This document shows positions 1 through 64,000 of a stretch of 64,000 nt of DNA, piece by piece. Source of the stretch: Chloroflexota bacterium. Its GTDB lineage: Bacteria; Chloroflexota; Dehalococcoidia; Tepidiformales; Tepidiformaceae. The notes under the pieces were generated by a model. The model worked only from the letters and a program-made list of their open reading frames with translations. It searched no databases and was not told the DNA's origin. The position numbers and the translations under genes are program-made. Where the stretch lies: positions 1 to 64,000 of the forward strand of contig JAPPBY010000036.1 in the NCBI GenBank assembly GCA_026702615.1, written 5' to 3'. How positions within the stretch are numbered: the first letter of the stretch is position 1; each line of letters opens with the position of its first letter.

Positions 1-831
1 GGGGCGGGCGCTGAGCGTGTCGTAGCCGGCGGCCTCGATGGCGTTGAGGATGGCCTCGCCTCCGAGCCGGTAGAGGCGGATATCGGTGCGGACTGAGCGC
101 GAGACGCGGGCCTCGAGCTTCTTGCCCTCGGCGAAGCAGGCGCGGGCGCGGGCCACCTCGAACTTCATGAGCTCGCGATAGCGCTCGTCGAAGCGCCGGT
201 CGATGATCTGCTGCTCGTCGACGCCGAAGCGTTGCAGGTCCTCGAGCGGCAGGTAGATGCGGCCCTTCTCGATGTCGACGGAGACGTCCTGCCAGAAGTT
301 CGCGAGCTGGAGGCCGATGCAGGTCTGGTCGGAGAGGGCGACGCGTTCGGCATCGGTGTAACCGAGGACGGCCAGCACCATCTGGCCGACGGGCGTGGCC
401 GAGTAGCTGCAGTAGGTGAGGACGTCCTCGTAGGTGGCGAAGCGGGGAACGCGCTGGTCCATGCGGTTCGCCTCGATCAGGCGAAGGAAGGGGTCGAGCG
501 GGATCTCCTTGCGCTCGATGGTGCGGGCGAGGGCGATCAGGAGGGGGCGGCGGGGGTTCCCGGCGACGGCGTCGCGCAGGTCCTGCTCCCAGGAATCGAG
601 GAGGGCGAGCCGGTCGCCCTCGGCCTCGTCGCCGAGATCATCGGTGTAGCGGCAGAAGGCGTAGACGGCGAAGAAGTGGCGGCGCAGCTTCTTCGGCAGG
701 AGGAAGGACACGACTGTGAAGTTCTCGTCGTGGCGGCGGGCGTACTGCTCGCACCAGCGGTAGGCCTCGCGGGGAGTCGTGGGGCGCTCGATGGGCCACC
801 GCCGAAGGCCGTCGCCGGTCTGGGTGGTCAT
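1..831 (-). CDS. hpnC: Squalene/phytoene synthase family protein (HpnC-like), 3' end cut by window edge
   Basis: Head-to-head prenyl synthase expected to act on farnesyl diphosphate and feed the hopene cyclase encoded just upstream. The visible 277 codons contain both Asp-rich signatures: YTDDLGDE near residue 62-69 and NFWQDVSVDIEKGR near residue 180, which in the family bind Mg-diphosphate. The ATG at 831 overlaps the stop of the cyclase gene (ATGA), so the two are translationally coupled and this is the third gene of an ispH-shc-hpnC operon. The reading frame is open to base 1, so the C-terminus lies outside the window. HpnC and HpnD are close paralogues; the symbol is chosen on best resemblance and could be HpnD. 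Confidence 0.85.
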   Translation of the reverse strand, partial: MTTQTGDGLRRWPIERPTTPREAYRWCEQYARRHDENFTVVSFLLPKKLRRHFFAVYAFCRYTDDLGDEAEGDRLALLDSWEQDLRDAVAGNPRRPLLIALARTIERKEIPLDPFLRLIEANRMDQRVPRFATYEDVLTYCSYSATPVGQMVLAVLGYTDAERVALSDQTCIGLQLANFWQDVSVDIEKGRIYLPLEDLQRFGVDEQQIIDRRFDERYRELMKFEVARARACFAEGKKLEARVSRSVRTDIRLYRLGGEAILNAIEAAGYDTLSARP

Positions 832-2792
832 CCCAGCGGGTCCGTCTCGGGCAGGTGGATGGGGTTCCCATCACGCAGACGCCGGTAGCGTCCGAGCGCC
901 CAGAGGGGCCAGTAGTTGGAGTAGAGGTGGTACTTGAGCATGAAGTCCCGCGGGAAACCGGTTCCCGTGAAGTGTGGCTCGATCCACTCGCCGTCGTCGG
1001 TCTGCGTGCGTACCAGGTAGTCGATGCCCCGCACGGTGGCGGGGTGGTCGGGCGGTTCGACGGCAAGGAGCGCGAGCAGGGCCCAGGCGGTCTGGGAAGC
1101 GGTGCTGGGGCCCTGGCCTCGCAGGGAGGGGTCCTCATAGGTGGCGCAGCTCTCGCCCCAGCCGCCGTCGGGCTGCTGGTGGTGTTCGAGCCAGCGCACG
1201 GCCCGGCGGAGGCGCGGGTCGGCGGGGTCGACCCCGGCGGCCACGAGCGCGGGGACGGCCGCCCCCAGTCCGTACAGGTAGTTGACGCCCCAGCGTCCCC
1301 ACCAGGAGCCGTCCGGTTCCTGGGTGTCCCAGAGGTAGTCGAGGGCGCGGTCCATCATGTCGTCGCTCGGGGGCGTGCCGTCGAGGGCGAACGCCTCGAG
1401 GATGTGGGCGGTCACGTCCTCGGTGGGGGGATCGAAGGTGGCGCCGAAGTCGGCGAAGGGGATCCGGGAGACAAACTCATCGTTGTTGTCGCGGTCGAAG
1501 GCGCCCCAGCCGCCGTTCGTGGACTGCATCGCCCGCAGCCAGACCTTGGAGCGGTGGAAGGGGCCATCCTTGCCGCGCAGGTCGAGCAGGCGCAGGGCGA
1601 TGAGCACCTCGGCGGTGTCGTCGGTATCGGGGTAGAGCTCGTTGGAGAACTCGAAGGGGAAGCCGCCGGGCTCGATGCCGGGCACGGTGAGGGCCCAATC
1701 CCCGAGGCTCTGGACCTCGTGGGCGAGCAGCCAGCGGCCCGCCTGCACAAGGGCTTCATCGTCGGCGGGCACGCCCGCCTCGCGCAGGCCAGTGACGGCG
1801 AGGGCGGTGTCCCAGACGGGCGAGAGGCAGGGCTGCACGGAGAAGGTGTTTCCGCGGCGCAGAGCGAAGTCGCCGAGGAAGCCGTTGAGCCCTTTCTGCA
1901 TGACGGGGTGGTCCATGGAGTAGCCGTGGGCCCGCAGGGCGATGAGCGAGTAGACCGACGGCGGCTGGATAACTCCCCAGGTGCCGTCCGCTTCCTGGTG
2001 CTCGATGATCCAGCGTTCGCACTCCTTGAGGGAGAAGTCGCGCAGGGGCTTCCAGGGGAGCCGCTCGTGCGCGTGCAGCACCCGATCGATGGCGAGGAAG
2101 GCGTTGCGCCAGGTGAAGGGCTGCCGATCGCGGCGGAGGGGGATGGAGCGCCGGTCGGCGGGGTCGAGGTAGAGCTCGTCGACATGGGCGTAGTCGGGGA
2201 TGGGAACGACGGGGCGGTAGGCCCAGACCACGAGGATGGCGACGATGGTGGCGCGCGCCCACGAGGCGAACATGTAGATGTTGAGGGGCGAGGCGACGGG
2301 CATCAGGATCGACTCGGGGGGCATGGCGGGGAGGGCCGACCAGTCGAACTGCCCGAAGAGGGAGAGCCAGAGCTTGGTGAAGATGCGGGTCGCGCCCACG
2401 CCGCCCCGGGAGCGGATGAACTCGCGGGCGCGCTTCATCTCCTCCCGTTCGGGGTCGAGCCCGGCGAGCTTGAGGGCGAAGTAGGCCTCGGTGGTGATGC
2501 TGACGTCGCCGGGACCGCCCCAGTAGACGGGCCAGGAGCCATCCTCGCACTGGAGCCCCAGGAGGTAACGGACGATGCCCTGCTCGCGCTCCTGCTCGGT
2601 AGTGCCGAGGAAGCGCTCGAGGAGGAGGTGCTCGGCGGCCATCGTCGCGTTCGACTCGAGCTCGGCCCACCAGTAACCGTCCTCGGCCTGCAGGGAGAGG
2701 AGGTGCCTGACGCTGCGATCGATGCACACATCGAGGCCAGTGACGCTGCCGGCAGTGGCCTGGGCGCCCTGAATGGAGCTCGGGGCTGTCAC
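828..2792 (-). CDS. shc: Squalene-hopene cyclase
   Basis: Cyclises squalene to hopene/hopanol for hopanoid membrane lipids. At 654 residues it has the usual family length. The catalytic acid motif DXDD is present as PDTDDTAE near residue 388, and several QW repeats are visible, for example QEADGTWG, QSTNGGWGAF, QEPDGSWWG and QPDGGWGE. The start is GTG at 2792, giving a GTGA overlap with the ispH stop. It lies between ispH (isoprenoid supply) and hpnC (squalene formation), so one transcript covers the last MEP-pathway step, squalene formation and cyclisation. Identity is secure; the exact product (hopene or diplopterol) cannot be told from sequence. Confidence 0.96.
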   Translation of the reverse strand: MTAPSSIQGAQATAGSVTGLDVCIDRSVRHLLSLQAEDGYWWAELESNATMAAEHLLLERFLGTTEQEREQGIVRYLLGLQCEDGSWPVYWGGPGDVSITTEAYFALKLAGLDPEREEMKRAREFIRSRGGVGATRIFTKLWLSLFGQFDWSALPAMPPESILMPVASPLNIYMFASWARATIVAILVVWAYRPVVPIPDYAHVDELYLDPADRRSIPLRRDRQPFTWRNAFLAIDRVLHAHERLPWKPLRDFSLKECERWIIEHQEADGTWGVIQPPSVYSLIALRAHGYSMDHPVMQKGLNGFLGDFALRRGNTFSVQPCLSPVWDTALAVTGLREAGVPADDEALVQAGRWLLAHEVQSLGDWALTVPGIEPGGFPFEFSNELYPDTDDTAEVLIALRLLDLRGKDGPFHRSKVWLRAMQSTNGGWGAFDRDNNDEFVSRIPFADFGATFDPPTEDVTAHILEAFALDGTPPSDDMMDRALDYLWDTQEPDGSWWGRWGVNYLYGLGAAVPALVAAGVDPADPRLRRAVRWLEHHQQPDGGWGESCATYEDPSLRGQGPSTASQTAWALLALLAVEPPDHPATVRGIDYLVRTQTDDGEWIEPHFTGTGFPRDFMLKYHLYSNYWPLWALGRYRRLRDGNPIHLPETDPLG

Positions 2793-3721
2793 CGAGCCCC
2801 CACGAGCGCCACGAGGCGGTCCTCCACCTCGTCAATCGAGCTATCGGGGGTGGAAGCGCCGGCCGTCAGCCCGATGCGCTCTGCATCCTCGAACCAGTCC
2901 ACGTCGAGCTCATGCGCGCTCTCAACGTGATAGGTCCTCGCGCCCTCGGATTCGCACACCTGGCGAAGGTGGCGCGTGTTCGCGCTCTTCTTGCCGCCAA
3001 CGACCACCATCACGTCGACCTGGTGGGCGAGCTCGGCGGCGGCGGCCTGCTGGCCGGTCGTCGCATGGCAGAGGGTGTTGACGACGTGCATCTCGAAGTT
3101 CGCCTCGCGCTGGAGCAGCATCAGGTTGCCGACGAAGCGGGCGAAGTCGTCGATCTTGTGCGTGGTCTGGGCCATGACCCCGATCTTGTTGGGGAAGCCG
3201 CCGGGGAAATTCTCGATGACATCGCGGAGATGCTCGATGTCGGCGTGCTCGACGACGGTGACGCCGGAGCGGCCCTGCTCGTCGATGGCCCAGCCCATGA
3301 TGCCCCGCACCTCTTTATGGCCGGGGTCGCCGAAGATGAGGGCGTGCCAGTTGTCACGCACGAACTTCTGAGCGTAGCGCTGGGCCCTCGTTACCACCGG
3401 GCAGGTGGTGTCGATGATGTTCAGGCCGGCGTCCTCCAGGTCATGCAGGACGCGCTCGCCGACACCGTGGGCCGTGATGGCGATGCGGCCCTCGCCCACG
3501 CGCTCGGCGGTGACGGTGCCGAAGTCGCCCTCGACCTCATCAGGCCCCGGGAGCTGGTGCACGCCCGTTCGCTCGAGCTCTTCGACGACATGCGGGTTGT
3601 GCACGATCTCGCCGGCGCTCGCGATGGGATGCTCCGGCGTGGCCTCGTCTTCCATGATCTGCACGGCACGCCGAACGCCCATGCAAAAGCCCATTTCGCT
3701 GGCTCGGATGATCTCGGCCAC
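2789..3721 (-). CDS. ispH: 4-hydroxy-3-methylbut-2-enyl diphosphate reductase
   Basis: Last enzyme of the MEP isoprenoid pathway, reducing HMBPP to IPP and DMAPP with an Fe-S cluster. The protein is 310 residues, normal for the family. The three cluster cysteines are recognisable: GFCMGVRRAV (Cys13), DTTCPVVTRAQ near residue 106 and NTLCHATTGQQ near residue 202. It heads the ispH-shc-hpnC operon, overlapping shc by GTGA. A possible promoter lies 28-56 bases upstream. Confidence in function is very high. Confidence 0.97.
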   Translation of the reverse strand: MAEIIRASEMGFCMGVRRAVQIMEDEATPEHPIASAGEIVHNPHVVEELERTGVHQLPGPDEVEGDFGTVTAERVGEGRIAITAHGVGERVLHDLEDAGLNIIDTTCPVVTRAQRYAQKFVRDNWHALIFGDPGHKEVRGIMGWAIDEQGRSGVTVVEHADIEHLRDVIENFPGGFPNKIGVMAQTTHKIDDFARFVGNLMLLQREANFEMHVVNTLCHATTGQQAAAAELAHQVDVMVVVGGKKSANTRHLRQVCESEGARTYHVESAHELDVDWFEDAERIGLTAGASTPDSSIDEVEDRLVALVGAR

Positions 3722-3748
3722 CCCTGACCTCCTTCGACCGGGTTGCGA

Positions 3749-3777
3749 AAGTAAAGTACCGGTAAAGTATAAGGCAA
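3749..3777 (-). promoter_or_regulatory. Possible sigma-70-type promoter of ispH
   Basis: On the minus strand TTGCCT (3772-3777) is separated by 17 bases from TTACTT (3749-3754). An alternative -10, TATACT, sits at 3766-3771 but has no clear -35. The AT-rich patch stands out in this GC-rich window. Inferred from sequence only. Confidence 0.3.
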
Positions 3778-3795
3778 GCCCTCAGCGGTGAGGGT

Positions 3796-4110
3796 CTACC
3801 GAAGTTTCACAGCCGTCCCGTACACGAGTATCTCTGCAGCGCCCTGCATGACGGCGGCGGTTGAGAGCCGCAGTGTGACGATCGCGTCGGCGCCCAGGGC
3901 CTCGGCCTCGCTCGTGAGACGGTCGAGCGCTTCCTGGCGGGACTCCACCAGGAGCTGGCGGTAGGCGCCGATCTGGCCGCCGGTGATGTTCTTCAACGTG
4001 GCGAGGATGTCGCGTCCGATGTTCCGGGCACGCACGGAGTTGGCCGTCACCAGCCCCAGCGTCTCCGCAATCTCGCGTCCCGGCACTGAGTCCGACGTCG
4101 TCATGAGCAT
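3796..4110 (-). CDS. YbjQ/UPF0145 family protein
   Basis: Small protein of the YbjQ (UPF0145, heavy-metal-binding-like) family; function in the family is not established. The 104-residue product has the family signatures: a leading TTSDSVPGREI, the LGLVTANSVRARNIGRD block, a GGQIGAYRQLL segment and LGADAIVTLRL, ending with a VYGTAVKL strand. A longer frame opens at 4143, but ATG at 4110 is preferred because GGAGG lies 6 bases upstream and the protein then begins where relatives begin. It stands alone between ispH and the cvpA-like gene. Confidence 0.85.
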   Translation of the reverse strand: MLMTTSDSVPGREIAETLGLVTANSVRARNIGRDILATLKNITGGQIGAYRQLLVESRQEALDRLTSEAEALGADAIVTLRLSTAAVMQGAAEILVYGTAVKLR

Positions 4111-4184
4111 GAAAGCCTCCGGGCGTTCTGACCGCCGCCGCAAGCATGATACGGCAGCAATTGGCGCGACAGCGGCGGGCTCGC

Positions 4185-4736
4185 TTACCGGCCCGAGCCA
4201 ACCTCTTCGAGATCGACGCTCTCCAGGAACTCGATGCCTTCGAGATAGAGATCGACCGCATCGTCGAAAGAGTCAGGGAGGAAGGCGAGGACGACCGGGG
4301 CGCCATCGAGGAGGCTCGTCGCGATGGGGGAGTCGTCGATGTGCGTGCGGATGTCGGGCCTCGGGAAGTTGACGAGGACCACCAGCAGGACCTGGCAGAG
4401 CAGCGCTCCCTGCAGGAGACCAAAGGCGGCTCCGGCGACGCGGTCGGCGCCCCCCAGGTTGAGGACATCGACGCTGCGGCGGAGGAGGTAGCCGAGGAGC
4501 TGCCCGGCGACGATCACGCCGATGAAGATGGCGAGGAAGGAAACGAGCGCCGAGACGGTGCTGTCGTCGAGGATGGGCTCGACCTTGGGAAGCATGTCGT
4601 CGTAAAAGACGCCGGCGACGGGGACGGCGAGGATGAGCGCCGCCAGCCCCACCAGTTCCCGCAGGAATCCCCGGCGGAAGGCTCGCCACGTGAGCAGCGC
4701 CACGACCACGACGATGACGAGGGAGACCCAGTTCAC
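4185..4736 (-). CDS. CvpA family integral membrane protein
   Basis: Predicted inner-membrane protein of the CvpA family, linked in other bacteria to colicin V export and envelope functions. The 183 residues contain four hydrophobic segments, at about 2-14, 28-45, 62-85 and 98-122, with the family feature TWRAFRRGFLRELVGLAAL after the first segment and a charged, probably cytoplasmic C-terminus rich in Asp and Glu. The start is GTG at 4736, with TACCAT nine bases upstream and no Shine-Dalgarno, which suits a near-leaderless transcript. It is divergent from the Trm112 gene. Confidence 0.85.
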   Translation of the reverse strand: MNWVSLVIVVVVALLTWRAFRRGFLRELVGLAALILAVPVAGVFYDDMLPKVEPILDDSTVSALVSFLAIFIGVIVAGQLLGYLLRRSVDVLNLGGADRVAGAAFGLLQGALLCQVLLVVLVNFPRPDIRTHIDDSPIATSLLDGAPVVLAFLPDSFDDAVDLYLEGIEFLESVDLEEVGSGR

Positions 4737-4798
4737 GTGCGTTTCATGGTACGGGGAGCGCTGTTAACAGAACGTCGGGTGCCTTACCGGGGCGTCCT

Positions 4799-4804
4799 TA
4801 CAAT
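4799..4804 (+). promoter_or_regulatory. -10 box of a predicted leaderless transcript
   Basis: TACAAT ends six bases before the ATG at 4811, so a normal start site about seven bases downstream would coincide with the start codon. No Shine-Dalgarno sequence is present. This is the clearest example of a pattern repeated before many operon-leading genes in the window. Confidence 0.55.
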
Positions 4805-4810
4805 TGCGCC

Positions 4811-4996
4811 ATGCGTCCGGACCTGATCGAACTGCTCGCGTGCCCCCTGTGCAAGGCAGAACTGACCCTGACCGTTGTGGATGAGGAGGGCGGCGAGATC
4901 CTGAGCGGCAGGCTCGACTGCGCGGCCTGCGGCGAGACGTTCCCGATCGAAGCGGGCATTCCGAACCTGTTGCCGCCGGAGCTGCGCGAGGCATGA
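4811..4996 (+). CDS. Trm112 family zinc-ribbon protein
   Basis: Small Trm112-family protein of 61 residues. Relatives act as activating partners of methyltransferases or as zinc-ribbon accessory proteins in bacteria. It starts with the typical LLACPLCK knuckle and has a second pair in CAACGETFPIEAGIPNLLP, giving four cysteines that can bind one zinc. The downstream small membrane gene overlaps by ATGA, so the two form a bicistron. The start is supported by a TACAAT box six bases upstream, predicting a leaderless message. Confidence 0.9.
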   Translation: MRPDLIELLACPLCKAELTLTVVDEEGGEILSGRLDCAACGETFPIEAGIPNLLPPELREA

Positions 4997-5238
4997 ATTT
5001 CTCCGAGCCCCCACCGATGAAGACCCGCGAGCCGCTGCACTGGACCCACCTGGCGAACGGCGGCGGGCTGCTCGCGCTGGCGGCGCTCGCGGTGGCGGCG
5101 GCGCGCGGAACGCTGGGGGCGAGCTGGCTGTTCGCGCCGGTCGCGCTGGTGTTCCTCGCCATCGCCGCGCTGGCGGGATGGGGAGCGGCAGTGCAGCTCT
5201 CGGGCGGGGCCCAGATGGACGATCACCCCTGGGTCTGA
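4993..5238 (+). CDS. Small two-segment membrane protein of unknown function
   Basis: I do not recognise this 81-residue protein. A polar N-terminus (about 23 residues) is followed by two hydrophobic stretches, around residues 27-41 and 45-68, then a short acidic tail. Its ATG overlaps the Trm112 stop (ATGA), which indicates co-translation. It ends 12 bases before the convergent folK gene. Coding is supported by the overlap and by consistent GC-rich third positions. Confidence 0.6.
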   Translation: MNFSEPPPMKTREPLHWTHLANGGGLLALAALAVAAARGTLGASWLFAPVALVFLAIAALAGWGAAVQLSGGAQMDDHPWV

Positions 5239-5250
5239 GTCCTTCTTGAC

Positions 5251-5745
5251 CTAGTCGCTGGAACGGAGTCGCACGCCCGTGCGCTCGTGCCCGGCCGTAT
5301 CCAGTCCCTCCAGAAAGTCGACCGCACTCCGGCCGAGCACGGGGAGGGGGCCTTCGAGCACCTCGGCGAGGGGCAGCAGCACGAAGGCGCGCTCGGCGAT
5401 GCGGGGGTGGGGGACGGTGAGGGTTTCGGTCGCGACCTCCCGCTCGCCACAGAAGAGCAGGTCGATGTCGATGGGGCGGGGGCGCCAGCGTCCCGTGGGT
5501 CGCCGGCCGAGGAGGTGCTCGATCTCCTTGGCGACGGCGAGCAGCGCTTCGGGGTCGAGGTCCGTTTCGACGGCCACGACGGCGTTCAGGTAGCGGGGCT
5601 GGTCGGGTGGAAAGGGTGGGGTATCCCAGACGGCGGAGACGCGCGTCGGGGTGGCGCCGAGCTCTTCGAGGAGGTCGAACGCGGCGCGGAGGTTGGTGGG
5701 CCGGTCGCCCAGGTTCGAGCCGAGGGCGAGGATCGCTTCGCTCAC
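5251..5745 (-). CDS. folK: 2-amino-4-hydroxy-6-hydroxymethyldihydropteridine diphosphokinase
   Basis: Transfers pyrophosphate from ATP to the pterin alcohol in folate synthesis, making the substrate of the folP product. The 164-residue protein has the hallmarks LALGSNLGDR at the N-terminus, a PRYLNAVV strand, GRRPTGRWRPRPIDIDLL (the catalytic signature) and VPHPRIAERAFVLLPL. The GTG at 5745 is chosen because it gives a GTGA overlap with the folP stop and an N-terminus MSEAILALGSN; an in-frame GTG at 5757 is the alternative. Last gene of the folate operon. Confidence 0.95.
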   Translation of the reverse strand: MSEAILALGSNLGDRPTNLRAAFDLLEELGATPTRVSAVWDTPPFPPDQPRYLNAVVAVETDLDPEALLAVAKEIEHLLGRRPTGRWRPRPIDIDLLFCGEREVATETLTVPHPRIAERAFVLLPLAEVLEGPLPVLGRSAVDFLEGLDTAGHERTGVRLRSSD

Positions 5746-6611
5746 GGCGCCTGCCACCTGCCACGCGTGACGGCGTCGGCCACAGCCGCCACCTTGCGCA
5801 TCTCGGCTACGTCGTGAACGCGGACGATGTCGACACCCCTCGCGATCGCGATGGCGACGGCGGCGGCCGTGCCTTCGAGGCGTTCTTCGACGGGGGCATC
5901 GAGCACGAGTCCGAGGGTCGACTTGCGGGAGGGGCCAAGGAGGAGGGGCAAGCCCGCGACGGTGAGCTCGTCCAGACGCTGCACAAGTTGCAGGTTCTCC
6001 TCGGGGGTCCAGCCGAAGCCGAAGCCGGGGTCGAGGACGATGCGGTCGCGGGAGACGCCGGCCTCTTCGGCGATACGCAGGCTCTCGTCCCAGCCGGCGA
6101 GGACGTTCGCGGCGACGTCGCCGGAGGGGCGGCCGCGCTGGTTGTGCATGGCGACGAGGGCCGCCCCCCGCGACGCCACTACCGCGCCCATGCCCTTGTC
6201 AGCGCGCAGGCCGTTGATGTCGTTGACCATGTCGGCGCCCGCCTGGAGAGCGGCCTCGGCAACCTCGGCGTGCTGCGTGTCGATGGAGATGGGAAGGTCG
6301 GTGGCGCCGCGGATGGCGGTGACGGCGGGGAGGGCGCGCTCCGCTTCCTGCTCAGGTGTCACGGGAATCGCATCGGGGCGGGTCGATTCCGCGCCAATGT
6401 CGATGATGTCGGCGCCCTCCCCCGCGAACCGCGTCGCGAGGGCGGCAGCGGCAGCGGGGTCGGGGCCGAGTCCGTCGCCACTGAAGGAGTCGGGGGTGAC
6501 GTTGACGATGGCCATCAGGTAGGTGCGCGTTCCCCACTCGAAGGTCCGCCCGCGCAGGGTGAGCGCGGGGGACGGGTAGGCGCGGGCGGTGGGGCGCGTG
6601 GAGGCGGGGAT
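5742..6611 (-). CDS. folP: Dihydropteroate synthase, probably starting at a rare ATC codon
   Basis: Condenses pterin diphosphate with p-aminobenzoate. Signatures are IVNVTPDSFSGDG, the GADIIDIGAESTRP block, SIDTQHAEVAEAAL, NDINGLR and DPGFGFGWTPEENL. The first ATG (6515) lies inside the conserved core, yet the frame upstream still reads as folP (LRGRTFEWGTRTYL just before that ATG). No ATG, GTG or TTG exists further up before the conserved start, but ATC at 6611 has GGGAGG six bases upstream and lies 17 bases after the preceding gene's stop. That gives 289 residues, the normal length. A CTG at 6557 is another candidate. Identity is certain; the start is inference. Confidence 0.93.
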   Translation of the reverse strand: MPASTRPTARAYPSPALTLRGRTFEWGTRTYLMAIVNVTPDSFSGDGLGPDPAAAAALATRFAGEGADIIDIGAESTRPDAIPVTPEQEAERALPAVTAIRGATDLPISIDTQHAEVAEAALQAGADMVNDINGLRADKGMGAVVASRGAALVAMHNQRGRPSGDVAANVLAGWDESLRIAEEAGVSRDRIVLDPGFGFGWTPEENLQLVQRLDELTVAGLPLLLGPSRKSTLGLVLDAPVEERLEGTAAAVAIAIARGVDIVRVHDVAEMRKVAAVADAVTRGRWQAP

Positions 6612-6627
6612 GGCGGTCCTCCCGGGG

Positions 6628-7047
6628 TCAGGCTTCGACCGTGTACTCCTGCTCGCTCGCGGCCTCGCCCTCGATGTGGAAGACGCGCACGTCGGGGCGT
6701 TCGCGATTCGCGATGCTGACGACGAAGTGGACGAATGGCGGGCCGAAAAAGGTGTTCATCATGCGAATGTCGGTGGGGCTGGGGCGAGCGGGGCTGCCCG
6801 TGTGCGAGTGGTAGAAGCCGGCAAGCGAGTCGCCCGCCTCGTCCATGGCTTCCTCGATGCGCCGCTGCTCGCGGAAGTCGATGCTGAAGCGGTAGGGGCT
6901 GGCCTCGGCGTTCTCGGCGCGGTGGAGGGCGGTGACGGCGCCGTCGCGCGCGCCGATCATGCCGCAGCACTCGTTTGGGGCGTCCTCGAGGGCGTGGGCG
7001 ATCATCGCGTCGAGGTGTTCCTGGCGGAGCGTGATTACGGGAGCCAT
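6628..7047 (-). CDS. JAMM/MPN-domain metallopeptidase (M67 family)
   Basis: Prokaryotic JAB1/MPN+ domain protein of 139 residues. It carries the full JAMM zinc signature HSHTGSPARPSPTD (HxH, seven residues, SxxD), the upstream catalytic-Glu region PNECCGMIGARDG and a family-typical AENAEASPYRFSID segment. Relatives cleave C-terminal tails from ubiquitin-like sulfur carrier proteins in thiocarboxylate chemistry; the substrate here is unknown. ATG at 7047 is preferred over 7110 because it begins at the conserved fold. It is placed between an unknown gene (19 bases upstream) and folP (17 bases downstream), inside the folate operon. Confidence 0.85.
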   Translation of the reverse strand: MAPVITLRQEHLDAMIAHALEDAPNECCGMIGARDGAVTALHRAENAEASPYRFSIDFREQRRIEEAMDEAGDSLAGFYHSHTGSPARPSPTDIRMMNTFFGPPFVHFVVSIANRERPDVRVFHIEGEAASEQEYTVEA

Positions 7048-7066
7048 CGCCTTCAGTGTACCGCCG

Positions 7067-7555
7067 CTACTGGCCATAGCCCTCAGCCCGCAGGCGCCGC
7101 CAGACCTCACCGCTGGCCGAGTACCGCTCCATCAGGTAGGGGTAGACGGCCTTCACCTGGAAGAGCGTCTCCATGCACTCCTGGGCGAGGTGGCGGTCGA
7201 GGACGGTGGGGTGGGCATCGGGCTCGACGACGTCGATCGCGAGGCCCTCCTCGAAGCCGCCGGGGGCGGCGGGGACGCCGGGAGGCTGGTCGGCGAGGAT
7301 GCCCGCCTCGGAGAGCGAGGCGATCGCCTCTCGGAGACGGTCGCGGAAGGCGACGGTGACGCGGTCGCCGGCGAGGTGGCGTTCGGCATCGCCTTCGAGC
7401 AGGCCGAGGATGCGCGCCGTCACGTAATCGACGCGGAAGGCGTCGCTGCCGGCGGCGCGGGCGGGGGGCAGGCCGACGCAGAGGACGCCCAGCAGGGCCC
7501 GCTCGATATCGGCGAGACTCTCGGGGGCGACGGAGGGGCGGGGGTCGTCCGGCAT
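7067..7555 (-). CDS. Conserved-looking protein of unknown function heading the folate operon
   Basis: I do not recognise this 162-residue protein. It is acidic, mostly helical in appearance, with no membrane segment or cysteine motif, and ends with a Tyr/Arg-rich segment (YPYLMERYSASGEVWRRLR). ATG at 7555 has TACGAT ten bases upstream and no Shine-Dalgarno, so it probably leads the transcript that continues into the JAMM peptidase, folP and folK. A longer open frame to 8752 in the same phase is antisense to thrB and was rejected. Confidence 0.65.
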   Translation of the reverse strand: MPDDPRPSVAPESLADIERALLGVLCVGLPPARAAGSDAFRVDYVTARILGLLEGDAERHLAGDRVTVAFRDRLREAIASLSEAGILADQPPGVPAAPGGFEEGLAIDVVEPDAHPTVLDRHLAQECMETLFQVKAVYPYLMERYSASGEVWRRLRAEGYGQ

Positions 7556-7654
7556 TTGGGGGCGGATCGTAGCAGAGGGATGGACGCCCTCCAGCAGGTC
7601 GCGCGCTCGGAGGCAGGTGCTACGATCGATGGTCCGCGTGGAGGCGCAGCATCC

Positions 7655-8560
7655 ATGGAAGGCACTGCCGTCACGGTTCGGGTACCCGCCACGAGCGCCA
7701 ACATCGGCACCGGTTTCGACTGCCTCGGGCTGGCGCTGGACCTGTTCGCCTCCGTCACGGTGACATTCAGCGACGCCGAGCAGCTTCCCACGAACGACGT
7801 CGGCGAGAAGATGGTGCTTTCCGCTGCGCGCGCCGCCTACGAGCGCATCGGGCGGCCGAGTCCCGCAGGCCTGACGGCGCGGTACACGGTCGCGATCCCG
7901 CTGGGGCGGGGGCTGGGCGCGAGCGCGGTTGCGCGCGTGGCCGGCGTCCTCGCGGTGAACGAGCGGGAGGGACACCCCCTCGACGAAGACGCCTGCCTGG
8001 GCTTGGCGGCCGATCTCGAGGGGCACGTCGACAACGCCTGCCCGGCGCTCTTCGGGGGCGTGCAGGCATGCGTCGCCACCGAGGACGGGTTCGCCCGCGT
8101 CCGCTGCCGCTACCCGAGCGACCTGCAGGTCGCGCTGCTTATCCCGGACCACTCGATGCCGACCAAGGAGGCGCGCCGCCTCCTGCCCGACAGCTACAGC
8201 CGCCAGGACGCAATCCACACGAGCAGCCGGCTCGGGCTGCTGGTGGCGGCGCTGGCGTCGGGGCGCACGGACCTGCTCGACGAGGCGACGCAGGACCGCT
8301 TCCACCAGCGGCAACGGTCGGCTCTGTTCCCGCCGCTCTACGACGTGTTTGCATCGGCGAAGGGCGCGGGCGCTTACGCGGCCTGGCTGAGCGGGGCGGG
8401 GAGCAGCGTGGCCGCGTTCACGCCGGAAGAGGGGGGACGGGACGTGGCGAAGGCAATGCTCGACACACTCGAAGGGGCGGGGATGTCGGGGCGGACGCTC
8501 GTGACGCGCATCGCGGCGAGCGGGGCGGAGGTGTCCCGCGTCGAGATGGTGGACGTGTAG
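7655..8560 (+). CDS. thrB: Homoserine kinase (GHMP family)
   Basis: Phosphorylates L-homoserine in threonine biosynthesis. The 301-residue protein starts with VTVRVPATSANIGTGFDCLGLAL, the classical ThrB N-terminus, followed by the GHMP ATP loop PLGRGLGASAVA and a C-terminal GAYAAWLSGAGSSVAAF motif. Start at ATG 7655, with GGAGG ten bases upstream; longer frames opening at 6932 run through the antisense of other genes and are not credible. TACGAT at 7621-7626 may be the -10 box. It is divergent from the folate operon. Confidence 0.95.
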   Translation: MEGTAVTVRVPATSANIGTGFDCLGLALDLFASVTVTFSDAEQLPTNDVGEKMVLSAARAAYERIGRPSPAGLTARYTVAIPLGRGLGASAVARVAGVLAVNEREGHPLDEDACLGLAADLEGHVDNACPALFGGVQACVATEDGFARVRCRYPSDLQVALLIPDHSMPTKEARRLLPDSYSRQDAIHTSSRLGLLVAALASGRTDLLDEATQDRFHQRQRSALFPPLYDVFASAKGAGAYAAWLSGAGSSVAAFTPEEGGRDVAKAMLDTLEGAGMSGRTLVTRIAASGAEVSRVEMVDV

Positions 8561-8678
8561 CGGCTGTTGGCTCCTGGCTGTTGGCCGTTGGCCGGGACGG
8601 CGGGGCGAGTAGGTGGTGACGAACGGCGCGACATGATCCGCTAGGAGATCGCGGGGCGGCCCGACAGCCTGCCTCCCC

Positions 8679-10661
8679 ATGAGACCGATCCCCAATTCCC
8701 TCAAGGTCCACCAGCGCGGTTCCGACCGCCTTCCCCACGTGCGCGCGATCATCCGCGCCGAACGCTGGGGCGTGCCCCTGCTTCCCTGGGAGCGCCTCTA
8801 CACGGGCGACGAACGCGACTGCCCGCACGCCCTCGCGGTCGCCGGCGACGGAGCCGTGATCCGCGCCCGCAACGATGCGGGCGCGCTCGCGGTCTCGCGC
8901 GTGCCAACGCCCGGAGCGAGCTCGGACTGGGCCACGTGGACCGGACTAGGTGAGGCAGAACCGGACACGGGGGTCGCACTTGGGGCGCGCGGGAGCGAGG
9001 TGCTGCTCCTGTACGTCGCGAGCGGTGGACGCGCGCTGGCGCTGCGGCGCAGCGGCGACGGCGGGGCGACGTGGGAGGCGGCGCGGACGCTGGTGACAGA
9101 GAGCGCGGACATCGAGTGGCTGGCTCTTGGGGTGCGCGCGTCCGACGGCGACGCCTGCGCCTTCTACACGCAGGGGACAGACGTGCTGAAGCGACTGCGC
9201 CGCCGGGACGGCGCCTGGGATGCGGCGGGGGCGAACTGGACCAGGGGCGGGCAGGTCTCCGCCCTGACGGGCGTGGGAGCGATGCACGACGGCCACGACT
9301 ACCGCCTTGTCGTGAGCGGACGAGCGCATCCTTCCGGGAGGAAGCAGGTGTGGTCGGCGTTCCTGGGCGACGGCGGGTTCCCCACGGATTTCTGGTCGGG
9401 CCTGAGCGTGATCGCGGAGTCGGACGCCTCCTCGGCGCGGCAGTTCGGCGGGCCGGGAGTGTTTCAGCCGGGCGGCCTCGACCAGCGCGCCTGCTTTGCC
9501 GCCCTGGACGCCGGGGGCGAGCCCGGGAGCCGCGTCTACACGAGCCATCCGCCCGCGTCCGTGGCCGGGAACCCGGAGGGGTGGTCCGAGCCGGAGCCGC
9601 ACGAGGCAACATCAGCGTACGGACTGGCGGTCGCGACGCCAGAGGCGGGGACGGCGTGGAGCTCGACCCCGGACGGGGTGTGGCGGGCGCGGCTGGGGAA
9701 CAGCCTCGACGTGAGCGATCACCTCGTGGAGGCCTCGTGGAGGCTGGCGCCGTTTTCGACACGCGCCCGGCTCGTGCTCGACGACTCCGGCGGCGTGCTG
9801 CCCGAGCTCGCGCCGGGCCGAACGGTCGAGATCACGCCCGGCTACCGCTCGGGTTCGGGCGGCGGGCCCGAGTACGGTGGCGCCGTGCACGCCGTCATCG
9901 ACGACGTGGCGCGTGAGCGCGGCGAGGGGGAGGCGCGGGTGGTGCTGGAGTGCTCGGGGCACTGGGAGCGGCTGGCGGCGTGGCGGCCCTCCCAGGTCTG
10001 GCAGACCGCGGCGGGGGAGTATTCGCGTGAGCGCCTTTTCTGGCGGCTGTGCGCGAGTGCGGGAATCCGCGTGAGCGGCCAGGGCGGGGAGGACTGGTCC
10101 GGGAGCAGTCCGGCCTTCGCGGTGTCTCCGGGCGAGTCCGGCCTCTCGGCGGCGCGGCGCCTGCTCGGCACGAGCCGGGTTGCGGTTCTCTCCAGCGTTG
10201 ACGGGCTGGCCGTCTCAGAGCCCGGATCGGAGGCGGTCGAGCGCTTTGGGGAGGGCGACCACCCGGCGGCGCGTGTAGCGCTGGGCGCCGACGCTCCGGC
10301 GGCGAACTGGGTGCGGGCGCAGGGGCCCACGATCGACGCCGACGCGCACGACTTCGCCAGCATCTACCGGGACGGGCAGCGGCTGCGCCTGGTGCGCAGC
10401 CTCGATGCGGGCACGGGCGCGCAGGCGCTCGACCACGCGGCGGCATCGCTCGAGCGGGACCGGCGTGAGCAGCACGCCGGCGTGCTCGTGGCGCCGTTCC
10501 ACCCGGGCCTGGAGCTGTTCGACCCGATCACGGTCACGGACGAACGGCTTGGTCTGCGGGAACGCCCATTCCGCGTGGTCGAGCTGGGGATGGAGTACAG
10601 CCGCCGGCCGGGCAGGCGGCCTCGCTACGACTCGATCGTGGGCCTGGGGGAGATGGACTGA
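8679..10661 (+). CDS. Orphan protein with Asp-box N-terminal half and phage tail-hub-like C-terminal half
   Basis: 660 residues, not firmly recognised. The first 330 residues look like a beta-propeller: one clear Asp box (SGDGGATW near residue 128) and several similarly spaced WxxPE or WxxA segments. From about residue 340 the pattern changes to one I associate with tail hub/baseplate proteins: LVEASWRLAPFSTRARLVLDD, a VEITPGYRSGS strand, CSGHWERLAAWRP, FWRLCASAGI and a C-terminal ELFDPITVTDERLGL segment. The stop overlaps the next ATG (TGATG). No capsid, sheath or lysis genes are nearby, so it may be a domesticated phage relic or part of a conserved two-gene unit. The domain assignment is inference by eye. 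Confidence 0.6.
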   Translation: MRPIPNSLKVHQRGSDRLPHVRAIIRAERWGVPLLPWERLYTGDERDCPHALAVAGDGAVIRARNDAGALAVSRVPTPGASSDWATWTGLGEAEPDTGVALGARGSEVLLLYVASGGRALALRRSGDGGATWEAARTLVTESADIEWLALGVRASDGDACAFYTQGTDVLKRLRRRDGAWDAAGANWTRGGQVSALTGVGAMHDGHDYRLVVSGRAHPSGRKQVWSAFLGDGGFPTDFWSGLSVIAESDASSARQFGGPGVFQPGGLDQRACFAALDAGGEPGSRVYTSHPPASVAGNPEGWSEPEPHEATSAYGLAVATPEAGTAWSSTPDGVWRARLGNSLDVSDHLVEASWRLAPFSTRARLVLDDSGGVLPELAPGRTVEITPGYRSGSGGGPEYGGAVHAVIDDVARERGEGEARVVLECSGHWERLAAWRPSQVWQTAAGEYSRERLFWRLCASAGIRVSGQGGEDWSGSSPAFAVSPGESGLSAARRLLGTSRVAVLSSVDGLAVSEPGSEAVERFGEGDHPAARVALGADAPAANWVRAQGPTIDADAHDFASIYRDGQRLRLVRSLDAGTGAQALDHAAASLERDRREQHAGVLVAPFHPGLELFDPITVTDERLGLRERPFRVVELGMEYSRRPGRRPRYDSIVGLGEMD

Positions 10662-10873
10662 TGGCGACGCTGCGAGGACGGCTGGTGCGGTTCGAGGGGA
10701 GCGCGTGGCGGGCGGTGGTGCGGCTGGAGGGGTCAGCTTCGATGGAGCTGACGAACGTGGCCGTGAGCCGCGCCATCCCCGCCGGGCAGATGGTCGCGGG
10801 CCGCAGGGTGCTCGTCGACACGGGCGATGCGAGCGACGCCGCGGAGGCGATCCTGACGGCCATCGTGGCGTGA
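10661..10873 (+). CDS. Small protein coupled to the tail-hub-like gene
   Basis: 70 residues, unknown. Sequence alternates short beta-type strands (LRGRLVRFEG, AWRAVVRLEG, MELTNVAVSRA, GRRVLVDTGDA) and ends in a short helix (DAAEAILTAIVA), which suggests a small beta-barrel. The ATG overlaps the previous stop (TGATG), so both products are made together and probably interact. No homologue is recognised. Confidence 0.65.
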   Translation: MATLRGRLVRFEGSAWRAVVRLEGSASMELTNVAVSRAIPAGQMVAGRRVLVDTGDASDAAEAILTAIVA

Positions 10874-10969
10874 ATGGTGCGCTCGGGCGGCGCGTGTACA
10901 CTCAATTTCGATGCCCTCGCCCCCGCTCTCCGGGCAGCCGGGCGGCGACCCCGAACGGGGCGCCCACCG

Positions 10970-12451
10970 GTGATCCGCAGTCACGCCACGTACGGTCCCG
11001 GCAACACCCTGCAGCGGACCCTCTCATCGCTGCAAGAGCGGGAGTTCGCCTGGTACTTCGGGGGCAACACCGCCTTCTTCATGGCGATGCAGATGCAGTT
11101 CGTGCTGCGCGCCCTGCTCGCCTACGACCTCGCCCCCGAGGGCGAGAAGGCCGCGGGGCTGGGGCTGGTGACGCTTGGGGCGGCCGCTCCCATGATCTTC
11201 GTCGCGCCGGTGGGGGGTCTCATCGCCGACCGGGTGAACAAGCGCACGCTCCTCATCGTGACGCAGTCGGCGGCGGCCATCATCAGCCTGCTCACCACGT
11301 TCCTCATCCTCACCGACCTGATGGAGTACTGGTACCTCTTCGTCCTGTCGTTCTGGGCGGGGACGATCTTCTCGCTGAACATGCCCGCACGGCAGGCGCT
11401 GGTACCCCTGCTCGTGCCCCAACACAAGCTAATGAACGCGGTTTCGCTGCAGATGAGCGGGATGAACCTGACCCGCATCGTCGCGCCGGCGCTAGCGGGA
11501 ATCCTGGTGGCCCCACTTGGCATCATCGGGGTCGGCGAGAGCGGCGGGCTGGGCTGGGTCTACCTGCTGACCTCCATCCTGTTCACGGTTGCGGTCGCGT
11601 CGGAGTTCCGCCTTCCGCCCCACGGCATGCAGGCAGAGTCGGAGGAGGAGAACTTCATCCAGGGCCTCGTGGGGGGCTTCCGCTATGTCATCGCCACGCC
11701 GGTGATCCTCATGCTCCTGCTGGCGGGCATGCTGATGCCGTTCTTCGCCTTCCCCGTGCAGGTGATGCTCCCGATCTTCGCCGAGGAGGTTTTCGGGCTT
11801 ACCGGGGGAATGGGCTTCGGCCTGCTGATGGCGGCGGGCGGTGTCGGCGGGCTGATTGGAACGATCGTCTCGGCGAACTTCGACAGCCTGCCGAACAAGG
11901 GCCACATCATGTTCATCGGAGCTACGATCATGGCCGGCTTCCTTGCGGCTTTCGGGTGGACCAGTGTGTTCGTCCTCGGGATGCTCTTCATTGCCGTGAG
12001 CAACACGGGGCAGATGCTCTTCATGTCCTCAAACAACACCGCCGTGCAGACGATTGCGCCTGAGGAGCTGCGGGGCCGGGTGATGTCGATCATGATGATG
12101 TCGTTCGGGGTGATGCCGATCGGGGTCTTACCCATCACCTTCGCCGCCGACAGATTCGGGGCCGGAAGCACGGTCGTGGTCGTATCGCTCGCGCTGCTGG
12201 CATTGCTGGCGGTCGTGTTTGTAGCGGTCCCGCGCTTCCGCAACCTGCGTATCGACGTGCTCGCGCAGGCGGAGCTCTCACCCGTGCAGGCGGCGACGAT
12301 GGTGGCGGAGGGAAAGATCTCGCGGGCGGAGGCGGACCGGCTCACAGGGAGGCTGCGGCGCACGCCCCTCCCCGAGGGGACCCGCCGCAAGCGCACGCAG
12401 GAGGAACGCGTCGAGGCGCCCCCAGGGGCCACCCCGGCGCCGCCGCCATGA
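10970..12451 (+). CDS. MFS transporter (enterobactin-exporter-like)
   Basis: Major facilitator protein of 493 residues with about twelve membrane segments from residue 25 to 430. The inter-helix motif after segment 2 reads GLIADRVNKRT, the usual MFS signature; the arrangement resembles EntS/drug-exporter members. The cytoplasmic tail (about residue 430 on) is long and charged and carries an AELSPVQAATMVAEGKISRAEADRLTG helix pair. GTG at 10970 is chosen because it overlaps the stop of a 20-codon reading frame at 10911 (GTGA) and starts where sequence similarity would begin; the open frame reaches 10874. Substrate unknown. The stop overlaps the following oxidoreductase (ATGA). Confidence 0.85.
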   Translation: MIRSHATYGPGNTLQRTLSSLQEREFAWYFGGNTAFFMAMQMQFVLRALLAYDLAPEGEKAAGLGLVTLGAAAPMIFVAPVGGLIADRVNKRTLLIVTQSAAAIISLLTTFLILTDLMEYWYLFVLSFWAGTIFSLNMPARQALVPLLVPQHKLMNAVSLQMSGMNLTRIVAPALAGILVAPLGIIGVGESGGLGWVYLLTSILFTVAVASEFRLPPHGMQAESEEENFIQGLVGGFRYVIATPVILMLLLAGMLMPFFAFPVQVMLPIFAEEVFGLTGGMGFGLLMAAGGVGGLIGTIVSANFDSLPNKGHIMFIGATIMAGFLAAFGWTSVFVLGMLFIAVSNTGQMLFMSSNNTAVQTIAPEELRGRVMSIMMMSFGVMPIGVLPITFAADRFGAGSTVVVVSLALLALLAVVFVAVPRFRNLRIDVLAQAELSPVQAATMVAEGKISRAEADRLTGRLRRTPLPEGTRRKRTQEERVEAPPGATPAPPP

Positions 12452-13458
12452 CCACGCTCAGCGTCCTCGACCAGTCCCCCGTCCGCAGGGGTGGGACCGC
12501 CGCCGAGGCGCTCGCCGAGACGGTCAAACTCGCGCAGCTTGCCGACCGCCTCGGGTACGAGCGGTACTGGGTTGCCGAGCACCACAACACCTCGGCCCTC
12601 GCCTCGACCGCGCCCGAGGTACTCATCGGCCAGATCGCGACGCACACGGAGCACATCCGCGTGGGCTCGGGCGGGGTGATGTTGCCCCACTACAGCGCGC
12701 TCAAGGTGGCGGAGGCGTTCCGGCTGCTGGAGACGCTGCACCCGGGGCGCATCGACCTTGGGATCGGCCGGGCGCCGGGGAGCGACGGACGGACGGCGCG
12801 GGCGCTCGCGCCCAGCGGCGTGCCGATGGACCTGCGCGAGTTCCCGAACCAGCTTCTCGACCTGTACGGATTCCTCGCGGACGACTTTCCGCCCGACCAC
12901 GAGTTCCACGGCATCCGGGCGATGCCCCGGCCGGAGGCGATGCCGGACCTCTGGCTGCTCGGTTCGAGCGACGTGAGCGCGGGATATGCAGCGGAGCTGG
13001 GCTGGCCGTTCTGCTACGCGCACTTCATCAACTCGCACCGTGCGGATAGCGCTCTGGAGGCCTACCAGAAGCTCTTCTCGCCCTCGCCGGTCGCGAGCGA
13101 GCCGCGACCGTCAATCGCGGTCTCGGCGCTGGTGGCGGAGACGGAGGAGGAAGCGGAGCGGCTGAGCTGGAGCCGCTGGGGCTGGCGCCTGATGGGGTCC
13201 GCCGGGAGGGGCGGGATTCCGCCGCCCGAGGAGGCGCTCGCTTTCGAATACACGGAAGCCGAGCGCGAGTACCTGGAGATGCTGAAGCGGCGCTCCATCT
13301 ACGGCGACCCCGGACAGGTTCGCGACCAGTTGCTGGCCATGGGCGAGCGCCACGGCCTGGACGACTTCGTCGTGGTGACCATCACGCACGACTACCGGGC
13401 GCGGCAGCGTTCCTACGAGCTGCTGGCGGAGGCGTTCGGGCTGGAGCCGCGCGGCTAG
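12448..13458 (+). CDS. LLM class flavin-dependent oxidoreductase (bacterial luciferase-like)
   Basis: 336-residue TIM-barrel monooxygenase of the luciferase-like superfamily, using FMN or F420. Typical elements are LSVLDQSPV at the N-terminus, RYWVAEHHN (near residue 35), RVGSGGVMLPHYSALKVAE, HPGRIDLGIGRAPGSD and a C-terminal GDPGQVRDQLLAM. These resemble the MsnO8 branch, whose members oxidise unknown substrates. It is coupled to the MFS transporter by ATGA, which hints at transport and oxidation of one compound, but that is inference. Confidence 0.9.
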   Translation: MTTLSVLDQSPVRRGGTAAEALAETVKLAQLADRLGYERYWVAEHHNTSALASTAPEVLIGQIATHTEHIRVGSGGVMLPHYSALKVAEAFRLLETLHPGRIDLGIGRAPGSDGRTARALAPSGVPMDLREFPNQLLDLYGFLADDFPPDHEFHGIRAMPRPEAMPDLWLLGSSDVSAGYAAELGWPFCYAHFINSHRADSALEAYQKLFSPSPVASEPRPSIAVSALVAETEEEAERLSWSRWGWRLMGSAGRGGIPPPEEALAFEYTEAEREYLEMLKRRSIYGDPGQVRDQLLAMGERHGLDDFVVVTITHDYRARQRSYELLAEAFGLEPRG

Positions 13459-13500
13459 TCGCCGCCGCCCGTCCCTGCCGCTTGCCTAGTGCCAGGGGGA

Positions 13501-14751
13501 TTACTCTCGGTTCTCGCCACACTGATTCACCGTGGCGACCAGACAGTCCTGGTCTAGCCAGACTGATTCAGCGAGGCGGTCGAACAGCGTAGCCAAGCCG
13601 GGTCGGGCGTCCGGGTGCACCCACGGTCCATACACAGCCCCTTGCCGCACGTCGATAGCGATCCAGGCCAGGGGGCGGCCGGTCACCGCATCCCGGGTAG
13701 TCGTGGAATCCTCAAGGACTAACGCCCGAACAGGTGGACCTTCAAGAGAGTCGCTCGACTCGAGGCCTTCCCGTACCTCTAACCCCTCCGGAACATCGAA
13801 GATCAGCGGCGAATCGAACTGCCCGCTGTATCCAGGCCAGATGAACTGATAGGTACCGGCAGTCAGCGTGGGCTCCCGGTACGAGGGGCCCGCGACCACG
13901 GGCGCTCCGCAGTCCTTGAAACCGAGCGTCGCGAGGTCGCCGTTCGGGACCGCCCGCAGCGCTGGCGGCAGGCAGCCGGTGAGCGCGTTCCCGCCCAGGT
14001 AGACGTGCGTCAGGCCGGTCAGCAGCGCCGCCTTCGAGGGGATCCGCCCGGTCAGGGCGTTGCCGTCCAGTCGCAGCTGCGTAAGGCCCGTGAGCTCGCC
14101 CAGAAGACCCGAGAGCTCGCCCGTGAGCCCACTGTTCGCGAGCTCCAGCTTCGTCACGCGCCGGGGCGTGCCCGCAACGGTGACGCCCGTCCAGCTTGAG
14201 ATGGCACGGCCGCCGCTCCAGTCGAGCGTGGCCGTTCCCCCCAGCGTGTCCCGCCAGGCCAGTAGGGCGATGGCGTCGTCGACGAGCTCGGACCACGGAA
14301 CAGCCACGGCGCGGTCGTTATAGCGGAACGTCTTGCGCTCGTTCGTCTCCTCAAGCGGTAACTGCTCGGTCGCGCCCCACGGCCCCCCGAACGGGCGAGC
14401 CGAGAGGTACACCCGCCGGGGATCGTCGACGCTCTGCCACACCCGCAGTTTCACGCCCACGGCGCCCGGGGCGACGGACGCGGTTACGGTGCGATCGCTG
14501 TAGCGGAACGTCTTGCGCTCGTTCGTCTCTTCGAGCGCCAATTCTTCTGTCGCGCCCCAGGTGCCCCCGGACGGGCGCGCCGACAGGAAAACCCTCTGGG
14601 GATCACGCACACTCTGCCAGACGCGGAGGTCCACCCGGCCCGCTTCCTGGTCGGACTCCACCGCCTCCGCACCCGCGACCGCGACGAGCGCGACCAACAC
14701 GGCCGAAACTGCAACGACCAGGTACGTTCCGGACTTTCTCAAACTCTGCAT
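13501..14751 (-). CDS. Secreted protein with two LRVWQ/SARP repeats and leucine-rich repeats
   Basis: 416 residues with an N-terminal signal or anchor (hydrophobic residues 12-29). Two tandem 60-residue repeats follow (about 40-160), each running from LRVWQSV.DP through SARP and WGAT to EETNERKTFRY. Residues about 200-290 hold plant-type leucine-rich repeats (LTGLTQLRLDGNALTGRIP and similar). The C-terminal 120 residues are unknown and contain a GTYQFIWPGYSGQFDSPL segment. TACAGT lies six bases before the ATG at 14751, so the message is probably leaderless. Likely a surface or exported adhesion/binding protein; no enzyme motif is seen. Confidence 0.75.
   Translation of the reverse strand: MQSLRKSGTYLVVAVSAVLVALVAVAGAEAVESDQEAGRVDLRVWQSVRDPQRVFLSARPSGGTWGATEELALEETNERKTFRYSDRTVTASVAPGAVGVKLRVWQSVDDPRRVYLSARPFGGPWGATEQLPLEETNERKTFRYNDRAVAVPWSELVDDAIALLAWRDTLGGTATLDWSGGRAISSWTGVTVAGTPRRVTKLELANSGLTGELSGLLGELTGLTQLRLDGNALTGRIPSKAALLTGLTHVYLGGNALTGCLPPALRAVPNGDLATLGFKDCGAPVVAGPSYREPTLTAGTYQFIWPGYSGQFDSPLIFDVPEGLEVREGLESSDSLEGPPVRALVLEDSTTTRDAVTGRPLAWIAIDVRQGAVYGPWVHPDARPGLATLFDRLAESVWLDQDCLVATVNQCGENRE
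14321..14636. repeat. Direct duplication encoding the two LRVWQ/SARP repeats
   Basis: Segments 14321-14456 and 14501-14636 are near-copies with a 180-base period (60 codons). The first 29 bases of each are identical and divergence increases afterwards, mostly at third codon positions. This marks a fairly recent internal duplication within the secreted protein gene. Confidence 0.8.
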
Positions 14752-14935
14752 CGGTCAACTGTACGCCGCACAGGCGAGGCGAGGGTTTCGCTCGCCCGCT
14801 TCGCGCCCACTTCCCCTTCAGCACCATCGCGCTGTCCGCCGAAGCAAGAGCCCAATGTTTCCAGGCTCTGCGCCGCCCTCCCCGAGCGGAGAGTGAGTCC
14901 TTTCGCCGAGAGTTCAAGCGTTCATCAGCCTGCGG

Positions 14936-15223
14936 CTAGTCGCCGCCGATCACGACGGTCCACTCCCTGATGCGCCACGAGGGCACGAGCCCGTTCGCGA
15001 CGTAGGGGTCGGCAGCCACGAAGGCTTCGACGCGGGAGCGGTCGTCCACGGTGAAGACGAAGGCGGCGCCATCGACGGGGTCTGCGAAGGCGCCAGCCAT
15101 CTCGATCTCGCCACGGTCGACGTACTCGCGGGCGAGGGCGAGGTGGTCGGCGCGGAAGGGGGCGCGCTTCTCGACGACGTTCTCCACGTAGTCGTAGAAC
15201 AGGACGAAGCGTGTGGCGGGCAT
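14936..15223 (-). CDS. YciI family protein
   Basis: 95-residue YCII-domain protein with ferredoxin-like fold. It has the family beta strand FVLFYDYVE, the conserved RADHLALAREYVDRGEIEMAGAF block and the VEAFVAADPYVANGL motif near residue 70, where the Asp and His pair is thought to act. The biochemical role of most members is unknown. It follows the TPR gene by two bases, with GAGGAG as ribosome binding site, so it is the third gene of an operon starting at 16418. Confidence 0.9.
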   Translation of the reverse strand: MPATRFVLFYDYVENVVEKRAPFRADHLALAREYVDRGEIEMAGAFADPVDGAAFVFTVDDRSRVEAFVAADPYVANGLVPSWRIREWTVVIGGD

Positions 15224-15225
15224 GG

Positions 15226-16002
15226 CTACTCCTCTGGGGCCTCTTCGGCGGTGCGGCGCAGCAGCTTCATGAACTCCTCGTCGCCGTCGAGGAGGGCGAG
15301 GCGGGCGTCGCCGGCAGCCTCGGCGGCGTAGGCGGGCTGAATCTCGAACGCCTCTTGCAGGTGGTCCAGGGCCACCGCGCGCTTCCCCAGAACGGCGGCG
15401 GCCTGGGCCGCGCCGTAGCGCGCGGCGGGGTCGCCAGGTGCGACCTTCGCCGCCTTCTCGAAGCTCTTGAGGGCATCCTCGTGGGCCGCGGTCTCGAGTT
15501 GCGCCATCCCGCAGTTCACCATGAGGGTGGGGTCGTCGGGGTTGAGGGCGAGAGCCCCCTCGAAGTCGGCCAGGGCCTCGGCGGGCTCGTGGCGGTAGAG
15601 GCGCAGCATCCCGCGGTTGTTGAGGGCGTCGCCATCGGCGGGAGTCAGATCGAGGGCGGCGTCGTAGTCGGTGAGGGCCTCGTCGAAGGCGCCGAGGCGG
15701 GTGTGGGCGGTGGCGCGGTTGTAGAGGGCCGCGGGGAGGGCAGGGGTCTCCGCGAGGGCGCGGGTGTAGCGCTCGACGGCGAGGGCGTACTGGCCGACGT
15801 TGAAGTAGACGTTGCCCTCATCGAGGTAGGAGGCGGCGGTACGCAGGCGGGTATCGCCGATGACCTCGTCGATGTCGGGCATGGACTCCCGTGCCTCGCC
15901 GCTCTCGGCGTACTGCTGCGGACGGCCGAGCAACCTCAGGACGAGGGCGGCGACGGCACCGAGGACGGCGAGCGCGAGGATCACCCTGAGCAGGGTCTTC
16001 AC
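15226..16002 (-). CDS. Membrane-anchored TPR protein
   Basis: 258 residues: an N-terminal hydrophobic segment (about 5-25), then five to six tetratricopeptide repeats from residue 52 to about 225, for example ALAVERYTRALAETPALPAALYNRA and ADFEGALALNPDDPTLMVN. TPR solenoids mediate protein-protein contacts; partner unknown. The GTG start at 16002 overlaps the upstream gene's stop (GTGA). Probably exposed outside the cytoplasmic membrane or anchored to it. Confidence 0.85.
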   Translation of the reverse strand: MKTLLRVILALAVLGAVAALVLRLLGRPQQYAESGEARESMPDIDEVIGDTRLRTAASYLDEGNVYFNVGQYALAVERYTRALAETPALPAALYNRATAHTRLGAFDEALTDYDAALDLTPADGDALNNRGMLRLYRHEPAEALADFEGALALNPDDPTLMVNCGMAQLETAAHEDALKSFEKAAKVAPGDPAARYGAAQAAAVLGKRAVALDHLQEAFEIQPAYAAEAAGDARLALLDGDEEFMKLLRRTAEEAPEE

Positions 16003-16418
16003 GACTCGTCCTCCTCTCCCGCGGCGCGCTCCAGGAGCTCCTCGGTGATGGCCATGAGGCCGCTGTAGGCATAGACCACGTAGTCACGGGGGTGGAGGTC
16101 GAGGGGGCGCTTCTCCTCCTTGCGAGCGGTGACCGGGTCCCAGGAGCCGGTGATCTCGACGGCATCGTGGTCGACACCGAACTCGAGCTCGTAGAGCTCG
16201 CCGTCCTCGGCGACGACGACGCAGCCGCGCTCGGGGTCGCCGGCGGGGCCGGGGTCGCACTCGATGGCGTTCGTGAAGAAGGCGTTGGGGAAGGAGGGGA
16301 AGGGGCGCAGGGCGGCGCTAGCCTCTTTCAGGAGCACCTCAAGATCGGAGGCAGCGCGCTCCAGGGCGCGGTCCGCGCTTGTCTTGCGGGCCAGGCTTTC
16401 CCGCGCATCCTCGTTCAT
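15999..16418 (-). CDS. Uncharacterised protein, first gene of TPR/YciI operon
   Basis: 139 residues, not recognised. The N-terminal 50 residues look helical and basic/acidic mixed; a central part (FPNAFFTNAIECDPGPAGDPERGCVVVAEDG split by short turns) is followed by a beta region (YELEFGVDHDAVEITGSW) and a C-terminal helix. ATG at 16418 is chosen over ATG at 16427 because TAGCAT ends seven bases upstream, matching the leaderless pattern. Overlaps the TPR gene by GTGA. Confidence 0.65.
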   Translation of the reverse strand: MNEDARESLARKTSADRALERAASDLEVLLKEASAALRPFPSFPNAFFTNAIECDPGPAGDPERGCVVVAEDGELYELEFGVDHDAVEITGSWDPVTARKEEKRPLDLHPRDYVVYAYSGLMAITEELLERAAGEEDES

Positions 16419-16527
16419 GGGGATCATGCTACGACCACTGGCCGCTCCGGGACCAGACGGCCCGCCGGGTGCGCCTGCCCACACAGAGGGGCCACGGCCC
16501 CTTGTACACTGGCGCGGGGGCATCGAT

Positions 16528-17004
16528 ATGGCGCGCCGCCGCCTGACGCGGGACGATCTCGCGGTCGAAACCTGCTGCTTCGTCTGCGATCCGGCCAACG
16601 AGGACGGGCTTCAGATCGAGTTCTACCTTGACGAGGATATTGGCCGCGTGTTGGCCGACTACACGCCGCCAGCGGCGCACGAGGGCGCGCCCCGCGTCAT
16701 CCACGGGGGCGTGATCGGCGCCATCCTCGACGATGCCATGGCCTGGGCGGTGAACGTGCTCAGCGGCTCGTTCGGCCTGACCCGCCGGGGGGAGATCGAG
16801 TACTCGCGCATCGTGCGCCCCGGCGAGCCCTACACCGTCACCGCCTGGATCTCCGAGATTGGCCAGCACCGAGCGGCGACGGTCGGCGAGCTGCGCGACT
16901 CCGAGGACCGGCTCTGCTGCGCCACGAAGGCCGAGTTCTCGCTCATCTCGCACGAGGAGGCGAAGCTCGCCTTCGAGCGTCGCGCCGCTGCGGAGGGCGA
17001 TTGA
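16528..17004 (+). CDS. PaaI-like hotdog-fold thioesterase
   Basis: 158-residue hotdog-fold acyl-CoA thioesterase candidate. The typical motif is VIHGGVIGAILDDAMAWAV around residue 58-76, with the HGG turn and catalytic Asp helix, followed by strands EIEYSRIVRPGEPYTV and CATKAEFSLI. A CCFVCDPANEDGLQ segment near the N-terminus is common in the subgroup. ATG at 16528; TACACT at 16505-16510 may be the promoter. The stop overlaps the next ATG (TGATG). Confidence 0.88.
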   Translation: MARRRLTRDDLAVETCCFVCDPANEDGLQIEFYLDEDIGRVLADYTPPAAHEGAPRVIHGGVIGAILDDAMAWAVNVLSGSFGLTRRGEIEYSRIVRPGEPYTVTAWISEIGQHRAATVGELRDSEDRLCCATKAEFSLISHEEAKLAFERRAAAEGD

Positions 17005-17807
17005 TGGCTCCGCGTCTGCTCCTCATCCACGGGTACGTCTCGAACCCCGAGGCCTGGGCGCCCCTGCGGCGCGAGCTTGAGGACGAAGTCGGGACGTTCG
17101 CGCCTTCCCTCCCGGGGTATGGAAGCGAGCCCGACCCTGCCAGCTACACGGTGGAGGGCGTCGCGGAGGCGCTCGACGGCGTGGTGGAGGCGGTGAACCC
17201 GGACTACGTGCTGGGCCACTCGATGGGCGCGCTGATCGCCCTGCAGCTCGCGAACCGCCACCCGGGACGCTTCAAGCGAGTCGGCCTCGCGGGACTGCCG
17301 GTGTACGACACCATCGAGGAGGGACTCCGCTTCATCGGTTCGAACAGCATCACGCGGGACCGCTACATGCGGAATCCCGCGAAGGGGCACCTGTTCTGCC
17401 GGCCGGTCCACTCCCTGCGGTACCTGTGGGCGCCCTTCGCCCACCTCCTGAAGCCCGACTACCCCCTCCCCATGATCGTCGACATGTTCGATCACACGCC
17501 GGCGGCCCACGGTGGGGGGATGGCGGAGATCGTGTTCGGGGGACATGTCCCCCGGCTGACGGAGGGGCTTGAGACGCCGACCGCCCTGATCCACGGAGAT
17601 GCGGACCGCGTCACCCCGCTAGAGCCGGTGGTCGACCTGGCCCGCGAACGGGGCTGGCCGCTGCGTATCGCCCACGGCGCGGGACACGAACTCATCTTCG
17701 CGCAGCCACGAGGGACGGCCCGCTGGGTGCGCGAACGGCTGCTCGCGCCGGTCGATCCGGAGGCGCCGCGGGAGGAGGCGGTGCCCGCAGCCGTCGCCTC
17801 CAGCTAG
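17004..17807 (+). CDS. Alpha/beta hydrolase
   Basis: 267-residue alpha/beta hydrolase. Visible elements are the oxyanion-hole strand LLLIHGYVSN near the N-terminus, the nucleophile elbow GHSMGALIAL (Ser near residue 75), a late acid in HGDADRVTPLE and the catalytic His in AHGAGHELIF. Substrate unknown. Translation is coupled to the thioesterase gene (TGATG), so the two may act on a common ester or thioester. Confidence 0.88.
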   Translation: MAPRLLLIHGYVSNPEAWAPLRRELEDEVGTFAPSLPGYGSEPDPASYTVEGVAEALDGVVEAVNPDYVLGHSMGALIALQLANRHPGRFKRVGLAGLPVYDTIEEGLRFIGSNSITRDRYMRNPAKGHLFCRPVHSLRYLWAPFAHLLKPDYPLPMIVDMFDHTPAAHGGGMAEIVFGGHVPRLTEGLETPTALIHGDADRVTPLEPVVDLARERGWPLRIAHGAGHELIFAQPRGTARWVRERLLAPVDPEAPREEAVPAAVASS

Positions 17808-17887
17808 CAGGACGCCTCGCGCCGTTGCGCTCCCGCGGCGAGCGCGCCTAAGCTCGCAGGCCGGGACCACCCCGAGGAGACGCGACC

Positions 17888-18427
17888 GTGGAGAACTTCC
17901 TGCATATCGCCGCCGTCTGGCTGCACGTCCTCGGCATTGCGCTGTTCGTGGGGCCGCAGTTCTTCCTGGCGTTCGCGTGGGTGCCCGCCTCGCGACAGAT
18001 CGAGGACCTGCAGACGCGCGTGGCGGCGATGCGCACGATCACCACGCGCTTCGGCTGGATCGGCGGCATCGGGCTCTTCCTCATCCTGGTGGGCGGCACG
18101 TACCTGATCATGACCTGGCGCGACTACCACAACATCGTCGAAGGGACGGCGTTCTTCGACCTGCGCTACGGCGTGGTGTTCGTGATCAAGATGGTGCTGC
18201 TGGTGGTGATGATCGTGCTGGTGGGGCTGCACATGTTCGTCGTCGGTCCGAGCCAGGTGGACGCGATGGAGGAGCAGGCCCGCGGCGGGGCTGTTTCCGA
18301 CAAGGACATCCGTCGCCTGCGCGTCACCTCGATGGTGCTGAGCATCACGGGGCTGATCCTGACGCTGGTGATCATGGGATTCGGTGTCAGCCTGGGAGCG
18401 GCGGAGTACTCGCTGCAGAACTTCTAG
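17888..18427 (+). CDS. Four-segment membrane protein, CopD/DUF4149-like
   Basis: 179-residue integral membrane protein with four hydrophobic segments at about 4-28, 55-75, 97-120 and 145-172. A His in the first segment (AAVWLHVLGIALFVG) and a His in the third (GLHMFVVGP) resemble the CopD-like/DUF4149 architecture, in which such residues may bind heme or copper. The start is GTG at 17888, with GAGGAG eight bases upstream. Function is uncertain. Confidence 0.75.
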   Translation: MENFLHIAAVWLHVLGIALFVGPQFFLAFAWVPASRQIEDLQTRVAAMRTITTRFGWIGGIGLFLILVGGTYLIMTWRDYHNIVEGTAFFDLRYGVVFVIKMVLLVVMIVLVGLHMFVVGPSQVDAMEEQARGGAVSDKDIRRLRVTSMVLSITGLILTLVIMGFGVSLGAAEYSLQNF

Positions 18428-18447
18428 GTGGTCGGTCACGCCCCTGT

Positions 18448-18476
18448 TTGACCCGTTCCCGAGGCGCTGGTTCACT
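18448..18476 (+). promoter_or_regulatory. Probable promoter of the ileS T-box leader
   Basis: TTGACC (18448-18453), a 17-base spacer and TTCACT (18471-18476) give a plausible sigma-70 promoter. The start site would then be near 18483, just before T-box stem I. Confidence 0.45.
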
Positions 18477-18482
18477 AGCTCC

Positions 18483-18766
18483 AGAGGCGTTGACGGAGAC
18501 GAGTAGCGTCCCGTTCCTGCGCTCAGCGAGCCCCGTTTGGTGCGAGGGGGCGCTGCAGGCGGACGTGAACATCCCTCCCGAGCTTCCGGCCGAACGCCGG
18601 CGGCGCCGGCAAGTAGACCCGGACGGAACGTGTCCGCGGGTGCGGACCGCCCCCCGTTACCGAGGGCGGGAGCGTGATGGCGCTCCGCAGAGCGCCCGCC
18701 TCGTGCGGGAAGCAGGGTGGTACCGCGGGTCTGGCGCCCGTCCCTGACCGGGACGGGCTTTCTTGT
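18483..18766 (+). ncRNA. T-box riboswitch leader of ileS
   Basis: Leader RNA that binds uncharged tRNA-Ile and controls transcription of ileS. The diagnostic T-box AGGGTGGTACCGCG is at 18714-18727. Stem I shows an ACGAGTAGCG element near 18502, a distal GGTGCGAGG loop region near 18539, and a specifier region GAACATCCC in which ATC (18571-18573) is an isoleucine codon matching the downstream gene. The terminator follows at 18736-18762; the antiterminator would use the T-box bases. Typical of attenuation-type T-boxes. Confidence 0.9.
18736..18762 (+). terminator. T-box-controlled intrinsic terminator
   Basis: GCCCGTCCC (18736-18744), five-base loop, perfect complement GGGACGGGC (18750-18758), then TTTCTT. 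It is positioned directly after the T-box sequence as expected for premature termination when tRNA-Ile is charged. Confidence 0.88.
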
Positions 18767-18801
18767 GTCCGGCCCGGCAACCCTCGCCCGGGAGGCCGGA
18801 A

Positions 18802-22082
<3,281 letters not shown>

Positions 22083-22086
<4 letters not shown>

Positions 22087-22808
22087 CGCCGCCGAAAGCC
22101 ATCCTCTTCGACCTGGACGACACGCTGCTCGACATGTACAGCGCCATGCACAGCTCATGGGAGGAGATCTGCGCGGACGTGGCGCCCGGCCTCGGGTGTG
22201 ACGCTACCAGCCTGCGCGAGACCATCCGCCGCGAGAGCGCCCTTTTCTGGGCCGACGAAGGGGCCGTCGCCGAGTTCCGGGTGAAGCCACTGGAGTCGCG
22301 GACGATCGTCGTGCGACTGTCCCTCCTGTCGATGGGGCTCGACGACTCGGACGCGGAGGAGATCGCCGGGCGGTCGCTCCGAGGGTACCTGGAGCGCGTC
22401 GCCCCCTTCGACGACGCCATCGGGACACTGGACACGCTGCGATCGCAGGGCTACCGGCTGGGGATGGTCACGAACGGCTCGTCGGATACGCAGCGGCAGA
22501 AGATCGGGCGGTGGAAGCTGGAGCCGTACTTCGACGAGATCGTGATCGAGAGCGAGTTCGGGCGGGGGAAGCCCGATCCCGGCGTGTTCAGGCAGGCGCT
22601 GGCGGGGACGGGGGCGGCCCCTGACGAGGCCTGGATGGTGGGCGACAACCTGTATGCGGACATCGGCGGGGCGCAGGGTGTGGGCGTCCACAGCGTCTGG
22701 ATTCACCGCGAACGGCTGGAGTTCCCGGAGGATCCTCCGGCCCACCCCCACCGCCGTATCGGCCACTTCGATGAGCTTCACGCCGCGCTCGCAGACGCCC
22801 AGGGCTAG
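22083..22808 (+). CDS. HAD family hydrolase
   Basis: 241-residue haloacid-dehalogenase-type phosphatase. Motif I is FDLDDTLLD at the N-terminus, motif II is GMVTNGSSD near residue 130, motif III Lys is in GRGKPDPGVF, and motif IV is WMVGDNLYADIGGA. A helical cap lies between motif I and II. It belongs to the YjjG/phosphoglycolate-like branch; the substrate is unknown. Coupled to ileS by ATGA and so under T-box control, which may be incidental. Confidence 0.92.
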
Positions 22809-22915
22809 GGTCGGGTGAAGCCCCCTTTCCTTCAGGGCAGCGCGCTCACGTCGCTACTCCGAACGGCTGCGATACGGTATCAACGCGAACATCGAACTAG
22901 ATTGAAGGGTCCTGC

Positions 22916-25495
22916 ATGTCGAACGTGAAGAGCAGCCTCCTGGCGGGACTGGGAGTACTTGGCATCGGCCTCGCCGCGGCCGCACTGGTCGTGGGCATCC
23001 TCGCGCTGACGCAGGGCGAGGACCGGGACGAGGAGCGTGCGCCCTCGCCCTCCAATCCCGACGAATATGCCATCTACCTGGTCGAGCAGGCGCTCGAGCG
23101 CTATGAGGGCGAGGGTATCGAGGCCACGCTCGCACACTACAACTCGCCCGAGACGCTGGACGGCCCCTGGTACGTCTTCGTGCTGGAAGAGCGTGCCGAC
23201 GGCATCTACACGATCGCCAACGCGGGCCGGCCGGAGTTGGTCGGGACGACGCGGGAGCGCATCGACACCCGCGGCTTCGACTATGGCGCCGCCTTCGCCG
23301 AGACGACCGAGGCGGGGCACTGGGTGACCTACAGCTTCATCAACCCCCAGACCGGCGGCGTGGAGTTGAAGCACTCCTGGACGGTGCGCCGGGGGCCCTA
23401 CCTGTTCGGCTCGGGCTGGTACGAGGCCACCTCCGTCGAGCCCGCGGCACCCGCCGCCGCACCGGCGCCGACGAAGGCCGAGCCCGGCGCCTACACGAAA
23501 GCGTTCGTGCAGCAGGCGCTCGACCGCTTCGAGGCCGACGGGCTCGAGGCGACCCTCGATTACTACAACTCACCTGAGAGTGTGGACGGCGAGTGGTACG
23601 TGTTCGTGGGGGAGGAGCGCGCGGACGGCCTCTACACGATTGCGCACGCCACCCGCCCGGAGCTGGTCGGGACGACGCGGGAGCGCATCGACCGGCGGGG
23701 TTTCGACTACGGCGCCGCCTTCGTCGCCACCACCGAGGAAGGGCAGTGGGTCGACTACATCTACCTGAACACCGTCACCGGGCAGGAGGAGCAGAAGCAC
23801 ACCTGGATCGTGCGGCGCGGCAACCTGCTCTTCGGCTCCGGCTGGTACGAGCTGGCGACGGACCCACCGGCCACGGCTCCGGAGCCGGCCTCGAAGGCCG
23901 AGCCCGGGGCGTACACGAAGGCGTTCGTCCAGCAGGCCATCGCCCGTTATCGGGCCGAGGGGCTGGAAGCGACCCTCGACTACTACCGCTCGCCCGAGAG
24001 CGTCGACGGCGACTGGTACGTGTTCATCCTCGAGGACCGGCCTGACGGGCTCTACAACATCGGGAACGCCACACGGCCGGACCTGCTGGGCACCGTGCCG
24101 ACACGCATCGACCGGCGCGGCGTCGACTACGGCGCGGAGTTCCTCGCGACGACGGACGAGGGCCACTGGGTCGACTACGTCATCCTCAACCCCGCCACCT
24201 GCGAGGAACGGCTGAAGCACAGCTGGGTCGTCCGGCGCGGCGAGCTCCTCTTCGGTTCCGGGTGGTACGAAGACCGCGTGGCGGAACACCCGCTCCTTCC
24301 CACAAAGTGCGAGCCTGCCGCCTACACGGTCGCTCATGTGGACGCGGCGATCGCGCGATACGAGGCGGCAGGGCGCGCGGCGGCGGTCGCCTGGCACAAC
24401 GACTCGGCCAACAACGACGGCCGCTGGTACACATTCATCGTCGACCCCGCGGCGGAGCGGATGATCTCACACCCCGCGCCGACCTTCGTCGGGTACGACG
24501 TCGTGAACGGCAAAGCCACCTGGGACGACAGCGGCTGGCATTACGCATCCGACCTGCTGCGGGCGACAGAAGACGGCCTCTTCGTGCACGACACGCTCGT
24601 CGTGCCGCCGAGGGACGAGATCAACCCCTTCTTCTCGAGAGAAGAGCTGAAGCACTACTACGCGAAGCGCCACGACGGGCTCATCTTCGTCTCGGGGTGG
24701 TACAGCGACGTTCCCACCGCGGAGGACGAGCCGAACTACACGCGCCTGCTGGTGGCGCGGGCGCTCACGATGCTCGAGGACGAGGGCATCGAGGCGGTGC
24801 TCAACTACTACAACACACCCGAGAGCGCGGACGGCGAGCGCTACGTGTTCGTGCTGGAGGACCGCGAGGACGGCATCTACACGGTCGCGCACGCCACCAT
24901 CCCCAGCCTGGTGGGGACAACCCGCGACCGCATCGATGCGCGCGGCTTCGACTATGGCGCGGCGTTCAAGGCCACCACACGGTCGGGGCGCTGGGTCCAG
25001 TACGTCTTCCCCAACCCGGACGCGGGCGTCGAGGAGCTGAAGCACACCTGGGTAGTGCGCCGGGGCGACTTCCTGATCGGTTCGGGCTGGTACGAGCCGC
25101 TTCCCACACAGGCCGACCCGGAGGGGTACACGCGCCTGCTCGTGGCCGACGCCCTCTCCTTCTACGAGAGCGAGGGGCTCGAAGCGACACTCGACCGCTT
25201 CAACGCCCCCGAGAGCGTCGACGGGTCCTGGTACGTCTTCGTCGGGGATCCCGATGGGATCCTCATCGGGCACTACGACCCCGAGGTCCGTGACCGCAGT
25301 CTCCTCGGCTCGGTCGGCATCGACATCAACGGCTACGAGTTCGGCTCGGACATGGTCGCCGTCGGCCAGCAGGGCGGCTGGGTGAGCTACGTCTTCCTCA
25401 ACCCCAACACGGGCCTGCTGGAGCGCAAGCACACGTGGGTCATCCGCCGGGACGGTCACCTGTTCGGCTCTGGCTGGTACGAAGGCGTGGAGTAG
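22916..25495 (+). CDS. Membrane-anchored protein with six tandem Cache-like domains
   Basis: 859 residues: an N-terminal membrane segment (about 8-32) and then six homologous units of about 125-140 residues. Each unit has an initial helix (for example YTKAFVQQALDRFEADGLEA), a YYNSPESVDGEWYVFV strand, DGLYTIAHATRPELVG, FDYGAAF, a WV.Y strand and a KH.W.VRRG...FGSGWYE end. The KHSWVVRR...GSGWY pattern is that of single Cache (sCache_2-type) sensor domains. Unit 4 (about 458-600) is the most divergent. No kinase, methyl-accepting, GGDEF or other output domain is present. Proline/alanine linkers separate the units. Probably extracytoplasmic ligand binding; function unknown. Confidence 0.8.
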   Translation: MSNVKSSLLAGLGVLGIGLAAAALVVGILALTQGEDRDEERAPSPSNPDEYAIYLVEQALERYEGEGIEATLAHYNSPETLDGPWYVFVLEERADGIYTIANAGRPELVGTTRERIDTRGFDYGAAFAETTEAGHWVTYSFINPQTGGVELKHSWTVRRGPYLFGSGWYEATSVEPAAPAAAPAPTKAEPGAYTKAFVQQALDRFEADGLEATLDYYNSPESVDGEWYVFVGEERADGLYTIAHATRPELVGTTRERIDRRGFDYGAAFVATTEEGQWVDYIYLNTVTGQEEQKHTWIVRRGNLLFGSGWYELATDPPATAPEPASKAEPGAYTKAFVQQAIARYRAEGLEATLDYYRSPESVDGDWYVFILEDRPDGLYNIGNATRPDLLGTVPTRIDRRGVDYGAEFLATTDEGHWVDYVILNPATCEERLKHSWVVRRGELLFGSGWYEDRVAEHPLLPTKCEPAAYTVAHVDAAIARYEAAGRAAAVAWHNDSANNDGRWYTFIVDPAAERMISHPAPTFVGYDVVNGKATWDDSGWHYASDLLRATEDGLFVHDTLVVPPRDEINPFFSREELKHYYAKRHDGLIFVSGWYSDVPTAEDEPNYTRLLVARALTMLEDEGIEAVLNYYNTPESADGERYVFVLEDREDGIYTVAHATIPSLVGTTRDRIDARGFDYGAAFKATTRSGRWVQYVFPNPDAGVEELKHTWVVRRGDFLIGSGWYEPLPTQADPEGYTRLLVADALSFYESEGLEATLDRFNAPESVDGSWYVFVGDPDGILIGHYDPEVRDRSLLGSVGIDINGYEFGSDMVAVGQQGGWVSYVFLNPNTGLLERKHTWVIRRDGHLFGSGWYEGVE

Positions 25496-25498
25496 GGG

Positions 25499-26485
25499 CT
25501 AGGGCTCGAGGACGATCTTGCCGAAGTTGGCGTTCGCCTCCATGTAAGCCTGCGCGGCGGCGGCCTCGGCGAGCGGGTAGACGCTGTCGACGACGACCTT
25601 GATGCGTCCCGAGGCGATGTGGGGAAGCACACTCTTCTCGAAGGCGCGGGTGGCGGCCGCCTTCTGCTCGAGGGGGCGGGCGCGGAGGGTGGTGCCTCGC
25701 ACCTGCAGGCGCTTCATCAGGAGCGGGCCGAGGCTCGCGTTCTCCAGGGCGGCCCCGCTCATGAGGCCGACCTCGACCATGCGCCCCTGGCGCGCGAGGG
25801 CGCGCAGGTTCTGCTCCCAGTAGGCGGCGCCGATGACGTCGAGCACGACATCGACGCCGGCGCCGCCGGTTGCGTCCCGGACGACCTCGGCGAAGTCCTG
25901 CTCGTGGTAGTTCACGCCGACGTCGAGCCCGAGCTCAGCGGCGCTTGCGAGCTTCCCGGCGCTGCCGGCGGTGCCGATGACCTGCGAGGCGCCCATCGCC
26001 TTGGCGATCTGGACGCCGGCGACGCCGACACCGGACCCGACTGCGTGGATGAGCACACGCTCGCCGGCCTGCAGGTTGCACTGGAGGAGGGCGTCGTGGG
26101 CGGTGATGTAGACCTCGGGCGTCGCTCCTGCCTCCTGCCAGCTGAGGGAGTCGGGAACCTTCAGGGCGAGGCGCTGGGGGACACTCACGAGCTCGGCGTA
26201 GCCACCGCCCGGTACCAGGCCCATGACGCGGTCGCCGGGGGCGAAGCCCTCGACGCGCGAGCCGACCTCAACGACCTCGCCGGCGTACTCGAGGCCGGGG
26301 ATCTCGAACTCCGGCTTTGGTCCGGGCTGGGGATAGCCGCCCATGCGCTGGAGCACGTCGGCGCGGTTGAGGGCGCAGGCGCGCACGGCGACGAGCAGGT
26401 CGTCGGGGCCAACAACGGGGTCGGGCACGTCGCGGTAGACGAGCGAGCCGCCCGCGTCAGACTTCTCGATGACGATCGCCTTCAT
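25499..26485 (-). CDS. NADPH:quinone oxidoreductase family protein (MDR superfamily)
   Basis: 328-residue medium-chain dehydrogenase/reductase. The N-terminus MKAIVIEKSDAGGSL, the GLEYAGEVVEVGSRV segment, the nucleotide loop IHAVGSGVGVAGVQIAKAMG and the absence of the zinc-binding cysteine/histidine set place it with PIG3-like quinone oxidoreductases, using NADPH. The gene follows fabI by eight bases and is probably co-transcribed with it. The physiological acceptor is unknown. Confidence 0.9.
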   Translation of the reverse strand: MKAIVIEKSDAGGSLVYRDVPDPVVGPDDLLVAVRACALNRADVLQRMGGYPQPGPKPEFEIPGLEYAGEVVEVGSRVEGFAPGDRVMGLVPGGGYAELVSVPQRLALKVPDSLSWQEAGATPEVYITAHDALLQCNLQAGERVLIHAVGSGVGVAGVQIAKAMGASQVIGTAGSAGKLASAAELGLDVGVNYHEQDFAEVVRDATGGAGVDVVLDVIGAAYWEQNLRALARQGRMVEVGLMSGAALENASLGPLLMKRLQVRGTTLRARPLEQKAAATRAFEKSVLPHIASGRIKVVVDSVYPLAEAAAAQAYMEANANFGKIVLEP

Positions 26486-26493
26486 GGCGCCGG

Positions 26494-27285
26494 CTAGCCC
26501 TCGTCCTCGTCGGGGGGCATGGCCATGCCGAGGGTGTTGAAGCCACCGTCGACGTAGAGCACCTGGCCGCTGATGTTGGCGGCGGCATCGCTGGCGAGGA
26601 AGGCGGCGGCGGCGCCCACGTCCTCAATGGAGATGTGCCGGCGGAGGGGGGTGACCTGGGGGAAGACCTTGTAGAGGCTGCGGAACTCGCCCACGCCCGC
26701 GGCGGAGAGCGTGCGGACGGGGCCGGCGCTGATGGCGTTCACGCGGATGCCCTGGGGGCCCACGTCGGAGGCGAGGTACCGCACGGCCGACTCGAGGCCG
26801 GCCTTGGCGACGCCCATCACGTTGTAGCTGGGCATCATCTTCTGGGACCCGTGGTAGGAGAGGGTGACCACGCTTCCGCCCTCGGGCATGAGGGGCCGGG
26901 CGGCGCTGGTGAGGGCGACGAGCGAGTAGACGGAGAGCTCCTGGGCAAGGAGGAAGCCGTCGCGGCTGGTCTCGATGAAGGGACGGGAGAGGTCGTCGCG
27001 CTTGGCCCCGACGATGCCGTGGACGACCGCATCGATGGTGCCGTACCGGTCGCCGAGCTTCGCGAAGAGAGCCTCGATCTCCTCGTCGCTGGTGGCGTCG
27101 CAGGGCTCGACGAAGTCGCAGCCGATGCTCTCGGCGAGGGGACGGACGCGCTTCTCCATGGAGGGTCCGTAGGAGAGCGCCACGCGGGCGCCCGCCTCGT
27201 GCATCGCCCTGGCGATACCCCACGAGATGGAGCGGTCGTTGGAGACGCCGGAGACGAGGGCGGTCTTGCCTTCCATGCCTGACAT
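26494..27285 (-). CDS. fabI: Enoyl-[acyl-carrier-protein] reductase
   Basis: NADH-dependent reductase of the last step in fatty-acid elongation. 263 residues with the FabI-specific cofactor region ALVSGVSNDRSISWGIARA, a central DAVVHGIVGAK, the catalytic Tyr-Lys pair in YNVMGVAKAGLE and the SAGPVRTLSA substrate-loop segment. The start at ATG 27285 is supported by TAGGCT eight bases upstream (leaderless type); the longer open frame to 28173 is antisense to lgt. It is divergent from lgt, and the C-terminus is unusually acidic (PPDEDEG). Confidence 0.95.
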   Translation of the reverse strand: MSGMEGKTALVSGVSNDRSISWGIARAMHEAGARVALSYGPSMEKRVRPLAESIGCDFVEPCDATSDEEIEALFAKLGDRYGTIDAVVHGIVGAKRDDLSRPFIETSRDGFLLAQELSVYSLVALTSAARPLMPEGGSVVTLSYHGSQKMMPSYNVMGVAKAGLESAVRYLASDVGPQGIRVNAISAGPVRTLSAAGVGEFRSLYKVFPQVTPLRRHISIEDVGAAAAFLASDAAANISGQVLYVDGGFNTLGMAMPPDEDEG

Positions 27286-27366
27286 AGCTGGCAAGCCTAC
27301 GGCCTCGCGCGAAGCGGCGGCAAACGGCTTCGCCCGTGAGCGAAACGCGCCGTACGATACCCGCCG

Positions 27367-28254
27367 ATGGACCTCTCGGCCGTAGCCCTGCTTCTCTCCA
27401 TCACGATCGACATCGACCCGGACATCGGGAAGATCTTCGGTCTGACGATTACGTGGCACGGGCTGTTCACGGCGATCGGCATCATCTGCGGCGTCAGCCT
27501 CTCGGTGTACCTCGCCCGCGTCGACGGCGTGCCTTCCGACGTCGGGCAGGAGATCGCGCTCGTCTCGGTGATCAGCGCGATCGTGGGGGCGCGTCTCTTT
27601 TTCGTCTTCGAGCACTGGGACCGGTTCGAGAACGACCTCGCGGCAATCGTGACCGACATCACCGAGGGGGGCATCACGCTCTACGGCGGCCTCATCGGAG
27701 GCGTGCTGGGAGGCGTGATCTACGGGCTCATCCAGCGCTACCCCATCGGCATCTGTCTTGACGCGGCGGGGCCCGGGATGATCCTCGGGCAGGGGCTCGG
27801 GCGCATCGGCGACCTGATCAACGGCGAGCACCTGGCGACCGCCAGCGACCTGCCCTGGGCGTTCGTCTACGTCCACCCGAACACGCTCGGCGAGCTGGGA
27901 CAGTCGGTGCACCCGGCGGCGGGCGGCTACGAGCTGCTGGGCGACTTCGTGATCCTCGCGATCCTGCTGTTCGTGGCGCGGCGCGTCATCAAGGTGCCCG
28001 GCTGGACGTTCTGCACGTACGCCATCCTCTACTCGGTGATGCGCTTCGGCCTCTCCGAGTTCCGCATCGACGAGCAGACGGTCGACGGCATCCCCGTACC
28101 GCAGATCGTGGCGGCGATCGTCATCGGGATCGCCATCATCCTGGCGGGCGTCATCCGCCGGTACCCGGGCCAAATCACGGATGAGTGGGAGGACCGGGTG
28201 CTCGGTCCACCGCCGGAAGAGACCGAGGACGAGTCGACGCCCGCGCAGGCATGA
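27367..28254 (+). CDS. lgt: Prolipoprotein diacylglyceryl transferase
   Basis: Membrane enzyme that attaches diacylglycerol to the lipobox cysteine. 295 residues with about seven hydrophobic segments. The Lgt signature is visible as GQGLGRIGDLINGEH near residue 140-154, and the HG motif WHGLFTAIG near residue 35. The acidic C-terminal tail of about 25 residues is extra. TACGAT at 27353-27358 ends eight bases before the ATG. The stop overlaps the following gene (ATGA). A putative substrate is the lipoprotein at 48781-50106. Confidence 0.95.
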   Translation: MDLSAVALLLSITIDIDPDIGKIFGLTITWHGLFTAIGIICGVSLSVYLARVDGVPSDVGQEIALVSVISAIVGARLFFVFEHWDRFENDLAAIVTDITEGGITLYGGLIGGVLGGVIYGLIQRYPIGICLDAAGPGMILGQGLGRIGDLINGEHLATASDLPWAFVYVHPNTLGELGQSVHPAAGGYELLGDFVILAILLFVARRVIKVPGWTFCTYAILYSVMRFGLSEFRIDEQTVDGIPVPQIVAAIVIGIAIILAGVIRRYPGQITDEWEDRVLGPPPEETEDESTPAQA

Positions 28255-28505
28255 GCGCCCCCGGTCCGGTCACCCTCTACACGCGCGCCGACTGCCCCCT
28301 CTGCGACGAGGCACACGCGCTCCTCGATCAGCTCGCCGGGCGGCTCGGGTTCGCGATCGAGGCGGTCGACATCGACGGGGACCGCGAGCTACGCGCCCGC
28401 TACAACTATGCGGTCCCCGTGATCGCGGTAGGCGGCGAGGAGGTGGCGCGGGCTCCCATCAGGACGTCGGCGCTGGAAGCGGCCCTGCAGGAGCGCTACC
28501 GGTAG
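28251..28505 (+). CDS. Glutaredoxin-like (DUF836) protein
   Basis: 84-residue thioredoxin-fold protein with a redox CPLC motif in YTRADCPLCDEAHALL at residues 10-24 and a cis-Pro strand AVPVIAVGG. It belongs to the short glutaredoxin-like family of uncertain role. Starts by ATGA overlap with lgt. Its last ten bases overlap the end of the convergent nadD. Confidence 0.88.
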   Translation: MSAPGPVTLYTRADCPLCDEAHALLDQLAGRLGFAIEAVDIDGDRELRARYNYAVPVIAVGGEEVARAPIRTSALEAALQERYR

Positions 28506-29083
28506 AGGCCGTGCTCGCGGATGTAGTCCTCGACGGCGGGGGACACCAGGTAGCGGATGGGCATGCCCTCGCGGACGCGCTCGCGCACGAGCGTTGAGCT
28601 GACCGGGAGCGGGGGCATCTCGACGACGATGGGAGGGGCGTCGAGGCCGAGCTGCGCCGCCAGCCACGCCTGCTCGCCCTGGTCGGCGCCCTTGGGGGCG
28701 ACGGCGAGGCGGGCGAGTGCGGTGATCACGTCGGGGTCGCGCCAGGCGGGCATATCGGCGAGGGCGTCGCTGCCGAGGATGAGGACGACGTCGTCGAGGC
28801 CCTGAGCGTGCATCTCGCGCAGGGTGTCGACGGTGTAGGTGGGGCCGATGCGCTCGACTTCGCGCTCGTCGAGGTGGAAGCCGGGGTTGTCGGCGATGGC
28901 GAGGTGGGTCATGGCGAGGCGGTGGGCGGCGGAGCTCACGCCGAGGGCGGCCTTGCGCCAGGGATCGCCCGCGGGCATGAAGTAGACGCGCTCCAGGCCG
29001 AGCTGCTCGCGGGCGCACTCGCCGAGGACGAGATGGCCGACGTGCGGGGGGTCGAAGGTGCCTCCGAGCAGGCCGATGGGCAT
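28496..29083 (-). CDS. nadD: Nicotinate-nucleotide adenylyltransferase
   Basis: Adenylates nicotinate mononucleotide in NAD synthesis. The 195-residue protein has the nucleotidyltransferase signature GLLGGTFDPPHVGHL at the N-terminus, the FMPAGDPWRKA segment, ILGSDALADMPAWRDP and the C-terminal motif VSSTLVRERVREGMPIRYLV (ISSTxIR type). The ATG at 29083 is about 25 bases from the CIRCE element, so the gene is divergent from hrcA. Confidence 0.96.
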   Translation of the reverse strand: MPIGLLGGTFDPPHVGHLVLGECAREQLGLERVYFMPAGDPWRKAALGVSSAAHRLAMTHLAIADNPGFHLDEREVERIGPTYTVDTLREMHAQGLDDVVLILGSDALADMPAWRDPDVITALARLAVAPKGADQGEQAWLAAQLGLDAPPIVVEMPPLPVSSTLVRERVREGMPIRYLVSPAVEDYIREHGLYR

Positions 29084-29108
29084 GGTGGGAGTCTATCCGA
29101 TCGGGTCA

Positions 29109-29135
29109 TTAGCACTCTTGCCCCGAGAGTGCTAA
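29109..29135. promoter_or_regulatory. CIRCE operator of the hrcA-grpE-dnaK operon
   Basis: Perfect inverted repeat TTAGCACTC-N9-GAGTGCTAA, the canonical HrcA binding site. A promoter seems to be embedded: TTAGCA (29109-29114) as -35, an 18-base spacer and TAACAT (29133-29138) as -10, so bound HrcA would block RNA polymerase directly. It lies 21 bases before hrcA. Confidence 0.95.
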
Positions 29136-29156
29136 CATAGGTCGTCAAGGTTCACA

Positions 29157-30215
29157 ATGGCATTGTCAGAGCGAAGGGCCAGAATCCTCGCCTTCATCAT
29201 CGAGGACTACGTCGAGAGCGCGCAGCCGGTCGGCTCCGCAGCGCTCGTGGCGCGGCATGACCTGGACCTCTCCAGCGCCACCGTTCGCAGCGAAATGAAG
29301 GCCCTCGAGGAAGAGGGCCTGATCACGCATCCCCACACGTCGGCGGGGCGCGTCCCGAGCAATCTGGGCTACCGCACGTACGTCGGCTCGCTCATGGGGG
29401 ACCGCCGCCTGAGCAGCGCCGAGGAGCTGACGATCCTGCACCAGTTCCACCAGAGCGCGGTCGACCTGCAGCGCTGGCTGTCGCTCTCCGCGAGCGTGCT
29501 GGCGAACTCGCTGCACACGGCCGCGATCGCGACGCCACCGCACATGGTGGAGGTGCGGCTGAAGCAGCTCCAGCTGGTAGAGCTGACCGAGGAGAGCGCG
29601 CTGTTGGTGGTGGTGATGAACGACGCGGCCGTCCTCCAGCACACCCTGCAGTTTGCCGAGGCGACGACGCAGGACCAGCTCACGCGGCTGGCTGGGCGTC
29701 TGAACCAGCAGCTGGAGGGCAAGACCGCCACCGAGATCGAGGCGAGGGTTCCGGCAGCGGCCGTCGTCGAGCGGCAGGTAGTCGACCAGGTCGTGGCGTT
29801 GCTCCGCAGCGAAGAGGACGCCGCCAGCGAGACGCCCGTCATCGAGGGCGTGCGCGAGCTGCTGCGCCAGCCCGAATACGAGGGCGACAGCGACCGTCTG
29901 CTCGACACGCTCGAGGCGGTCGAGTCCTCGCGCCTGCAGCGGGCCATTCCGGCGCGGCTGCTGGGGAGCAACGACGTGGCGATCGTGATCGGCGACGAGA
30001 ATCCCGCCGAGCGCTACCGCGACATGAGCTTCGTGCTCTCGCGCTACGGACCGACGGGCGGCGCGGGCGGCCTCATCGGGCTGCTGGGCCCAACCCGGCT
30101 CGACTATCCCGACGCCGTCGCGCACGTGCGTTACGTGAGCGACGTCCTGACCGAGCTGATGCGCCGCTTCTACGGCGACGCCGAAGAGGCCGGCGCCCAC
30201 GAGGAGGAGCAATGA
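29157..30215 (+). CDS. hrcA: Heat-inducible transcription repressor HrcA
   Basis: Represses chaperone genes by binding CIRCE. 352 residues with an N-terminal winged helix (SERRARILAFIIEDYVE, then SSATVRSEMKALEEEGLI and HTSAGRVPSNLGYRTYV) and a C-terminal GAF-like region ending near GPTRLDYPDAVAHVRYVSDVL. A perfect CIRCE upstream shows autoregulation. Start ATG 29157 has CAAGG seven bases upstream. The stop overlaps grpE by ATGA. Confidence 0.97.
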   Translation: MALSERRARILAFIIEDYVESAQPVGSAALVARHDLDLSSATVRSEMKALEEEGLITHPHTSAGRVPSNLGYRTYVGSLMGDRRLSSAEELTILHQFHQSAVDLQRWLSLSASVLANSLHTAAIATPPHMVEVRLKQLQLVELTEESALLVVVMNDAAVLQHTLQFAEATTQDQLTRLAGRLNQQLEGKTATEIEARVPAAAVVERQVVDQVVALLRSEEDAASETPVIEGVRELLRQPEYEGDSDRLLDTLEAVESSRLQRAIPARLLGSNDVAIVIGDENPAERYRDMSFVLSRYGPTGGAGGLIGLLGPTRLDYPDAVAHVRYVSDVLTELMRRFYGDAEEAGAHEEEQ

Positions 30216-30832
30216 GCGACAGCGACGCTCCCAGGTTCACCGACAAGCGTGCGGCCGCGAGCATGGGCGAAGACGACGTCGACACGGCCGCGCCCGAGGC
30301 CGAGGCGCCGGCGCCCGAGGAGGCGCCCGTCGAGGGCCTCCAGGAGCAGCTTGAGGCGGCGCTGGCCCAGGCGGAGCGCTTCGAGGCGAACTGGAAACGG
30401 GCAGCCGCCGATCACGCGAACTACAAGCGCCGGGTCGAGCAGGAGCGCTCCGAGCAGGCGCGCCTCGCGGGCGCGGCGCTGGTGATCAACCTGCTGCCCA
30501 TCCGCGACGACTTCGGCCGCGCCGTCGAGACACTCGACAGCACGCTGGCCGGGCTGAACTGGGTACAGGGCGTGCTCGCCATTGAGCGCAAGCTGGGCGG
30601 GCTGCTGGAAAGCATGGGCGTGACGGAGGTTCCCGCCGAGGGCGAGACCTTCGACCCCACGCAGCACGAGGCCGTGGGCCGCGCGCCCGGCCCGGAGAAC
30701 GTCTGCCTGCACGTCGTGCAGAAGGGCTACGCCCTGAGCGGCGCCGTCATCCGCCCCGCGATGGTGATCGTGGGCGAGGGCGGCGAAGCGGAGCCGGGCG
30801 AGACAACCGAGAGCGAAGACGAGGGCGCCTAG
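30212..30832 (+). CDS. grpE: GrpE nucleotide-exchange factor
   Basis: Cochaperone that releases ADP from DnaK. 206 residues: an acidic disordered N-terminus of about 45 residues (rich in Glu, Ala, Pro), a long coiled-coil helix ([21 protein letters not shown] then YKRR) and the C-terminal beta region ending near [19 protein letters not shown], the classical GrpE signature. Overlaps hrcA and lies 34 bases before dnaK. Confidence 0.95.
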
Positions 30833-30866
30833 CCGCCCCGAGAGACCACCGCCAGGAGGAACGAAC

Positions 30867-32792
30867 ATGCCAAAAGTACTGGGAATCGACCTGGGCACCA
30901 CGAACAGCGCCATGGCCGTGATGGAAGGCGGCGAGCCTACCGTGGTCCCAAACGCCGAAGGCACGCGCACGACCCCGTCGGTCGTCGCCCTGACCAAGGG
31001 GGGCGAGCGGCTCGTGGGCCAGGTGGCCAAGCGCCAAGCGATCACGAACCCCGAGGACACCGTCTACAGCATCAAGCGATTCATGGGACGGAAGCACAGC
31101 GACCCCGAGGTGCAGCGCGGCGCGGGCTCGATGCCGTACCGCATCAGCGCCGCCGAGAACGGCGACGTGCAGGTGACGATGGGCGAGGGCGACCACAGCC
31201 CGCCCGAGGTCAGCGCGATGATCTTGCAGAAGCTGAAGGCGGACGCGGAAGCCTACCTGGGCGAGACGGTCACGGAAGCCGTCATCACAGTGCCCGCCTA
31301 CTTCAACGACGCCCAGCGGCAGGCGACGAAGGACGCGGGCCGCATCGCGGGTCTGAACGTGCTCCGCATCATCAACGAGCCGACGGCGGCCTCCCTGGCC
31401 TACGGCCTCGACAAGAAGGACGACGAAGTCATCGCCGTGTACGACCTCGGCGGGGGCACGTTCGACATCTCCATCCTCGAGATCGGCGACGGCACCTTCC
31501 AGGTGCTCAGCACGAACGGCAACACGCACCTCGGCGGCGACGACTTCGACGACCGCATCATCGACTGGCTGGTCGACGAGTTCCGCCAGGCGGAGGGAAT
31601 CGACCTGCGGCAGGACCGCCAGGCGCTGCAACGCCTGAAGGCGGAGGCGGAGAAGGCGAAGATCGAGCTCTCCAGCGCCCAGCAGTCGGAGATCAACCTG
31701 CCCTTCATCACGGCCGATGCGAGCGGCCCGAAGCACCTCAACCTCACGCTGAGCCGGGCGAAGCTCGAGCAGCTCGTGGGCGACCTGCTGCGGGGCACGC
31801 TCGAACCGGTCAAGAAGGCGCTCGATGACGCCGACAAGACCGCGAGCGCGGTCGATGAGATCGTGCTGGTGGGCGGCCAGACGCGCATGCCCGCCGTGCA
31901 GGCGCTCGTGGGCGAGTTCTTCGGGAAGGAGCCCCACAAGGGCGTCAACCCGGACGAGGTGGTCGCGATCGGCGCCGCCATCCAGGCGGGCGTGCTGAAG
32001 GGCGACGTGCAGGACGTGCTCCTGCTCGACGTGACGCCGCTGACGCTCGGCATCGAGACGCTGGGCGGCGTGATGACGACGATCATCCCGCGCAACACCA
32101 CCATCCCGACGGCCAAGAGCCAGGTGTTCAGCACGGCGGCAGACAACCAGCCGAGCGTGGAGATCCACGTGCTCCAGGGCGAACGCCCGATGGCGCCGGA
32201 TAACAAGTCGCTCGGCAAGTTCACGCTCGACGGCATCCTGCCGGCGCCGCGCGGCGTGCCCCAGATCGAGGTCACCTTCGACATCGACGCGAACGGCATC
32301 GTGAACGTGCACGCCGCCGACAAGGGCACAGGTCGCGAGCAGAAGATCACGATCCAGGCGTCGAGCGGGCTGAGCGAGGAAGAGATCCAGCAGATGCAGC
32401 GCGACGCCGAGCTGCACGCGGACGAGGACCTGCGCCGCCGCGAGATGATCGAGCTGCGCAACCTGGCCGATAGCGCCGCCTACCAGGCGGAGAAGACGCT
32501 CTCCGACAACGCCGACAAGATCGACGAGGCCCTCAAGGCGGATGTCGAGGAGAAGGTGAAGGCGCTGCGCGAGGCGCTCGAGGGCGAGGGCGAGGACGAC
32601 GCCACGAAGGAACGCATCCAGGCGGCGCTCGACGAGCTCACGCAGGCGCTCCAGAAGGTCGGCGAGTCCGTGTACGGCCAGCAGGGCGACGGCCCGGGGC
32701 CTGATGGCGCGGCCGGCGGCGGCTTCGATCCGGGCGCGAGCGCGGGCGGCGCCGAGGAAGGTACCGTCGAGGGCGAGTTCCGCGAGGTCTAG
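30867..32792 (+). CDS. dnaK: Chaperone protein DnaK (Hsp70)
   Basis: ATP-dependent Hsp70 chaperone, 641 residues. Signatures are [13 protein letters not shown] at the N-terminus, [13 protein letters not shown] near residue 195, [13 protein letters not shown] near residue 335 and the substrate-binding region [14 protein letters not shown]. The C-terminal lid ends in a Gly/Ala-rich linker. The ribosome-binding site AGGAGG lies eight bases before the ATG. No dnaJ follows; the next gene is an aldolase, so dnaJ must be elsewhere. Confidence 0.97.
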
Positions 32793-32812
32793 CGGAGGGC
32801 TATCCTCCCCGG

Positions 32813-33367
32813 ATGGCCGTTCCGGAGGCGACACTGCGCGAGCTGGCGGGGGTCGGGCGCGACCTCTACCAGCTCGGCATGGTCAGCAGCCGCGGCGGCA
32901 ACCTCAGCATCCGTGACGGCCACGAGATGTGGATCACGGGCACGGGCACGGCCCTGGGCCACCTGAAGCCGCTCGACATCAGCCGCGTATACCCGGACGG
33001 GCGGCACGAAGCGCCGCCACCGTCGAGCGACACGATCCTGCACTGGACCATCTACGCGACGACGCAGGCAGGGGCGATCGCGCACGCTCATCCCCACCAC
33101 GCCATCGCCCTCTCCTACAACCGGGACACGTTCAACCCCGAGGACCTGGAGGGGCAACTGCACATCCCCTCCGTGCCGGTGATCGAGCAGGGGCCGACGC
33201 AGGAGGAGAAGATCGCGACTGCCTTGCGCGAGTCGCGCGTGGCACTGCTGCGCGGGCATGGGGCCTACGCGCGGGGCGGCTCGCTCTGGGACGCGCTCCA
33301 CTGGCTGACCGCGCTCGAGGAGAGCGCCCACATCGTCTGGCTGCGGCAGGCCGTCGAACGCGACTAG
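32813..33367 (+). CDS. Class II aldolase/adducin family protein
   Basis: 184-residue zinc aldolase-fold protein. It has the substrate loop SSRGGNLSIRDG, WITGTGTALGHL, an AHAHPHHAIALSYN segment with the zinc-binding His pair, and GHGAYARGGSLWDAL with the third His. Similar proteins are fuculose-phosphate or methylthioribulose-phosphate type aldolases/dehydratases; the substrate is unclear. TATCCT ends six bases before the ATG, indicating a leaderless message separate from dnaK. Ends overlapping the convergent ferredoxin gene by four bases. Confidence 0.88.
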   Translation: MAVPEATLRELAGVGRDLYQLGMVSSRGGNLSIRDGHEMWITGTGTALGHLKPLDISRVYPDGRHEAPPPSSDTILHWTIYATTQAGAIAHAHPHHAIALSYNRDTFNPEDLEGQLHIPSVPVIEQGPTQEEKIATALRESRVALLRGHGAYARGGSLWDALHWLTALEESAHIVWLRQAVERD

Positions 33368-33591
33368 GCGGTTGCGTACAGCTTCGTCACGGTTACCGCC
33401 TCGACCGGGCAGCGGACGACGCAGAGGTCGCACAGGATGCACTCGTCGACGTTGCCGTCGATGACGCGCGCGACACGCTCGCCGGGGTCGCGCGCGAGGA
33501 TGTCGACGGGGCAGCTCTGGACGCATTCCCGGCACTCGGGCTCCGAGGCGCAGGCGGCCTCCTCGATGGTCACCTCGATGAAGAGTCCCAC
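33364..33591 (-). CDS. 2[4Fe-4S] ferredoxin-like protein
   Basis: 75-residue electron-carrier candidate. Two cysteine clusters are visible: CASEPECRECVQSCP in the first half and CILCDLCVVRCP in the second, enough for two 4Fe-4S clusters, with a longer first spacing than classical ferredoxins. The start is taken as GTG at 33591 because TACGCT ends six bases upstream and the protein then begins MGLFIEVT; the open frame extends to 33609. It is divergent from the amidohydrolase gene. Confidence 0.88.
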   Translation of the reverse strand: MGLFIEVTIEEAACASEPECRECVQSCPVDILARDPGERVARVIDGNVDECILCDLCVVRCPVEAVTVTKLYATA

Positions 33592-33627
33592 GGGCTGAGC
33601 GTACCCCATCTGCTACGATCGCTCCCT

Positions 33628-34458
33628 GTGACAATCGACGCCCATACACACCTCTTTCCCCCCTCGCAGGCGCGGGCACGCGACACCATCGCGGACCGTG
33701 ACGCGGGCTTCGCCGAGATCTACGGCGACCCCAGCGCGGCGATCGCGGATGCGCCCGCGCTACTCACCGCGCTGCGCGAGGACGGCATCGAGGCGGCCGT
33801 CGCAGCCGGCTTCGCCTTCGCGGACGAGCGCGAGGTGGCGGAGCAGAACGAGTACCTCCTGGGGGTCGCGGCCGAGACGCCGCGCGCGATCGTGCCCTTC
33901 GCGACTGTGAACCCGGCGCTCGCGGGATGGGAGCGGGAGGCGGAACGCGCGCTCGCACAGGGAGCCCGGGGCTTCGGGGAACTGCGGCCGGGAACGCAGG
34001 GCTGGGACCCGCTCGGTGAGGCGGGACGGCGACTCGCCGCGCTCGCGGCCGAGGCAGGGGCCGCCCTGATCTGGCACTCGAGCGAGCCGGTGGGGCACCG
34101 CTATCCCGGTAAGGAGGGCGGCGTCTCCGCGGCGGAGCTGATCGAAGTGGCGACGGCTGCCCCCGAGGTCACGATGGTGGGGGCGCACCTGGGGGCGGGG
34201 GCATCGTTCTACCTGTCCATGCCCGAGGTCCGGGCGGCCGTCCCAAACCTGCTGTTCGATACGGCAGCGACGAGCCTGCTTTACGATTCCGGGACGATTG
34301 CCCGGATCGTCGCAACGGCCGGCGTGGAGCGCGTCCTCTTCGCTTCGGACTTCCCCCTGCGAAGGCCTGGCGCCGAGTTGAAGCGGACGCTTGAAGGACT
34401 CGACGCCGGCGACGCCCGGGCCATCGCCGGAGAAAACGCACGCAGGCGGCTCTGCTGA
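33628..34458 (+). CDS. Amidohydrolase family protein
   Basis: 276-residue TIM-barrel metal-dependent hydrolase of the amidohydrolase-2 type (ACMSD-like). It begins MTIDAHTHLFPP, giving the metal-binding HTH at the N-terminus; other expected ligands are His in LIWHSSEPVGH, His in VGAHLGAGA and Asp in FASDFPLRRPG. GTG at 33628 is preceded by TACGAT, eight bases upstream, which supports a leaderless start. It is followed after one base by thpR. Substrate unknown. Confidence 0.88.
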   Translation: MTIDAHTHLFPPSQARARDTIADRDAGFAEIYGDPSAAIADAPALLTALREDGIEAAVAAGFAFADEREVAEQNEYLLGVAAETPRAIVPFATVNPALAGWEREAERALAQGARGFGELRPGTQGWDPLGEAGRRLAALAAEAGAALIWHSSEPVGHRYPGKEGGVSAAELIEVATAAPEVTMVGAHLGAGASFYLSMPEVRAAVPNLLFDTAATSLLYDSGTIARIVATAGVERVLFASDFPLRRPGAELKRTLEGLDAGDARAIAGENARRRLC

Positions 34459-34459
34459 G

Positions 34460-35068
34460 ATGACCGAACCAACCGAGAAGACCCACCGCCTGTTCGTCGC
34501 CTGCGAGCTGCCCGAGGACGTGCGGCACACCGTCGGCGGGCTCGTGGAGAGCCTGCGGGAGCAGAGTAGCGGCACCGTGCGATGGGTGAATCCGTCCAAC
34601 CTGCACGTGACGCTGAAGTTCCTGGGCGAGGTGCCCGAGCGGCAGATTCCCGCCGTGAAGATGGCGCTCCAGGAAGCGGTTGTACGGCATTCCGCCTTCT
34701 TCCTGGAGCTCGCGAACATCGGGACGTTCGGCGGGCGCGAGGGGCTGCGGGTGATGTGGGCGGCAGTCGCGGGGGACGTGCTCCGGCTGGAGGCGCTGGC
34801 ACGGGACGTGAACCGAGCCCTCTCGGTGGTCGGCTTCGAGCGAGAGACGCGCCCCTTCCGTCCGCACCTGACGCTGGGGCGGGTTCGCAACGAGGTAGGG
34901 ACCCGCCAGCGGGCCGAGCTCGAGGTGGCGGTCGGGAAGATCGAGATTCCGGAGTGCGAGTGGCGGACGACCGAGATTTCGCTGGTCCGTAGCCGCCTCC
35001 ACCCGGATGGGGCCCGCCACGACACGGTCGCCACCTTCCCCCTGCGCGCGCCGCCGCCACAGGGCTGA
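34460..35068 (+). CDS. thpR: RNA 2',3'-cyclic phosphodiesterase (2H family)
   Basis: 202-residue 2H phosphoesterase, historically called 2'-5' RNA ligase. Both HxT motifs are present: HVTLKFLGE near residue 52 and HLTLGRVR near residue 138. The N-terminal HRLFVACELPEDV is family-typical. The gene begins two bases after the amidohydrolase stop codon's last base (TGAGATG), so it is co-transcribed. The biological RNA substrate is unknown. Confidence 0.92.
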   Translation: MTEPTEKTHRLFVACELPEDVRHTVGGLVESLREQSSGTVRWVNPSNLHVTLKFLGEVPERQIPAVKMALQEAVVRHSAFFLELANIGTFGGREGLRVMWAAVAGDVLRLEALARDVNRALSVVGFERETRPFRPHLTLGRVRNEVGTRQRAELEVAVGKIEIPECEWRTTEISLVRSRLHPDGARHDTVATFPLRAPPPQG

Positions 35069-35073
35069 GGGCG

Positions 35074-35102
35074 CTCCCCGGCGGCTTCGCCGTTCTGGGG
35101 AG
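35074..35102. terminator. Hairpin between thpR and the cyclase gene
   Basis: CTCCC (35074-35078) pairs with GGGAG (35098-35102), and an inner CGGCG-GCTT-CGCCG hairpin sits inside. There is no T-run after it, so it may be a weak terminator or an mRNA stabilising element. Confidence 0.35.
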
Positions 35103-35136
35103 ATGCGTAGGATTCCGGCTGGAGAGGAAGGGATCG

Positions 35137-36063
35137 ATGTCAGCAGACGCGCACCCCGAGCCCAGCGAAGAGGAAGTTCGCTCCTACTTCGAGACGTGCA
35201 GCAACTGGGGACGCTGGGGACCGGACGATAGCGCCGGCACGATCAACCTGATTACACCCGAGAAGCGCCGCGAGGCGGCGTCGCTGGTGCGCAGCGGCCG
35301 CTCGGTTTCGTGCTCGTACCCGCTGAACACGCAGGGCGGCCCCGGCAACTGGAGGCCCGCGCAACACTTCATGACCATTGGCCCGGCGGTCTCCGCGGAC
35401 TACATCGGGCTCGTGTTCCACGGCTACGCGACGACGCATGTCGACGCGCTCTGCCACATCTTCTGGGAAGGGAAGATGTGGAACGGGAAGGACGCCTCCG
35501 AGGAGGTGACCTCGGCGGGGGCGCGAACTGGGGCGGTGGCGGCCTGGAAGGACGGCATCATCACGCGCGGGGTGCTGCTCGATATTCCCCGGCTGCGCGG
35601 GACCGACTACGTGACGCCCGACCAGCCAACCCGCGGCTGGGAGCTGGAAGCCGCCGCCGAAGCGGAGGGCCTCGAGCTCCGGCCTGGCGACGCGGTGCTC
35701 GTGCGGGGGGCTCGGCCGGCGTTCCTCGAGGCCAACCCCGACATGGTGCCAGGCGTCCCGCCGACACCCGGCCTGCACGTCGACTGCGTGCCCGTGCTGA
35801 AACAGAAGGACGCGGCGATACTCGGCTGGGACATGCTCGACTCCCGCCCCCATTCGTACCCGCTGTTCGAGGACGCGCCGGGCGGCCCAGTCCACGTGTT
35901 CACCATCGTGTACATGGGGCTGCCGCTGCTCGACAACGCCTTTCTCGACCCGCTGGCGGAGGCCTGCGCGGAGGAGGGACGCTGGGAGTTCATGCTCTCG
36001 ATTGCGCCGCTGCATGTGCGCGGAGGCACGGGCTCCCCGGTGAACCCGATCGCCACGTTCTGA
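35137..36063 (+). CDS. Cyclase family protein (kynurenine formamidase-like)
   Basis: 308-residue metal-dependent hydrolase of the cyclase/KynB fold. The motif HGYATTHVDALCH near residue 90-102 supplies the HxxxxxHxD..H metal site, and LRPGDAVLVRGA is a conserved later strand. N-terminal NWGRWGPDDSAGTINLITP is typical of the larger subgroup. Substrate unknown. GAGAGGAAGG before the ATG serves as ribosome-binding site; TAGGAT at 35108-35113 may be the -10 box. Confidence 0.88.
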   Translation: MSADAHPEPSEEEVRSYFETCSNWGRWGPDDSAGTINLITPEKRREAASLVRSGRSVSCSYPLNTQGGPGNWRPAQHFMTIGPAVSADYIGLVFHGYATTHVDALCHIFWEGKMWNGKDASEEVTSAGARTGAVAAWKDGIITRGVLLDIPRLRGTDYVTPDQPTRGWELEAAAEAEGLELRPGDAVLVRGARPAFLEANPDMVPGVPPTPGLHVDCVPVLKQKDAAILGWDMLDSRPHSYPLFEDAPGGPVHVFTIVYMGLPLLDNAFLDPLAEACAEEGRWEFMLSIAPLHVRGGTGSPVNPIATF

Positions 36064-36106
36064 GGTTCCCGCAACCACCCGACACCAGTCCTAACGGAGG
36101 ATTACC

Positions 36107-36874
36107 ATGACCCAAGAAGGTACCGACGAGTTCCAGCCGGAGCGGGCGATGGTCGTCGTCGCCCATCCCGACGACGCCGAGTTCATGGTGGCCGGCACGG
36201 TCGCAAAGTGGGCGGGGCGCGGCGCCGAGGTGACGTACGTGGTCATCACGAACGGCAACAAGGGCAGCGAGGACCCAGAGATGACGCCCACGCGGCTGGC
36301 CGAGATACGGGAAGCGGAGCAGCGCGCCGCGGGGCGCATCCTGGGGGTCAAGAACTTCGAGTTTCTCGGCTACGAGGACGGCTACCTCGTGCACACGCTC
36401 GACCTGCGGCGCGACATCACGCGCGTGATCCGCAAGTACCGGCCGGAAGTGGTGGTGACCTTCGACCCGACCGCGCGCTTCATGTTCGACTCCTACGCGA
36501 ACCACCCCGACCACCGCGCCGCGGGCGACGCGACGGTCGACGCGATCTTCCCGAGCGCGAGGGACCGGCTGACATTTCCCGAGCTGCTTTCGGACGGGCT
36601 CGAGCCGCATAAGGTGAAACAGCTCTGGATGGGGTCCGGGGCGGGGGCGAACGCGAACGTCTGGGTCGACATCACGGAGACGATCGAGCTGAAGAAGAAG
36701 GCGCTCGCGGCTCACCCCAGCCAGCTCAGCGAAGAGGTGGCGGAGTTCGCGAGCGAGATGGCGCGGGGGACGGCGGCGGCGCAGGAGTTCGAGTACGGCG
36801 AGGCGTTCCGCCGGATCATCTTCGACCAGCCCCGAGAAGAAAGACTGGCGCAGCGGCGGGAGGCCTCGAGCTAG
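36107..36874 (+). CDS. PIG-L family deacetylase
   Basis: 255-residue zinc-dependent N-acetylglucosaminyl-type deacetylase. The family motif AHPDDAEF is at residues 19-26, and the second zinc motif NHPDHRAAG is near residue 133. Relatives include BshB1 and MshB, which make low-molecular-weight thiols, as well as antibiotic and lincosamide-type deacetylases; the substrate here cannot be assigned. It has a good ribosome-binding site (CGGAGG, eight bases upstream). Its stop overlaps the convergent VOC gene. Confidence 0.9.
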   Translation: MTQEGTDEFQPERAMVVVAHPDDAEFMVAGTVAKWAGRGAEVTYVVITNGNKGSEDPEMTPTRLAEIREAEQRAAGRILGVKNFEFLGYEDGYLVHTLDLRRDITRVIRKYRPEVVVTFDPTARFMFDSYANHPDHRAAGDATVDAIFPSARDRLTFPELLSDGLEPHKVKQLWMGSGAGANANVWVDITETIELKKKALAAHPSQLSEEVAEFASEMARGTAAAQEFEYGEAFRRIIFDQPREERLAQRREASS

Positions 36875-37278
36875 GGCGCCCGTGTCTCCGCGAAGGCGAG
36901 GATGTTGCCGTCGGGGTCGCGGAAGAAGGCCATCCACTCCTCGGATCCCACCGGGCCGAAGGTTCCCTCCTCATCGCGCGCGATGACGGAGGGTTCCTGC
37001 TCGACTTCCACGCCCGCGTCTCGGAGCGCCGCTACGGCGGCATCGATGTCGCCAACGCGGAAGTAGAGGGGCGAACCCTCGTGCTCGATGGCGCCGGGGA
37101 TGGCGTCGAGCATGAGACGCACGCCGCCGATATCGAAGAACGCGAGCCCGGGCGGGTCGAAGGTGCCGATGTAACGGGCGCCCAGCACGTCGCGGTAGAA
37201 GGCGACGGAACGCTCCAGATCCTTGCTCGGCTGCGCAACCTGCTGGAAGGCGTTGACGGCCAGTCCCTGGTCGCTCAC
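36871..37278 (-). CDS. VOC family protein (glyoxalase/dioxygenase fold)
   Basis: 135-residue vicinal-oxygen-chelate protein with paired beta-alpha-beta-beta-beta modules: FQQVAQPSKDLERSVAFYRDVLG, then PLYFRVGDIDAAVAALRDAGVEV and a terminal FFRDPDGNILAFAE. The metal ligand Glu in the last strand is present, and a Gln replaces the common first His. Substrate unknown. GTG start overlaps the upstream SDR stop (GTGA). Confidence 0.9.
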   Translation of the reverse strand: MSDQGLAVNAFQQVAQPSKDLERSVAFYRDVLGARYIGTFDPPGLAFFDIGGVRLMLDAIPGAIEHEGSPLYFRVGDIDAAVAALRDAGVEVEQEPSVIARDEEGTFGPVGSEEWMAFFRDPDGNILAFAETRAP

Positions 37279-38084
37279 TCCTGCGGGGCCGCGCGGCGCG
37301 TTTCCGGCAGGCGGAGGAGGTGGTTGCCGCCGTCGACGGGGATGACCTGGCCGGTGATGTCGCTGAAAAGGTCGCTGGCCACGGCGAGGGTGACGTCGGC
37401 GCAGTCGTCGACGGTCGTGATGCGGCCGAGGGGGGTCTGCTCGATGAAGCCGGCGGCGGTGGGGTTGTCGTCGGAGATCTCGACGCGGGCCTCATCAATG
37501 GGGGTGCCGCCGCCGTAGTTGTTCATGGCGGTCGGCACGAAGGTGGGCGCGACGGCGTTGACGCGGACGCCGTCGCCGCCGAACTCGCGGGCGGCGATCT
37601 TGGTGGCGAAGTTGATGGCCGCCTTGGCCGCCGAGTAGGGCGTGAGGCGGGTGGGGATGGAGATGGCGGTCGTCGACGTTATGTTGATGAGTGAGCCGCC
37701 TCCGCTGGCCACGAGGGCGTTGCCGAAGTGCTTCATGAAGTAGATGAAGCCGAAGTACTGGATGTCGGCCACGGCGTGCAGGTCCTCGGGAGTTATGTCC
37801 TTGATGAGCGCCCCGCGCACGACGCCGGCGGAGTTCACCGCTACGTCGACGCGGCCCCACTTCTCCATGGCCGTGTCGGCCAGCGCCTTCAGGTCGTCGT
37901 AATCGCGGCCATCGCAGCGAACGGCGGTGCCGCCGATCTGGCCTGCCAGCTTCTCCAGGTTCTCGACGCGGCGGGCGGCGACGATCACGTCGGCGCCGTG
38001 CTCGGCGAAGCGCTCGCTGATGGCCCAGCCGATGCCGCTCGAGGCCCCCAGGACGACAGCCTTCTTCCCTTCCAGCAGCTTCAT
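37275..38084 (-). CDS. SDR family oxidoreductase
   Basis: 269-residue short-chain dehydrogenase/reductase. Cofactor loop VVLGASSGIGWAISE (TGxxxGxG variant with Leu-Gly-Ala), NSAG in the central strand, catalytic Ser in INITSTT, YSAAKAAINFA for the Tyr-Lys pair, and a C-terminal ITGQVIPVDGGN. ATG 38084 is preferred over 38114 since GGGGAG lies about eight bases upstream. It forms an operon with the VOC gene and is divergent from the AhpD-like selenoprotein gene. Substrate unknown. Confidence 0.88.
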   Translation of the reverse strand: MKLLEGKKAVVLGASSGIGWAISERFAEHGADVIVAARRVENLEKLAGQIGGTAVRCDGRDYDDLKALADTAMEKWGRVDVAVNSAGVVRGALIKDITPEDLHAVADIQYFGFIYFMKHFGNALVASGGGSLINITSTTAISIPTRLTPYSAAKAAINFATKIAAREFGGDGVRVNAVAPTFVPTAMNNYGGGTPIDEARVEISDDNPTAAGFIEQTPLGRITTVDDCADVTLAVASDLFSDITGQVIPVDGGNHLLRLPETRRAAPQE

Positions 38085-38121
38085 CCAGTCATTCTCCCCA
38101 CACTCGCCCGTCATTGCGGGC

Positions 38122-38127
38122 TATACT
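38122..38127 (+). promoter_or_regulatory. Candidate -10 box upstream of the AhpD-like gene
   Basis: TATACT lies about 80 bases before the ATG at 38208. No good -35 is seen at the usual distance. The same stretch lies just upstream of the divergent SDR gene. Confidence 0.35.
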
Positions 38128-38207
38128 CTGCGGCAGGATACGCGAAGGCGCGGAACCGGTCGGCTCGCGCGTGCGGTGCAGCCCGGAAAAGCGCGAAGGA
38201 GCAGGCT

Positions 38208-38813
38208 ATGCCGAGAGTGAGTGAAGTCGGCGGCATGGAGGGGTTTGGCGGCGTCTACGGGCACCGCCCCGACCTCTTCAAGGGGTTCATGTTCAACTAC
38301 GGCGTGCTGTGGTCGCACAGCACCCTCGATCCCCTCCTCAAGGAGCTCATCAGGCTCTATTCGTCCAACACCAACGGATGCCGATACTGAATCCCCGCAC
38401 GTACTGCTGCGGCGCAGCAGGAAGGCATGACGGAAGAGATGATCCAGCAGGCGCTGGACTTCCGGAACTCGGATCTCCCCGAGCGCATCAAGGTCGCGCT
38501 TGAGCTGGCGGAGGACTTCATCCTCAACCACGCGAACAACGTCGATGACGCGTTCATGGACCGGCTCAAGGAGCACTACACCGAGGACCAGATCGTCGAG
38601 ATCACGATCGGCATCGGAATCTGGGACTCCGTGCACAAGTTCAACAACGTGTTCGACGTTCCGCCGCCCGTAGAGGACGGCCTGTTCGTCCTCGAGCGTC
38701 TGGCCGACGCCCCCGAGGACATGCAGCATCTCATTACGCACCTCGACGGGAACGGCAATCCCATGGATCGCTGGGAGCCGGCCGAGGCGGAAGCCGCGGG
38801 AGGCGCCTCCTAG
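38208..38813 (+). CDS. AhpD-like (carboxymuconolactone decarboxylase fold) protein with in-frame UGA, probable selenoprotein
   Basis: Predicted redox protein of the AhpD/CMD family, 201 residues if the TGA at 38388-38390 is read as selenocysteine. The frame runs uninterrupted through the TGA. Upstream it ends NTNGCRY and downstream it continues IPARTAAAQQEGMTEEMI, so TGA sits exactly where the second cysteine of the family's CxxC redox site is expected (Cys58-x-x-Sec61). The helix RTAAAQQEGMTEE is the normal continuation in the family. A hairpin at 38404-38420 could be the SECIS. AAGGAG lies seven bases before the ATG. The alternatives are a nonsense mutation or sequencing error, made less likely by two further UGA genes in the window. 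Confidence 0.82.
38404..38420 (+). promoter_or_regulatory. Candidate bacterial SECIS hairpin in the AhpD-like gene
   Basis: CTGCTGC (38404-38410) and GCAGCAG (38414-38420) form a perfect 7-bp stem with GGC loop (or 6 bp with CGGCG). The loop begins 21 bases after the UGA, within the spacing known for bacterial SECIS elements. Confidence 0.55.
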
Positions 38814-38842
38814 GCGCTTTCCGCTACCAGGTTGCACTTGCC

Positions 38843-38872
38843 GGGGCGCGCGGCGTTATCGCCGTGCGCCCC
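38843..38872. terminator. Strong hairpin between convergent genes
   Basis: A 13-bp stem (38843-38855 with 38860-38872, one G-T wobble) closes a four-base TTAT loop. It lies between the ends of the AhpD-like gene and the minus-strand histidine-kinase operon, so it can terminate both. There is no T-run on either side. The loop contains the TAA stop of the small minus-strand gene. Confidence 0.65.
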
Positions 38873-38978
38873 GCTTGCGTCCGGAGCGAGTCGTGCGACT
38901 CGAGCGGACCTTCTGCCAGGCCGCGTAGATGACGCCCACGAGCAGGCCCGCCCCGAACATGATGAAGATGTACTCCAC
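38856..38978 (-). CDS. 40-residue single-pass membrane protein
   Basis: Short gene downstream of the sensor kinase. The product starts MEYIFIMFGAGLLVGVIYAAW, one membrane helix, followed by a strongly basic tail of about 18 residues (many Arg and Lys). The GTG start at 38978 lies 14 bases after the kinase stop with GAGG eight bases upstream. Stop TAA sits in the loop of a terminator hairpin. It could modulate the kinase or another membrane protein; this is inference. Confidence 0.6.
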   Translation of the reverse strand: MEYIFIMFGAGLLVGVIYAAWQKVRSSRTTRSGRKRGARR

Positions 38979-38992
38979 GGCCTGACCCTCGC

Positions 38993-40366
38993 CTAGGCCG
39001 GCACGCGGGGCTCGCGCCCCACGAAGCGCTTCGGGAGGCGGACGGTCATGGCCGCCCCGCGGCCGTTCTCGTTACGGGCGGCGACGGTGCCGCCATGCGC
39101 CTGTACCAGATGCTTCACGATGGCGAGCCCCAGCCCCGCGCCGTCGTCCGCGCGCGAGTGCTCGGCCTTGTAGAAGCGCTCGAAGACGCGGTCGAGGTCC
39201 TGGGCGGCGATACCCGGGCCGTCATCGCACACCTCGACGGCGACGAGCGGGTCCTCGTCGCGCACGTCGATCGTGATGACGCTCCCGTCGGGGCTGAACT
39301 TGAGGGCGTTGTCGAGCAGATTGGTGACAATGCGAACGGTGGCCGTGCGGTCGGCCTCGACAGGGGGCGCGGCGCCGTCCGGCCCCTCGACGCGGACGTC
39401 GCAGGCTTCGAGCCGAGGCGCGAGGGCGGCCTGCGCCTCGGCCACGGACGAGGCCAGGTCCACGGGCTCGGGTTCGAGGTGGATCGCCCCGGACTCGATG
39501 CGGGAGAGGTCGAGCAGCTCGTTGGTGAGGAGCGCCATGCGCTCGACCTGGTTGCGGATGCGGCTGAGGAAGGCGGCCTGCTCGTCCCCTTCGAGATCGC
39601 CCAGCTCAAGCGTCTCGACGAGGGCGCCGATGGCGGCGATCGGCGTCCGCAGCTCGTGGGAGACGTTGCTGATGAAGTCGCGGCGGACATGGTCGACGCG
39701 CTGGACGTCGGAGAGGTCGACAAGGACGAGGAGGGCCGCCCAGCTTCCTCCCTGGGCGACGGGCACGGCCAGCGCGCGCAGAGGCGTACGGTCGCGGCCG
39801 AAGGGTATGACCCGAGGCTGGGGGATGCTCTCACCGGCGAGGGCTTCGCGGACGAGCGCGTCGAACTCGTAGTCGCGCACGCTCTCGATGAGGGTGCGGC
39901 CGACGACCTCGCTTTCCTCCATGCCGAGGAGGGCGAGCGCGGCGGGATTGGCGTACTGCACATCGGTGGTGGCGTCGACGGCCATGATGCCGTCGGCGGC
40001 GGCGGCGAGGGCCGCCTCCAGCCGGGCGTGCTCGGCAGTGATCGCCCGGGAGGAGGCCTCTATCTCGGTGGCCATGACGTTGAACTCGTGGGTGAGCTGA
40101 GCAGTCGGCCCGGTGGTGCGTACGGCGCGGGCGGAGAGGCTGCTACCACGGAGGGCGCGGGCCGCTTCGGCCGTCTCGCGGACGGAGAGGGCGACGGGCC
40201 GGAGCAGGATGTAGACGCTCACGAAGGCGGCGGCGCCCGCCGCTAGCACGGTGACGGCGACCCAGAGGGCATCGCCGACGGTGGCGCCGACAATGGCGGC
40301 GGCGGCGGCGGCGAGGAGCCCGGCGATCCCGCTGGCGAGGGCCGCGCGACCCGCGAGGCCGCTCAC
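38993..40366 (-). CDS. Sensor histidine kinase with PAS domain (PhoR/WalK type)
   Basis: 457 residues. Two membrane helices (about 7-30 and 34-57), a HAMP-like linker, a PAS domain (about 110-215, including LEAALAAAADGIMAVDATTDVQYANPAAL split across the fold), then HisKA with SNVSHELRTP (phospho-acceptor His near residue 238) and an HATPase with NLLDNALKFS, DDGPGI and GAGLGLAIVKHLV. The helices leave almost no periplasmic loop, so the input is probably membrane or cytoplasmic. The GTG start lies nine bases after the stop of the response regulator gene. Confidence 0.93.
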   Translation of the reverse strand: MSGLAGRAALASGIAGLLAAAAAAIVGATVGDALWVAVTVLAAGAAAFVSVYILLRPVALSVRETAEAARALRGSSLSARAVRTTGPTAQLTHEFNVMATEIEASSRAITAEHARLEAALAAAADGIMAVDATTDVQYANPAALALLGMEESEVVGRTLIESVRDYEFDALVREALAGESIPQPRVIPFGRDRTPLRALAVPVAQGGSWAALLVLVDLSDVQRVDHVRRDFISNVSHELRTPIAAIGALVETLELGDLEGDEQAAFLSRIRNQVERMALLTNELLDLSRIESGAIHLEPEPVDLASSVAEAQAALAPRLEACDVRVEGPDGAAPPVEADRTATVRIVTNLLDNALKFSPDGSVITIDVRDEDPLVAVEVCDDGPGIAAQDLDRVFERFYKAEHSRADDGAGLGLAIVKHLVQAHGGTVAARNENGRGAAMTVRLPKRFVGREPRVPA

Positions 40367-40375
40367 GGGCCTACC

Positions 40376-41107
40376 CTAGCCTTCGAAGAGGTACCCGCTT
40401 CCACGAACGGTGCGGATGCGCTCGGGATTGGCCGCATCGGGCTCAATCTTCTGGCGAAGCCAGCGCATGTGAACGTCCACCGTTCGCGCGTCACCATTGA
40501 AGTCGTGCTCCCAGACCGACTCGAGGATGTGCTCGCGGGAGAGCACCTGGCCGGGATTTCGCAACAAGAATAGCAAGAGCTCGAACTCCCGCGGCTTCAG
40601 ACGCAACAGTTCGCCGTCGCGGCGCACCTCGCGGCGCACCGCGTTCACCACGAGATCGCCCGACTCGACGATGTCTTCGTCGGGAGGCGTGGGCTGGCGG
40701 GTGGGGGCGCGACGGAGGAGGGCGCGAACGCGGGCGAGGAGCTCACGCATGCCGAATGGTTTGGGGAGGTAGTCGTCGGCGCCGGTGTCGAGGCCGGCGA
40801 CGCGGTCGCCTTCCCCACCGAGCGCGGTCACCATGATGATCGGCACCTGGGTGTCGCGCCGCAGGGCGCGGCAGACGCCCATGCCGTCGACGCCGGGGAG
40901 CATGAGGTCGAGGACGATGACGTCGGGGTCGTGGTCGCGGGCCATGCGCAGGCCGTCGTCGCCACGGTCGGCGGTGAGCACGTCGTAGCCTTCACGGCGA
41001 AGGTGGTGCGCCATCGAGAGGAGGAGGGCTTCCTCGTCCTCGACGACGAGCACGGTGGCCGTCGTGGCAGGCGCCGCAGTCATTCCGCTTTCAGACTCTT
41101 CCGACAT
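40376..41107 (-). CDS. OmpR/PhoB family response regulator
   Basis: 243 residues: a receiver domain (VLVVEDEEALLL, phosphorylated Asp in VIVLDLMLPGVDG, Lys in YLPKPFG) and a winged-helix DNA-binding domain (LKPREFELLLFLLRNPGQV, VDVHMRWLRQKIE, IRTVRGSGYLFEG). It is the partner of the downstream histidine kinase. ATG 41107 is used; ATG 41083 is an alternative that removes an eight-residue poorly conserved lead. The longer open frame to 42028 is in shadow of the phosphotransferase gene. Confidence 0.93.
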   Translation of the reverse strand: MSEESESGMTAAPATTATVLVVEDEEALLLSMAHHLRREGYDVLTADRGDDGLRMARDHDPDVIVLDLMLPGVDGMGVCRALRRDTQVPIIMVTALGGEGDRVAGLDTGADDYLPKPFGMRELLARVRALLRRAPTRQPTPPDEDIVESGDLVVNAVRREVRRDGELLRLKPREFELLLFLLRNPGQVLSREHILESVWEHDFNGDARTVDVHMRWLRQKIEPDAANPERIRTVRGSGYLFEG

Positions 41108-41154
41108 TGTGTCAACAGCGCGCGATCGGCGGTCTCCCGCGATCGTCGCACAGG

Positions 41155-42015
41155 CTAGCGTCTCGTGCCGAGGCGCCGGCGGGCGTGGGCGATGAGCTGC
41201 TCGACATCCTCCACCGGGTCGGGAATATCCGCGTCGGGCGGGCTGATGGCGCGCACGATGGCCAGGTGTTCGATGGCGCGCACGATGACCCAGCGCCACA
41301 TCAGGGGGATATCGACCGGCGCCACCAGCTGGTATCCCCGCAGGTAGACGAAGGCCGCCAGCGGCCGGAACAGGCGTGTGATCACCCGCATGGCGGGGCT
41401 CGGATCGAGCGGCTCTCCCAGCCGTAGCAGCGCCACGGAGCGGGCGACATCCGACTCCAGGGGTCCGGCCGCGCAAAAGCCCCAGTCGATGACGACCCGG
41501 CGCCCTCCTGGCTCCAGCAGGATGTTCCCGGGGTGGAAGTCGCTGTGACAGAAGCGGTCGCCACCTTCGAGTTCGGCGAGCGTTTCTTCGGCGATGGCGG
41601 TCAGGTGCGGGGGAACCTCGACGTTCGCGATCCACTCGCGAACGCGCTCGTGCACGGTCGCCAGACCATCGGGGGCAGGGAGCGCGTTCAGCTGCGCGTG
41701 GATCTTGCCCGTCTCCCAGGCCTCTCGGGTCATGAACCAGGGCTTTCGGCCGACCAGGTCGAGCAGGTTCTCGCCGTTGATTCGCTCCATGACCGTGCCC
41801 TCGCGGCCGGCCACGCGCAGCGGCTCGCCGATGCGGGGGGCGGGGATGCCTCCGGCAATGGCGGCAGGGATGGCGATACGCTCCGGCTCGACGTTGCGCT
41901 CGTGCCCCTCGCGGAAGAGGCGCAGAGCCCGACCGTCCTCCCACGCGAAGATCTCGGCCTCGTAGCCCTCGCCGAGCTTCTCGAGGGTTTCGAGGTCGAT
42001 GTCCAGGCTGTCCAT
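41155..42015 (-). CDS. Phosphotransferase family protein (APH fold)
   Basis: 286-residue aminoglycoside-phosphotransferase/choline-kinase-like protein. The catalytic loop HSDFHPGNILL and metal-binding VIDWGFCAAG are both intact; the N-lobe Lys is replaced or shifted in the GEGYEAEIFAWEDGRALRLF region. Substrate unknown and no resistance phenotype can be inferred. The gene starts two bases after the cca stop codon and precedes the response regulator by 47 bases. Confidence 0.87.
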   Translation of the reverse strand: MDSLDIDLETLEKLGEGYEAEIFAWEDGRALRLFREGHERNVEPERIAIPAAIAGGIPAPRIGEPLRVAGREGTVMERINGENLLDLVGRKPWFMTREAWETGKIHAQLNALPAPDGLATVHERVREWIANVEVPPHLTAIAEETLAELEGGDRFCHSDFHPGNILLEPGGRRVVIDWGFCAAGPLESDVARSVALLRLGEPLDPSPAMRVITRLFRPLAAFVYLRGYQLVAPVDIPLMWRWVIVRAIEHLAIVRAISPPDADIPDPVEDVEQLIAHARRRLGTRR

Positions 42016-42017
42016 CG

Positions 42018-43400
42018 TCAGGACCCATCCTCGGTGTCGGCGAGAAGCGCCGCCGTGCCGCCCATACGGCGCGCGATGCGGGCCGCTTCTTCCTTGTCGC
42101 CGGGAGCCAGCTCGCCGTCGAGCACGAGGGTGCTGAGGCGCTCCTTGATGCGCGCGATCCAGGGCCCCGGTTCGCGGTCCAGCAGGGCCATCAGCTCGCG
42201 GCCATCGAGCGGGCTCTCGGCACGGAGCATGGCCGCCTCCTCGGCCTCGACGCGCTCGCAGGCGGCCTCCAGGCGGTCGTGGTACTCGTTGTCGTCGTAT
42301 GCGTGGCTGGCGTTGTCGGCGCGCTTGAGGGCGAGGAGATCGCGCCAGTGCCCGTCGAGGCGGCGCATGAAGCGGCGCACCAGGCGCCCGTCGTCGGGGT
42401 CGGGGCGGTCCATGTGGCGCCGCACGAGCAGGGAGAGCAGGGCGCTTTCGCGCTTGCCGAGGCGCAGCCGCTCGGCGAGCGCGTCAGTCATCTCGGCGCC
42501 CACGATCTCGTGGCGGTAGAACCCCCACTCGCCGTTCTTCTTGACATGCCGGACGGGGGGCTTGCCGAGGTCGTGCAGGAGCGCCGCCCAGCGGCGGAGC
42601 GAGAGGCTCTCGGGGTCCGTGGCGATGGCTTCGACGGTGGCGGTCGTGTGGCCCCAGACATCGAACTTGTGGAAGCGGTTCTGGTCGCAGCCGGGCATGG
42701 CGACGAACTCGGGCAGGATGTGGGGAAGGGCGCCGATCTCGCGCAGGGCCTCCAGCCCCTCCGCGGGATGCTTGCCGCACAACAGCCGCTCAATTTCGGC
42801 GGTCACGCGCTCCTGCGAGAGGGTCTCCAGTAGCTCGACGGTGGCGACCATGGCGGCCTTCGTCTCCTCTTCGATGGTGAACCCGAGCTGGCTGACGAAA
42901 CGCACGCCGCGGAGGATGCGGAGGGGGTCTTCGGCGAAGCGCATTCGGGGATCGCCGGGCGCGCGGAGCAGTCGCCGTTCGATGTCGTCGCGCCCGGCGA
43001 AGGGGTCGCGCAACTCGCCGGTGGCGGTGTTCCGGGCGATGGCGTTCACGGTGAAGTCGCGGCGGGCGAGGTCCTCGTCGATCGAGCTGCCGAAGGTGAC
43101 GTCGGGCCAACGGCTACCCGCGGTGTAGCTGTCCCCGCGGAAGGTCGTGATCTCGGCCATGCCCTCCTGGAGCAGCACGCCCGTCGTGCCGAAGCGCTGC
43201 CCGATGGTGGCGACGGTCGCGCCCAGGGCACGGCCGATACGCTCGGTCTCGTCGGGGAGGGCACTGGTCGCGTAGTCGGCGTCGCCCCGGTCCTTCGCGG
43301 GTACCCCGCGAAACTCGTCGCGCACGAACCCGCCGGCCAGCCACAGCTCGTGTCCGGCCTCGGCGAATGCCGCGATCAAAGCCTCACGCGTGGGAGTCAT
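42018..43400 (-). CDS. cca: CCA tRNA nucleotidyltransferase / poly(A) polymerase family with HD domain
   Basis: 460-residue class II nucleotidyltransferase. The N-terminal catalytic part has LWLAGGFVRDEFRG and DADYATSALP (metal Asp residues), RRDFTVNAIARN, DPRMRFAEDPLRILRGVRF, and the later HD-type segment LLHDLGKPPV. It builds or repairs the tRNA CCA end; a poly(A) polymerase role is an alternative. ATG 43400 is preferred because TACAAT ends six bases upstream (leaderless). First gene of a long operon with the phosphotransferase and two-component genes. Confidence 0.92.
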   Translation of the reverse strand: MTPTREALIAAFAEAGHELWLAGGFVRDEFRGVPAKDRGDADYATSALPDETERIGRALGATVATIGQRFGTTGVLLQEGMAEITTFRGDSYTAGSRWPDVTFGSSIDEDLARRDFTVNAIARNTATGELRDPFAGRDDIERRLLRAPGDPRMRFAEDPLRILRGVRFVSQLGFTIEEETKAAMVATVELLETLSQERVTAEIERLLCGKHPAEGLEALREIGALPHILPEFVAMPGCDQNRFHKFDVWGHTTATVEAIATDPESLSLRRWAALLHDLGKPPVRHVKKNGEWGFYRHEIVGAEMTDALAERLRLGKRESALLSLLVRRHMDRPDPDDGRLVRRFMRRLDGHWRDLLALKRADNASHAYDDNEYHDRLEAACERVEAEEAAMLRAESPLDGRELMALLDREPGPWIARIKERLSTLVLDGELAPGDKEEAARIARRMGGTAALLADTEDGS

Positions 43401-43459
43401 GTCTCGATTGTAGAAGAGGCTTGCCACCAGAAGGGTGAAAGGGCCGTGAGGATGGTCCG

Positions 43460-43957
43460 TCAGGGACTTGCAAGCTCGGGGCTGTCCTCGACAACGAGGG
43501 TGTAGAACATGCCCCCCTCGTAGTGGCCTGCGATGTCGCAGTAGAGAACGTAGCGGCCGGCGGGCAGGCTGAAGGTGCGGCCCCCGGACCCGCCGGGCAG
43601 GACGGTCTCGACCGTCCCCACGAGCTCCCCGGCCGCCTCCAGGTCGACGCGTCCATTCGACAGGGGCAGGTCGGCGCCTTCCATGTCTGTGCGGACGACG
43701 ACGAAGCTGTGGCGGACGCCGTCGGCGTTCGAGAGCTCGAAGCGGAGGTCACCGCTGGGCACGGCGGGCAGGTCGCCTCCCTCCGACGAACCGAGCCGCC
43801 ACGCGCCCACGACCTGCACGTTGCCTTCGGCGTCGATGACGCGCAGGTCGCCGTGCGAATGGGAGTGCGCGTGGAACCCCACGATCGCGACCGTCAGGCC
43901 GATCGCGAGCACGAGCCCCACGAACACGAACTGCCGGCGGGTCAGGTTCAACGGCAT
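43460..43957 (-). CDS. Membrane-anchored cupredoxin-like copper protein
   Basis: 165 residues with an N-terminal membrane segment (about 9-28) followed by a His-rich HAHSHSHGD. The C-terminal half has a cupredoxin fold with a likely type 1 copper site: His in GVRHSFVVVRTD and the C-x4-H-x4-M loop CDIAGHYEGGM. Such proteins shuttle electrons outside the membrane. TACCAT ends six bases before the ATG at 43957. It is a stand-alone gene between cca and the MazEF-like pair. Confidence 0.85.
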   Translation of the reverse strand: MPLNLTRRQFVFVGLVLAIGLTVAIVGFHAHSHSHGDLRVIDAEGNVQVVGAWRLGSSEGGDLPAVPSGDLRFELSNADGVRHSFVVVRTDMEGADLPLSNGRVDLEAAGELVGTVETVLPGGSGGRTFSLPAGRYVLYCDIAGHYEGGMFYTLVVEDSPELASP

Positions 43958-44058
43958 GGGTCCATGGTAGCGCGAGCCGCCAGGGCAGGGCAGCCTGTGT
44001 CGGGGAAGGCCAGGTGCCCTCGGCCGTACCCTGTCCGACCCAAGGTGCTTCCACATTT

Positions 44059-44075
44059 GCTACCTGTGGTAGCAT
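44059..44075 (+). promoter_or_regulatory. Palindromic operator overlapping the toxin-antitoxin promoter
   Basis: GCTACC-TGT-GGTAGC is a perfect inverted repeat (44059-44073) that overlaps the -10 box TAGCAT (44070-44075), itself seven bases before the antitoxin ATG. It is the probable binding site for the ribbon-helix-helix antitoxin and would block transcription initiation. Confidence 0.65.
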
Positions 44076-44082
44076 TTCAGGT

Positions 44083-44316
44083 ATGAAGCTGAGCATCAGC
44101 CTGCCCGACAAGGACATCGAGTTCATTGACCGGCAGATCGCCGACCACGGCGAGCCTTCGCGTTCGGCCGTCATTCGGAAGGCGTTGCGACGCCTCCGCT
44201 CCGAAGACCTCAAGCGACAGTACGCTCAGCTCTGGGCCGATTGGGATGACGAAGACGATGTGTGGGATGTGACAGTCGGCGATGGCATTGAAGACGAGTC
44301 CGATGTGGCGTGGTGA
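44083..44316 (+). CDS. Ribbon-helix-helix antitoxin (MazE/CopG-like)
   Basis: 77-residue antitoxin. The N-terminus is a ribbon-helix-helix DNA-binding unit (MKLSISLPDKDIEFIDRQI, then EPSRSAVIRKALRRL), and the acidic C-terminus (WADWDDEDDVWDV) is the likely toxin-binding tail. ATG 44083 is preceded by the palindrome and TAGCAT box, predicting a leaderless, autoregulated mRNA. It overlaps the mazF-like gene by 14 bases. Confidence 0.88.
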   Translation: MKLSISLPDKDIEFIDRQIADHGEPSRSAVIRKALRRLRSEDLKRQYAQLWADWDDEDDVWDVTVGDGIEDESDVAW

Positions 44317-44650
44317 CATCGTCTGGGCCGACCTCGACCCGGTGCGCGAATACGAGGCAGCCAAGCGGCGCCCTGCGGTAGTCGTCAGCGGCGACGAGTC
44401 CAACAGCACTGTCGAACGTCTCGGCCGAGGCCTCGTAACGGTCGTGCCGCTGACCAGCCGCGTCGACCGAGGCGTCGATGTCCACGTTCTCCTCCCCATG
44501 CAGAGCACGGGGCTCCGCGTCCCCTCCGCCGCCCAGGTCGAGCAGATTCGGGCGATCTCCATCAACCGCCTGGGCGCAACCATCGGCCAGGTTCCCCCGG
44601 ACCTGATGGCCGACATCGACGAAGCGATCCGCCTCCACCTCGACCTCTAG
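44303..44650 (+). CDS. mazF: MazF-like endoribonuclease toxin
   Basis: 115-residue PemK/MazF toxin, an mRNA interferase. Starts MWRGDIVWADLDPVREYEAAK with the RGDIxWxxLDP family motif, has RPAVVVSGDESN and VTVVPLTSR, and a SAAQVEQIRAI segment matching the usual DQ..ti. ATG 44303 lies inside the antitoxin end; the open frame begins slightly earlier. Forms a two-gene module with the antitoxin. Confidence 0.9.
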   Translation: MWRGDIVWADLDPVREYEAAKRRPAVVVSGDESNSTVERLGRGLVTVVPLTSRVDRGVDVHVLLPMQSTGLRVPSAAQVEQIRAISINRLGATIGQVPPDLMADIDEAIRLHLDL

Positions 44651-44665
44651 CGTATCGTGCCGGCC

Positions 44666-45637
44666 ATGGCACGAATGAAGTTTGGCGTGGTTCTTCCCAT
44701 GATCGGGTCGCTGGCGAGCACCGAGGCGATCGATGCCGTGTGCGACAAGGCCGAGGAGGTCGGGATCGACTCGATCTGGGTGATCGACCACATCCTCCTG
44801 CCCTACAGCATCGGCGCGAAGTACCCGTACAACCTCACGGGGGAGTGGGCGGCGGGGCAGGGGCCGTGGTGGGACGCCTTCTCGGTCATGTCGTACGCGG
44901 CGGCGCGAACGAGCACGGTCGAGCTGGGGAGCTGCGTCATCATCCTGCCGTACCGGCACCCGGTTCATACGGCCAAAATCGTGGCGACGATCGACCAGCT
45001 CTCCCGCGGGCGTGTGCAGTTCGGCATCGGCGTGGGCTGGATGAAGGACGAGTTCGACAACCTCCAGCTGGACTCGTTCCACCACCGGGGCGCGCTGGTG
45101 AACGAGCAGATCGAAGTGTTCAAGGAAGTCTGGGCGAACGACCCGGCGTCTTTCGACGGGGGCTACTACCGCTTCAACGAAGTGAGCGTCACGCCGAAGC
45201 CCTACCAGAGCCCGCATCCGCCCCTGCTCGTTGGCGGCAACACCAACGCCGCCCTCGAGCGCACAGCCGCGCTGTGTGACGGCTGGCTGGGGATCAGCTT
45301 GCGGCCCCAGCAGCTCGCCGAGCACCGCTCGCGGCTGCTCCAGCGCTGCGAAGCGCACGACCGCGACGGGAGCGACATGCCCATCGCGATGCTGCACGGC
45401 ATCAACCTCACGGACGACCCCGACCACCGCGCCACGCTCGCCGACCACGAGCGAGCCCAGAGCGTGACGGGCACCACCGAGCAGGTCGTGGAGGAGCTGC
45501 GGGAGTTCGAGGAGGCGGGGCTGACGCACATCATCGCCTCGGCCCGGCGTTTCGGGCGCCCCGGGGGCGGTCTGCAAGCGGTTCTGGACGGCCTGGACAC
45601 ACTCGCGCACGACATCATGCCGGCGGTCCGCAGCTAG
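44666..45637 (+). CDS. LLM class F420-dependent oxidoreductase
   Basis: 323-residue luciferase-like TIM barrel resembling the F420-dependent TIGR03619 group. Typical elements are MKFGVVLPMIG, DSIWVIDHILLPY, ELGSCVIILPYRHPVHTAK, SRGRVQFGIGVGWMKDEF and HPPLLVGGNTNAALER. ATG 44666 is used rather than GTG 44657, because TATCGT ends seven bases upstream of it. Cofactor F420 is plausible since cofC is in the window, but FMN cannot be excluded. Confidence 0.88.
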   Translation: MARMKFGVVLPMIGSLASTEAIDAVCDKAEEVGIDSIWVIDHILLPYSIGAKYPYNLTGEWAAGQGPWWDAFSVMSYAAARTSTVELGSCVIILPYRHPVHTAKIVATIDQLSRGRVQFGIGVGWMKDEFDNLQLDSFHHRGALVNEQIEVFKEVWANDPASFDGGYYRFNEVSVTPKPYQSPHPPLLVGGNTNAALERTAALCDGWLGISLRPQQLAEHRSRLLQRCEAHDRDGSDMPIAMLHGINLTDDPDHRATLADHERAQSVTGTTEQVVEELREFEEAGLTHIIASARRFGRPGGGLQAVLDGLDTLAHDIMPAVRS

Positions 45638-45647
45638 GCCCTCCCGG

Positions 45648-46481
45648 CTAGATGGGGTGGGCGGTGAGGAACTGGACGCCCCGGGCGAGGACCTCGCCGG
45701 TGAAGACGGCGCCCATGCAGATGTAGAGGAGGCCGGTGGCGCTCTGCATGGAGCGAATCTGGGCGGTGCGGAGGGCGAGCACCGCAAGGACGAGGGCGAA
45801 GGCAAGCCCCACGCCGATGCGGAACCAGAAGAGCGGGTTGGCGAGCAGACCACCCTCGACTGGGTTGGCCGGGGTTGGGGTGATGCGCTCCGGAACGGCG
45901 GCGTTGACGACGAGCAGCAAGACCTGCACGGCGATGGTCACGATCAGGATCCAGGCGAGCTCGCGCATCGGGCGCGCGGGGAGGGTGCCCTCAGTCAGGT
46001 ACCAGTGGCCCCAGGTCATCGAGGTGGAGACGGCCCCCATCGCGAGCGTGCCGGCGAGGAGCGCAAGGAGGACGCCGGCGTAGCCCCAGACCGGGGGCGA
46101 GAGCATCCCGGCGAGGAAGGCGACGCAGATCACCCCGACGACGGAGCCTCCGATGGCGACGATGCGTCCGATGGGGTCCCAGCCCATGAAGACCATGAAG
46201 GCATAGAAGGCGGCTGTCCCCGTCACGACGAGCAGGATATCCTGCATCGGGGCGAACCAGCCGGTGTCGATCAGGTAGCCGTCGACGTCGGGTCCGACGT
46301 TGACGGAGACGGCGAGCCAGTAGGCGAGTCCGGCGACGATGGCGGCGAGGCCGGACATGGTCAGGACGAAACCGCGCGTGACGCCCCCGCGGAGGTCGGC
46401 GGCGAGCGTGACCCAGAGGCTGCCGATCGCCAGCTCGATGAGGATGATGAGCAGGGTGTAGGGGAGCGCCTCGGCGTTCAC
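45648..46481 (-). CDS. Polytopic membrane protein of unknown function
   Basis: 277 residues with about eight hydrophobic segments spread evenly through the protein. I cannot assign it to a family with certainty. A conserved-looking TWGHWYLTEGTLPARPMRELAW stretch in the middle contains His and charged residues between helices. The start is GTG 46481, with TACACT ending seven bases upstream (leaderless), not the longer frame to 46610. Convergent with the LLM gene. Confidence 0.75.
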   Translation of the reverse strand: MNAEALPYTLLIILIELAIGSLWVTLAADLRGGVTRGFVLTMSGLAAIVAGLAYWLAVSVNVGPDVDGYLIDTGWFAPMQDILLVVTGTAAFYAFMVFMGWDPIGRIVAIGGSVVGVICVAFLAGMLSPPVWGYAGVLLALLAGTLAMGAVSTSMTWGHWYLTEGTLPARPMRELAWILIVTIAVQVLLLVVNAAVPERITPTPANPVEGGLLANPLFWFRIGVGLAFALVLAVLALRTAQIRSMQSATGLLYICMGAVFTGEVLARGVQFLTAHPI

Positions 46482-46541
46482 GGCAGCGAGTGTAGCAGCG
46501 CGTCCACTTGGGGCCTGCGCGAGCCTGGAGATGGGGCGAGG

Positions 46542-46570
46542 TTGACAGGGCACACATTTCCTCACACAAT
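46542..46570 (+). promoter_or_regulatory. Promoter of the coiled-coil repeat gene
   Basis: Perfect TTGACA (46542-46547), 17-base spacer, CACAAT (46565-46570). The predicted start site lies about 20 bases before the GTG at 46596. Confidence 0.6.
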
Positions 46571-46595
46571 TGCCTTGAACAATCAGGGGTGGTGG

Positions 46596-46967
46596 GTGAC
46601 TGACGAACAATTCCAGGCGCTAAGCAGGTCGGTCGGAAATCTGGCGGTAGCGGTCGCCAACCTTCATTCCGATGTCGCGGACATGAAGGCCGATATCAGT
46701 ACCCTGAAGTCGGATGTCGGTACCCTGAAGGCCGATGTCGGTGGCCTGAAGGCCGACGTGGGTACCCTGAAGGCCGATGTCGCTGCCCTGAAGGATTGGG
46801 GCGAGAACCAGGTGATGCCGTTTCTGCGTCACTTCGACGACCGGCTTGCGGCTGTCGAGGGGCGGTTCTCGAACATCGAGGGTCGGCTCGCCACTTCGGA
46901 GATGCGGCAAGCGGTCATCGAGCAGATCGTCCACAAGGGGGACGGCCCCAGCCCCTTGCCGGCGTAG
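46596..46967 (+). CDS. Heptad-repeat coiled-coil protein
   Basis: 123 residues. About residues 20-66 form a regular coiled coil built of near-identical heptads (LKADVGT and variants), followed by a second amphipathic region (FDDRLAAVEGRFSNIEGRLATSE) and a short Pro-rich end. The pattern resembles small DUF1640/phage-fibre-like trimeric coiled coils. Function unknown. The frame opens far upstream in the shadow of another gene; GTG 46596 fits the promoter. Confidence 0.75.
   Translation: MTDEQFQALSRSVGNLAVAVANLHSDVADMKADISTLKSDVGTLKADVGGLKADVGTLKADVAALKDWGENQVMPFLRHFDDRLAAVEGRFSNIEGRLATSEMRQAVIEQIVHKGDGPSPLPA
46683..46796 (+). repeat. 21-bp tandem repeat encoding heptads
   Basis: Units start at 46683, 46704, 46725, 46746 and 46767 with a partial at 46788; each is close to CTGAAGGCCGATGTCGGTAC plus one base. 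One unit equals one coiled-coil heptad, so copy-number change lengthens the coil by one turn pair without frameshift. Confidence 0.9.
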
Positions 46968-47039
46968 CAGCCGCCCTATCGTTCTCATCCTCGTGCGGTT
47001 TCTGCCGCGTCTTCGCTATCCTGCCCGGCGGAGGCGCGT

Positions 47040-48776
47040 GTGAACGACCAGGTCGTCTTGATTACGGGCGCGTCGCGGGGTTTCGGGGCCGAGGCGGCGC
47101 GGCGCATCGCGGCGCGGGGGAACCGGGTGGTCGCGACAATGAGGAGTCCCGAGCGGGACGGCCCGGCGGTGGTGGCGGGGCTGGAGGACTGCATCACGGC
47201 GGTGCGGCTGGACGTGACCGACCCGGAAGGGGTCGAGCGGGTAGTGGGGGAGACGCTGGCCGGACACGGTCGCATCGACGTGCTCATCAACAACGCCGGG
47301 TACGGGCTCTACGGGCCGATCGAGGAGGTATCGGAGGAGCAGGTGTGGCGGCAGGTCGATACGAACGTGCTGGGGCAGTGGCGGCTGGCGAAGGCGGTAC
47401 TCCCTTCGATGCGGGCCCAGGGGGCGGGGAAGATCGTGAACGTGAGCTCGCTGGCGGGGCGGGTGCCAGGGGCATGGCTGGGCATGTATGCGGCGGTGAA
47501 GCACGGCGTCGAGGGGATGTCAGAGGCGCTTCGTTTCGAGGTGGGCCACACGGGCGTGCAGGTGTGCATCCTCGAGCCGGGGATGTACGTGAGCGACTGG
47601 CAGACCGGGAGCCTGGACGTGGCGGCGCCACAGCTCGAGGGCCGCAGCGCCTACCAGGAGACCGTTGAAGCGGCGCTGGCGAACTTCCGGGCGCGGGCGA
47701 AGACGCGCCCGGCCTCGGGTTCGGTGGGGGTGGCCATGACGGACATGGTGGAGCTGGAGCAACCGCTGCCGATGCGCTGGCCCGTTGGCGAGGACAGCAC
47801 GCACCTGATCGAGTCGAGGCTGAGCACGACGGAGGCAGGGTGGGAAGCGCTGCGGCGGGCACAGACCCTGCGGACGTGGCGGCGTCCCGGGGAGCAGGGC
47901 GGCGAGGAGCGCGACTGGGGCGGCGAGAGCATCGTGCTCATCACGGGAGCGTCGCGGGGCTTCGGGGCGGCAGCGGCGCGGGAGTGCGCGGCGCGGGGGA
48001 ACCTCGTGGCGGCCACGATGCGGAACGCCGAGCGGGACGGGGCGGCAGTGCGGGAGGGGTTCGAGGACCGCATCGAGACCTTCGCGCTGGACGTGACGGA
48101 CCCGGAGTCGGTCGCGGCAGGGGTGGAGGCGGCGGCGGAGCGGTTCGGGCGCATCGACGTGCTCGTGAACAACGCGGGCTACGGGCTCTACGGGCCGCTC
48201 GAGGACCTGAGCGAGGACGAGTGCCGGCGGCAGCTCGATACGAACCTGCTGGGACAGTGGCGGATGCAGCAGGCCGTGCTGCCGGGGATGCGGGAGCAGG
48301 GGTGGGGCAAGATCGTGAACGTCAGCTCGCTCTCGGGGCAGGTGCCGCGAGCGACACGGGGGATGTACGCGGCCTCGAAGTTCGCCGTGGAAGCAATGTC
48401 GGAGGCGCTGGCGGACGAGGTGGCGCCGTTCGGCGTGCAGGTAACCATCCTGCAGCCGGGCCAGTACCGGAGCGACTGGCAGACGAGCAGCCTCGACGTG
48501 TGCGCGGCGGTACGCGAGGGGCGCAGCGCGTATCAGCCGGGGATCGAGCGCAAGCTCGAGGAGTTCCGCGCGGTGGCGGCGACGCGGCCGGGGTCGGATG
48601 CGGTGGGGATGGCGATCACCGATGGGGTCCAGCTGCAGCAGCGGCTTCCGATGCGCTGGCCGCTGGGGGAGGACGCCCTGCGGCTCATCCCGGCGCGGCG
48701 GACGACGCCCGACGACGTGTGGGAGCGGGATCGCCGAGCCGAGGGGTGGGGGTTCACCATGGAGGACATGGCCTAG
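47040..48776 (+). CDS. Tandem fusion of two short-chain dehydrogenase domains
   Basis: 578 residues comprising two complete SDR domains in one frame (about 1-285 and 295-578). Each has its own ITGASRGFGA cofactor loop, NNAGYGLYGP, catalytic Ser in VNVSSL and Tyr-Lys (YAAVK in the first, YAASK in the second). The halves are clearly related, so this is an intragenic duplication or fusion. Both look catalytically competent. GTG start with GGAGG seven bases upstream. Substrates unknown; classical SDRs are single-domain dimers or tetramers, so this may be a covalent dimer. Confidence 0.88.
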   Translation: MNDQVVLITGASRGFGAEAARRIAARGNRVVATMRSPERDGPAVVAGLEDCITAVRLDVTDPEGVERVVGETLAGHGRIDVLINNAGYGLYGPIEEVSEEQVWRQVDTNVLGQWRLAKAVLPSMRAQGAGKIVNVSSLAGRVPGAWLGMYAAVKHGVEGMSEALRFEVGHTGVQVCILEPGMYVSDWQTGSLDVAAPQLEGRSAYQETVEAALANFRARAKTRPASGSVGVAMTDMVELEQPLPMRWPVGEDSTHLIESRLSTTEAGWEALRRAQTLRTWRRPGEQGGEERDWGGESIVLITGASRGFGAAAARECAARGNLVAATMRNAERDGAAVREGFEDRIETFALDVTDPESVAAGVEAAAERFGRIDVLVNNAGYGLYGPLEDLSEDECRRQLDTNLLGQWRMQQAVLPGMREQGWGKIVNVSSLSGQVPRATRGMYAASKFAVEAMSEALADEVAPFGVQVTILQPGQYRSDWQTSSLDVCAAVREGRSAYQPGIERKLEEFRAVAATRPGSDAVGMAITDGVQLQQRLPMRWPLGEDALRLIPARRTTPDDVWERDRRAEGWGFTMEDMA

Positions 48777-48780
48777 GGCG

Positions 48781-50106
48781 CTACGGGGCGGCGAGCCGGA
48801 AGATACCGCGGAAGGTCACGAAATAGAGCTCGCCGTCGGCATCCTCGGCGAAGGACACGGCTTCGATCGGGCCCTTGTCCCAGAGCACAACGGGCTCGAC
48901 AAAGCCTCGGGTGGCGGCGGTTTCGGCGTGGATGGCCGTGATGTGCCCGGTGCAGTAGTCGGTGTACACGTACCAGCCGTACAGGGCGGGGATGGCCTCG
49001 CCACGGTAGACGAGCCCCCCCGTGATGGAGCAACCGACGGCGTGGGAGTATTCCCAGACGGGGAGGATGAGGCCGCTGCGGTCGCAGCCCGTCTCGGGAT
49101 AGAAGCAGCGAGAACCCTCCATGGTCTTCCAGCCGTAGTTCCCTCCCCGCTCGATGATGCTGACCTCTTCGACGTCGTTCTGGCCGACGTCGCCTGCCCA
49201 GAGGAGGCCGGTCTCGCGGTCAAAGCTCATGCGCCAGGGGTTTCGCAGGCCGTAGGCCCAGATCTCGGGGAGAACGCCATCCTGGTCGAGGAAGGGGTTG
49301 TCGGGGGGGATGGCGTAGGGCTCGTCCCTGGTGGCGTTGCGCACGTCGATGCGGATGATCGTGCTGAGGTGGGTTCGGAGGTTCTGGCCGTGGCCGTGGG
49401 GGTCGTTGGCGGCGCCCCCGTCGCCGAGGCCGAGGTAGAGCATGCCGTCAGGTCCGAAGAGGACGGTGCCGCCGTTGTGATTGACGTACGGCTGACCGAC
49501 CTCGAAGAGGGTCAACTCGCTGGCGGGATCGAACGCGAACGTCTCGCCCTGGCCGGTCGTGGCAAAGCGCGAGAGGCGGCTCACGCCTCGCGGTTCGGCC
49601 GCGCTGTAGAAGGCGTAGACGTAGCCGTTCGTACGGAAATCCGGGTCGAGGGCGATGGACAGCAGGCCATCCTCATTGCAGCACGCGGTGCTCTCGCGCT
49701 GGTCGTGGACGGTGTGCGGGGCGTCGTAGGGGCCACCTGGGGGAACGCCGAGGACGCGCCCCTCCTGCAGGACGATCAGGACGAGGTTCTGGGCAGGGAG
49801 GTGGACGAGGTCGATGGGGCGCTCGTACTCGGGGAGGCCGGGGAAGGCGGGGACGAGGACGGCAGCGGGGGGCTCGGCCGGTCGGTCGGGGGTCTCGGTC
49901 GGGTCGGGCGACGGGCTGGCGACAGCCGCCGTTCCCGTGGCGTCGGGAGTGGCGGCGGCGGTTGAGGCGGGTTCGGGCGAGGGTGAGGGCGCGCCGGTTG
50001 CCGGAGGCGTCCGGTCCGGCATGGACGAACCGCCGCAGGCCAGCAGGACGGCCCCTGCAAACAGGCCCGCGGCGAGCAGAAGCGGTCGCCGAGGGCCAGG
50101 GGTCAT
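48781..50106 (-). CDS. PQQ-dependent sugar dehydrogenase-like lipoprotein
   Basis: 441-residue secreted lipoprotein of the glucose/sorbosone dehydrogenase family (six-bladed propeller). The N-terminus has a signal peptide with lipobox LLAC (Cys about 24), then a Ser/Pro/Thr-rich linker to residue 80. The propeller shows NEDGLLSIALDPDF, NHNGGTVLFGPDGMLYLGLGDGG, YGLRNPWRMSFD, GDVGQNDVEEV and NYGWKTMEG. Identity of the sugar or whether PQQ binds is not known. ATG overlaps the upstream aminotransferase stop (ATGA). Confidence 0.9.
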   Translation of the reverse strand: MTPGPRRPLLLAAGLFAGAVLLACGGSSMPDRTPPATGAPSPSPEPASTAAATPDATGTAAVASPSPDPTETPDRPAEPPAAVLVPAFPGLPEYERPIDLVHLPAQNLVLIVLQEGRVLGVPPGGPYDAPHTVHDQRESTACCNEDGLLSIALDPDFRTNGYVYAFYSAAEPRGVSRLSRFATTGQGETFAFDPASELTLFEVGQPYVNHNGGTVLFGPDGMLYLGLGDGGAANDPHGHGQNLRTHLSTIIRIDVRNATRDEPYAIPPDNPFLDQDGVLPEIWAYGLRNPWRMSFDRETGLLWAGDVGQNDVEEVSIIERGGNYGWKTMEGSRCFYPETGCDRSGLILPVWEYSHAVGCSITGGLVYRGEAIPALYGWYVYTDYCTGHITAIHAETAATRGFVEPVVLWDKGPIEAVSFAEDADGELYFVTFRGIFRLAAP

Positions 50107-51278
50107 GAGTCGAGGCGGGAGGCAGCCACGTCGAGCGCGGCACCGACATCTGCCTGAAACCCGTGCTCGCGCAGCAGCCGGCCAAGGGACGCCAGGAAGA
50201 AGAGCACGTTGCCGGCGGTCGACGACTCGCCCATGAGACCCACTCGCCAGATGCGACCGCCGAGCTCCCCGATGCCGCCGCCTACCTCGATGCCGAAGCG
50301 CTGCAGAAGGGCGCCGCGGATGTCGGTATCGGTGATGCCTTCCGGGATGCGCACGGTGGTGAGGACGGGGAGGCGGTGGTCGGCATCGGCGTGGAGGGTT
50401 AGGCCCATCGCCTCAAGCCCGGCCTGGAGGGCGCGGCCGTTGCTCTCGTGGCGGTGCCAGCGGGCCTCGAGACCCTCCTCGAGGACGAGCGCGAGGGCGC
50501 GGTGGAGGGCGTAGGTCATGGAGATGGGGGAGGTGTGGTGGTAAGCGCGACGGCTGTCCCAGTAGGCCTCGAGGAGGTTGAGGTCCAGGTACCAGCTGTT
50601 GGAGGGCGCCTCGCGGGCCTGGATGGCGCTCCAGGCGGCGGGGGAGAGGGTGACGGGGGAGGCGCCGGGAGGCGCGGAGAGGCACTTCTGCGTGCCCGAA
50701 TAGGCGGCATCAACGCCCCACTCGTCGATCTCGACGGGGACGCCGCCGAGGGAGGTGACGCAGTCGAGAAGCAGCAGGGCGCCGTGCTCCTTGCAGAGCG
50801 CGGAGATGGCTTCGACGGGCTGGCGGACGCCGGTGGACGTCTCGGCGTGGACGACCGCGACAAGCTTGGTGGGGGCGGCGCGGAGCTCGCGCTCGATGGC
50901 CTCGGGGGGAATGGGGGAGCCCCAGGGGGCGGTGACGATGGTGACCTCCGCGCCGGTGCGGGCAGCCATCTGGGAGATGCGATCGCCGAAGTAGCCGCAG
51001 ATGCCGATGATGGCGCGGTCGCCCGGCTGGAGCAGGTTCATGACGGTCGCTTCCATGCCACTGGTGCCCGTGCCGGGCGTGGCGAGGGTGACCTCGTTCT
51101 CGGTGCGGAGCACCTGGCGCATCATCTGCTGGCACTCGTCCATGATGCGGATGAACTCGGGGTCGAGGTGGCCCAGGAGCGGGAGACCCATGGCGGCAAG
51201 CACGCTCGTATCGGCGCCGCTGGGGCCGGGGCCCATGAGGACGCGCTTGGGGGGATCAAGGGAAGGAATCTCGGTCAT
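50103..51278 (-). CDS. Class V aminotransferase (alanine/serine-glyoxylate type)
   Basis: 391-residue PLP enzyme. The N-terminus LMGPGPSGADTSVL is typical of alanine-glyoxylate/serine-glyoxylate transaminases; LATPGTGTSGMEATVMNLLQPGD binds the cofactor phosphate, LLLDCVTSLGG carries the PLP-binding Asp, and SGTQKCLSAPPG carries the Schiff-base Lys. ATG 51278 has TAGCAT six bases upstream (leaderless). Followed by the PQQ-type lipoprotein gene with ATGA overlap. The substrate pair is not certain. Confidence 0.92.
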   Translation of the reverse strand: MTEIPSLDPPKRVLMGPGPSGADTSVLAAMGLPLLGHLDPEFIRIMDECQQMMRQVLRTENEVTLATPGTGTSGMEATVMNLLQPGDRAIIGICGYFGDRISQMAARTGAEVTIVTAPWGSPIPPEAIERELRAAPTKLVAVVHAETSTGVRQPVEAISALCKEHGALLLLDCVTSLGGVPVEIDEWGVDAAYSGTQKCLSAPPGASPVTLSPAAWSAIQAREAPSNSWYLDLNLLEAYWDSRRAYHHTSPISMTYALHRALALVLEEGLEARWHRHESNGRALQAGLEAMGLTLHADADHRLPVLTTVRIPEGITDTDIRGALLQRFGIEVGGGIGELGGRIWRVGLMGESSTAGNVLFFLASLGRLLREHGFQADVGAALDVAASRLDS

Positions 51279-51315
51279 TGGCCCATGCTAACGGCTGGGC
51301 CTGCTACGGAATCCT

Positions 51316-52095
51316 CTACGGGCCCTCGCTCACAGCGATGAAGACGCCGCGACCGGGCTCCTGCTCAACACCGGCGGTGGGGGCCTGCTCGAAGACCGTT
51401 CCGCGGGGGTACTGCTCGTTGCGGTCCGTCACGACGGTCACAACGAAGCCGGCCTCCTCGACGGCACGGCGGGCGATGTCCTCCGGCTGGCCAATGACGT
51501 CGGGCACGACGCCGCGCTGGACGTCGAGGCCACTGGCGGCGGTATCCGCCGTGGCTTCGGAGGTGGCTGCGGAGGTAGTGGTGGCGGGGGTGAGCGACCC
51601 GTCGCCGTTCCCGCCGCCAAGGTTGGCAATGACGATCGCGAGGACGACGACGAGCGCAGTGACGCCGACGGCGATGGCGGCGATGACCCCGGTTCGGGCG
51701 AAGGAGGTGGGGCCGGCGCCGATGCGGCGGGTGGGGATGGCGACACCGATATCGACGCCGATCATGGGTTCTTCGGGGACGCGCGAGCCGAAGAGGGCGG
51801 AGGGGCCGCGACCGGAGCGGTCTTCCTGGCTCGGCGGGCGGGAGGGGGAGCCTGGCGGGGGCGTGTCCTGGGGAAAGCGCGCCAGCAGCGGGGCCGTCTC
51901 GACACCAAGGTACTGGGAGTAGGAGCGGAGGAAGCCTCGTGCGTAGACGGGCGCGGGGATGATGTCGAAGCGCTCATCCTCGAGGGCCTGGAGGTAGCGG
52001 CGGGATATCCGGGTATCGCGCTCGGCGTCTTCGAGGGAAAGGCCGCGCTGCTCGCGAGCCCCGATCAGCCGCTCACCGATGCCGAGGCCGCTCAT
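51316..52095 (-). CDS. RodZ-like protein: HTH, membrane segment and PASTA domain
   Basis: 259 residues. Residues about 5-70 form a helix-turn-helix (GERLIGAREQRGLSLEDAERDT, RYLQALEDERFDIIPAPVYARGFLRSY), as in RodZ; a membrane helix lies near 140-163; residues about 195-258 form one PASTA domain (VPDVIGQPEDIARRAVEEAGF...). PASTA domains bind peptidoglycan or beta-lactam-like ligands, so a cell-envelope role is likely. ATG 52095 is preceded by CTGGAG. Confidence 0.85.
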   Translation of the reverse strand: MSGLGIGERLIGAREQRGLSLEDAERDTRISRRYLQALEDERFDIIPAPVYARGFLRSYSQYLGVETAPLLARFPQDTPPPGSPSRPPSQEDRSGRGPSALFGSRVPEEPMIGVDIGVAIPTRRIGAGPTSFARTGVIAAIAVGVTALVVVLAIVIANLGGGNGDGSLTPATTTSAATSEATADTAASGLDVQRGVVPDVIGQPEDIARRAVEEAGFVVTVVTDRNEQYPRGTVFEQAPTAGVEQEPGRGVFIAVSEGP

Positions 52096-52186
52096 CGCGC
52101 CACTCCAGAGAGGGGACGGTAACACTCAGGGGCAAGGGGAGCCAAACACCGGAAGCGGGCTCGCCGCTGGGAGATCTGAATGTGTT

Positions 52187-53080
52187 TCAGCTCACGGTGA
52201 AGGTGTCGAGCTGGTGGCGCTTCACCTCGGCCATGACCTTCGCGCCGACGGCCTCATCGGGCTCGACGACAGGGAGGCGGGGGGCGCCGATATCGACGCC
52301 AAGCTGGCGGAGGACGTAGCGGATGGTGCTGGGGCTGCCGTTGAGGAAGCACGCATCGGTGAGGGGCACGAGCGGGCGGTGGATGTCGGCGGCGGCGGCG
52401 AGGTCGCCGGCGAGGACGTGATCGAGCATGGCGCGCTGGCGACCCGCGACGATGTGAGCGGTGACGCTGATGGCCCCGTAGGCGCCCATGCACCAGAGGT
52501 GGAAGTTGTCGTTGTCGTTGCCGCTCCAGATGCGGAAGTCGGGCTTCGCCTCCAGCACGCGGGCGGTCGCGTGGAGGTCGCCGTTGGCCTCCTTGTTGCC
52601 GGCGATGTTGGGAATCTCGGCAAGCTGCAGGAGCGTATCGACGGTGAGGTTGACGCCGGTGCGGCCGGGCACGTTGTAGACGATGACGGGGAGGCTGGTG
52701 CTTTCGGCGATCTGGCGGAAGTGCTCGATGATGCCGGCCTGAGGGGGACGCAGGTAGTAGGGGGCAACGGCGAGGATGGCGTCCGCGCCGGCGGCCTCGG
52801 CGCGCTTCGCGAGCTTGACGGAGTGGTGGGTGTCGTTGGTGCCGGCGCCGGCGACGACGGTGCCGCCATCGCCAAGCTCCTGCTTGGTCTCCTCCCAGAG
52901 GCGAGCCTTCTCGTCGTCGCTCAGGAGGGGGGACTCGCCGGTGGTGCCGGTCACGACGACGCCCTCGTTTCCGGCGCGGACGAGGGAGGCGGCGAGGCGG
53001 CGGGCGAGGGCGTAATCGACCTCGCCCCCAGCGGTGTAGGGGGTAACCATGGCGGTAAGGAGTCGGCCGATCGTGGACAT
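52187..53080 (-). CDS. dapA: 4-hydroxy-tetrahydrodipicolinate synthase
   Basis: 297-residue class I aldolase of lysine/diaminopimelate synthesis. The pyruvate-binding segment VVTGTTGESPLLSDDE, YYLRPPQAGIIEHF, VYNVPGRTGVNL and the Schiff-base lysine in IAGNKEANGDL are all visible. ATG 53080 has GGAG seven bases upstream; the frame opens earlier without support. Single gene between the RodZ-like and the dCTP deaminase genes. A related N-acetylneuraminate lyase or aldolase role is a minor alternative. Confidence 0.93.
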   Translation of the reverse strand: MSTIGRLLTAMVTPYTAGGEVDYALARRLAASLVRAGNEGVVVTGTTGESPLLSDDEKARLWEETKQELGDGGTVVAGAGTNDTHHSVKLAKRAEAAGADAILAVAPYYLRPPQAGIIEHFRQIAESTSLPVIVYNVPGRTGVNLTVDTLLQLAEIPNIAGNKEANGDLHATARVLEAKPDFRIWSGNDNDNFHLWCMGAYGAISVTAHIVAGRQRAMLDHVLAGDLAAAADIHRPLVPLTDACFLNGSPSTIRYVLRQLGVDIGAPRLPVVEPDEAVGAKVMAEVKRHQLDTFTVS

Positions 53081-53154
53081 GATGCGCTCCAAAACGTGAA
53101 CGCTCAGTCTATCGCTCCGGAGGCGGGAGCGGCACCGGCAGGGGGGTGGGGAGG

Positions 53155-54363
53155 CTAGAAACGCAGGGGGAGCTGGCCCCACGAACGGAAATGCTTGCTG
53201 AGGAAGCGCCACTGGCGCTCGTCGCCGTAGTGCGAGCCCGCATCGCGGCCGTAGAGACGGTCGGGCGGGCCGGCGAGCTGCTGGTAGCGGAGGGTGGCGA
53301 CCTCCTGGCCGTCTTCGAGCATGAAGGGCACGTCGTGGGCGCGCACCTCAAGGACGGCGGGGAGCCCATTGGGGACGCCAGCGCCGAAGCCGGGGTCGAA
53401 GAACCCGGCGTAGTGGGTGCGGAGCTCGCCGCTGGTCGGGTCGAAGGGGACCATCTCGGCGGCGAGCTCGGCGGGGATGGCGATCTGCTCCCGGGAGCGG
53501 AGGAGATAGAACTCCTCGGGTTCGAGCACGAGCTGGTTGGCGGGCCAGATCGCTTCCCAGAACTCGCGTGGGTCGTGGTCCCTGTTTGCCAGGTCGAGGA
53601 GGGAGCTGTTGCGCCTCGCCTTGAAGCCGACGGGCATGACCCCGCCGTCGCCGTCCCCGGCGTCGGGCTCATCGGGTGAGGGGCGAAGCTGGATCCGCAC
53701 AGTCTCGGGGGCGGACGGGGGGAGGGCGGGGGGAGCGTCACCACCGGAGGGGTCCTCGACAATGAAGCGCAACTGGTTGAGGGCCATGCCGGCGTGCACC
53801 TTCACGAGGAACGAGCGGGAGAACACCTCGAGCCAGAGGGCGCCCTCGTAGCCGGGAGCGATGTCGTCGAAGCGGTGGGAGTAGTCGGTGACGACGCGGG
53901 TGAAGATGTCGACGCGGCCGGTGGAGCTCTTGGGGTTGGTGAAGGCGCGGACGTTGTCGGGCAGCCGGAGGCCCTCCATGAGCGGGATCAGGTAGGGGCG
54001 CTTCGGTTCGAGGATGCCGCCGTTGCGAATGTCGATGCCCTTGTCGATCTGGAGGTCCGTGAGGCGCTCGCGGACGGTGCAGTCGCCTGGGAGGAAGCTG
54101 GAGCCAATGCGGAAGGCAGTAGGGCCGAGGAGGAGGTCTAGGCTGGCGGGCTGGAAGCCGCTCTCGGGAATCTCGACGGCGGTGGTGGTGAGGATGCCGA
54201 GGCGCTCCGCTTCCCGCAGGGTCTGGCGGGGGACGACGCCGGGGCGCAGGCTCCAGGTCTCGGGCCAGACGGGCTCCGCGGGAGGCGGCGGGCACCACGG
54301 GGCAGCAGCCTGCTCCCCCTCGGTAGGCTCGATCTGGTGGGACACGTCCACTCCCTCAGACAT
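53155..54363 (-). CDS. dcd: 2'-deoxycytidine 5'-triphosphate deaminase (two-domain DCD)
   Basis: 402-residue member of the long two-domain dCTP deaminase family, as in Alphaproteobacteria. First half: PASLDLLLGPTAFRIGSSFL, TNPKSSTGRVDIFTRVV and GYEGALWLEVF; second half repeats a DCD/dUTPase-type fold with EEFYLLRSREQIAIP and FFDPGFGAG. It supplies dUTP/dUMP for thymidylate synthesis, which in this window is made by ThyX. Start ATG 54363; no strong ribosome-binding site. Confidence 0.9.
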   Translation of the reverse strand: MSEGVDVSHQIEPTEGEQAAAPWCPPPPAEPVWPETWSLRPGVVPRQTLREAERLGILTTTAVEIPESGFQPASLDLLLGPTAFRIGSSFLPGDCTVRERLTDLQIDKGIDIRNGGILEPKRPYLIPLMEGLRLPDNVRAFTNPKSSTGRVDIFTRVVTDYSHRFDDIAPGYEGALWLEVFSRSFLVKVHAGMALNQLRFIVEDPSGGDAPPALPPSAPETVRIQLRPSPDEPDAGDGDGGVMPVGFKARRNSSLLDLANRDHDPREFWEAIWPANQLVLEPEEFYLLRSREQIAIPAELAAEMVPFDPTSGELRTHYAGFFDPGFGAGVPNGLPAVLEVRAHDVPFMLEDGQEVATLRYQQLAGPPDRLYGRDAGSHYGDERQWRFLSKHFRSWGQLPLRF

Positions 54364-54434
54364 GCCGGGCGAGTGTAAGACCGCGGCACTCCGTAACCGC
54401 GACGAAAGCTAAAGCTTCTGCGTCTTCCTGCAGG

Positions 54435-54773
54435 TCAGCCCTCCGCGGCGGCCCGGCGCTCCCGCGCCTCGATGGAGTAGGGCAACTCGTTCATGAACTC
54501 GAGCTCCTCCTCTTCGAGGCAATCGCCGAGGCCCTTCGACCATTCACTGAATTCCGGATCCTTGCCGGCGACCTCGAGCACGGACCGAACGGCGTTGGCG
54601 TCGGGCATCTCCCAGAGGTCGTAGCAGCGGTTCAGGCGGCCGATGCTGTTCTGGTAGGCGCCGTGCAGGCGCCAGCCGTTCTTTTCGAGGACGGGCACGA
54701 GGTGCGACATGATCTCCTGGAATTCCTGGGTCTTGCCGTACTTGCACTCCAGGCGAACGAGCATGAAAGGCAT
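54435..54773 (-). CDS. NIPSNAP-like dimeric alpha-beta barrel protein
   Basis: 112 residues with one ferredoxin-like fold: an initial LVRLECKYGKTQEFQEIM helix, a WRLHGAYQNSIGRLNRCYDLWEMPDANAV middle (split by turns) and an acidic C-terminal helix. Resembles NIPSNAP/ABM-type small oxidoreductase-like proteins, with unknown function. It starts 40 bases after the SelW-like selenoprotein gene on the same strand, so the two may be co-transcribed. Confidence 0.75.
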   Translation of the reverse strand: MPFMLVRLECKYGKTQEFQEIMSHLVPVLEKNGWRLHGAYQNSIGRLNRCYDLWEMPDANAVRSVLEVAGKDPEFSEWSKGLGDCLEEEELEFMNELPYSIEARERRAAAEG

Positions 54774-54813
54774 TTGGGAAACCTCCGGTTTCGCGCTTTG
54801 CTGTTGGCCTTAA

Positions 54814-55065
54814 CTACGGGAGTCGGGCGGCGATTGCATCCTCCAGCTCCTGGATCTCGGGGAAGCGGCCCTCTGCCTGCTTCGAGTAAACGAGGTCGCC
54901 ATCGACCTGGACCTCGAAGGCGCCGGATTCGCCGGGGATGAGGGTGAGGGAGGCGGTTTGCTCGGCGAACTTGGCGAGGAGTTCCTGGGCCGTCCACGCG
55001 GCCCGCGCGGTGTAGTCTCAGGGGACGCAGTATTCGATCGAGATCGCCAGGTTGTGCTGAGCCAT
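54814..55065 (-). CDS. SelW/Rdx-family selenoprotein with CxxU motif
   Basis: 83 residues when the TGA at 55018-55020 is read as selenocysteine. The product begins MAQHNLAISIEYCVP, then Sec16, then DYTARAAWTAQELL, and later GESGAFEVQVDGDLVYSK and EGRFPEIQELEDAI. Cys13-x-x-Sec16 after the first strand is the invariant redox motif of SelW/SelT/SelH (Rdx) thioredoxin-like proteins, and GxFEVxVDGxLVYSK is their second conserved block. GGAGGT seven bases upstream supports the ATG at 55065. A hairpin (54987-55004) follows the UGA. It is divergent from the UGSC gene and upstream of the NIPSNAP-like gene. Confidence 0.9.
54987..55004 (-). promoter_or_regulatory. Candidate bacterial SECIS hairpin in the SelW-like gene
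   Basis: On the minus strand GGGCC (55004-55000) and GGCCC (54991-54987) form a 5-bp stem with an eight-base loop GCGTGGAC starting 18 bases after the UGA. An alternative stem closer to the UGA (CCGCG with CGCG and a bulged T) also exists. Confidence 0.45.
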
Positions 55066-55156
55066 GGGAAGCACCTCCATGTCGGGGCTGTTAGCTGTTG
55101 GCCCCCGGCTATCGGACCTACGGCCAGTGTAGCGTCCTGAGCGGTGGGAGCGGGGC

Positions 55157-55162
55157 TATAAT
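55157..55162 (+). promoter_or_regulatory. Consensus -10 box of the UGSC selenoprotein gene
   Basis: Perfect TATAAT 32 bases before the ATG at 55195. No clear -35 at 17 bases upstream. It is the best -10 match seen in the window, and the transcript would have a leader with GGGGAGGG as ribosome-binding site. Confidence 0.5.
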
Positions 55163-55194
55163 CAGGCCACTCGCGGACTCCCGGGGAGGGCCCC

Positions 55195-55713
55195 ATGACC
55201 ACGATTCTCGACCCCACGGACGAGCGCGTTCCAGTACGGCGCTCACTCACGCAGCGGCCGGAGGCAATCAGCGGAACGGTCGCGCTGCTGGATATCTCGA
55301 AGCCCCGGGGCGACGTCCTGCTCGACCAGCTGGAGACGCGCCTGCGGGAGCGGCTCCCCGAGGTGGACGTGCTGCGCTACAGCAAGCCCACGTTTACGAA
55401 ACCGGCCCCGGAAGCGCTGAAGCAGGAGCTGGCGAAGGAGGCCGACTTCGTCGTCGAAGGGTTGGCCGACTGAGGGTCGTGCACGACGTGCAGTGTGCAC
55501 GACACGACCTGGCTGGAAATCAACGGAATCCCCTCGGTGTTCATCGCCTCGGACGAGTTCGAGGAGGCGGCGGAGGCGCAGGCTGAGTCGCTGGGGCTGC
55601 CGGAAGTACGGCGGCTCTTCGTGCCCCATCCGATCCAGGACGCGAACGACGACGAGATGCGCGAGAAGGCGGACGCGATCGTCGAGGACGTGATCGCGGC
55701 GCTGATCGACTAG
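55195..55713 (+). CDS. UGSC-motif selenoprotein
   Basis: 172 residues if the TGA at 55471-55473 is selenocysteine. The frame is continuous: FVVEGLAD, Sec93, GSCTTCSVHDTTWLEINGIPSVFIASDEF. GLAD-U-GSC is the signature of the UGSC (seleno)protein family, in which the TGA-encoded residue precedes Gly-Ser-Cys; some members have Cys instead. The first 90 residues have the family lead-in (SGTVALLDISKPRGDVLLDQLE...). A perfect 9-bp hairpin follows the UGA. It is probably a thiol/selenol redox enzyme of unknown substrate. TATAAT and GGAGG precede the start. Divergent from the SelW-like gene. Confidence 0.92.
55476..55503 (+). promoter_or_regulatory. SECIS candidate in the UGSC gene
   Basis: GTCGTGCAC (55476-55484) and GTGCACGAC (55495-55503) pair perfectly over nine bases around a ten-base loop (55485-55494). 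The loop is 11-20 bases downstream of the UGA. This is the strongest of the three SECIS candidates. Confidence 0.7.
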
Positions 55714-55724
55714 ATCGGGGAAAC

Positions 55725-55753
55725 GCGCCCCGTTCCTCGCAGAGGGCGGGGCG
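55725..55753. terminator. Hairpin after the UGSC gene
   Basis: GCGCCCC (55725-55731) pairs with GGGGCGC (55747-55753) across a 15-base loop. It lies between the UGSC stop and the secA -10 box TACACT (55757-55762). No T-run, so termination would be weak or factor-assisted. Confidence 0.45.
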
Positions 55754-55768
55754 CGATACACTGGCTCC

Positions 55769-58405
55769 ATGTCAAAGCTCGGCTTCATTAACCGTGTGGT
55801 AGGCGGCTCGAACGAGCGCGAGGTCAAGCGCCTCGGTTCCCGGATCGGCGCGATCGAGGATCTGGGCGAGGAGTTCTCGCGCCTCTCCGACGAAGAGCTG
55901 GGCGGACTGACGAAAGAGTTCCGGGAGCGTCTGGCGCAAGGCGAGACGCTCGACGACATCGCCCCCGAGGCGTTCGCGACGGTCCGGGAGATGGCCTGGC
56001 GCAAGGTGGAAGAGCGCCCCTATTCGGTGCAGCTGATGGGCATGATGGTGCTGCACCAGGGAAAGATCGCGGAGATGAAGACGGGCGAGGGGAAGACCCT
56101 CACCGCGATCGGGGCGCTCTACCTGAACGCGTTGGCGGGCAAGGGCGCCCACCTGGTGACCGTGAACGACTACCTGGCCCGTCGCGACGCTGCCTGGTAC
56201 GGACCCGTGTTCCACGCCCTCGGCATGACCCTGGGCGTCATCCAGAACGACCACATCCAGTACCTGTACGAGCCCGGCTACCGGCCGGGGGAGGACGGGG
56301 AAGGCGGTCTCGAGGACCTGCGCCCCTGTGAGCGTCGCGATGTGTACCGGACGGACGTGACGTACGGGACGAACAACGAGTTCGGGTTCGACTACCTGCG
56401 CGACAACATGGTGCGCGAGTCAGAGCTGAAGACGCAGCGGCCGCTCTTCTACGCGATCGTCGACGAGGTGGACAACATCCTCATCGACGAGGCGCGGACG
56501 CCGCTCATCATCAGCGGGCAGGCGGAGGAGGCGAGCGGGACGTACCAACAGTTCGCGCGGGCGGTGCGGGGCCTGCACGTCGAGCTCGACTACCAGATCG
56601 ACCAGAAGGCGAAGCACGTGGCCCTGACGGAGACGGGCATCGCCAAGATCGAGCGGGCGCTCAGGGTCGACAACGTCTTCGGGGGGGATCCGCGGGTCGC
56701 GCGGCACCTGGAGGCGGCGCTCGACGCGGAGTACCTGAAGCGTCCCGACCGCGAATACGTGGTGCGCAACCGCGAGATCGTCATCGTCGACGAGTTCACG
56801 GGGCGGATGATGCCGGGGCGGCGGTGGAGCCACGGCATCCACCAGGCGGTGGAGGCGAAGGAAAACGTTCCCATCCAGCGGGAGTCGCTGACGTACGCGA
56901 CGATCACGTTCCAGAACTACTTCCGCCTGTACGAGAAGCTGGCGGGGATGACGGGAACGGCGGAAACGGAGGCGGAGGAGTTCGCGAAGATCTACGACCT
57001 GGACGTGGTGGTCATTCCCACGAACAAGCCGATGATGCGCGACGACCAGGAAGACGTGGTCTACATCAACGAGAAGGCGAAGTTCGCGGCGGTGGTGGAG
57101 GAGATCGTCGGGATGCACGGGCATGGGCGGCCGGTGCTGGTGGGCACGACGTCGATCGAGAAGTCGGAGTACCTGGCGACGCTGCTGAAGCGGCGCGGCA
57201 TCGACCACGAGGTGCTGAACGCGAAGCAGCACGAGCGCGAGGCGCACATCGTGGAGAACGCGGGCGAGCCGGGGGCGGTGGTGATCGCGACGAACATGGC
57301 GGGGCGCGGCACGGACATCAAGCTGCGGGAGGGGGTCGCGCAGGCGGGCGGGCTGCACGTCATCGGGACGGAGCGGCACGAATCGCGCCGCATCGACAAC
57401 CAGCTGCGGGGGCGGTCGGGCCGGCAGGGCGATCCGGGCTCGAGCCGCTTCTTCGTCTCGTTCGGGGACGACATCATGCAGCGCTTCGCCCCGGACTGGG
57501 TGCCGGGAATGCTGGAGAAGATGGGGATGACCGAGGACCTGCCCCTCGAATCGCGCATGGTGACGCGCGCGATCGAGCAGGCGCAGCAGAAGGTGGAGGG
57601 CTACAACTTCGACATCCGCAAGCGGCTGGTGGAGTTCGACGACGTCATCAACGAGCAGCGAGCGGTGCTGTACACGGAGCGGGACAAGGTGCTGGAGGGG
57701 GCGGACGTCCGGGAGAACGTGTTCTCGTTCGTGACGGAGGAGGTGGACGGCATCGTCGAGCGGAACAGCGACGAAGGGTTCGACGCGAGCCTGGTGCACA
57801 CGGAGCTGGGCGAGATTATGCCGCCGGACATCCTGCCGAGTCTCGAGGAGATCGAGGATGCTCGGGAACGCGTCGCGGATACGGCACTCGACCGCATCGA
57901 GGATCGCTACGAAGAGATCGAGGAGGCGGTGGGCGAGGAGATCGCGCGCAGGATGGAGCAGTGGCTGCTGCTGGAGTCGATCGACTACCACTGGCGCCAG
58001 CACCTGACGGCGGTGGAGGAGGTGCGGCAGAGCGTGGGCCTGCAAGCGTATGCGCAGGTCGACCCACTGGTGGCCTTCAAGCGCGAGGGCTACGACATGT
58101 TCCAGCAGCTGCAGGGGAACATCCGGCGGCAGGTGGCGCAGGCGGTCTTCAAGATGCGGGCGAAGGACCTTCCGCCGCCTCCGCCTCCGAACGGGGCGAC
58201 CGCCCGGCGTCCGGACGCACCGCAGGCGCCCGTGCAGGCACGGGGCAACGGCGCCGCACCCGGCGGCAACGGGCAGGCGCGCGGCAGGGCAGCCGCGGCC
58301 ACCGCGACCGCGCCAAGGCCAGGTGGCAAGAAGATCGGGCGGAACGACCCGTGCTACTGCGGCAGCGGGATCAAGTACAAGAAGTGCTGCGGCAAGCTCG
58401 CCTGA
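55769..58405 (+). CDS. secA: Preprotein translocase ATPase SecA
   Basis: Drives Sec-dependent export. 878 residues with Walker A in AEMKTGEGKTLTAIG near residue 100, DEAD-like VDEVDNILIDEARTPLIISG, the helicase-2 segment GTDIKLREGVAQAGGLHVIGTERHESRRIDNQLRGRSGRQGDPG (distributed motifs V-VI), and a C-terminal SEC-C zinc domain (NDPCYCGSG...KKCCGK). A Pro/Ala/Gly-rich linker separates the last domain. TACACT ends six bases before the ATG (leaderless). Confidence 0.98.
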   Translation: MSKLGFINRVVGGSNEREVKRLGSRIGAIEDLGEEFSRLSDEELGGLTKEFRERLAQGETLDDIAPEAFATVREMAWRKVEERPYSVQLMGMMVLHQGKIAEMKTGEGKTLTAIGALYLNALAGKGAHLVTVNDYLARRDAAWYGPVFHALGMTLGVIQNDHIQYLYEPGYRPGEDGEGGLEDLRPCERRDVYRTDVTYGTNNEFGFDYLRDNMVRESELKTQRPLFYAIVDEVDNILIDEARTPLIISGQAEEASGTYQQFARAVRGLHVELDYQIDQKAKHVALTETGIAKIERALRVDNVFGGDPRVARHLEAALDAEYLKRPDREYVVRNREIVIVDEFTGRMMPGRRWSHGIHQAVEAKENVPIQRESLTYATITFQNYFRLYEKLAGMTGTAETEAEEFAKIYDLDVVVIPTNKPMMRDDQEDVVYINEKAKFAAVVEEIVGMHGHGRPVLVGTTSIEKSEYLATLLKRRGIDHEVLNAKQHEREAHIVENAGEPGAVVIATNMAGRGTDIKLREGVAQAGGLHVIGTERHESRRIDNQLRGRSGRQGDPGSSRFFVSFGDDIMQRFAPDWVPGMLEKMGMTEDLPLESRMVTRAIEQAQQKVEGYNFDIRKRLVEFDDVINEQRAVLYTERDKVLEGADVRENVFSFVTEEVDGIVERNSDEGFDASLVHTELGEIMPPDILPSLEEIEDARERVADTALDRIEDRYEEIEEAVGEEIARRMEQWLLLESIDYHWRQHLTAVEEVRQSVGLQAYAQVDPLVAFKREGYDMFQQLQGNIRRQVAQAVFKMRAKDLPPPPPPNGATARRPDAPQAPVQARGNGAAPGGNGQARGRAAAATATAPRPGGKKIGRNDPCYCGSGIKYKKCCGKLA

Positions 58406-58421
58406 CCGGTCCAGCGCGCTT

Positions 58422-58802
58422 GTGAGCGTTCTCGCGACGCTGGGGCTCGGCGCGGACGGGGTGCGGGCGATGCTTATCGACCCCCCGGACGAGGTACTCG
58501 GCGAGGCCGGCAGGCTCGATCCACGCCCAACCGTGGCGAGTTCCCTGCAGGTGGCGGAGCCGGCGCTCCAGATCGCGTGGTGGCCGCAGCGGGAGGAGTT
58601 GACGGCGGAAGGCATCAGCAAGCTCGCCTGGATGCTGTCCGTCGTCGAGGGGGCCGAGGGTTGGCTGGTGAGCGACGGCGACGACGAGAGCCCGACACGG
58701 GAGGAGGTGCTGGCGGCGGTGGCGGAGTCGGCGCTGCGGGTGGAGGAGGAGACCGCGCTCGACGACGGGTTCGGGGTCCGGCTGGCGGTGGGCGAGGGAT
58801 AG
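58422..58802 (+). CDS. Uncharacterised small acidic protein downstream of secA
   Basis: 126 residues, not recognised with confidence. It starts with a hydrophobic segment SVLATLGLGADGVRAMLIDPP and has a beta-rich middle (LQVAEPALQIAWWPQREEL), then an acidic C-terminal half. The layout vaguely recalls DUF3052-type proteins. GTG 58422 lies 16 bases after the secA stop; cofC follows 27 bases after this gene's stop. Confidence 0.55.
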   Translation: MSVLATLGLGADGVRAMLIDPPDEVLGEAGRLDPRPTVASSLQVAEPALQIAWWPQREELTAEGISKLAWMLSVVEGAEGWLVSDGDDESPTREEVLAAVAESALRVEEETALDDGFGVRLAVGEG

Positions 58803-58829
58803 CGCGCCGCGCACGGTACGATCGCGGGG

Positions 58830-59483
58830 ATGCCGCCGACCGTCCTGATCCCGGTGAACCGTCTTGACCGCGCGAAGGGGCGGCTGGCGGCGCTGCTCGA
58901 ACCGGAGGAGCGTGCGGAGCTGGTGCGACGGTCGCTGTCCGCGGTGCTGGCGGCGGTGGAGGGGGCGGGCATGGTGGCGGTGGTGCTGACCTCGGACGAG
59001 GGAGTCCGGACAGTCTTGCTCGCTGACGTGCGGGTCCTCTCCGAGGACCCGCACCTACAGGGGCTAAGTGCACAGCTTGAATGGGCGGGCGGGCTGCTGG
59101 GCGTCGATGAGCTCCTCATCCTCCACGCCGACCTGCCGCTCGTGACGGCGGAGGCGCTGAGGGATCTGGTCGCGCAGGCGCCGGAGGCGCCGTCGGCAAC
59201 GCTGGTGCGTCCAGCAGACGGGGGCACGAACGCGATGCTGTTGCGTCCGCCGGGGCGCTTCCCGCTCGCGTACGGGCGGGGAAGCGGCGACCTGCACGAG
59301 GCGGCGGCGCGGGAGGCGGGGCTGGCGGTCCGGCGCGCGGACGCGCCCGCGCTCGTGCTCGACCTCGACACACCGTCGGACGTGCGCGCGCTGCTGTCGA
59401 CGGCGGAGGGGCGGGCGTCGGAGGCGGGGGGCTACCTGGTCGAGATCGGTATCGAGGGGCGGGAGGCGTACGGGGAGGGGTAG
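58830..59483 (+). CDS. cofC: 2-phospho-L-lactate (or phosphoenolpyruvate) guanylyltransferase
   Basis: Activates the phospho-acid side chain of coenzyme F420. 217 residues with the CofC start VLIPVNRLDRAKGRLAALLEPEERAEL, the LLILHADLPLVT strand (metal Asp), ADGGTNAMLLRPPGRFPLAYG, and the terminal LVLDLDTPSDVRALL. It implies that the cell makes F420, consistent with the LLM oxidoreductases in the window. TACGAT ends seven bases before the ATG. Convergent with the phosphatase gene. Confidence 0.92.
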   Translation: MPPTVLIPVNRLDRAKGRLAALLEPEERAELVRRSLSAVLAAVEGAGMVAVVLTSDEGVRTVLLADVRVLSEDPHLQGLSAQLEWAGGLLGVDELLILHADLPLVTAEALRDLVAQAPEAPSATLVRPADGGTNAMLLRPPGRFPLAYGRGSGDLHEAAAREAGLAVRRADAPALVLDLDTPSDVRALLSTAEGRASEAGGYLVEIGIEGREAYGEG

Positions 59484-59486
59484 AGG

Positions 59487-60041
59487 TCAGGCCGGCTCCG
59501 CGACTCGCCGGAAGGTCGCGCCGTCTTCTGCGAAGAGCCAGGCGTCGGGGAAGGCCAGGCCTTCCCAGAACTCCACCGCGTCGAGGCCGTCGACCGCATC
59601 TGCCGCCCAGACGCTGACCGCAAGGCCGTGGCCGACGGCGATGGTCGTGCCCTCCGGGCGCCAGTGCTCGGCGAGCGCCGCCGATACGCGGTCCAGCACC
59701 TCGTGGCGCGGCTCCCAACCGGGAGCGACGCCGGACCGCAGGTACTCGCGGGCGGCGGCGCGGTAGTCGCCGTCGGTCCAGGGCCGCTCAACCTCGCGGA
59801 GGTCGGCGTAGACCACCGGTGGGCCGACGGCGAGGGCCTCGCACACCGCATCCGCAGTCTCGACCGCCTTGCGCTCGTCGCTGGTGACGAGCGAAACCGG
59901 TGGGCGCAGCCCCGTGAGCGTTCGAGCCAGCCGTGAAGCTTCGTCCCGGCCCTCGGGCGCCAGAGGCCACTCGCGGGCGGGAGTGGAGGGGTCCGAGGCC
60001 GGCAGGGCGTGGCGGACCCAGAGAAGGTGGCGACGGCTCAT
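59487..60041 (-). CDS. Histidine phosphatase family protein
   Basis: 184-residue phosphoglycerate-mutase-like phosphatase. The catalytic RHA motif lies in HLLWVRHALPASDPS at the N-terminus, VTSDERKAVETADAV carries the second Arg, a Glu is in YADLREVERP, and GHGLAVSVWAADAV carries the second catalytic His. Substrate unknown; a cofactor or nucleotide phosphate is possible. TACGAT ends eight bases before the ATG at 60041. Confidence 0.9.
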   Translation of the reverse strand: MSRRHLLWVRHALPASDPSTPAREWPLAPEGRDEASRLARTLTGLRPPVSLVTSDERKAVETADAVCEALAVGPPVVYADLREVERPWTDGDYRAAAREYLRSGVAPGWEPRHEVLDRVSAALAEHWRPEGTTIAVGHGLAVSVWAADAVDGLDAVEFWEGLAFPDAWLFAEDGATFRRVAEPA

Positions 60042-60164
60042 GTCCGTCGATCGTATTGACGGCTAGCCATAAGGCGCGATCCCGCGCGAATCTTCGAAAT
60101 CGCACAGGCGTGTGAGCATTTCTCCGTGCGAGAATGCCTAGGCAGTTTCGCCGGAGACTCGGTC

Positions 60165-60995
60165 ATGGCTATCCAGGTCACTCTACTTTCGCATTCCGAA
60201 GACCCGATGCGGTCCCTCTACATGGCGTACCGGACGTGCTACAGCCAGCTCACCCCCCAGCAGGTGGCGGCGCGGATCGAGGACGAACGCATCCCGCGGG
60301 AGAAGATGCACAACTTCATCGTGGAGCGGCTGAAGACGGGCCACGCGAGCCCCCTCGAGCAGGTCTGGTTCGAGTTCGCCATCTCGGGCGTGTCGCGGGC
60401 GTTCAGCCACCAGTTCGTGCGGCACCGGGTTGGGATCTCGTTCGAGCAACAGAGCCAGCGCTACGTGACCTACAAGAAGGGCGAGTTCCCCTACAGCGTC
60501 CCGAAGAGCGTCGAGAAGGCGGGGATGTCGGAGAAGATGGAGGACCTGTTCGGGAAGGCGGGCGCCCTCTATGAAGAGATGGTGGAGGCGGGGGTGCCGG
60601 CCGAAGACGCGCGCTTCCTGTTGCCGAACGCGACGAGCACGAACTTCAAGATCACGGTGAACTTCCAGAGCCTGCTGCACATCTGCGACCTGCGGCTGTG
60701 TACGCGAGCGCAGTGGGAGTTCCGGCGGGTGGCGGCCCTGCTGCGGTCGGAAGTGGCGAAGGCGGTGCCGGAGCTGGGCAGCTACCTCCAGCCGAAGTGC
60801 GGAGAGCTTCGCACGGGCTACTGCGACGAGTCGGTGGAGGACTGGGAGGCGTGCCCCATCGGGCGGGTGCGTCCCCACAAGGACGCGCTCTTCCGGCTGT
60901 ACGACCAGTACCGCAAGGGCGAGCTCCAGCCGCTGCGCGAGGAGGATTGGGACGCGATCGAGGGGATCGGCGCGGAGGTAGCGGGCGGCGGCTGA
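60165..60995 (+). CDS. thyX: FAD-dependent thymidylate synthase
   Basis: Makes dTMP from dUMP using FAD and NADPH. 276 residues. The ThyX motif is present as RHRVGISFEQQSQRY near residue 86, one residue longer between RHR and the conserved Ser than the RHRxxS consensus. LLPNATSTNFKITVNFQSLLHICDLRL and RAQWEFRRVA match the second half of the fold. ATG 60165 is preferred, with GGAG about seven bases upstream, over the longer GTG start at 60126. Complements the dCTP deaminase pathway. Confidence 0.95.
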   Translation: MAIQVTLLSHSEDPMRSLYMAYRTCYSQLTPQQVAARIEDERIPREKMHNFIVERLKTGHASPLEQVWFEFAISGVSRAFSHQFVRHRVGISFEQQSQRYVTYKKGEFPYSVPKSVEKAGMSEKMEDLFGKAGALYEEMVEAGVPAEDARFLLPNATSTNFKITVNFQSLLHICDLRLCTRAQWEFRRVAALLRSEVAKAVPELGSYLQPKCGELRTGYCDESVEDWEACPIGRVRPHKDALFRLYDQYRKGELQPLREEDWDAIEGIGAEVAGGG

Positions 60996-61030
60996 TCGCG
61001 GGCGGCTCGCGACCTCGCTACGCTAGGAGC

Positions 61031-61756
61031 ATGGCTCCGAGCGCACGCACGATCGTGGTCCGGAATCTGGGGCTCACCCGGTACGGGGACGTCCACCGCC
61101 TGCAGCAGGAGCTGCAAGCCGAGCGCATCCGCGGGGAGGGCGTCGACACGCTGCTCCTGACGGAGCACCAGCCCGTGTTCACGCTGGGCCGCAACCATCC
61201 CGAGCCGAACCTGCGGGCCACGGAGGCGATGGTGCGGGCGGCGGGGATCGAGGTGGCGCAGACGGAGCGCGGCGGCGACATCACCTACCACGGACCGGGA
61301 CAGCTCGTGGCGTACGGCATCATCGACCTGCAGGCGTGGGGGGTGCGGGTGGTCGACTACGTGTCGGCGCTGGAGGACACGATGTTCGGGGTGCTGGGGG
61401 AGTGGGGCATCGAGGGGCGGCGGCACGAGTGCGCGCGGGGGGCCTGGGTGGGGGAACGGAAGGTCGGATCGGTGGGACTGCACGTGCGGCGGTTCGTCTC
61501 GATGCACGGTGCGGCGCTGAACGTGTCCCCGAACATGGCGCACATCGCGCTGATGAACCCCTGCGGGCTGGAGGACACGGAGATGACGAGCCTGTCGGCG
61601 GAAGTCGGGCGGCCGGTGGCGGTGACGGAGGTGGCGGAGGCGTTCGTGCGGGAGTTCGCGCGGGTACTCGAGTGCGAGGTGAGGGAGGGTGTTGGTGTGG
61701 CAGTGAAGTCCGGGGCAGACTCCTGGGATGCGAAGACGCCATCAGCGAACGCTTGA
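61031..61756 (+). CDS. lipB: Lipoyl(octanoyl) transferase
   Basis: Transfers octanoyl from acyl carrier protein to lipoyl domains. 241 residues with LLLTEHQPVFTLGRN, the RGGDITYHGPGQLVAYGIIDL signature, KVGSVGLHVRRFVSMHGAALNV (catalytic Lys) and MNPCGLEDTEMTSL (catalytic Cys). TACGCT ends six bases before the ATG (leaderless). The C-terminus is slightly longer than usual and runs into the toxin-antitoxin module. Confidence 0.95.
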   Translation: MAPSARTIVVRNLGLTRYGDVHRLQQELQAERIRGEGVDTLLLTEHQPVFTLGRNHPEPNLRATEAMVRAAGIEVAQTERGGDITYHGPGQLVAYGIIDLQAWGVRVVDYVSALEDTMFGVLGEWGIEGRRHECARGAWVGERKVGSVGLHVRRFVSMHGAALNVSPNMAHIALMNPCGLEDTEMTSLSAEVGRPVAVTEVAEAFVREFARVLECEVREGVGVAVKSGADSWDAKTPSANA

Positions 61757-61760
61757 GCGC

Positions 61761-61979
61761 ATGCGGGCAACGCCCACACCAGTGGACATCAGGTGGGCGG
61801 ACATCGAATCGCTGTTGAAAGCGCTGGGCGTGAGTCTCATCGAGCGGGCAGGCTCTCGTGTACAGTTGAGGAAGGGATCTCACGCTGTCGTGGTACACAG
61901 ACCTCATCCCCGGCCGGAGGCCAGCCGCCACACCGTCCGCGACATTGCCAAGTTCATCGATCAGGTGGGGGAGATGTGA
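61761..61979 (+). CDS. hicA: HicA-like toxin
   Basis: 72-residue HicA-type mRNA interferase candidate with a double-stranded-RNA-binding fold: VDIRWADIESLLKALGVSLIERAGSRVQLRKGSHAVVVHRPHP and a terminal TVRDIAKFIDQVG helix (patterns split by turns). The active His of the family is in the RKGSHAVVVH segment. ATG 61761 lies four bases after the lipB stop; a longer frame at 61728 overlaps lipB. Coupled to hicB by TGATG. Confidence 0.82.
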   Translation: MRATPTPVDIRWADIESLLKALGVSLIERAGSRVQLRKGSHAVVVHRPHPRPEASRHTVRDIAKFIDQVGEM

Positions 61980-62224
61980 TGCTGGAGCACAAGGGGTACA
62001 TCGGTGAAGTGGTATACGACGATGAGGCCGGGGTTCTCCATGCCAGGGTCATCAACAGCGGTCCCTACCCCGTTGCTAATGCGGAGGCGACGGACGTAGA
62101 GGGCATCCGGCGTGAATTCCGCCTGTCCATCGATGTGTATCTGGAGGGCTGTGCGGAACTTGGCATAGAGCCTATCCAGCCCTCGCCCATGCCAGCGCAG
62201 ATGAGCGCTGGTCGAGGCGGTTAG
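61979..62224 (+). CDS. hicB: HicB-like antitoxin
   Basis: 81-residue HicB-type antitoxin. It begins MLEHKGYIGEVVYDDEAGVLHARV, the partially degraded RNase-H-like fold, followed by EGIRREFRLSIDVYLEGCAELG, the usual F...SVDxYLxxC end. No C-terminal DNA-binding domain is obvious, so regulation may need another factor. Overlaps hicA by TGATG. Confidence 0.82.
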   Translation: MLEHKGYIGEVVYDDEAGVLHARVINSGPYPVANAEATDVEGIRREFRLSIDVYLEGCAELGIEPIQPSPMPAQMSAGRGG

Positions 62225-62263
62225 CGCATCCGGGGAAGCCGCCCACGATGCGAGCAGCGCCGC

Positions 62264-62455
62264 CTAGAGAGCGCGATGGGCGCTTGGGTCGCGGGCCTCT
62301 TCGACCAGGAAGTCGAGGGTACCGGCCTCTGAGTCGGCTTCGAGGCGGCTGTCCCAGCGTTCCCAGTCCAGGTCGCTGATCCACTTGCGCAGCTGGACGT
62401 AGTCGGCCTCGGGGAGGACGAGAATGGCTTGCTGGATTTCGGCGATGGTCGACAA
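62264..62455 (-). CDS. Orphan antitoxin-like protein
   Basis: 63 residues, mainly helical and acidic, of the type that accompanies RelE-like toxins: STIAEIQQAILVLPEADYVQLRKW and DWERWDSRLEADSEAGTLDFLVEEA. TTG at 62455 is chosen because GGAGG lies seven bases upstream; the frame opens at 62488. No toxin gene follows on this strand, only about 40 bases before the convergent hicB, so the partner has been lost or acts in trans. Confidence 0.65.
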   Translation of the reverse strand: MSTIAEIQQAILVLPEADYVQLRKWISDLDWERWDSRLEADSEAGTLDFLVEEARDPSAHRAL

Positions 62456-62515
62456 GAGGTCGCCTCCGGTCCGTTCCCGCTCCGTCAAGGATAGCGGGTC
62501 ATGGGTGGCAAGGGG

Positions 62516-62719
62516 CTAGCGCGGCCGGGTGACGGAATCGAGGAGGCGGCGGGTGGCCTCGGCCACCTGTTCGATGGCCTCCTCGAACGCTTCCTCGTTG
62601 CGGCGCGAAGGCGCGCGGAAGCCGCTCACCTTGCGCACGTACTGGAGGGATGCCTCACGAATGGCGTCGTCGGGGGCAATGCCCTCGGGGCCGCGCAGCC
62701 GCTTGATGCTGCGGCACAT
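62516..62719 (-). CDS. DUF2277 family protein
   Basis: 67-residue protein starting MCRSIKRLRGPEGIAPDDAIREASLQYVRKVSGFRAPSRRNEEAF (in pieces), which is the conserved DUF2277 layout, with Cys2 and a basic first helix. Function unknown. The ATG lies two bases after the stop codon of the upstream membrane-protein gene, so both are co-transcribed. The open frame extends upstream only in shadow. Confidence 0.85.
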   Translation of the reverse strand: MCRSIKRLRGPEGIAPDDAIREASLQYVRKVSGFRAPSRRNEEAFEEAIEQVAEATRRLLDSVTRPR

Positions 62720-62721
62720 AG

Positions 62722-63219
62722 CTAGAGCTCGGGAGCAGGCGGCTTGCTGGGCCGGCGCGCCTCGACCCAGGCCATGCCGGCGGCGAGGGCGGCAATGCTG
62801 AAGCCGAGCAGCACGCCGATGGTGATCGAGAAGCTGTCGCGGAGTCCGTCGGGGCCGGTGGTGAGAGCAGCTCGCCAGAGGTCGAACCCGGTGAGGGCGA
62901 CAGCGAAGAAGAGCAGGGTCCCGCCTGTCGAAGCCGCCATCCAGGCGCGGCGCAGGACGAGGTAGGCAAGGGAGATGCCGCCGAGCGCGTAGAGGGGGAT
63001 GGTGACAGGCACGACCCAATCGCGGACCTCGGTCCAGCTGGCGCGGGCCTGGAAGGCGAGCGCCACGAAGGCGGCGGTGAACGCCGCGGCGACGGCGATG
63101 TGCAGGAGCAGCCGCACGTAGTCCCGGCGGTCGGCGGGTGGGCCGGGGCGGGTGTCGCGGTCGTGGACGACCTCGCTCTTGTCGGGTTCGACGGGGGCGG
63201 CGGCGGTGAAGTCAGCCAT
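62722..63219 (-). CDS. Four-segment membrane protein of unknown function
   Basis: 165 residues: a charged N-terminus of about 34 residues, then four hydrophobic segments (about 35-57, 70-88, 93-110, 128-150) and a basic Pro-rich tail. No family recognised. A CATGAT box about eight bases before the ATG at 63219 suggests a leaderless start. Followed by the DUF2277 gene. Confidence 0.7.
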   Translation of the reverse strand: MADFTAAAPVEPDKSEVVHDRDTRPGPPADRRDYVRLLLHIAVAAAFTAAFVALAFQARASWTEVRDWVVPVTIPLYALGGISLAYLVLRRAWMAASTGGTLLFFAVALTGFDLWRAALTTGPDGLRDSFSITIGVLLGFSIAALAAGMAWVEARRPSKPPAPEL

Positions 63220-63266
63220 CGCCCGCGATCATGGAGGGCGGGGGGCGGGGGGGCAAGCGCGGGACG

Positions 63267-64000
63267 TTAGAACTCGTCGATGCACCAGGGGGCGGTGTGC
63301 CAGCGGAGAAGCGCATCGGCGAGGCGCAGGGCGTCGGGAGAACCTTCGACCCGGCCGGCGCGGGCGAGGACGGAGGGCGAAACATCGCCGAGGTAGATGG
63401 CTCCGAGAGCGTCAGCGCCTATGGTGACGTCGGGTGATGCGTCGGTGGGGCGGCAGGAGGCCCTGCCGTTCTCGACGGTGAGCTCGAAACGGCCCGCGGC
63501 CCAGGGGCCGAAGGCGTCGGTCACGTCGAGGACGAGGCGGGCATCGGTGAGGTAGGCGCGGCCTTCGAGAGCGCGGGGCACGTCGAGGATGCGCACCCAG
63601 AGGGTATCGCGAGGGATGCGGCGGAGATGGCGGGGGTCGGCCAGCATCCAGAAGAGGGGATCGTCGGGCGGGCGGTTATCGGCCTGGATCGTGCCGATGA
63701 GGTCGACGCCGAAGAGGTAGCGCCAGAGCGCGGTCTCGGCAACGGGGTTCAGCGCCACCAACTCGTGCAGGCGGAGGGTTCCGCGGGGGACGCCCTCGGG
63801 CCAGTCGGCCTTGGTCGTGTAGATGGCGTAGCCCTCCGGACCTTCGGAACCGCCGTACTCGACGTACAGGCGCTTCGTGAAACCGTCCTCGGGTTTCTCC
63901 GTGCTGGGAATGACGAAGCCGCGCCAGAGGTACGGGAACCGCGTCATCATGCCGGGCCGCGACTCGCGCAGGCGGTCGTGGATCGCCGGCCAGCGCTCGA
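63267..64000 (-). CDS. Eis-like GNAT/SCP2 acetyltransferase, 5' end cut by window edge
   Basis: Visible 244 codons correspond to the middle and C-terminal SCP2-like parts of an enhanced-intracellular-survival (Eis) type N-acetyltransferase: YAIYTTKADWPEG, LRLHELVALNPVAETALWRYLFGVDLIGTI and LADPRHLRRIPRDTLWVRILDVPRALEGR (in pieces), then the sterol-carrier-like C-terminus. The frame stays open through base 64000, reading ERWPAIHDRLRESRPGMM before the first in-window ATG, so the GNAT N-terminal domain lies outside. Substrate unknown. Confidence 0.82.
   Translation of the reverse strand, partial: ERWPAIHDRLRESRPGMMTRFPYLWRGFVIPSTEKPEDGFTKRLYVEYGGSEGPEGYAIYTTKADWPEGVPRGTLRLHELVALNPVAETALWRYLFGVDLIGTIQADNRPPDDPLFWMLADPRHLRRIPRDTLWVRILDVPRALEGRAYLTDARLVLDVTDAFGPWAAGRFELTVENGRASCRPTDASPDVTIGADALGAIYLGDVSPSVLARAGRVEGSPDALRLADALLRWHTAPWCIDEF

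Follow-up and report, generated by a model that had tools for sequence, protein, structure and literature searches.

Our analysis links the UGSC family of selenoproteins both to glycine reductase selenoprotein B (GrdB), by way of the Sec domain, and to a constant partner, UNK1, and this UGSC–UNK1 system with its GrdB link is a more important result than the pairing of a UGSC gene with a SelW/Rdx gene that is found in the window, the whole 64-kb stretch of DNA analysed here. With a probability of about one half, the UGSC protein of the window (UGSC1) is the selenol subunit of a GrdB-like two-component enzyme formed with UNK1 and is re-reduced by a thioredoxin-fold module, the neighbouring SelW/Rdx protein (Rdx1) being an extra or alternative carrier. 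More tentatively, UGSC–UNK1 could represent a widespread, undescribed GrdB-like selenol enzyme of bacteria, with a Cys form in haloarchaea, whose thioredoxin-fold reductase is exchangeable and is either fused to UNK1 or provided by SelW/Rdx, depending on the lineage.

The divergent Rdx1/UGSC1 locus

The SelW/Rdx-family gene Rdx1 (54814–55065, minus strand, stop at 54814) and the UGSC-family gene UGSC1 (55195–55713, plus strand) are arranged head to head, 129 bases apart. Rdx1 encodes a CVPU motif with its Sec codon TGA at 55020–55018, and UGSC1 encodes a DUGSC motif with its Sec codon TGA at 55471–55473. The gap of 129 bases corresponds to an Rdx1 start at the ATG at 55065, which is preceded by a good Shine-Dalgarno sequence, GGAGGT (GGAGGTGCTTCCCATG); the start of the longer open reading frame lies at 55080. 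Rdx1 matches PF10262 with an E-value of 4.7e-26 and 91.2 bits (curated cut-off 22.6), and resembles the SelW/Rdx family (PF10262, TIGR02174 CXXU_selWTH) in its CxxU motif, its length and its score over the cut-off. UGSC1 is a full-length member of the UGSC family, matching PF24696 (E = 2.3e-49) and NF041046 (169.5 bits, curated cut-off 125) with the UGSC motif present. The divergent SelW-like/UGSC pair proposed in the initial annotation is thus recovered, with both genes in place and both families matched over their cut-offs, and so is the NIPSNAP-like gene that was said to follow the SelW-like gene (54435–54773, minus strand; PF07978, 7.7e-10). This gene is in turn followed by a gene for a DCD-type 2'-deoxycytidine 5'-triphosphate deaminase (53155–54363, minus strand). 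At the other end, secA (55769–58405, plus strand; translation identified by eye) lies 55 bases 3' of UGSC1. Both the deaminase gene and secA are part of a conserved block.

As far as sequence can show, both UGAs are read as selenocysteine, in agreement with the initial annotation of two UGA genes. The genome carries the complete machinery, SelA, SelB, SelD and tRNA-Sec, all over their cut-offs; the tRNA-Sec is located on contig C36, ARAGORN found no tRNA within the window or near selB, and the SelD gene has an in-frame TGA of its own. Among the matches listed in the 38 genomes of the family, each UGSC gene contains exactly one TGA. Homologues with Cys at the Sec site occur in both families, as GDCGSC in the UGSC of three loci (L213, L215 and L216) and as CAQC in Rdx2, a second Rdx protein of this genome.

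A SECIS hairpin 3' of the UGA is strongly supported for UGSC and moderately supported for Rdx1. The UGSC1 hairpin (55487–55501, plus strand) has a 6-bp stem formed by positions +17 to +22 and +26 to +31 from the UGA, with the loop GUG. Across 121 distinct sequences, 96.7% of the cells in this stem with its GUN loop are paired, and double changes occur at five of the six pairs in 51 cells (shuffle mean 13, maximum 22), whereas pairing falls to 15–57% when the partner strand is slid. The SECIS-like hairpin of Rdx1 (54987–55004, minus strand) has a 6-bp stem formed by positions +17 to +22 and +29 to +34, with a 6-nt loop. It is 100% paired with one covarying pair among 14 distinct close orthologues, and 87% paired over 25 sequences as compared with 26–42% when slid. 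We used the evidence of alignments because folding of single sequences was not significant for the Rdx1 hairpin and reached z = −1.9 for UGSC1. An Rfam search for SECIS gave no hit at the gathering threshold, and the hits below it were chance matches. The Sec machinery of the genome, the single TGA per listed UGSC gene and the covarying hairpin downstream of each UGA argue that these codons are not there by chance.

The 129-base region between the two genes (55066–55194) was analysed as sequence and as an alignment of the genus genomes. A putative −10 element of the UGSC1 promoter, TATAAT, lies at 55157–55162 on the plus strand. Consistent with its earlier description as the best −10 box in the window, it is the sole exact copy on both strands of these 64 kb (69% GC), and it is kept as CTATAAT in all eight genus genomes with the tight arrangement and as CTATACT in the ninth. 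A second conserved block of the gap, AGTGTAGCG, is present in the same 8/8 tight genomes and reads CGCTACACT on the minus strand, where TACACT (55126–55131) is a putative −10 element of the Rdx1 promoter. The extended form CGnTACACTGG has two copies in the 64 kb, one before Rdx1 (55124–55134, minus strand) and one before secA (55754–55764, plus strand), possibly a promoter type common to both genes; the secA copy would give a nearly leaderless transcript. A scan for a consensus sigma-70 promoter and a terminator found none, and no consensus −35 was found. In the simplest reading, two divergent promoters overlap, with their −35 regions lying between both −10 boxes, and Rdx1 and UGSC1 would be co-regulated from this region.

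The UGSC domain and its partner UNK1

Profile comparisons indicate that UGSC is related to GrdB through a homologous Sec domain, but is not a member of the GrdB family. The GrdB model TIGR01917 is matched by 15 of 19 diverse UGSC members, with a best E-value of 8e-7, and hhalign aligns UGSC with GrdB at E = 2e-6 to 3e-6, placing Sec on Sec and aligning the HP-x-G motif. By comparison, the controls gave 0.12 for thioredoxin-like proteins and 0.27 for Rdx. This similarity is distant and extends over about 90 residues, a Sec domain that UGSC has in common with both GrdB and PrdB. UGSC1 scores only 13.9 bits and the second UGSC of the genome (UGSC2) 27 bits against the TIGR01917 cut-off of 602.2. 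UGSC also differs from GrdB in being a stand-alone protein, about 172 aa in length, that is paired with UNK1. No match to GrdB or PrdB was found in the seven genus genomes searched, and UGSC is therefore not a glycine reductase accessory in these genomes. The GrdB/GrdE-like proteins FarB/FarE of fluoroacetate reductase have been described as acting on another substrate (PMC10838667).

The AlphaFold2 model of UGSC1 has a mean pLDDT of 95.3 and shows alternating alpha and beta elements with five strands. The model is structurally closest to azoreductase, flavodoxin, lumazine synthase and PurE, in a ranked list from which the absence of a fold proves nothing. Together, the profiles and the predicted structure favour an alpha/beta domain of the flavodoxin/Rossmann-like kind that is related to GrdB. 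Thioredoxin ancestry was considered and dropped, with no profile similarity of UGSC to thioredoxin-like or Rdx alignments. The GOS study, which names the 'UGSC-containing protein', suggested that it has a Trx-like fold and described a fusion domain, 'Unknown_1' (PMC2398784); our analysis differs in assigning a GrdB-related domain and in identifying UNK1 as a standing partner, and we suspect that 'Unknown_1' is perhaps UNK1.

UNK1 is an uncharacterised family of about 340–370 aa with the motif W-[TS]-D-G-L-P, for which there was no Pfam or NCBIfam match and no convincing match to a PDB chain. With UNK1 as query, 80 loci were fetched from a broad genome set, spanning Chloroflexota, Proteobacteria, Rokubacteria, Actinomycetota, Bacillota and haloarchaea. 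UGSC adjoins UNK1 in 76 of these, and two of the remaining four start at a contig end. Of 77 full UGSC matches, 23 continue in frame through UNK1, giving natural fusions. The presence of the two families also agrees among the 38 family genomes (both in 23, UGSC only in 2, UNK1 only in 1, neither in 12; Fisher p = 4e-7), the exceptions being G017 and G018 with UGSC only and G011 with UNK1 only, all incomplete genomes. The AlphaFold2 model of a UGSC–UNK1 fusion reached a pTM of 0.90; a PDB structure search with it gave no clear relative of the UNK1 half, the list being filled by the UGSC half. By eye, several isolates and bins show catabolic-looking genes around UGSC–UNK1, a context more in keeping with a degradative enzyme than with an antioxidant.

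Several variants were seen among these loci. Fusions with an in-frame TGA include L182, L183, L185, L191, L193 and L209, among others, and the isolate Neobacillus bataviensis has one in which the TGA is kept (L193:3338-4990, plus strand). Cys-form UGSC (CGSC) stands beside UNK1 in L213, L215, L216 and L230, from Sphingomonadales, the haloarchaeon Natrialba asiatica and a Binatia bin. The third motif position of UGSC is not fixed, since relatives with UGGC or UGAC occur (L188, L190, L196, L207, L211, L224 and L229). A search of viral contigs with UGSC1 found no relative.

UNK1 and UGSC1 are unlinked in the genus of the window. In the genome of the window there is no UNK1 beside UGSC1; a UNK1 gene is instead located on contig C15 (L248:4272-5840, plus strand), and its product bears at the N terminus a thioredoxin-like domain of the AhpC/TSA type containing a CPTC motif. 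The thioredoxin-like domain fused to UNK1 of the UGSC1 lineage matches PF00578 with E = 6e-6 and 2e-8. This fusion occurs in 15 loci of 12 genomes, two of which belong to another family. It also accompanies UGSC1-lineage proteins outside the genus, both in further genera and in family f2, adjoining UGSC1 in some. The neighbours of the orphan UNK1 on C15 are genes for a peroxiredoxin, a rhodanese and a gamma-glutamyltranspeptidase. The closest named relatives of the UNK1 of this genome indicate that its host probably belongs to Chloroflexota, class Dehalococcoidia.

In GrdB chemistry, a selenol attacks the substrate carbon that bears the leaving group. By analogy, UGSC1 would be the selenol-bearing subunit, with its partner UNK1 encoded elsewhere on C15 and fused to the thioredoxin-like domain. 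The probable target of this selenol is an activated carbon–heteroatom bond in a small substrate that is bound together with UNK1, which would bind the substrate or complete the active site. The resulting selenoether or selenenyl-sulfide would be resolved by a thioredoxin-fold dithiol module, freeing the selenol. In this first system the module is fused to UNK1. In a second system of the same genome, where UNK1 lacks a fused domain, the candidate for this role is a CxxC Rdx.

Conservation of the pair and a second Rdx–UGSC operon

The initial annotation raised the question of whether selW-like and UGSC genes are neighbours in relatives, and within the genus (g1) they are. The block DCD–NIPSNAP–Rdx1/UGSC1–SecA is kept in eight of nine genus genomes, and in the ninth (G035) Rdx1 and UGSC1 keep their relative orientation but are separated by an 827-aa gene, while another small gene precedes secA. 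The divergent Rdx1/UGSC1 adjacency was found in no sampled genome outside g1. There, UGSC1 orthologues adjoin UNK1 or different genes, and the Rdx1 orthologues of three other genera (L148, L150 and L151) lie downstream of a nitroreductase gene.

The second system unites the two protein families again. On contig C2 of the same genome, UGSC2 starts 19 bases downstream of the gene for the CxxC protein Rdx2 and ends with its stop overlapping, at GTGA, the start of UNK1b, the third gene. This Rdx2–UGSC2–UNK1 operon occurs in the genus and also in two further genera of the family and two further families, three families in all (f1, f2 and f21). The UGSC2 proteins of the operon form one clade with 100/100 support, apart from UGSC1, and Rdx1 and Rdx2 also fall into separate clades, in a tree with few columns. 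An origin of both arrangements from a duplicated pair was rejected on the basis of these separate clades and the different neighbours. Because the clades are separate, the UGSC and Rdx families were united at least twice, in different arrangements, and this independent second pairing is the best evidence that makes a link between the families plausible.

The alternative that survives best is that Rdx1 and UGSC1 are neighbours without a joint function, Rdx1 being a general thiol/selenol reductase, UGSC1 being placed by secA, and a young genus having inherited an arrangement that overlapping promoters hold in place. We consider this explanation possible but somewhat doubtful. It accommodates the restriction of the pair to one genus, the changing partners of Rdx1 among genera, the adjacency of UGSC1 and secA in G017, where Rdx is absent, and the rare CGnTACACTGG box common to Rdx1 and secA, but it would require the two families to have paired by chance a second time, in the independent Rdx2–UGSC2 operon, which is unlikely.

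The electron path suggested in the initial annotation would in its strict form make Rdx1 the dedicated reductant of UGSC1, with the pair co-expressed for that purpose, and this we regard as unlikely. The same relative orientation of the two genes in 9/9 genus genomes, the repeated pairing of the families, the conservation of both −10-like boxes and the gene content of G028, which lacks the second system and has kept a single gene each for Rdx, UGSC and UNK1, are all consistent with a dedicated role. In three other genera, however, Rdx1 orthologues are found downstream of a nitroreductase gene, and Rdx is near UGSC/UNK1 in only 1 of the 80 loci fetched across the broad genome set, the constant partner of UGSC being UNK1, which in the UGSC1 lineage already has a thioredoxin-like domain. 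Across the 38 family genomes the presence of UGSC and Rdx is uncorrelated (both in 17, UGSC only in 8, Rdx only in 7, neither in 6; p = 0.49), so that 8 of the 25 UGSC-bearing genomes lack Rdx. A functional SelW–UGSC link therefore stays plausible through genus conservation and the second operon, whereas a dedicated path is unlikely; a shared Rdx1–UGSC1 electron path is possible but not general. Co-regulation alone, in response to selenium supply or redox state for instance and with no direct electron transfer, is still less probable. It would fit two Sec proteins whose divergent promoters probably overlap and have conserved −10-like boxes, but no regulator site was identified, and Rdx2 is a Cys form, so that a need for selenium cannot explain the second pairing.

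We thus favour UGSC1 as the selenol subunit of a GrdB-like enzyme with UNK1, in which the CxxU protein Rdx1 is likely to be an additional or alternative thiol-redox carrier specific to the genus. Such a redoxin role beside UGSC1 is reasonable because an Rdx gene is part of the second operon, where UNK1 lacks the fused module, and SelW may be a thioredoxin-fold module that feeds UGSC. We know of no established substrate for bacterial SelW/Rdx members, and to our knowledge a partner for bacterial SelW has been missing so far. If true, the exchange of modules between lineages would give bacterial SelW a physiological partner. With UGSC tied to GrdB and to a constant partner, and with two separate Rdx pairings, the proposal is directly testable on a few soluble proteins.

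Neighbouring selenoprotein genes have been described for Prx/SelW and for Prx-like/AhpD-like proteins (PMC2398784), and the operons grdA-grdB and prdB-prdC have been reviewed (PMC13188914). The Prx/SelW pair resembles Rdx1/UGSC1 in that two selenoprotein genes adjoin and one is SelW-like (PMC2398784). By comparison, a SelW–UGSC pair is absent from these described cases (PMC2398784, PMC13188914), and the arrangement found here is divergent. No description of SelW next to UGSC was found in the literature searched.

Two further observations concern the neighbourhood of Rdx genes. Tandem Rdx pairs, usually one Cys and one Sec form, occur in several genomes of the class (L148, L149, L106, L123 and L126). 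The gene inserted between Rdx1 and UGSC1 in G035 (L136:3140-5620, minus strand), which encodes 827 aa without a Pfam match, has a third-position GC of 0.68 as compared with about 0.97 in its neighbours.

Follow-up and report, generated by a model that had tools for sequence, protein, structure and literature searches.

The window, i.e., the whole 64,000-nt stretch of Chloroflexota DNA that was analysed, carries two neighbouring, divergently oriented genes for putative selenoproteins, one of the Rdx/SelW-like family and one of the UGSC family (Table 1). The former had been proposed in a first-pass annotation of this DNA, in an entry that does not mention the second selenoprotein gene. Both belong to a gene order, secA - UGSC - Rdx - NIPSNAP - dCTP deaminase (DCD), that is conserved in the genus. 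A consensus promoter or terminator was looked for in the stretch between the Rdx and UGSC genes, and none was found. In named collections, the close matches come from Dehalococcoidia MAGs, one of which is assigned to Tepidiformaceae (Chloroflexota).

Table 1. Features of the Rdx-UGSC locus (positions in the window)
Feature	Coordinates	Strand	Remarks
Rdx/SelW-like selenoprotein gene (predicted)	54814..55065	-	83 aa, Sec at residue 16; family profiles, read-through frame, conserved TGA
In-frame UGA of the Rdx gene	55018..55020	-	Codon 16 in C13-V-P-U16, predicted to be read as selenocysteine
SECIS-type hairpin GGGCCG-CGUGGA-CGGCCC	54987..55004	-	13 nt after the UGA; comparative support
NIPSNAP-domain gene	54435..54773	-	Co-directional; ~40 bp separate it from the upstream Rdx gene; conserved in the genus
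UGSC-family selenoprotein gene (predicted)	55195..55713	+	172 aa, Sec at residue 93; divergent to Rdx; family profiles
In-frame UGA of the UGSC gene	55471..55473	+	U93
Hairpin directly after the UGSC UGA	55474..55510	+	Inner stem CGUGCA-GUG-UGCACG

The Rdx frame and its product

The minus-strand frame opens with ATG, runs from 55065 to 54814 through 83 codons, just one of them TGA, and closes with TAG. The first-pass annotation had given this TGA-crossing frame 84 codons; the frame stands, and the count becomes 83 residues plus the stop. A GGAGGT lies directly upstream of the ATG, as had been claimed, and a GGAGG-type site is found in most of the genus. The read-through product (MAQHNLAISIEYCVPUDYTARAAWTAQELLAKFAEQTASLTLIPGESGAFEVQVDGDLVYSKQAEGRFPEIQELEDAIAARLP) contains both C-V-P-U and GAFEVQVDGDLVYSK, the layout by which the gene had been recognised. 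The longer listed ORFs that overlap the gene are in other frames. Genes for short selenoproteins of this family readily escape annotation, since the UGA interrupts the reading frame 15 codons in.

The joined protein scored above the cut-off of both family models, i.e., Pfam Rdx (PF10262; 91.5 bits, cut-off 22.6, E 3.8e-26) and TIGR02174 CXXU_selWTH (68.4 bits, cut-off 34.2), so that the family assignment proposed from the letters held, and the profile scores place the frame far beyond chance. When the 2.87-Mb genome (38 contigs) was searched in six frames with the Rdx profile, the locus in the window ranked first, with one TGA inside, and a second Rdx gene of the Cys type (motif CAQC, C2) was found elsewhere. 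The AlphaFold model (pLDDT 87.6) places C13-U16 directly after the beta strand 6-13, and its best PDB match is 2oka (TM 0.90), with the bacterial SelW-related crystal structures 2fa8 and 2obk also at TM ~0.9. By homology and by the predicted model, the product is a thioredoxin-like protein with a putative CxxU redox centre.

Decoding of the in-frame UGA

The standard code reads an in-frame stop in this gene, which is what would be expected if a Cys codon had turned into TGA through mutation or a sequencing error and the frame were dead. We consider this exceedingly improbable, because the same TGA occupies the same codon in all nine genomes of the genus, which are independent assemblies of nine species, and also in other genera. 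Among the matches listed, the TGA is kept in every one with at least 55% identity, and the more distant Rdx homologs have either TGA or Cys at the Sec position. The sequence 3' of the TGA, with dN of 0.09-0.15 versus dS of 0.39-0.91, is under purifying selection, which also argues against a pseudogene, as does the presence of the full Sec machinery in the genome. The search for this machinery recovered all four components, i.e., a tRNA-Sec with the anticodon UCA (71 bits), SelA (516 bits), SelB (a 642-aa ORF, 299 bits) and SelD (347 bits). The SelD gene (L020, C8:40194-41129) has an in-frame TGA within CGGU (TGCGGU), and by this its product would be a selenoprotein itself.

The hairpin downstream of the Rdx UGA lies within the stretch 54980-55020, where a SECIS element had been expected. 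All six pairs are formed in 14 of 14 orthologs, with G at the first or second loop position, and the six-pair stem is complete in none of the Cys homologs. No base differs among the orthologs in columns 19-32, even at wobble positions, and two synonymous changes turn pair 18-33 from G-C into C-G in other genera of the family, a covariation that comprises one pair and may represent a single event. Compared with synonymous recodings of this G+C-rich stretch, the free energy of the hairpin was not significant (fractions 0.2-0.65); thus the SECIS claim rests on the conservation of the wobble bases and on the compensatory pair. A search of Rfam returned no SECIS match and only a sub-threshold chance match to PhrS.

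That UGA 16 encodes a different amino acid, or is passed by leaky read-through without selenium, seems very unlikely, since homologs have Cys at this position, a tRNA-Sec with the UCA anticodon is present in the genome, and a SECIS-type hairpin follows the codon. Moreover, UGA terminates the secA, NIPSNAP, dapA and aminotransferase genes of the window, which indicates that the genetic code was not simply reassigned. We propose that SelB and tRNA-Sec decode UGA 16 as selenocysteine, aided by the hairpin just 3' of the codon, as the comparative genomic data suggest. With the conserved UGA, the hairpin and the machinery all pointing to Sec at residue 16, as the first-pass annotation had it, the gene in the window almost certainly encodes an Rdx selenoprotein.

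The adjacent UGSC selenoprotein

The standard code splits the divergent neighbour into two ORFs (55195-55473 and 55495-55713). Its product contains the UGSC motif and matches NF041046 with 169.5 bits (cut-off 125) and PF24696 with 168.3 bits (cut-off 25). The hairpin that follows its UGA is stable, and the inner stem reads CGUGGA-GUG-UCCACG in the other UGSC clade, i.e., there is a compensatory pair between the clades.

In the predicted model of the UGSC protein (pLDDT 93), the chain folds into a flavodoxin-like alpha/beta sandwich, and the Sec residue lies where a helix begins. Structural comparison of the model returned numerous Rossmann/flavodoxin-like folds at middling Z values and picked out no single family, and no convincing match came from searching the PDB sequences with the UGSC profile. 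The hhalign alignment of the UGSC profile with the C-terminal part of the GrdB/PrdB family reached a probability of 94 (P 1.3e-7) and placed Sec on Sec, versus at most 3.8 for reversed, column-shuffled and unrelated control alignments. There was no match to the Pfam-bounded GRDB stretch because it stops short of the Sec residue. TIGR01917 weakly matches the same UGSC stretch at 13.9 bits, far under its cut-off of 602; membership of UGSC in the GrdB/PrdB family was therefore rejected in favour of a distant homology of the C-terminal part only.

Two genomes of the same class (G064 and G065; loci L162-L186) carry at least 31 UGSC genes each, and those listed have exactly one in-frame TGA. The strict D-U-G-S-C-[ST] DNA pattern gave 20 matches in G064, whose estimated contamination is 7%, versus 0 in the control. 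The selenoproteomes of these two genomes may rival the record in the literature, 63 genes (PMC13188914).

Pairing of Rdx and UGSC genes across genomes

A divergent UGSC gene lies ~99-128 bp from Rdx in eight of the nine genomes of the genus, and in the remaining one (G005) the two are 2.6 kb apart. The Cys-type Rdx gene of the window genome is followed by another UGSC selenoprotein gene, which starts 29 bp later, so that both Rdx loci of this genome adjoin UGSC. The arrangement in which a Cys-type Rdx gene precedes a co-directional UGSC gene within 100 bp was found for 14 distinct Rdx sequences, of which almost all come from Chloroflexota. In a tree of 83 Rdx proteins, the UGSC-linked Cys-type genes form part of one clade (98/98) and the UGSC-linked Sec-type genes of the genus belong to another (97/93). 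The tree was built on 81 columns only, so its deep forks are uncertain; the linked groups are nevertheless well separated, and the pairing thus probably arose twice. In a sample of 99 relatives, the linkage was present in at least four genera.

The operon of the Cys type further encodes a protein of ~350 aa that carries the motif GW[ST]DGLP, for which no match was found in Pfam and NCBIfam. The gene for this protein follows UGSC in many Chloroflexota (L052 from ~1768 (+), L110, L101, L047 and others), and it often stands beside UGSC without Rdx too. A 3-kb contig filed as Phycisphaerales (L100) carries an Rdx-UGSC-GWSDGLP cluster with an Rdx near-identical to a Dehalococcoidia one, and is probably mis-binned. 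Two loci of another genus (L032 and L034 of genomes G026 and G014; genus g7) have a Sec-type and a Cys-type Rdx gene in tandem, ~90 bp apart.

Proposed function of the pair

The Rdx product would most likely act as a small thiol/selenol reductant, as its family suggests, and the repeated gene pairing suggests that one of its partners could be the adjacent UGSC selenoprotein. The pairing is observed directly and the chemistry is inferred; that Rdx might regenerate UGSC is less firmly suggested than its role as a reductant. There is an even chance that the Rdx selenoprotein acts alone or relies on general thiol partners, and that UGSC lies next to it by positional coincidence. The same-family genera at loci L031-L035 carry Sec-type Rdx without UGSC nearby, Sec-type Rdx is not linked to UGSC in other phyla, and several genera hold both families unlinked. 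The separation in G005 points the same way, the synteny within one genus could be inherited, and divergent genes do not require a shared function. A coincidence would nevertheless have to account for linkage in two separate Rdx clades and two orientations, and for its presence at both Rdx loci of the window genome. Functionally unrelated neighbours are about as likely as the regeneration of UGSC by Rdx.

In glycine reductase, GrdA is a small CxxU protein that acts with GrdB. By analogy, the Rdx-UGSC pair might work somewhat like GrdA with GrdB, a suggestion that we make tentatively and regard as rather doubtful. A fuller version, possible and likewise on the unlikely side, is that Chloroflexota possess a two-component selenoenzyme made up of Rdx (CxxU or CxxC) and UGSC (UxxC). 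Its stand-alone GrdB-type Sec domain would attack the substrate, Rdx would replace GrdA/thioredoxin in regenerating UGSC, and the GW[ST]DGLP protein would be a third part in the Cys-type operon. If true, this would provide a partner and a chemistry for two selenoprotein families of unknown function.

Relation to known systems

Our results provide an annotation correction in the form of the Rdx gene. The recurrent pairing, seemingly of dual origin, and the relationship between UGSC and the catalytic domain of glycine/proline reductases lead to a testable idea of SelW-like/UGSC function.

SelW-like and UGSC selenoproteins are already known and abundant, according to PMC2398784, PMC9312934 and PMC13188914. 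The first of these ranks both with the bacterial selenoproteins that are most abundant in aquatic metagenomes, and the last describes their functions as largely uncharacterised. The Rdx protein of the window shares its family score, size, CxxU motif and predicted fold with the bacterial SelW-like selenoproteins (Rdx, PF10262; TIGR02174; PMC2398784, PMC13188914). It differs in its genomic context: these two papers report Prx/SelW neighbours, and the window gene is divergent to a UGSC gene. The passages covered from papers on UGSC describe Prx/SelW pairs, and neither a SelW/UGSC pair nor a link to GrdB was found in them.

The neighbour belongs to the UGSC-containing selenoproteins (PF24696, NF041046; PMC2398784), lying above the curated cut-offs. 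A thioredoxin-like fold was proposed for this family in PMC2398784, whereas a flavodoxin-like alpha/beta fold is predicted here. Compared with GrdB/PrdB, UGSC aligns with the C-terminal Sec domain and is without the N-terminal part of GrdB. Although the Rdx family differs from GrdA, the small CxxU protein Rdx encoded beside the UxxCxxC protein UGSC recalls GrdA (CxxU) and GrdB (UxxC) of glycine reductase.
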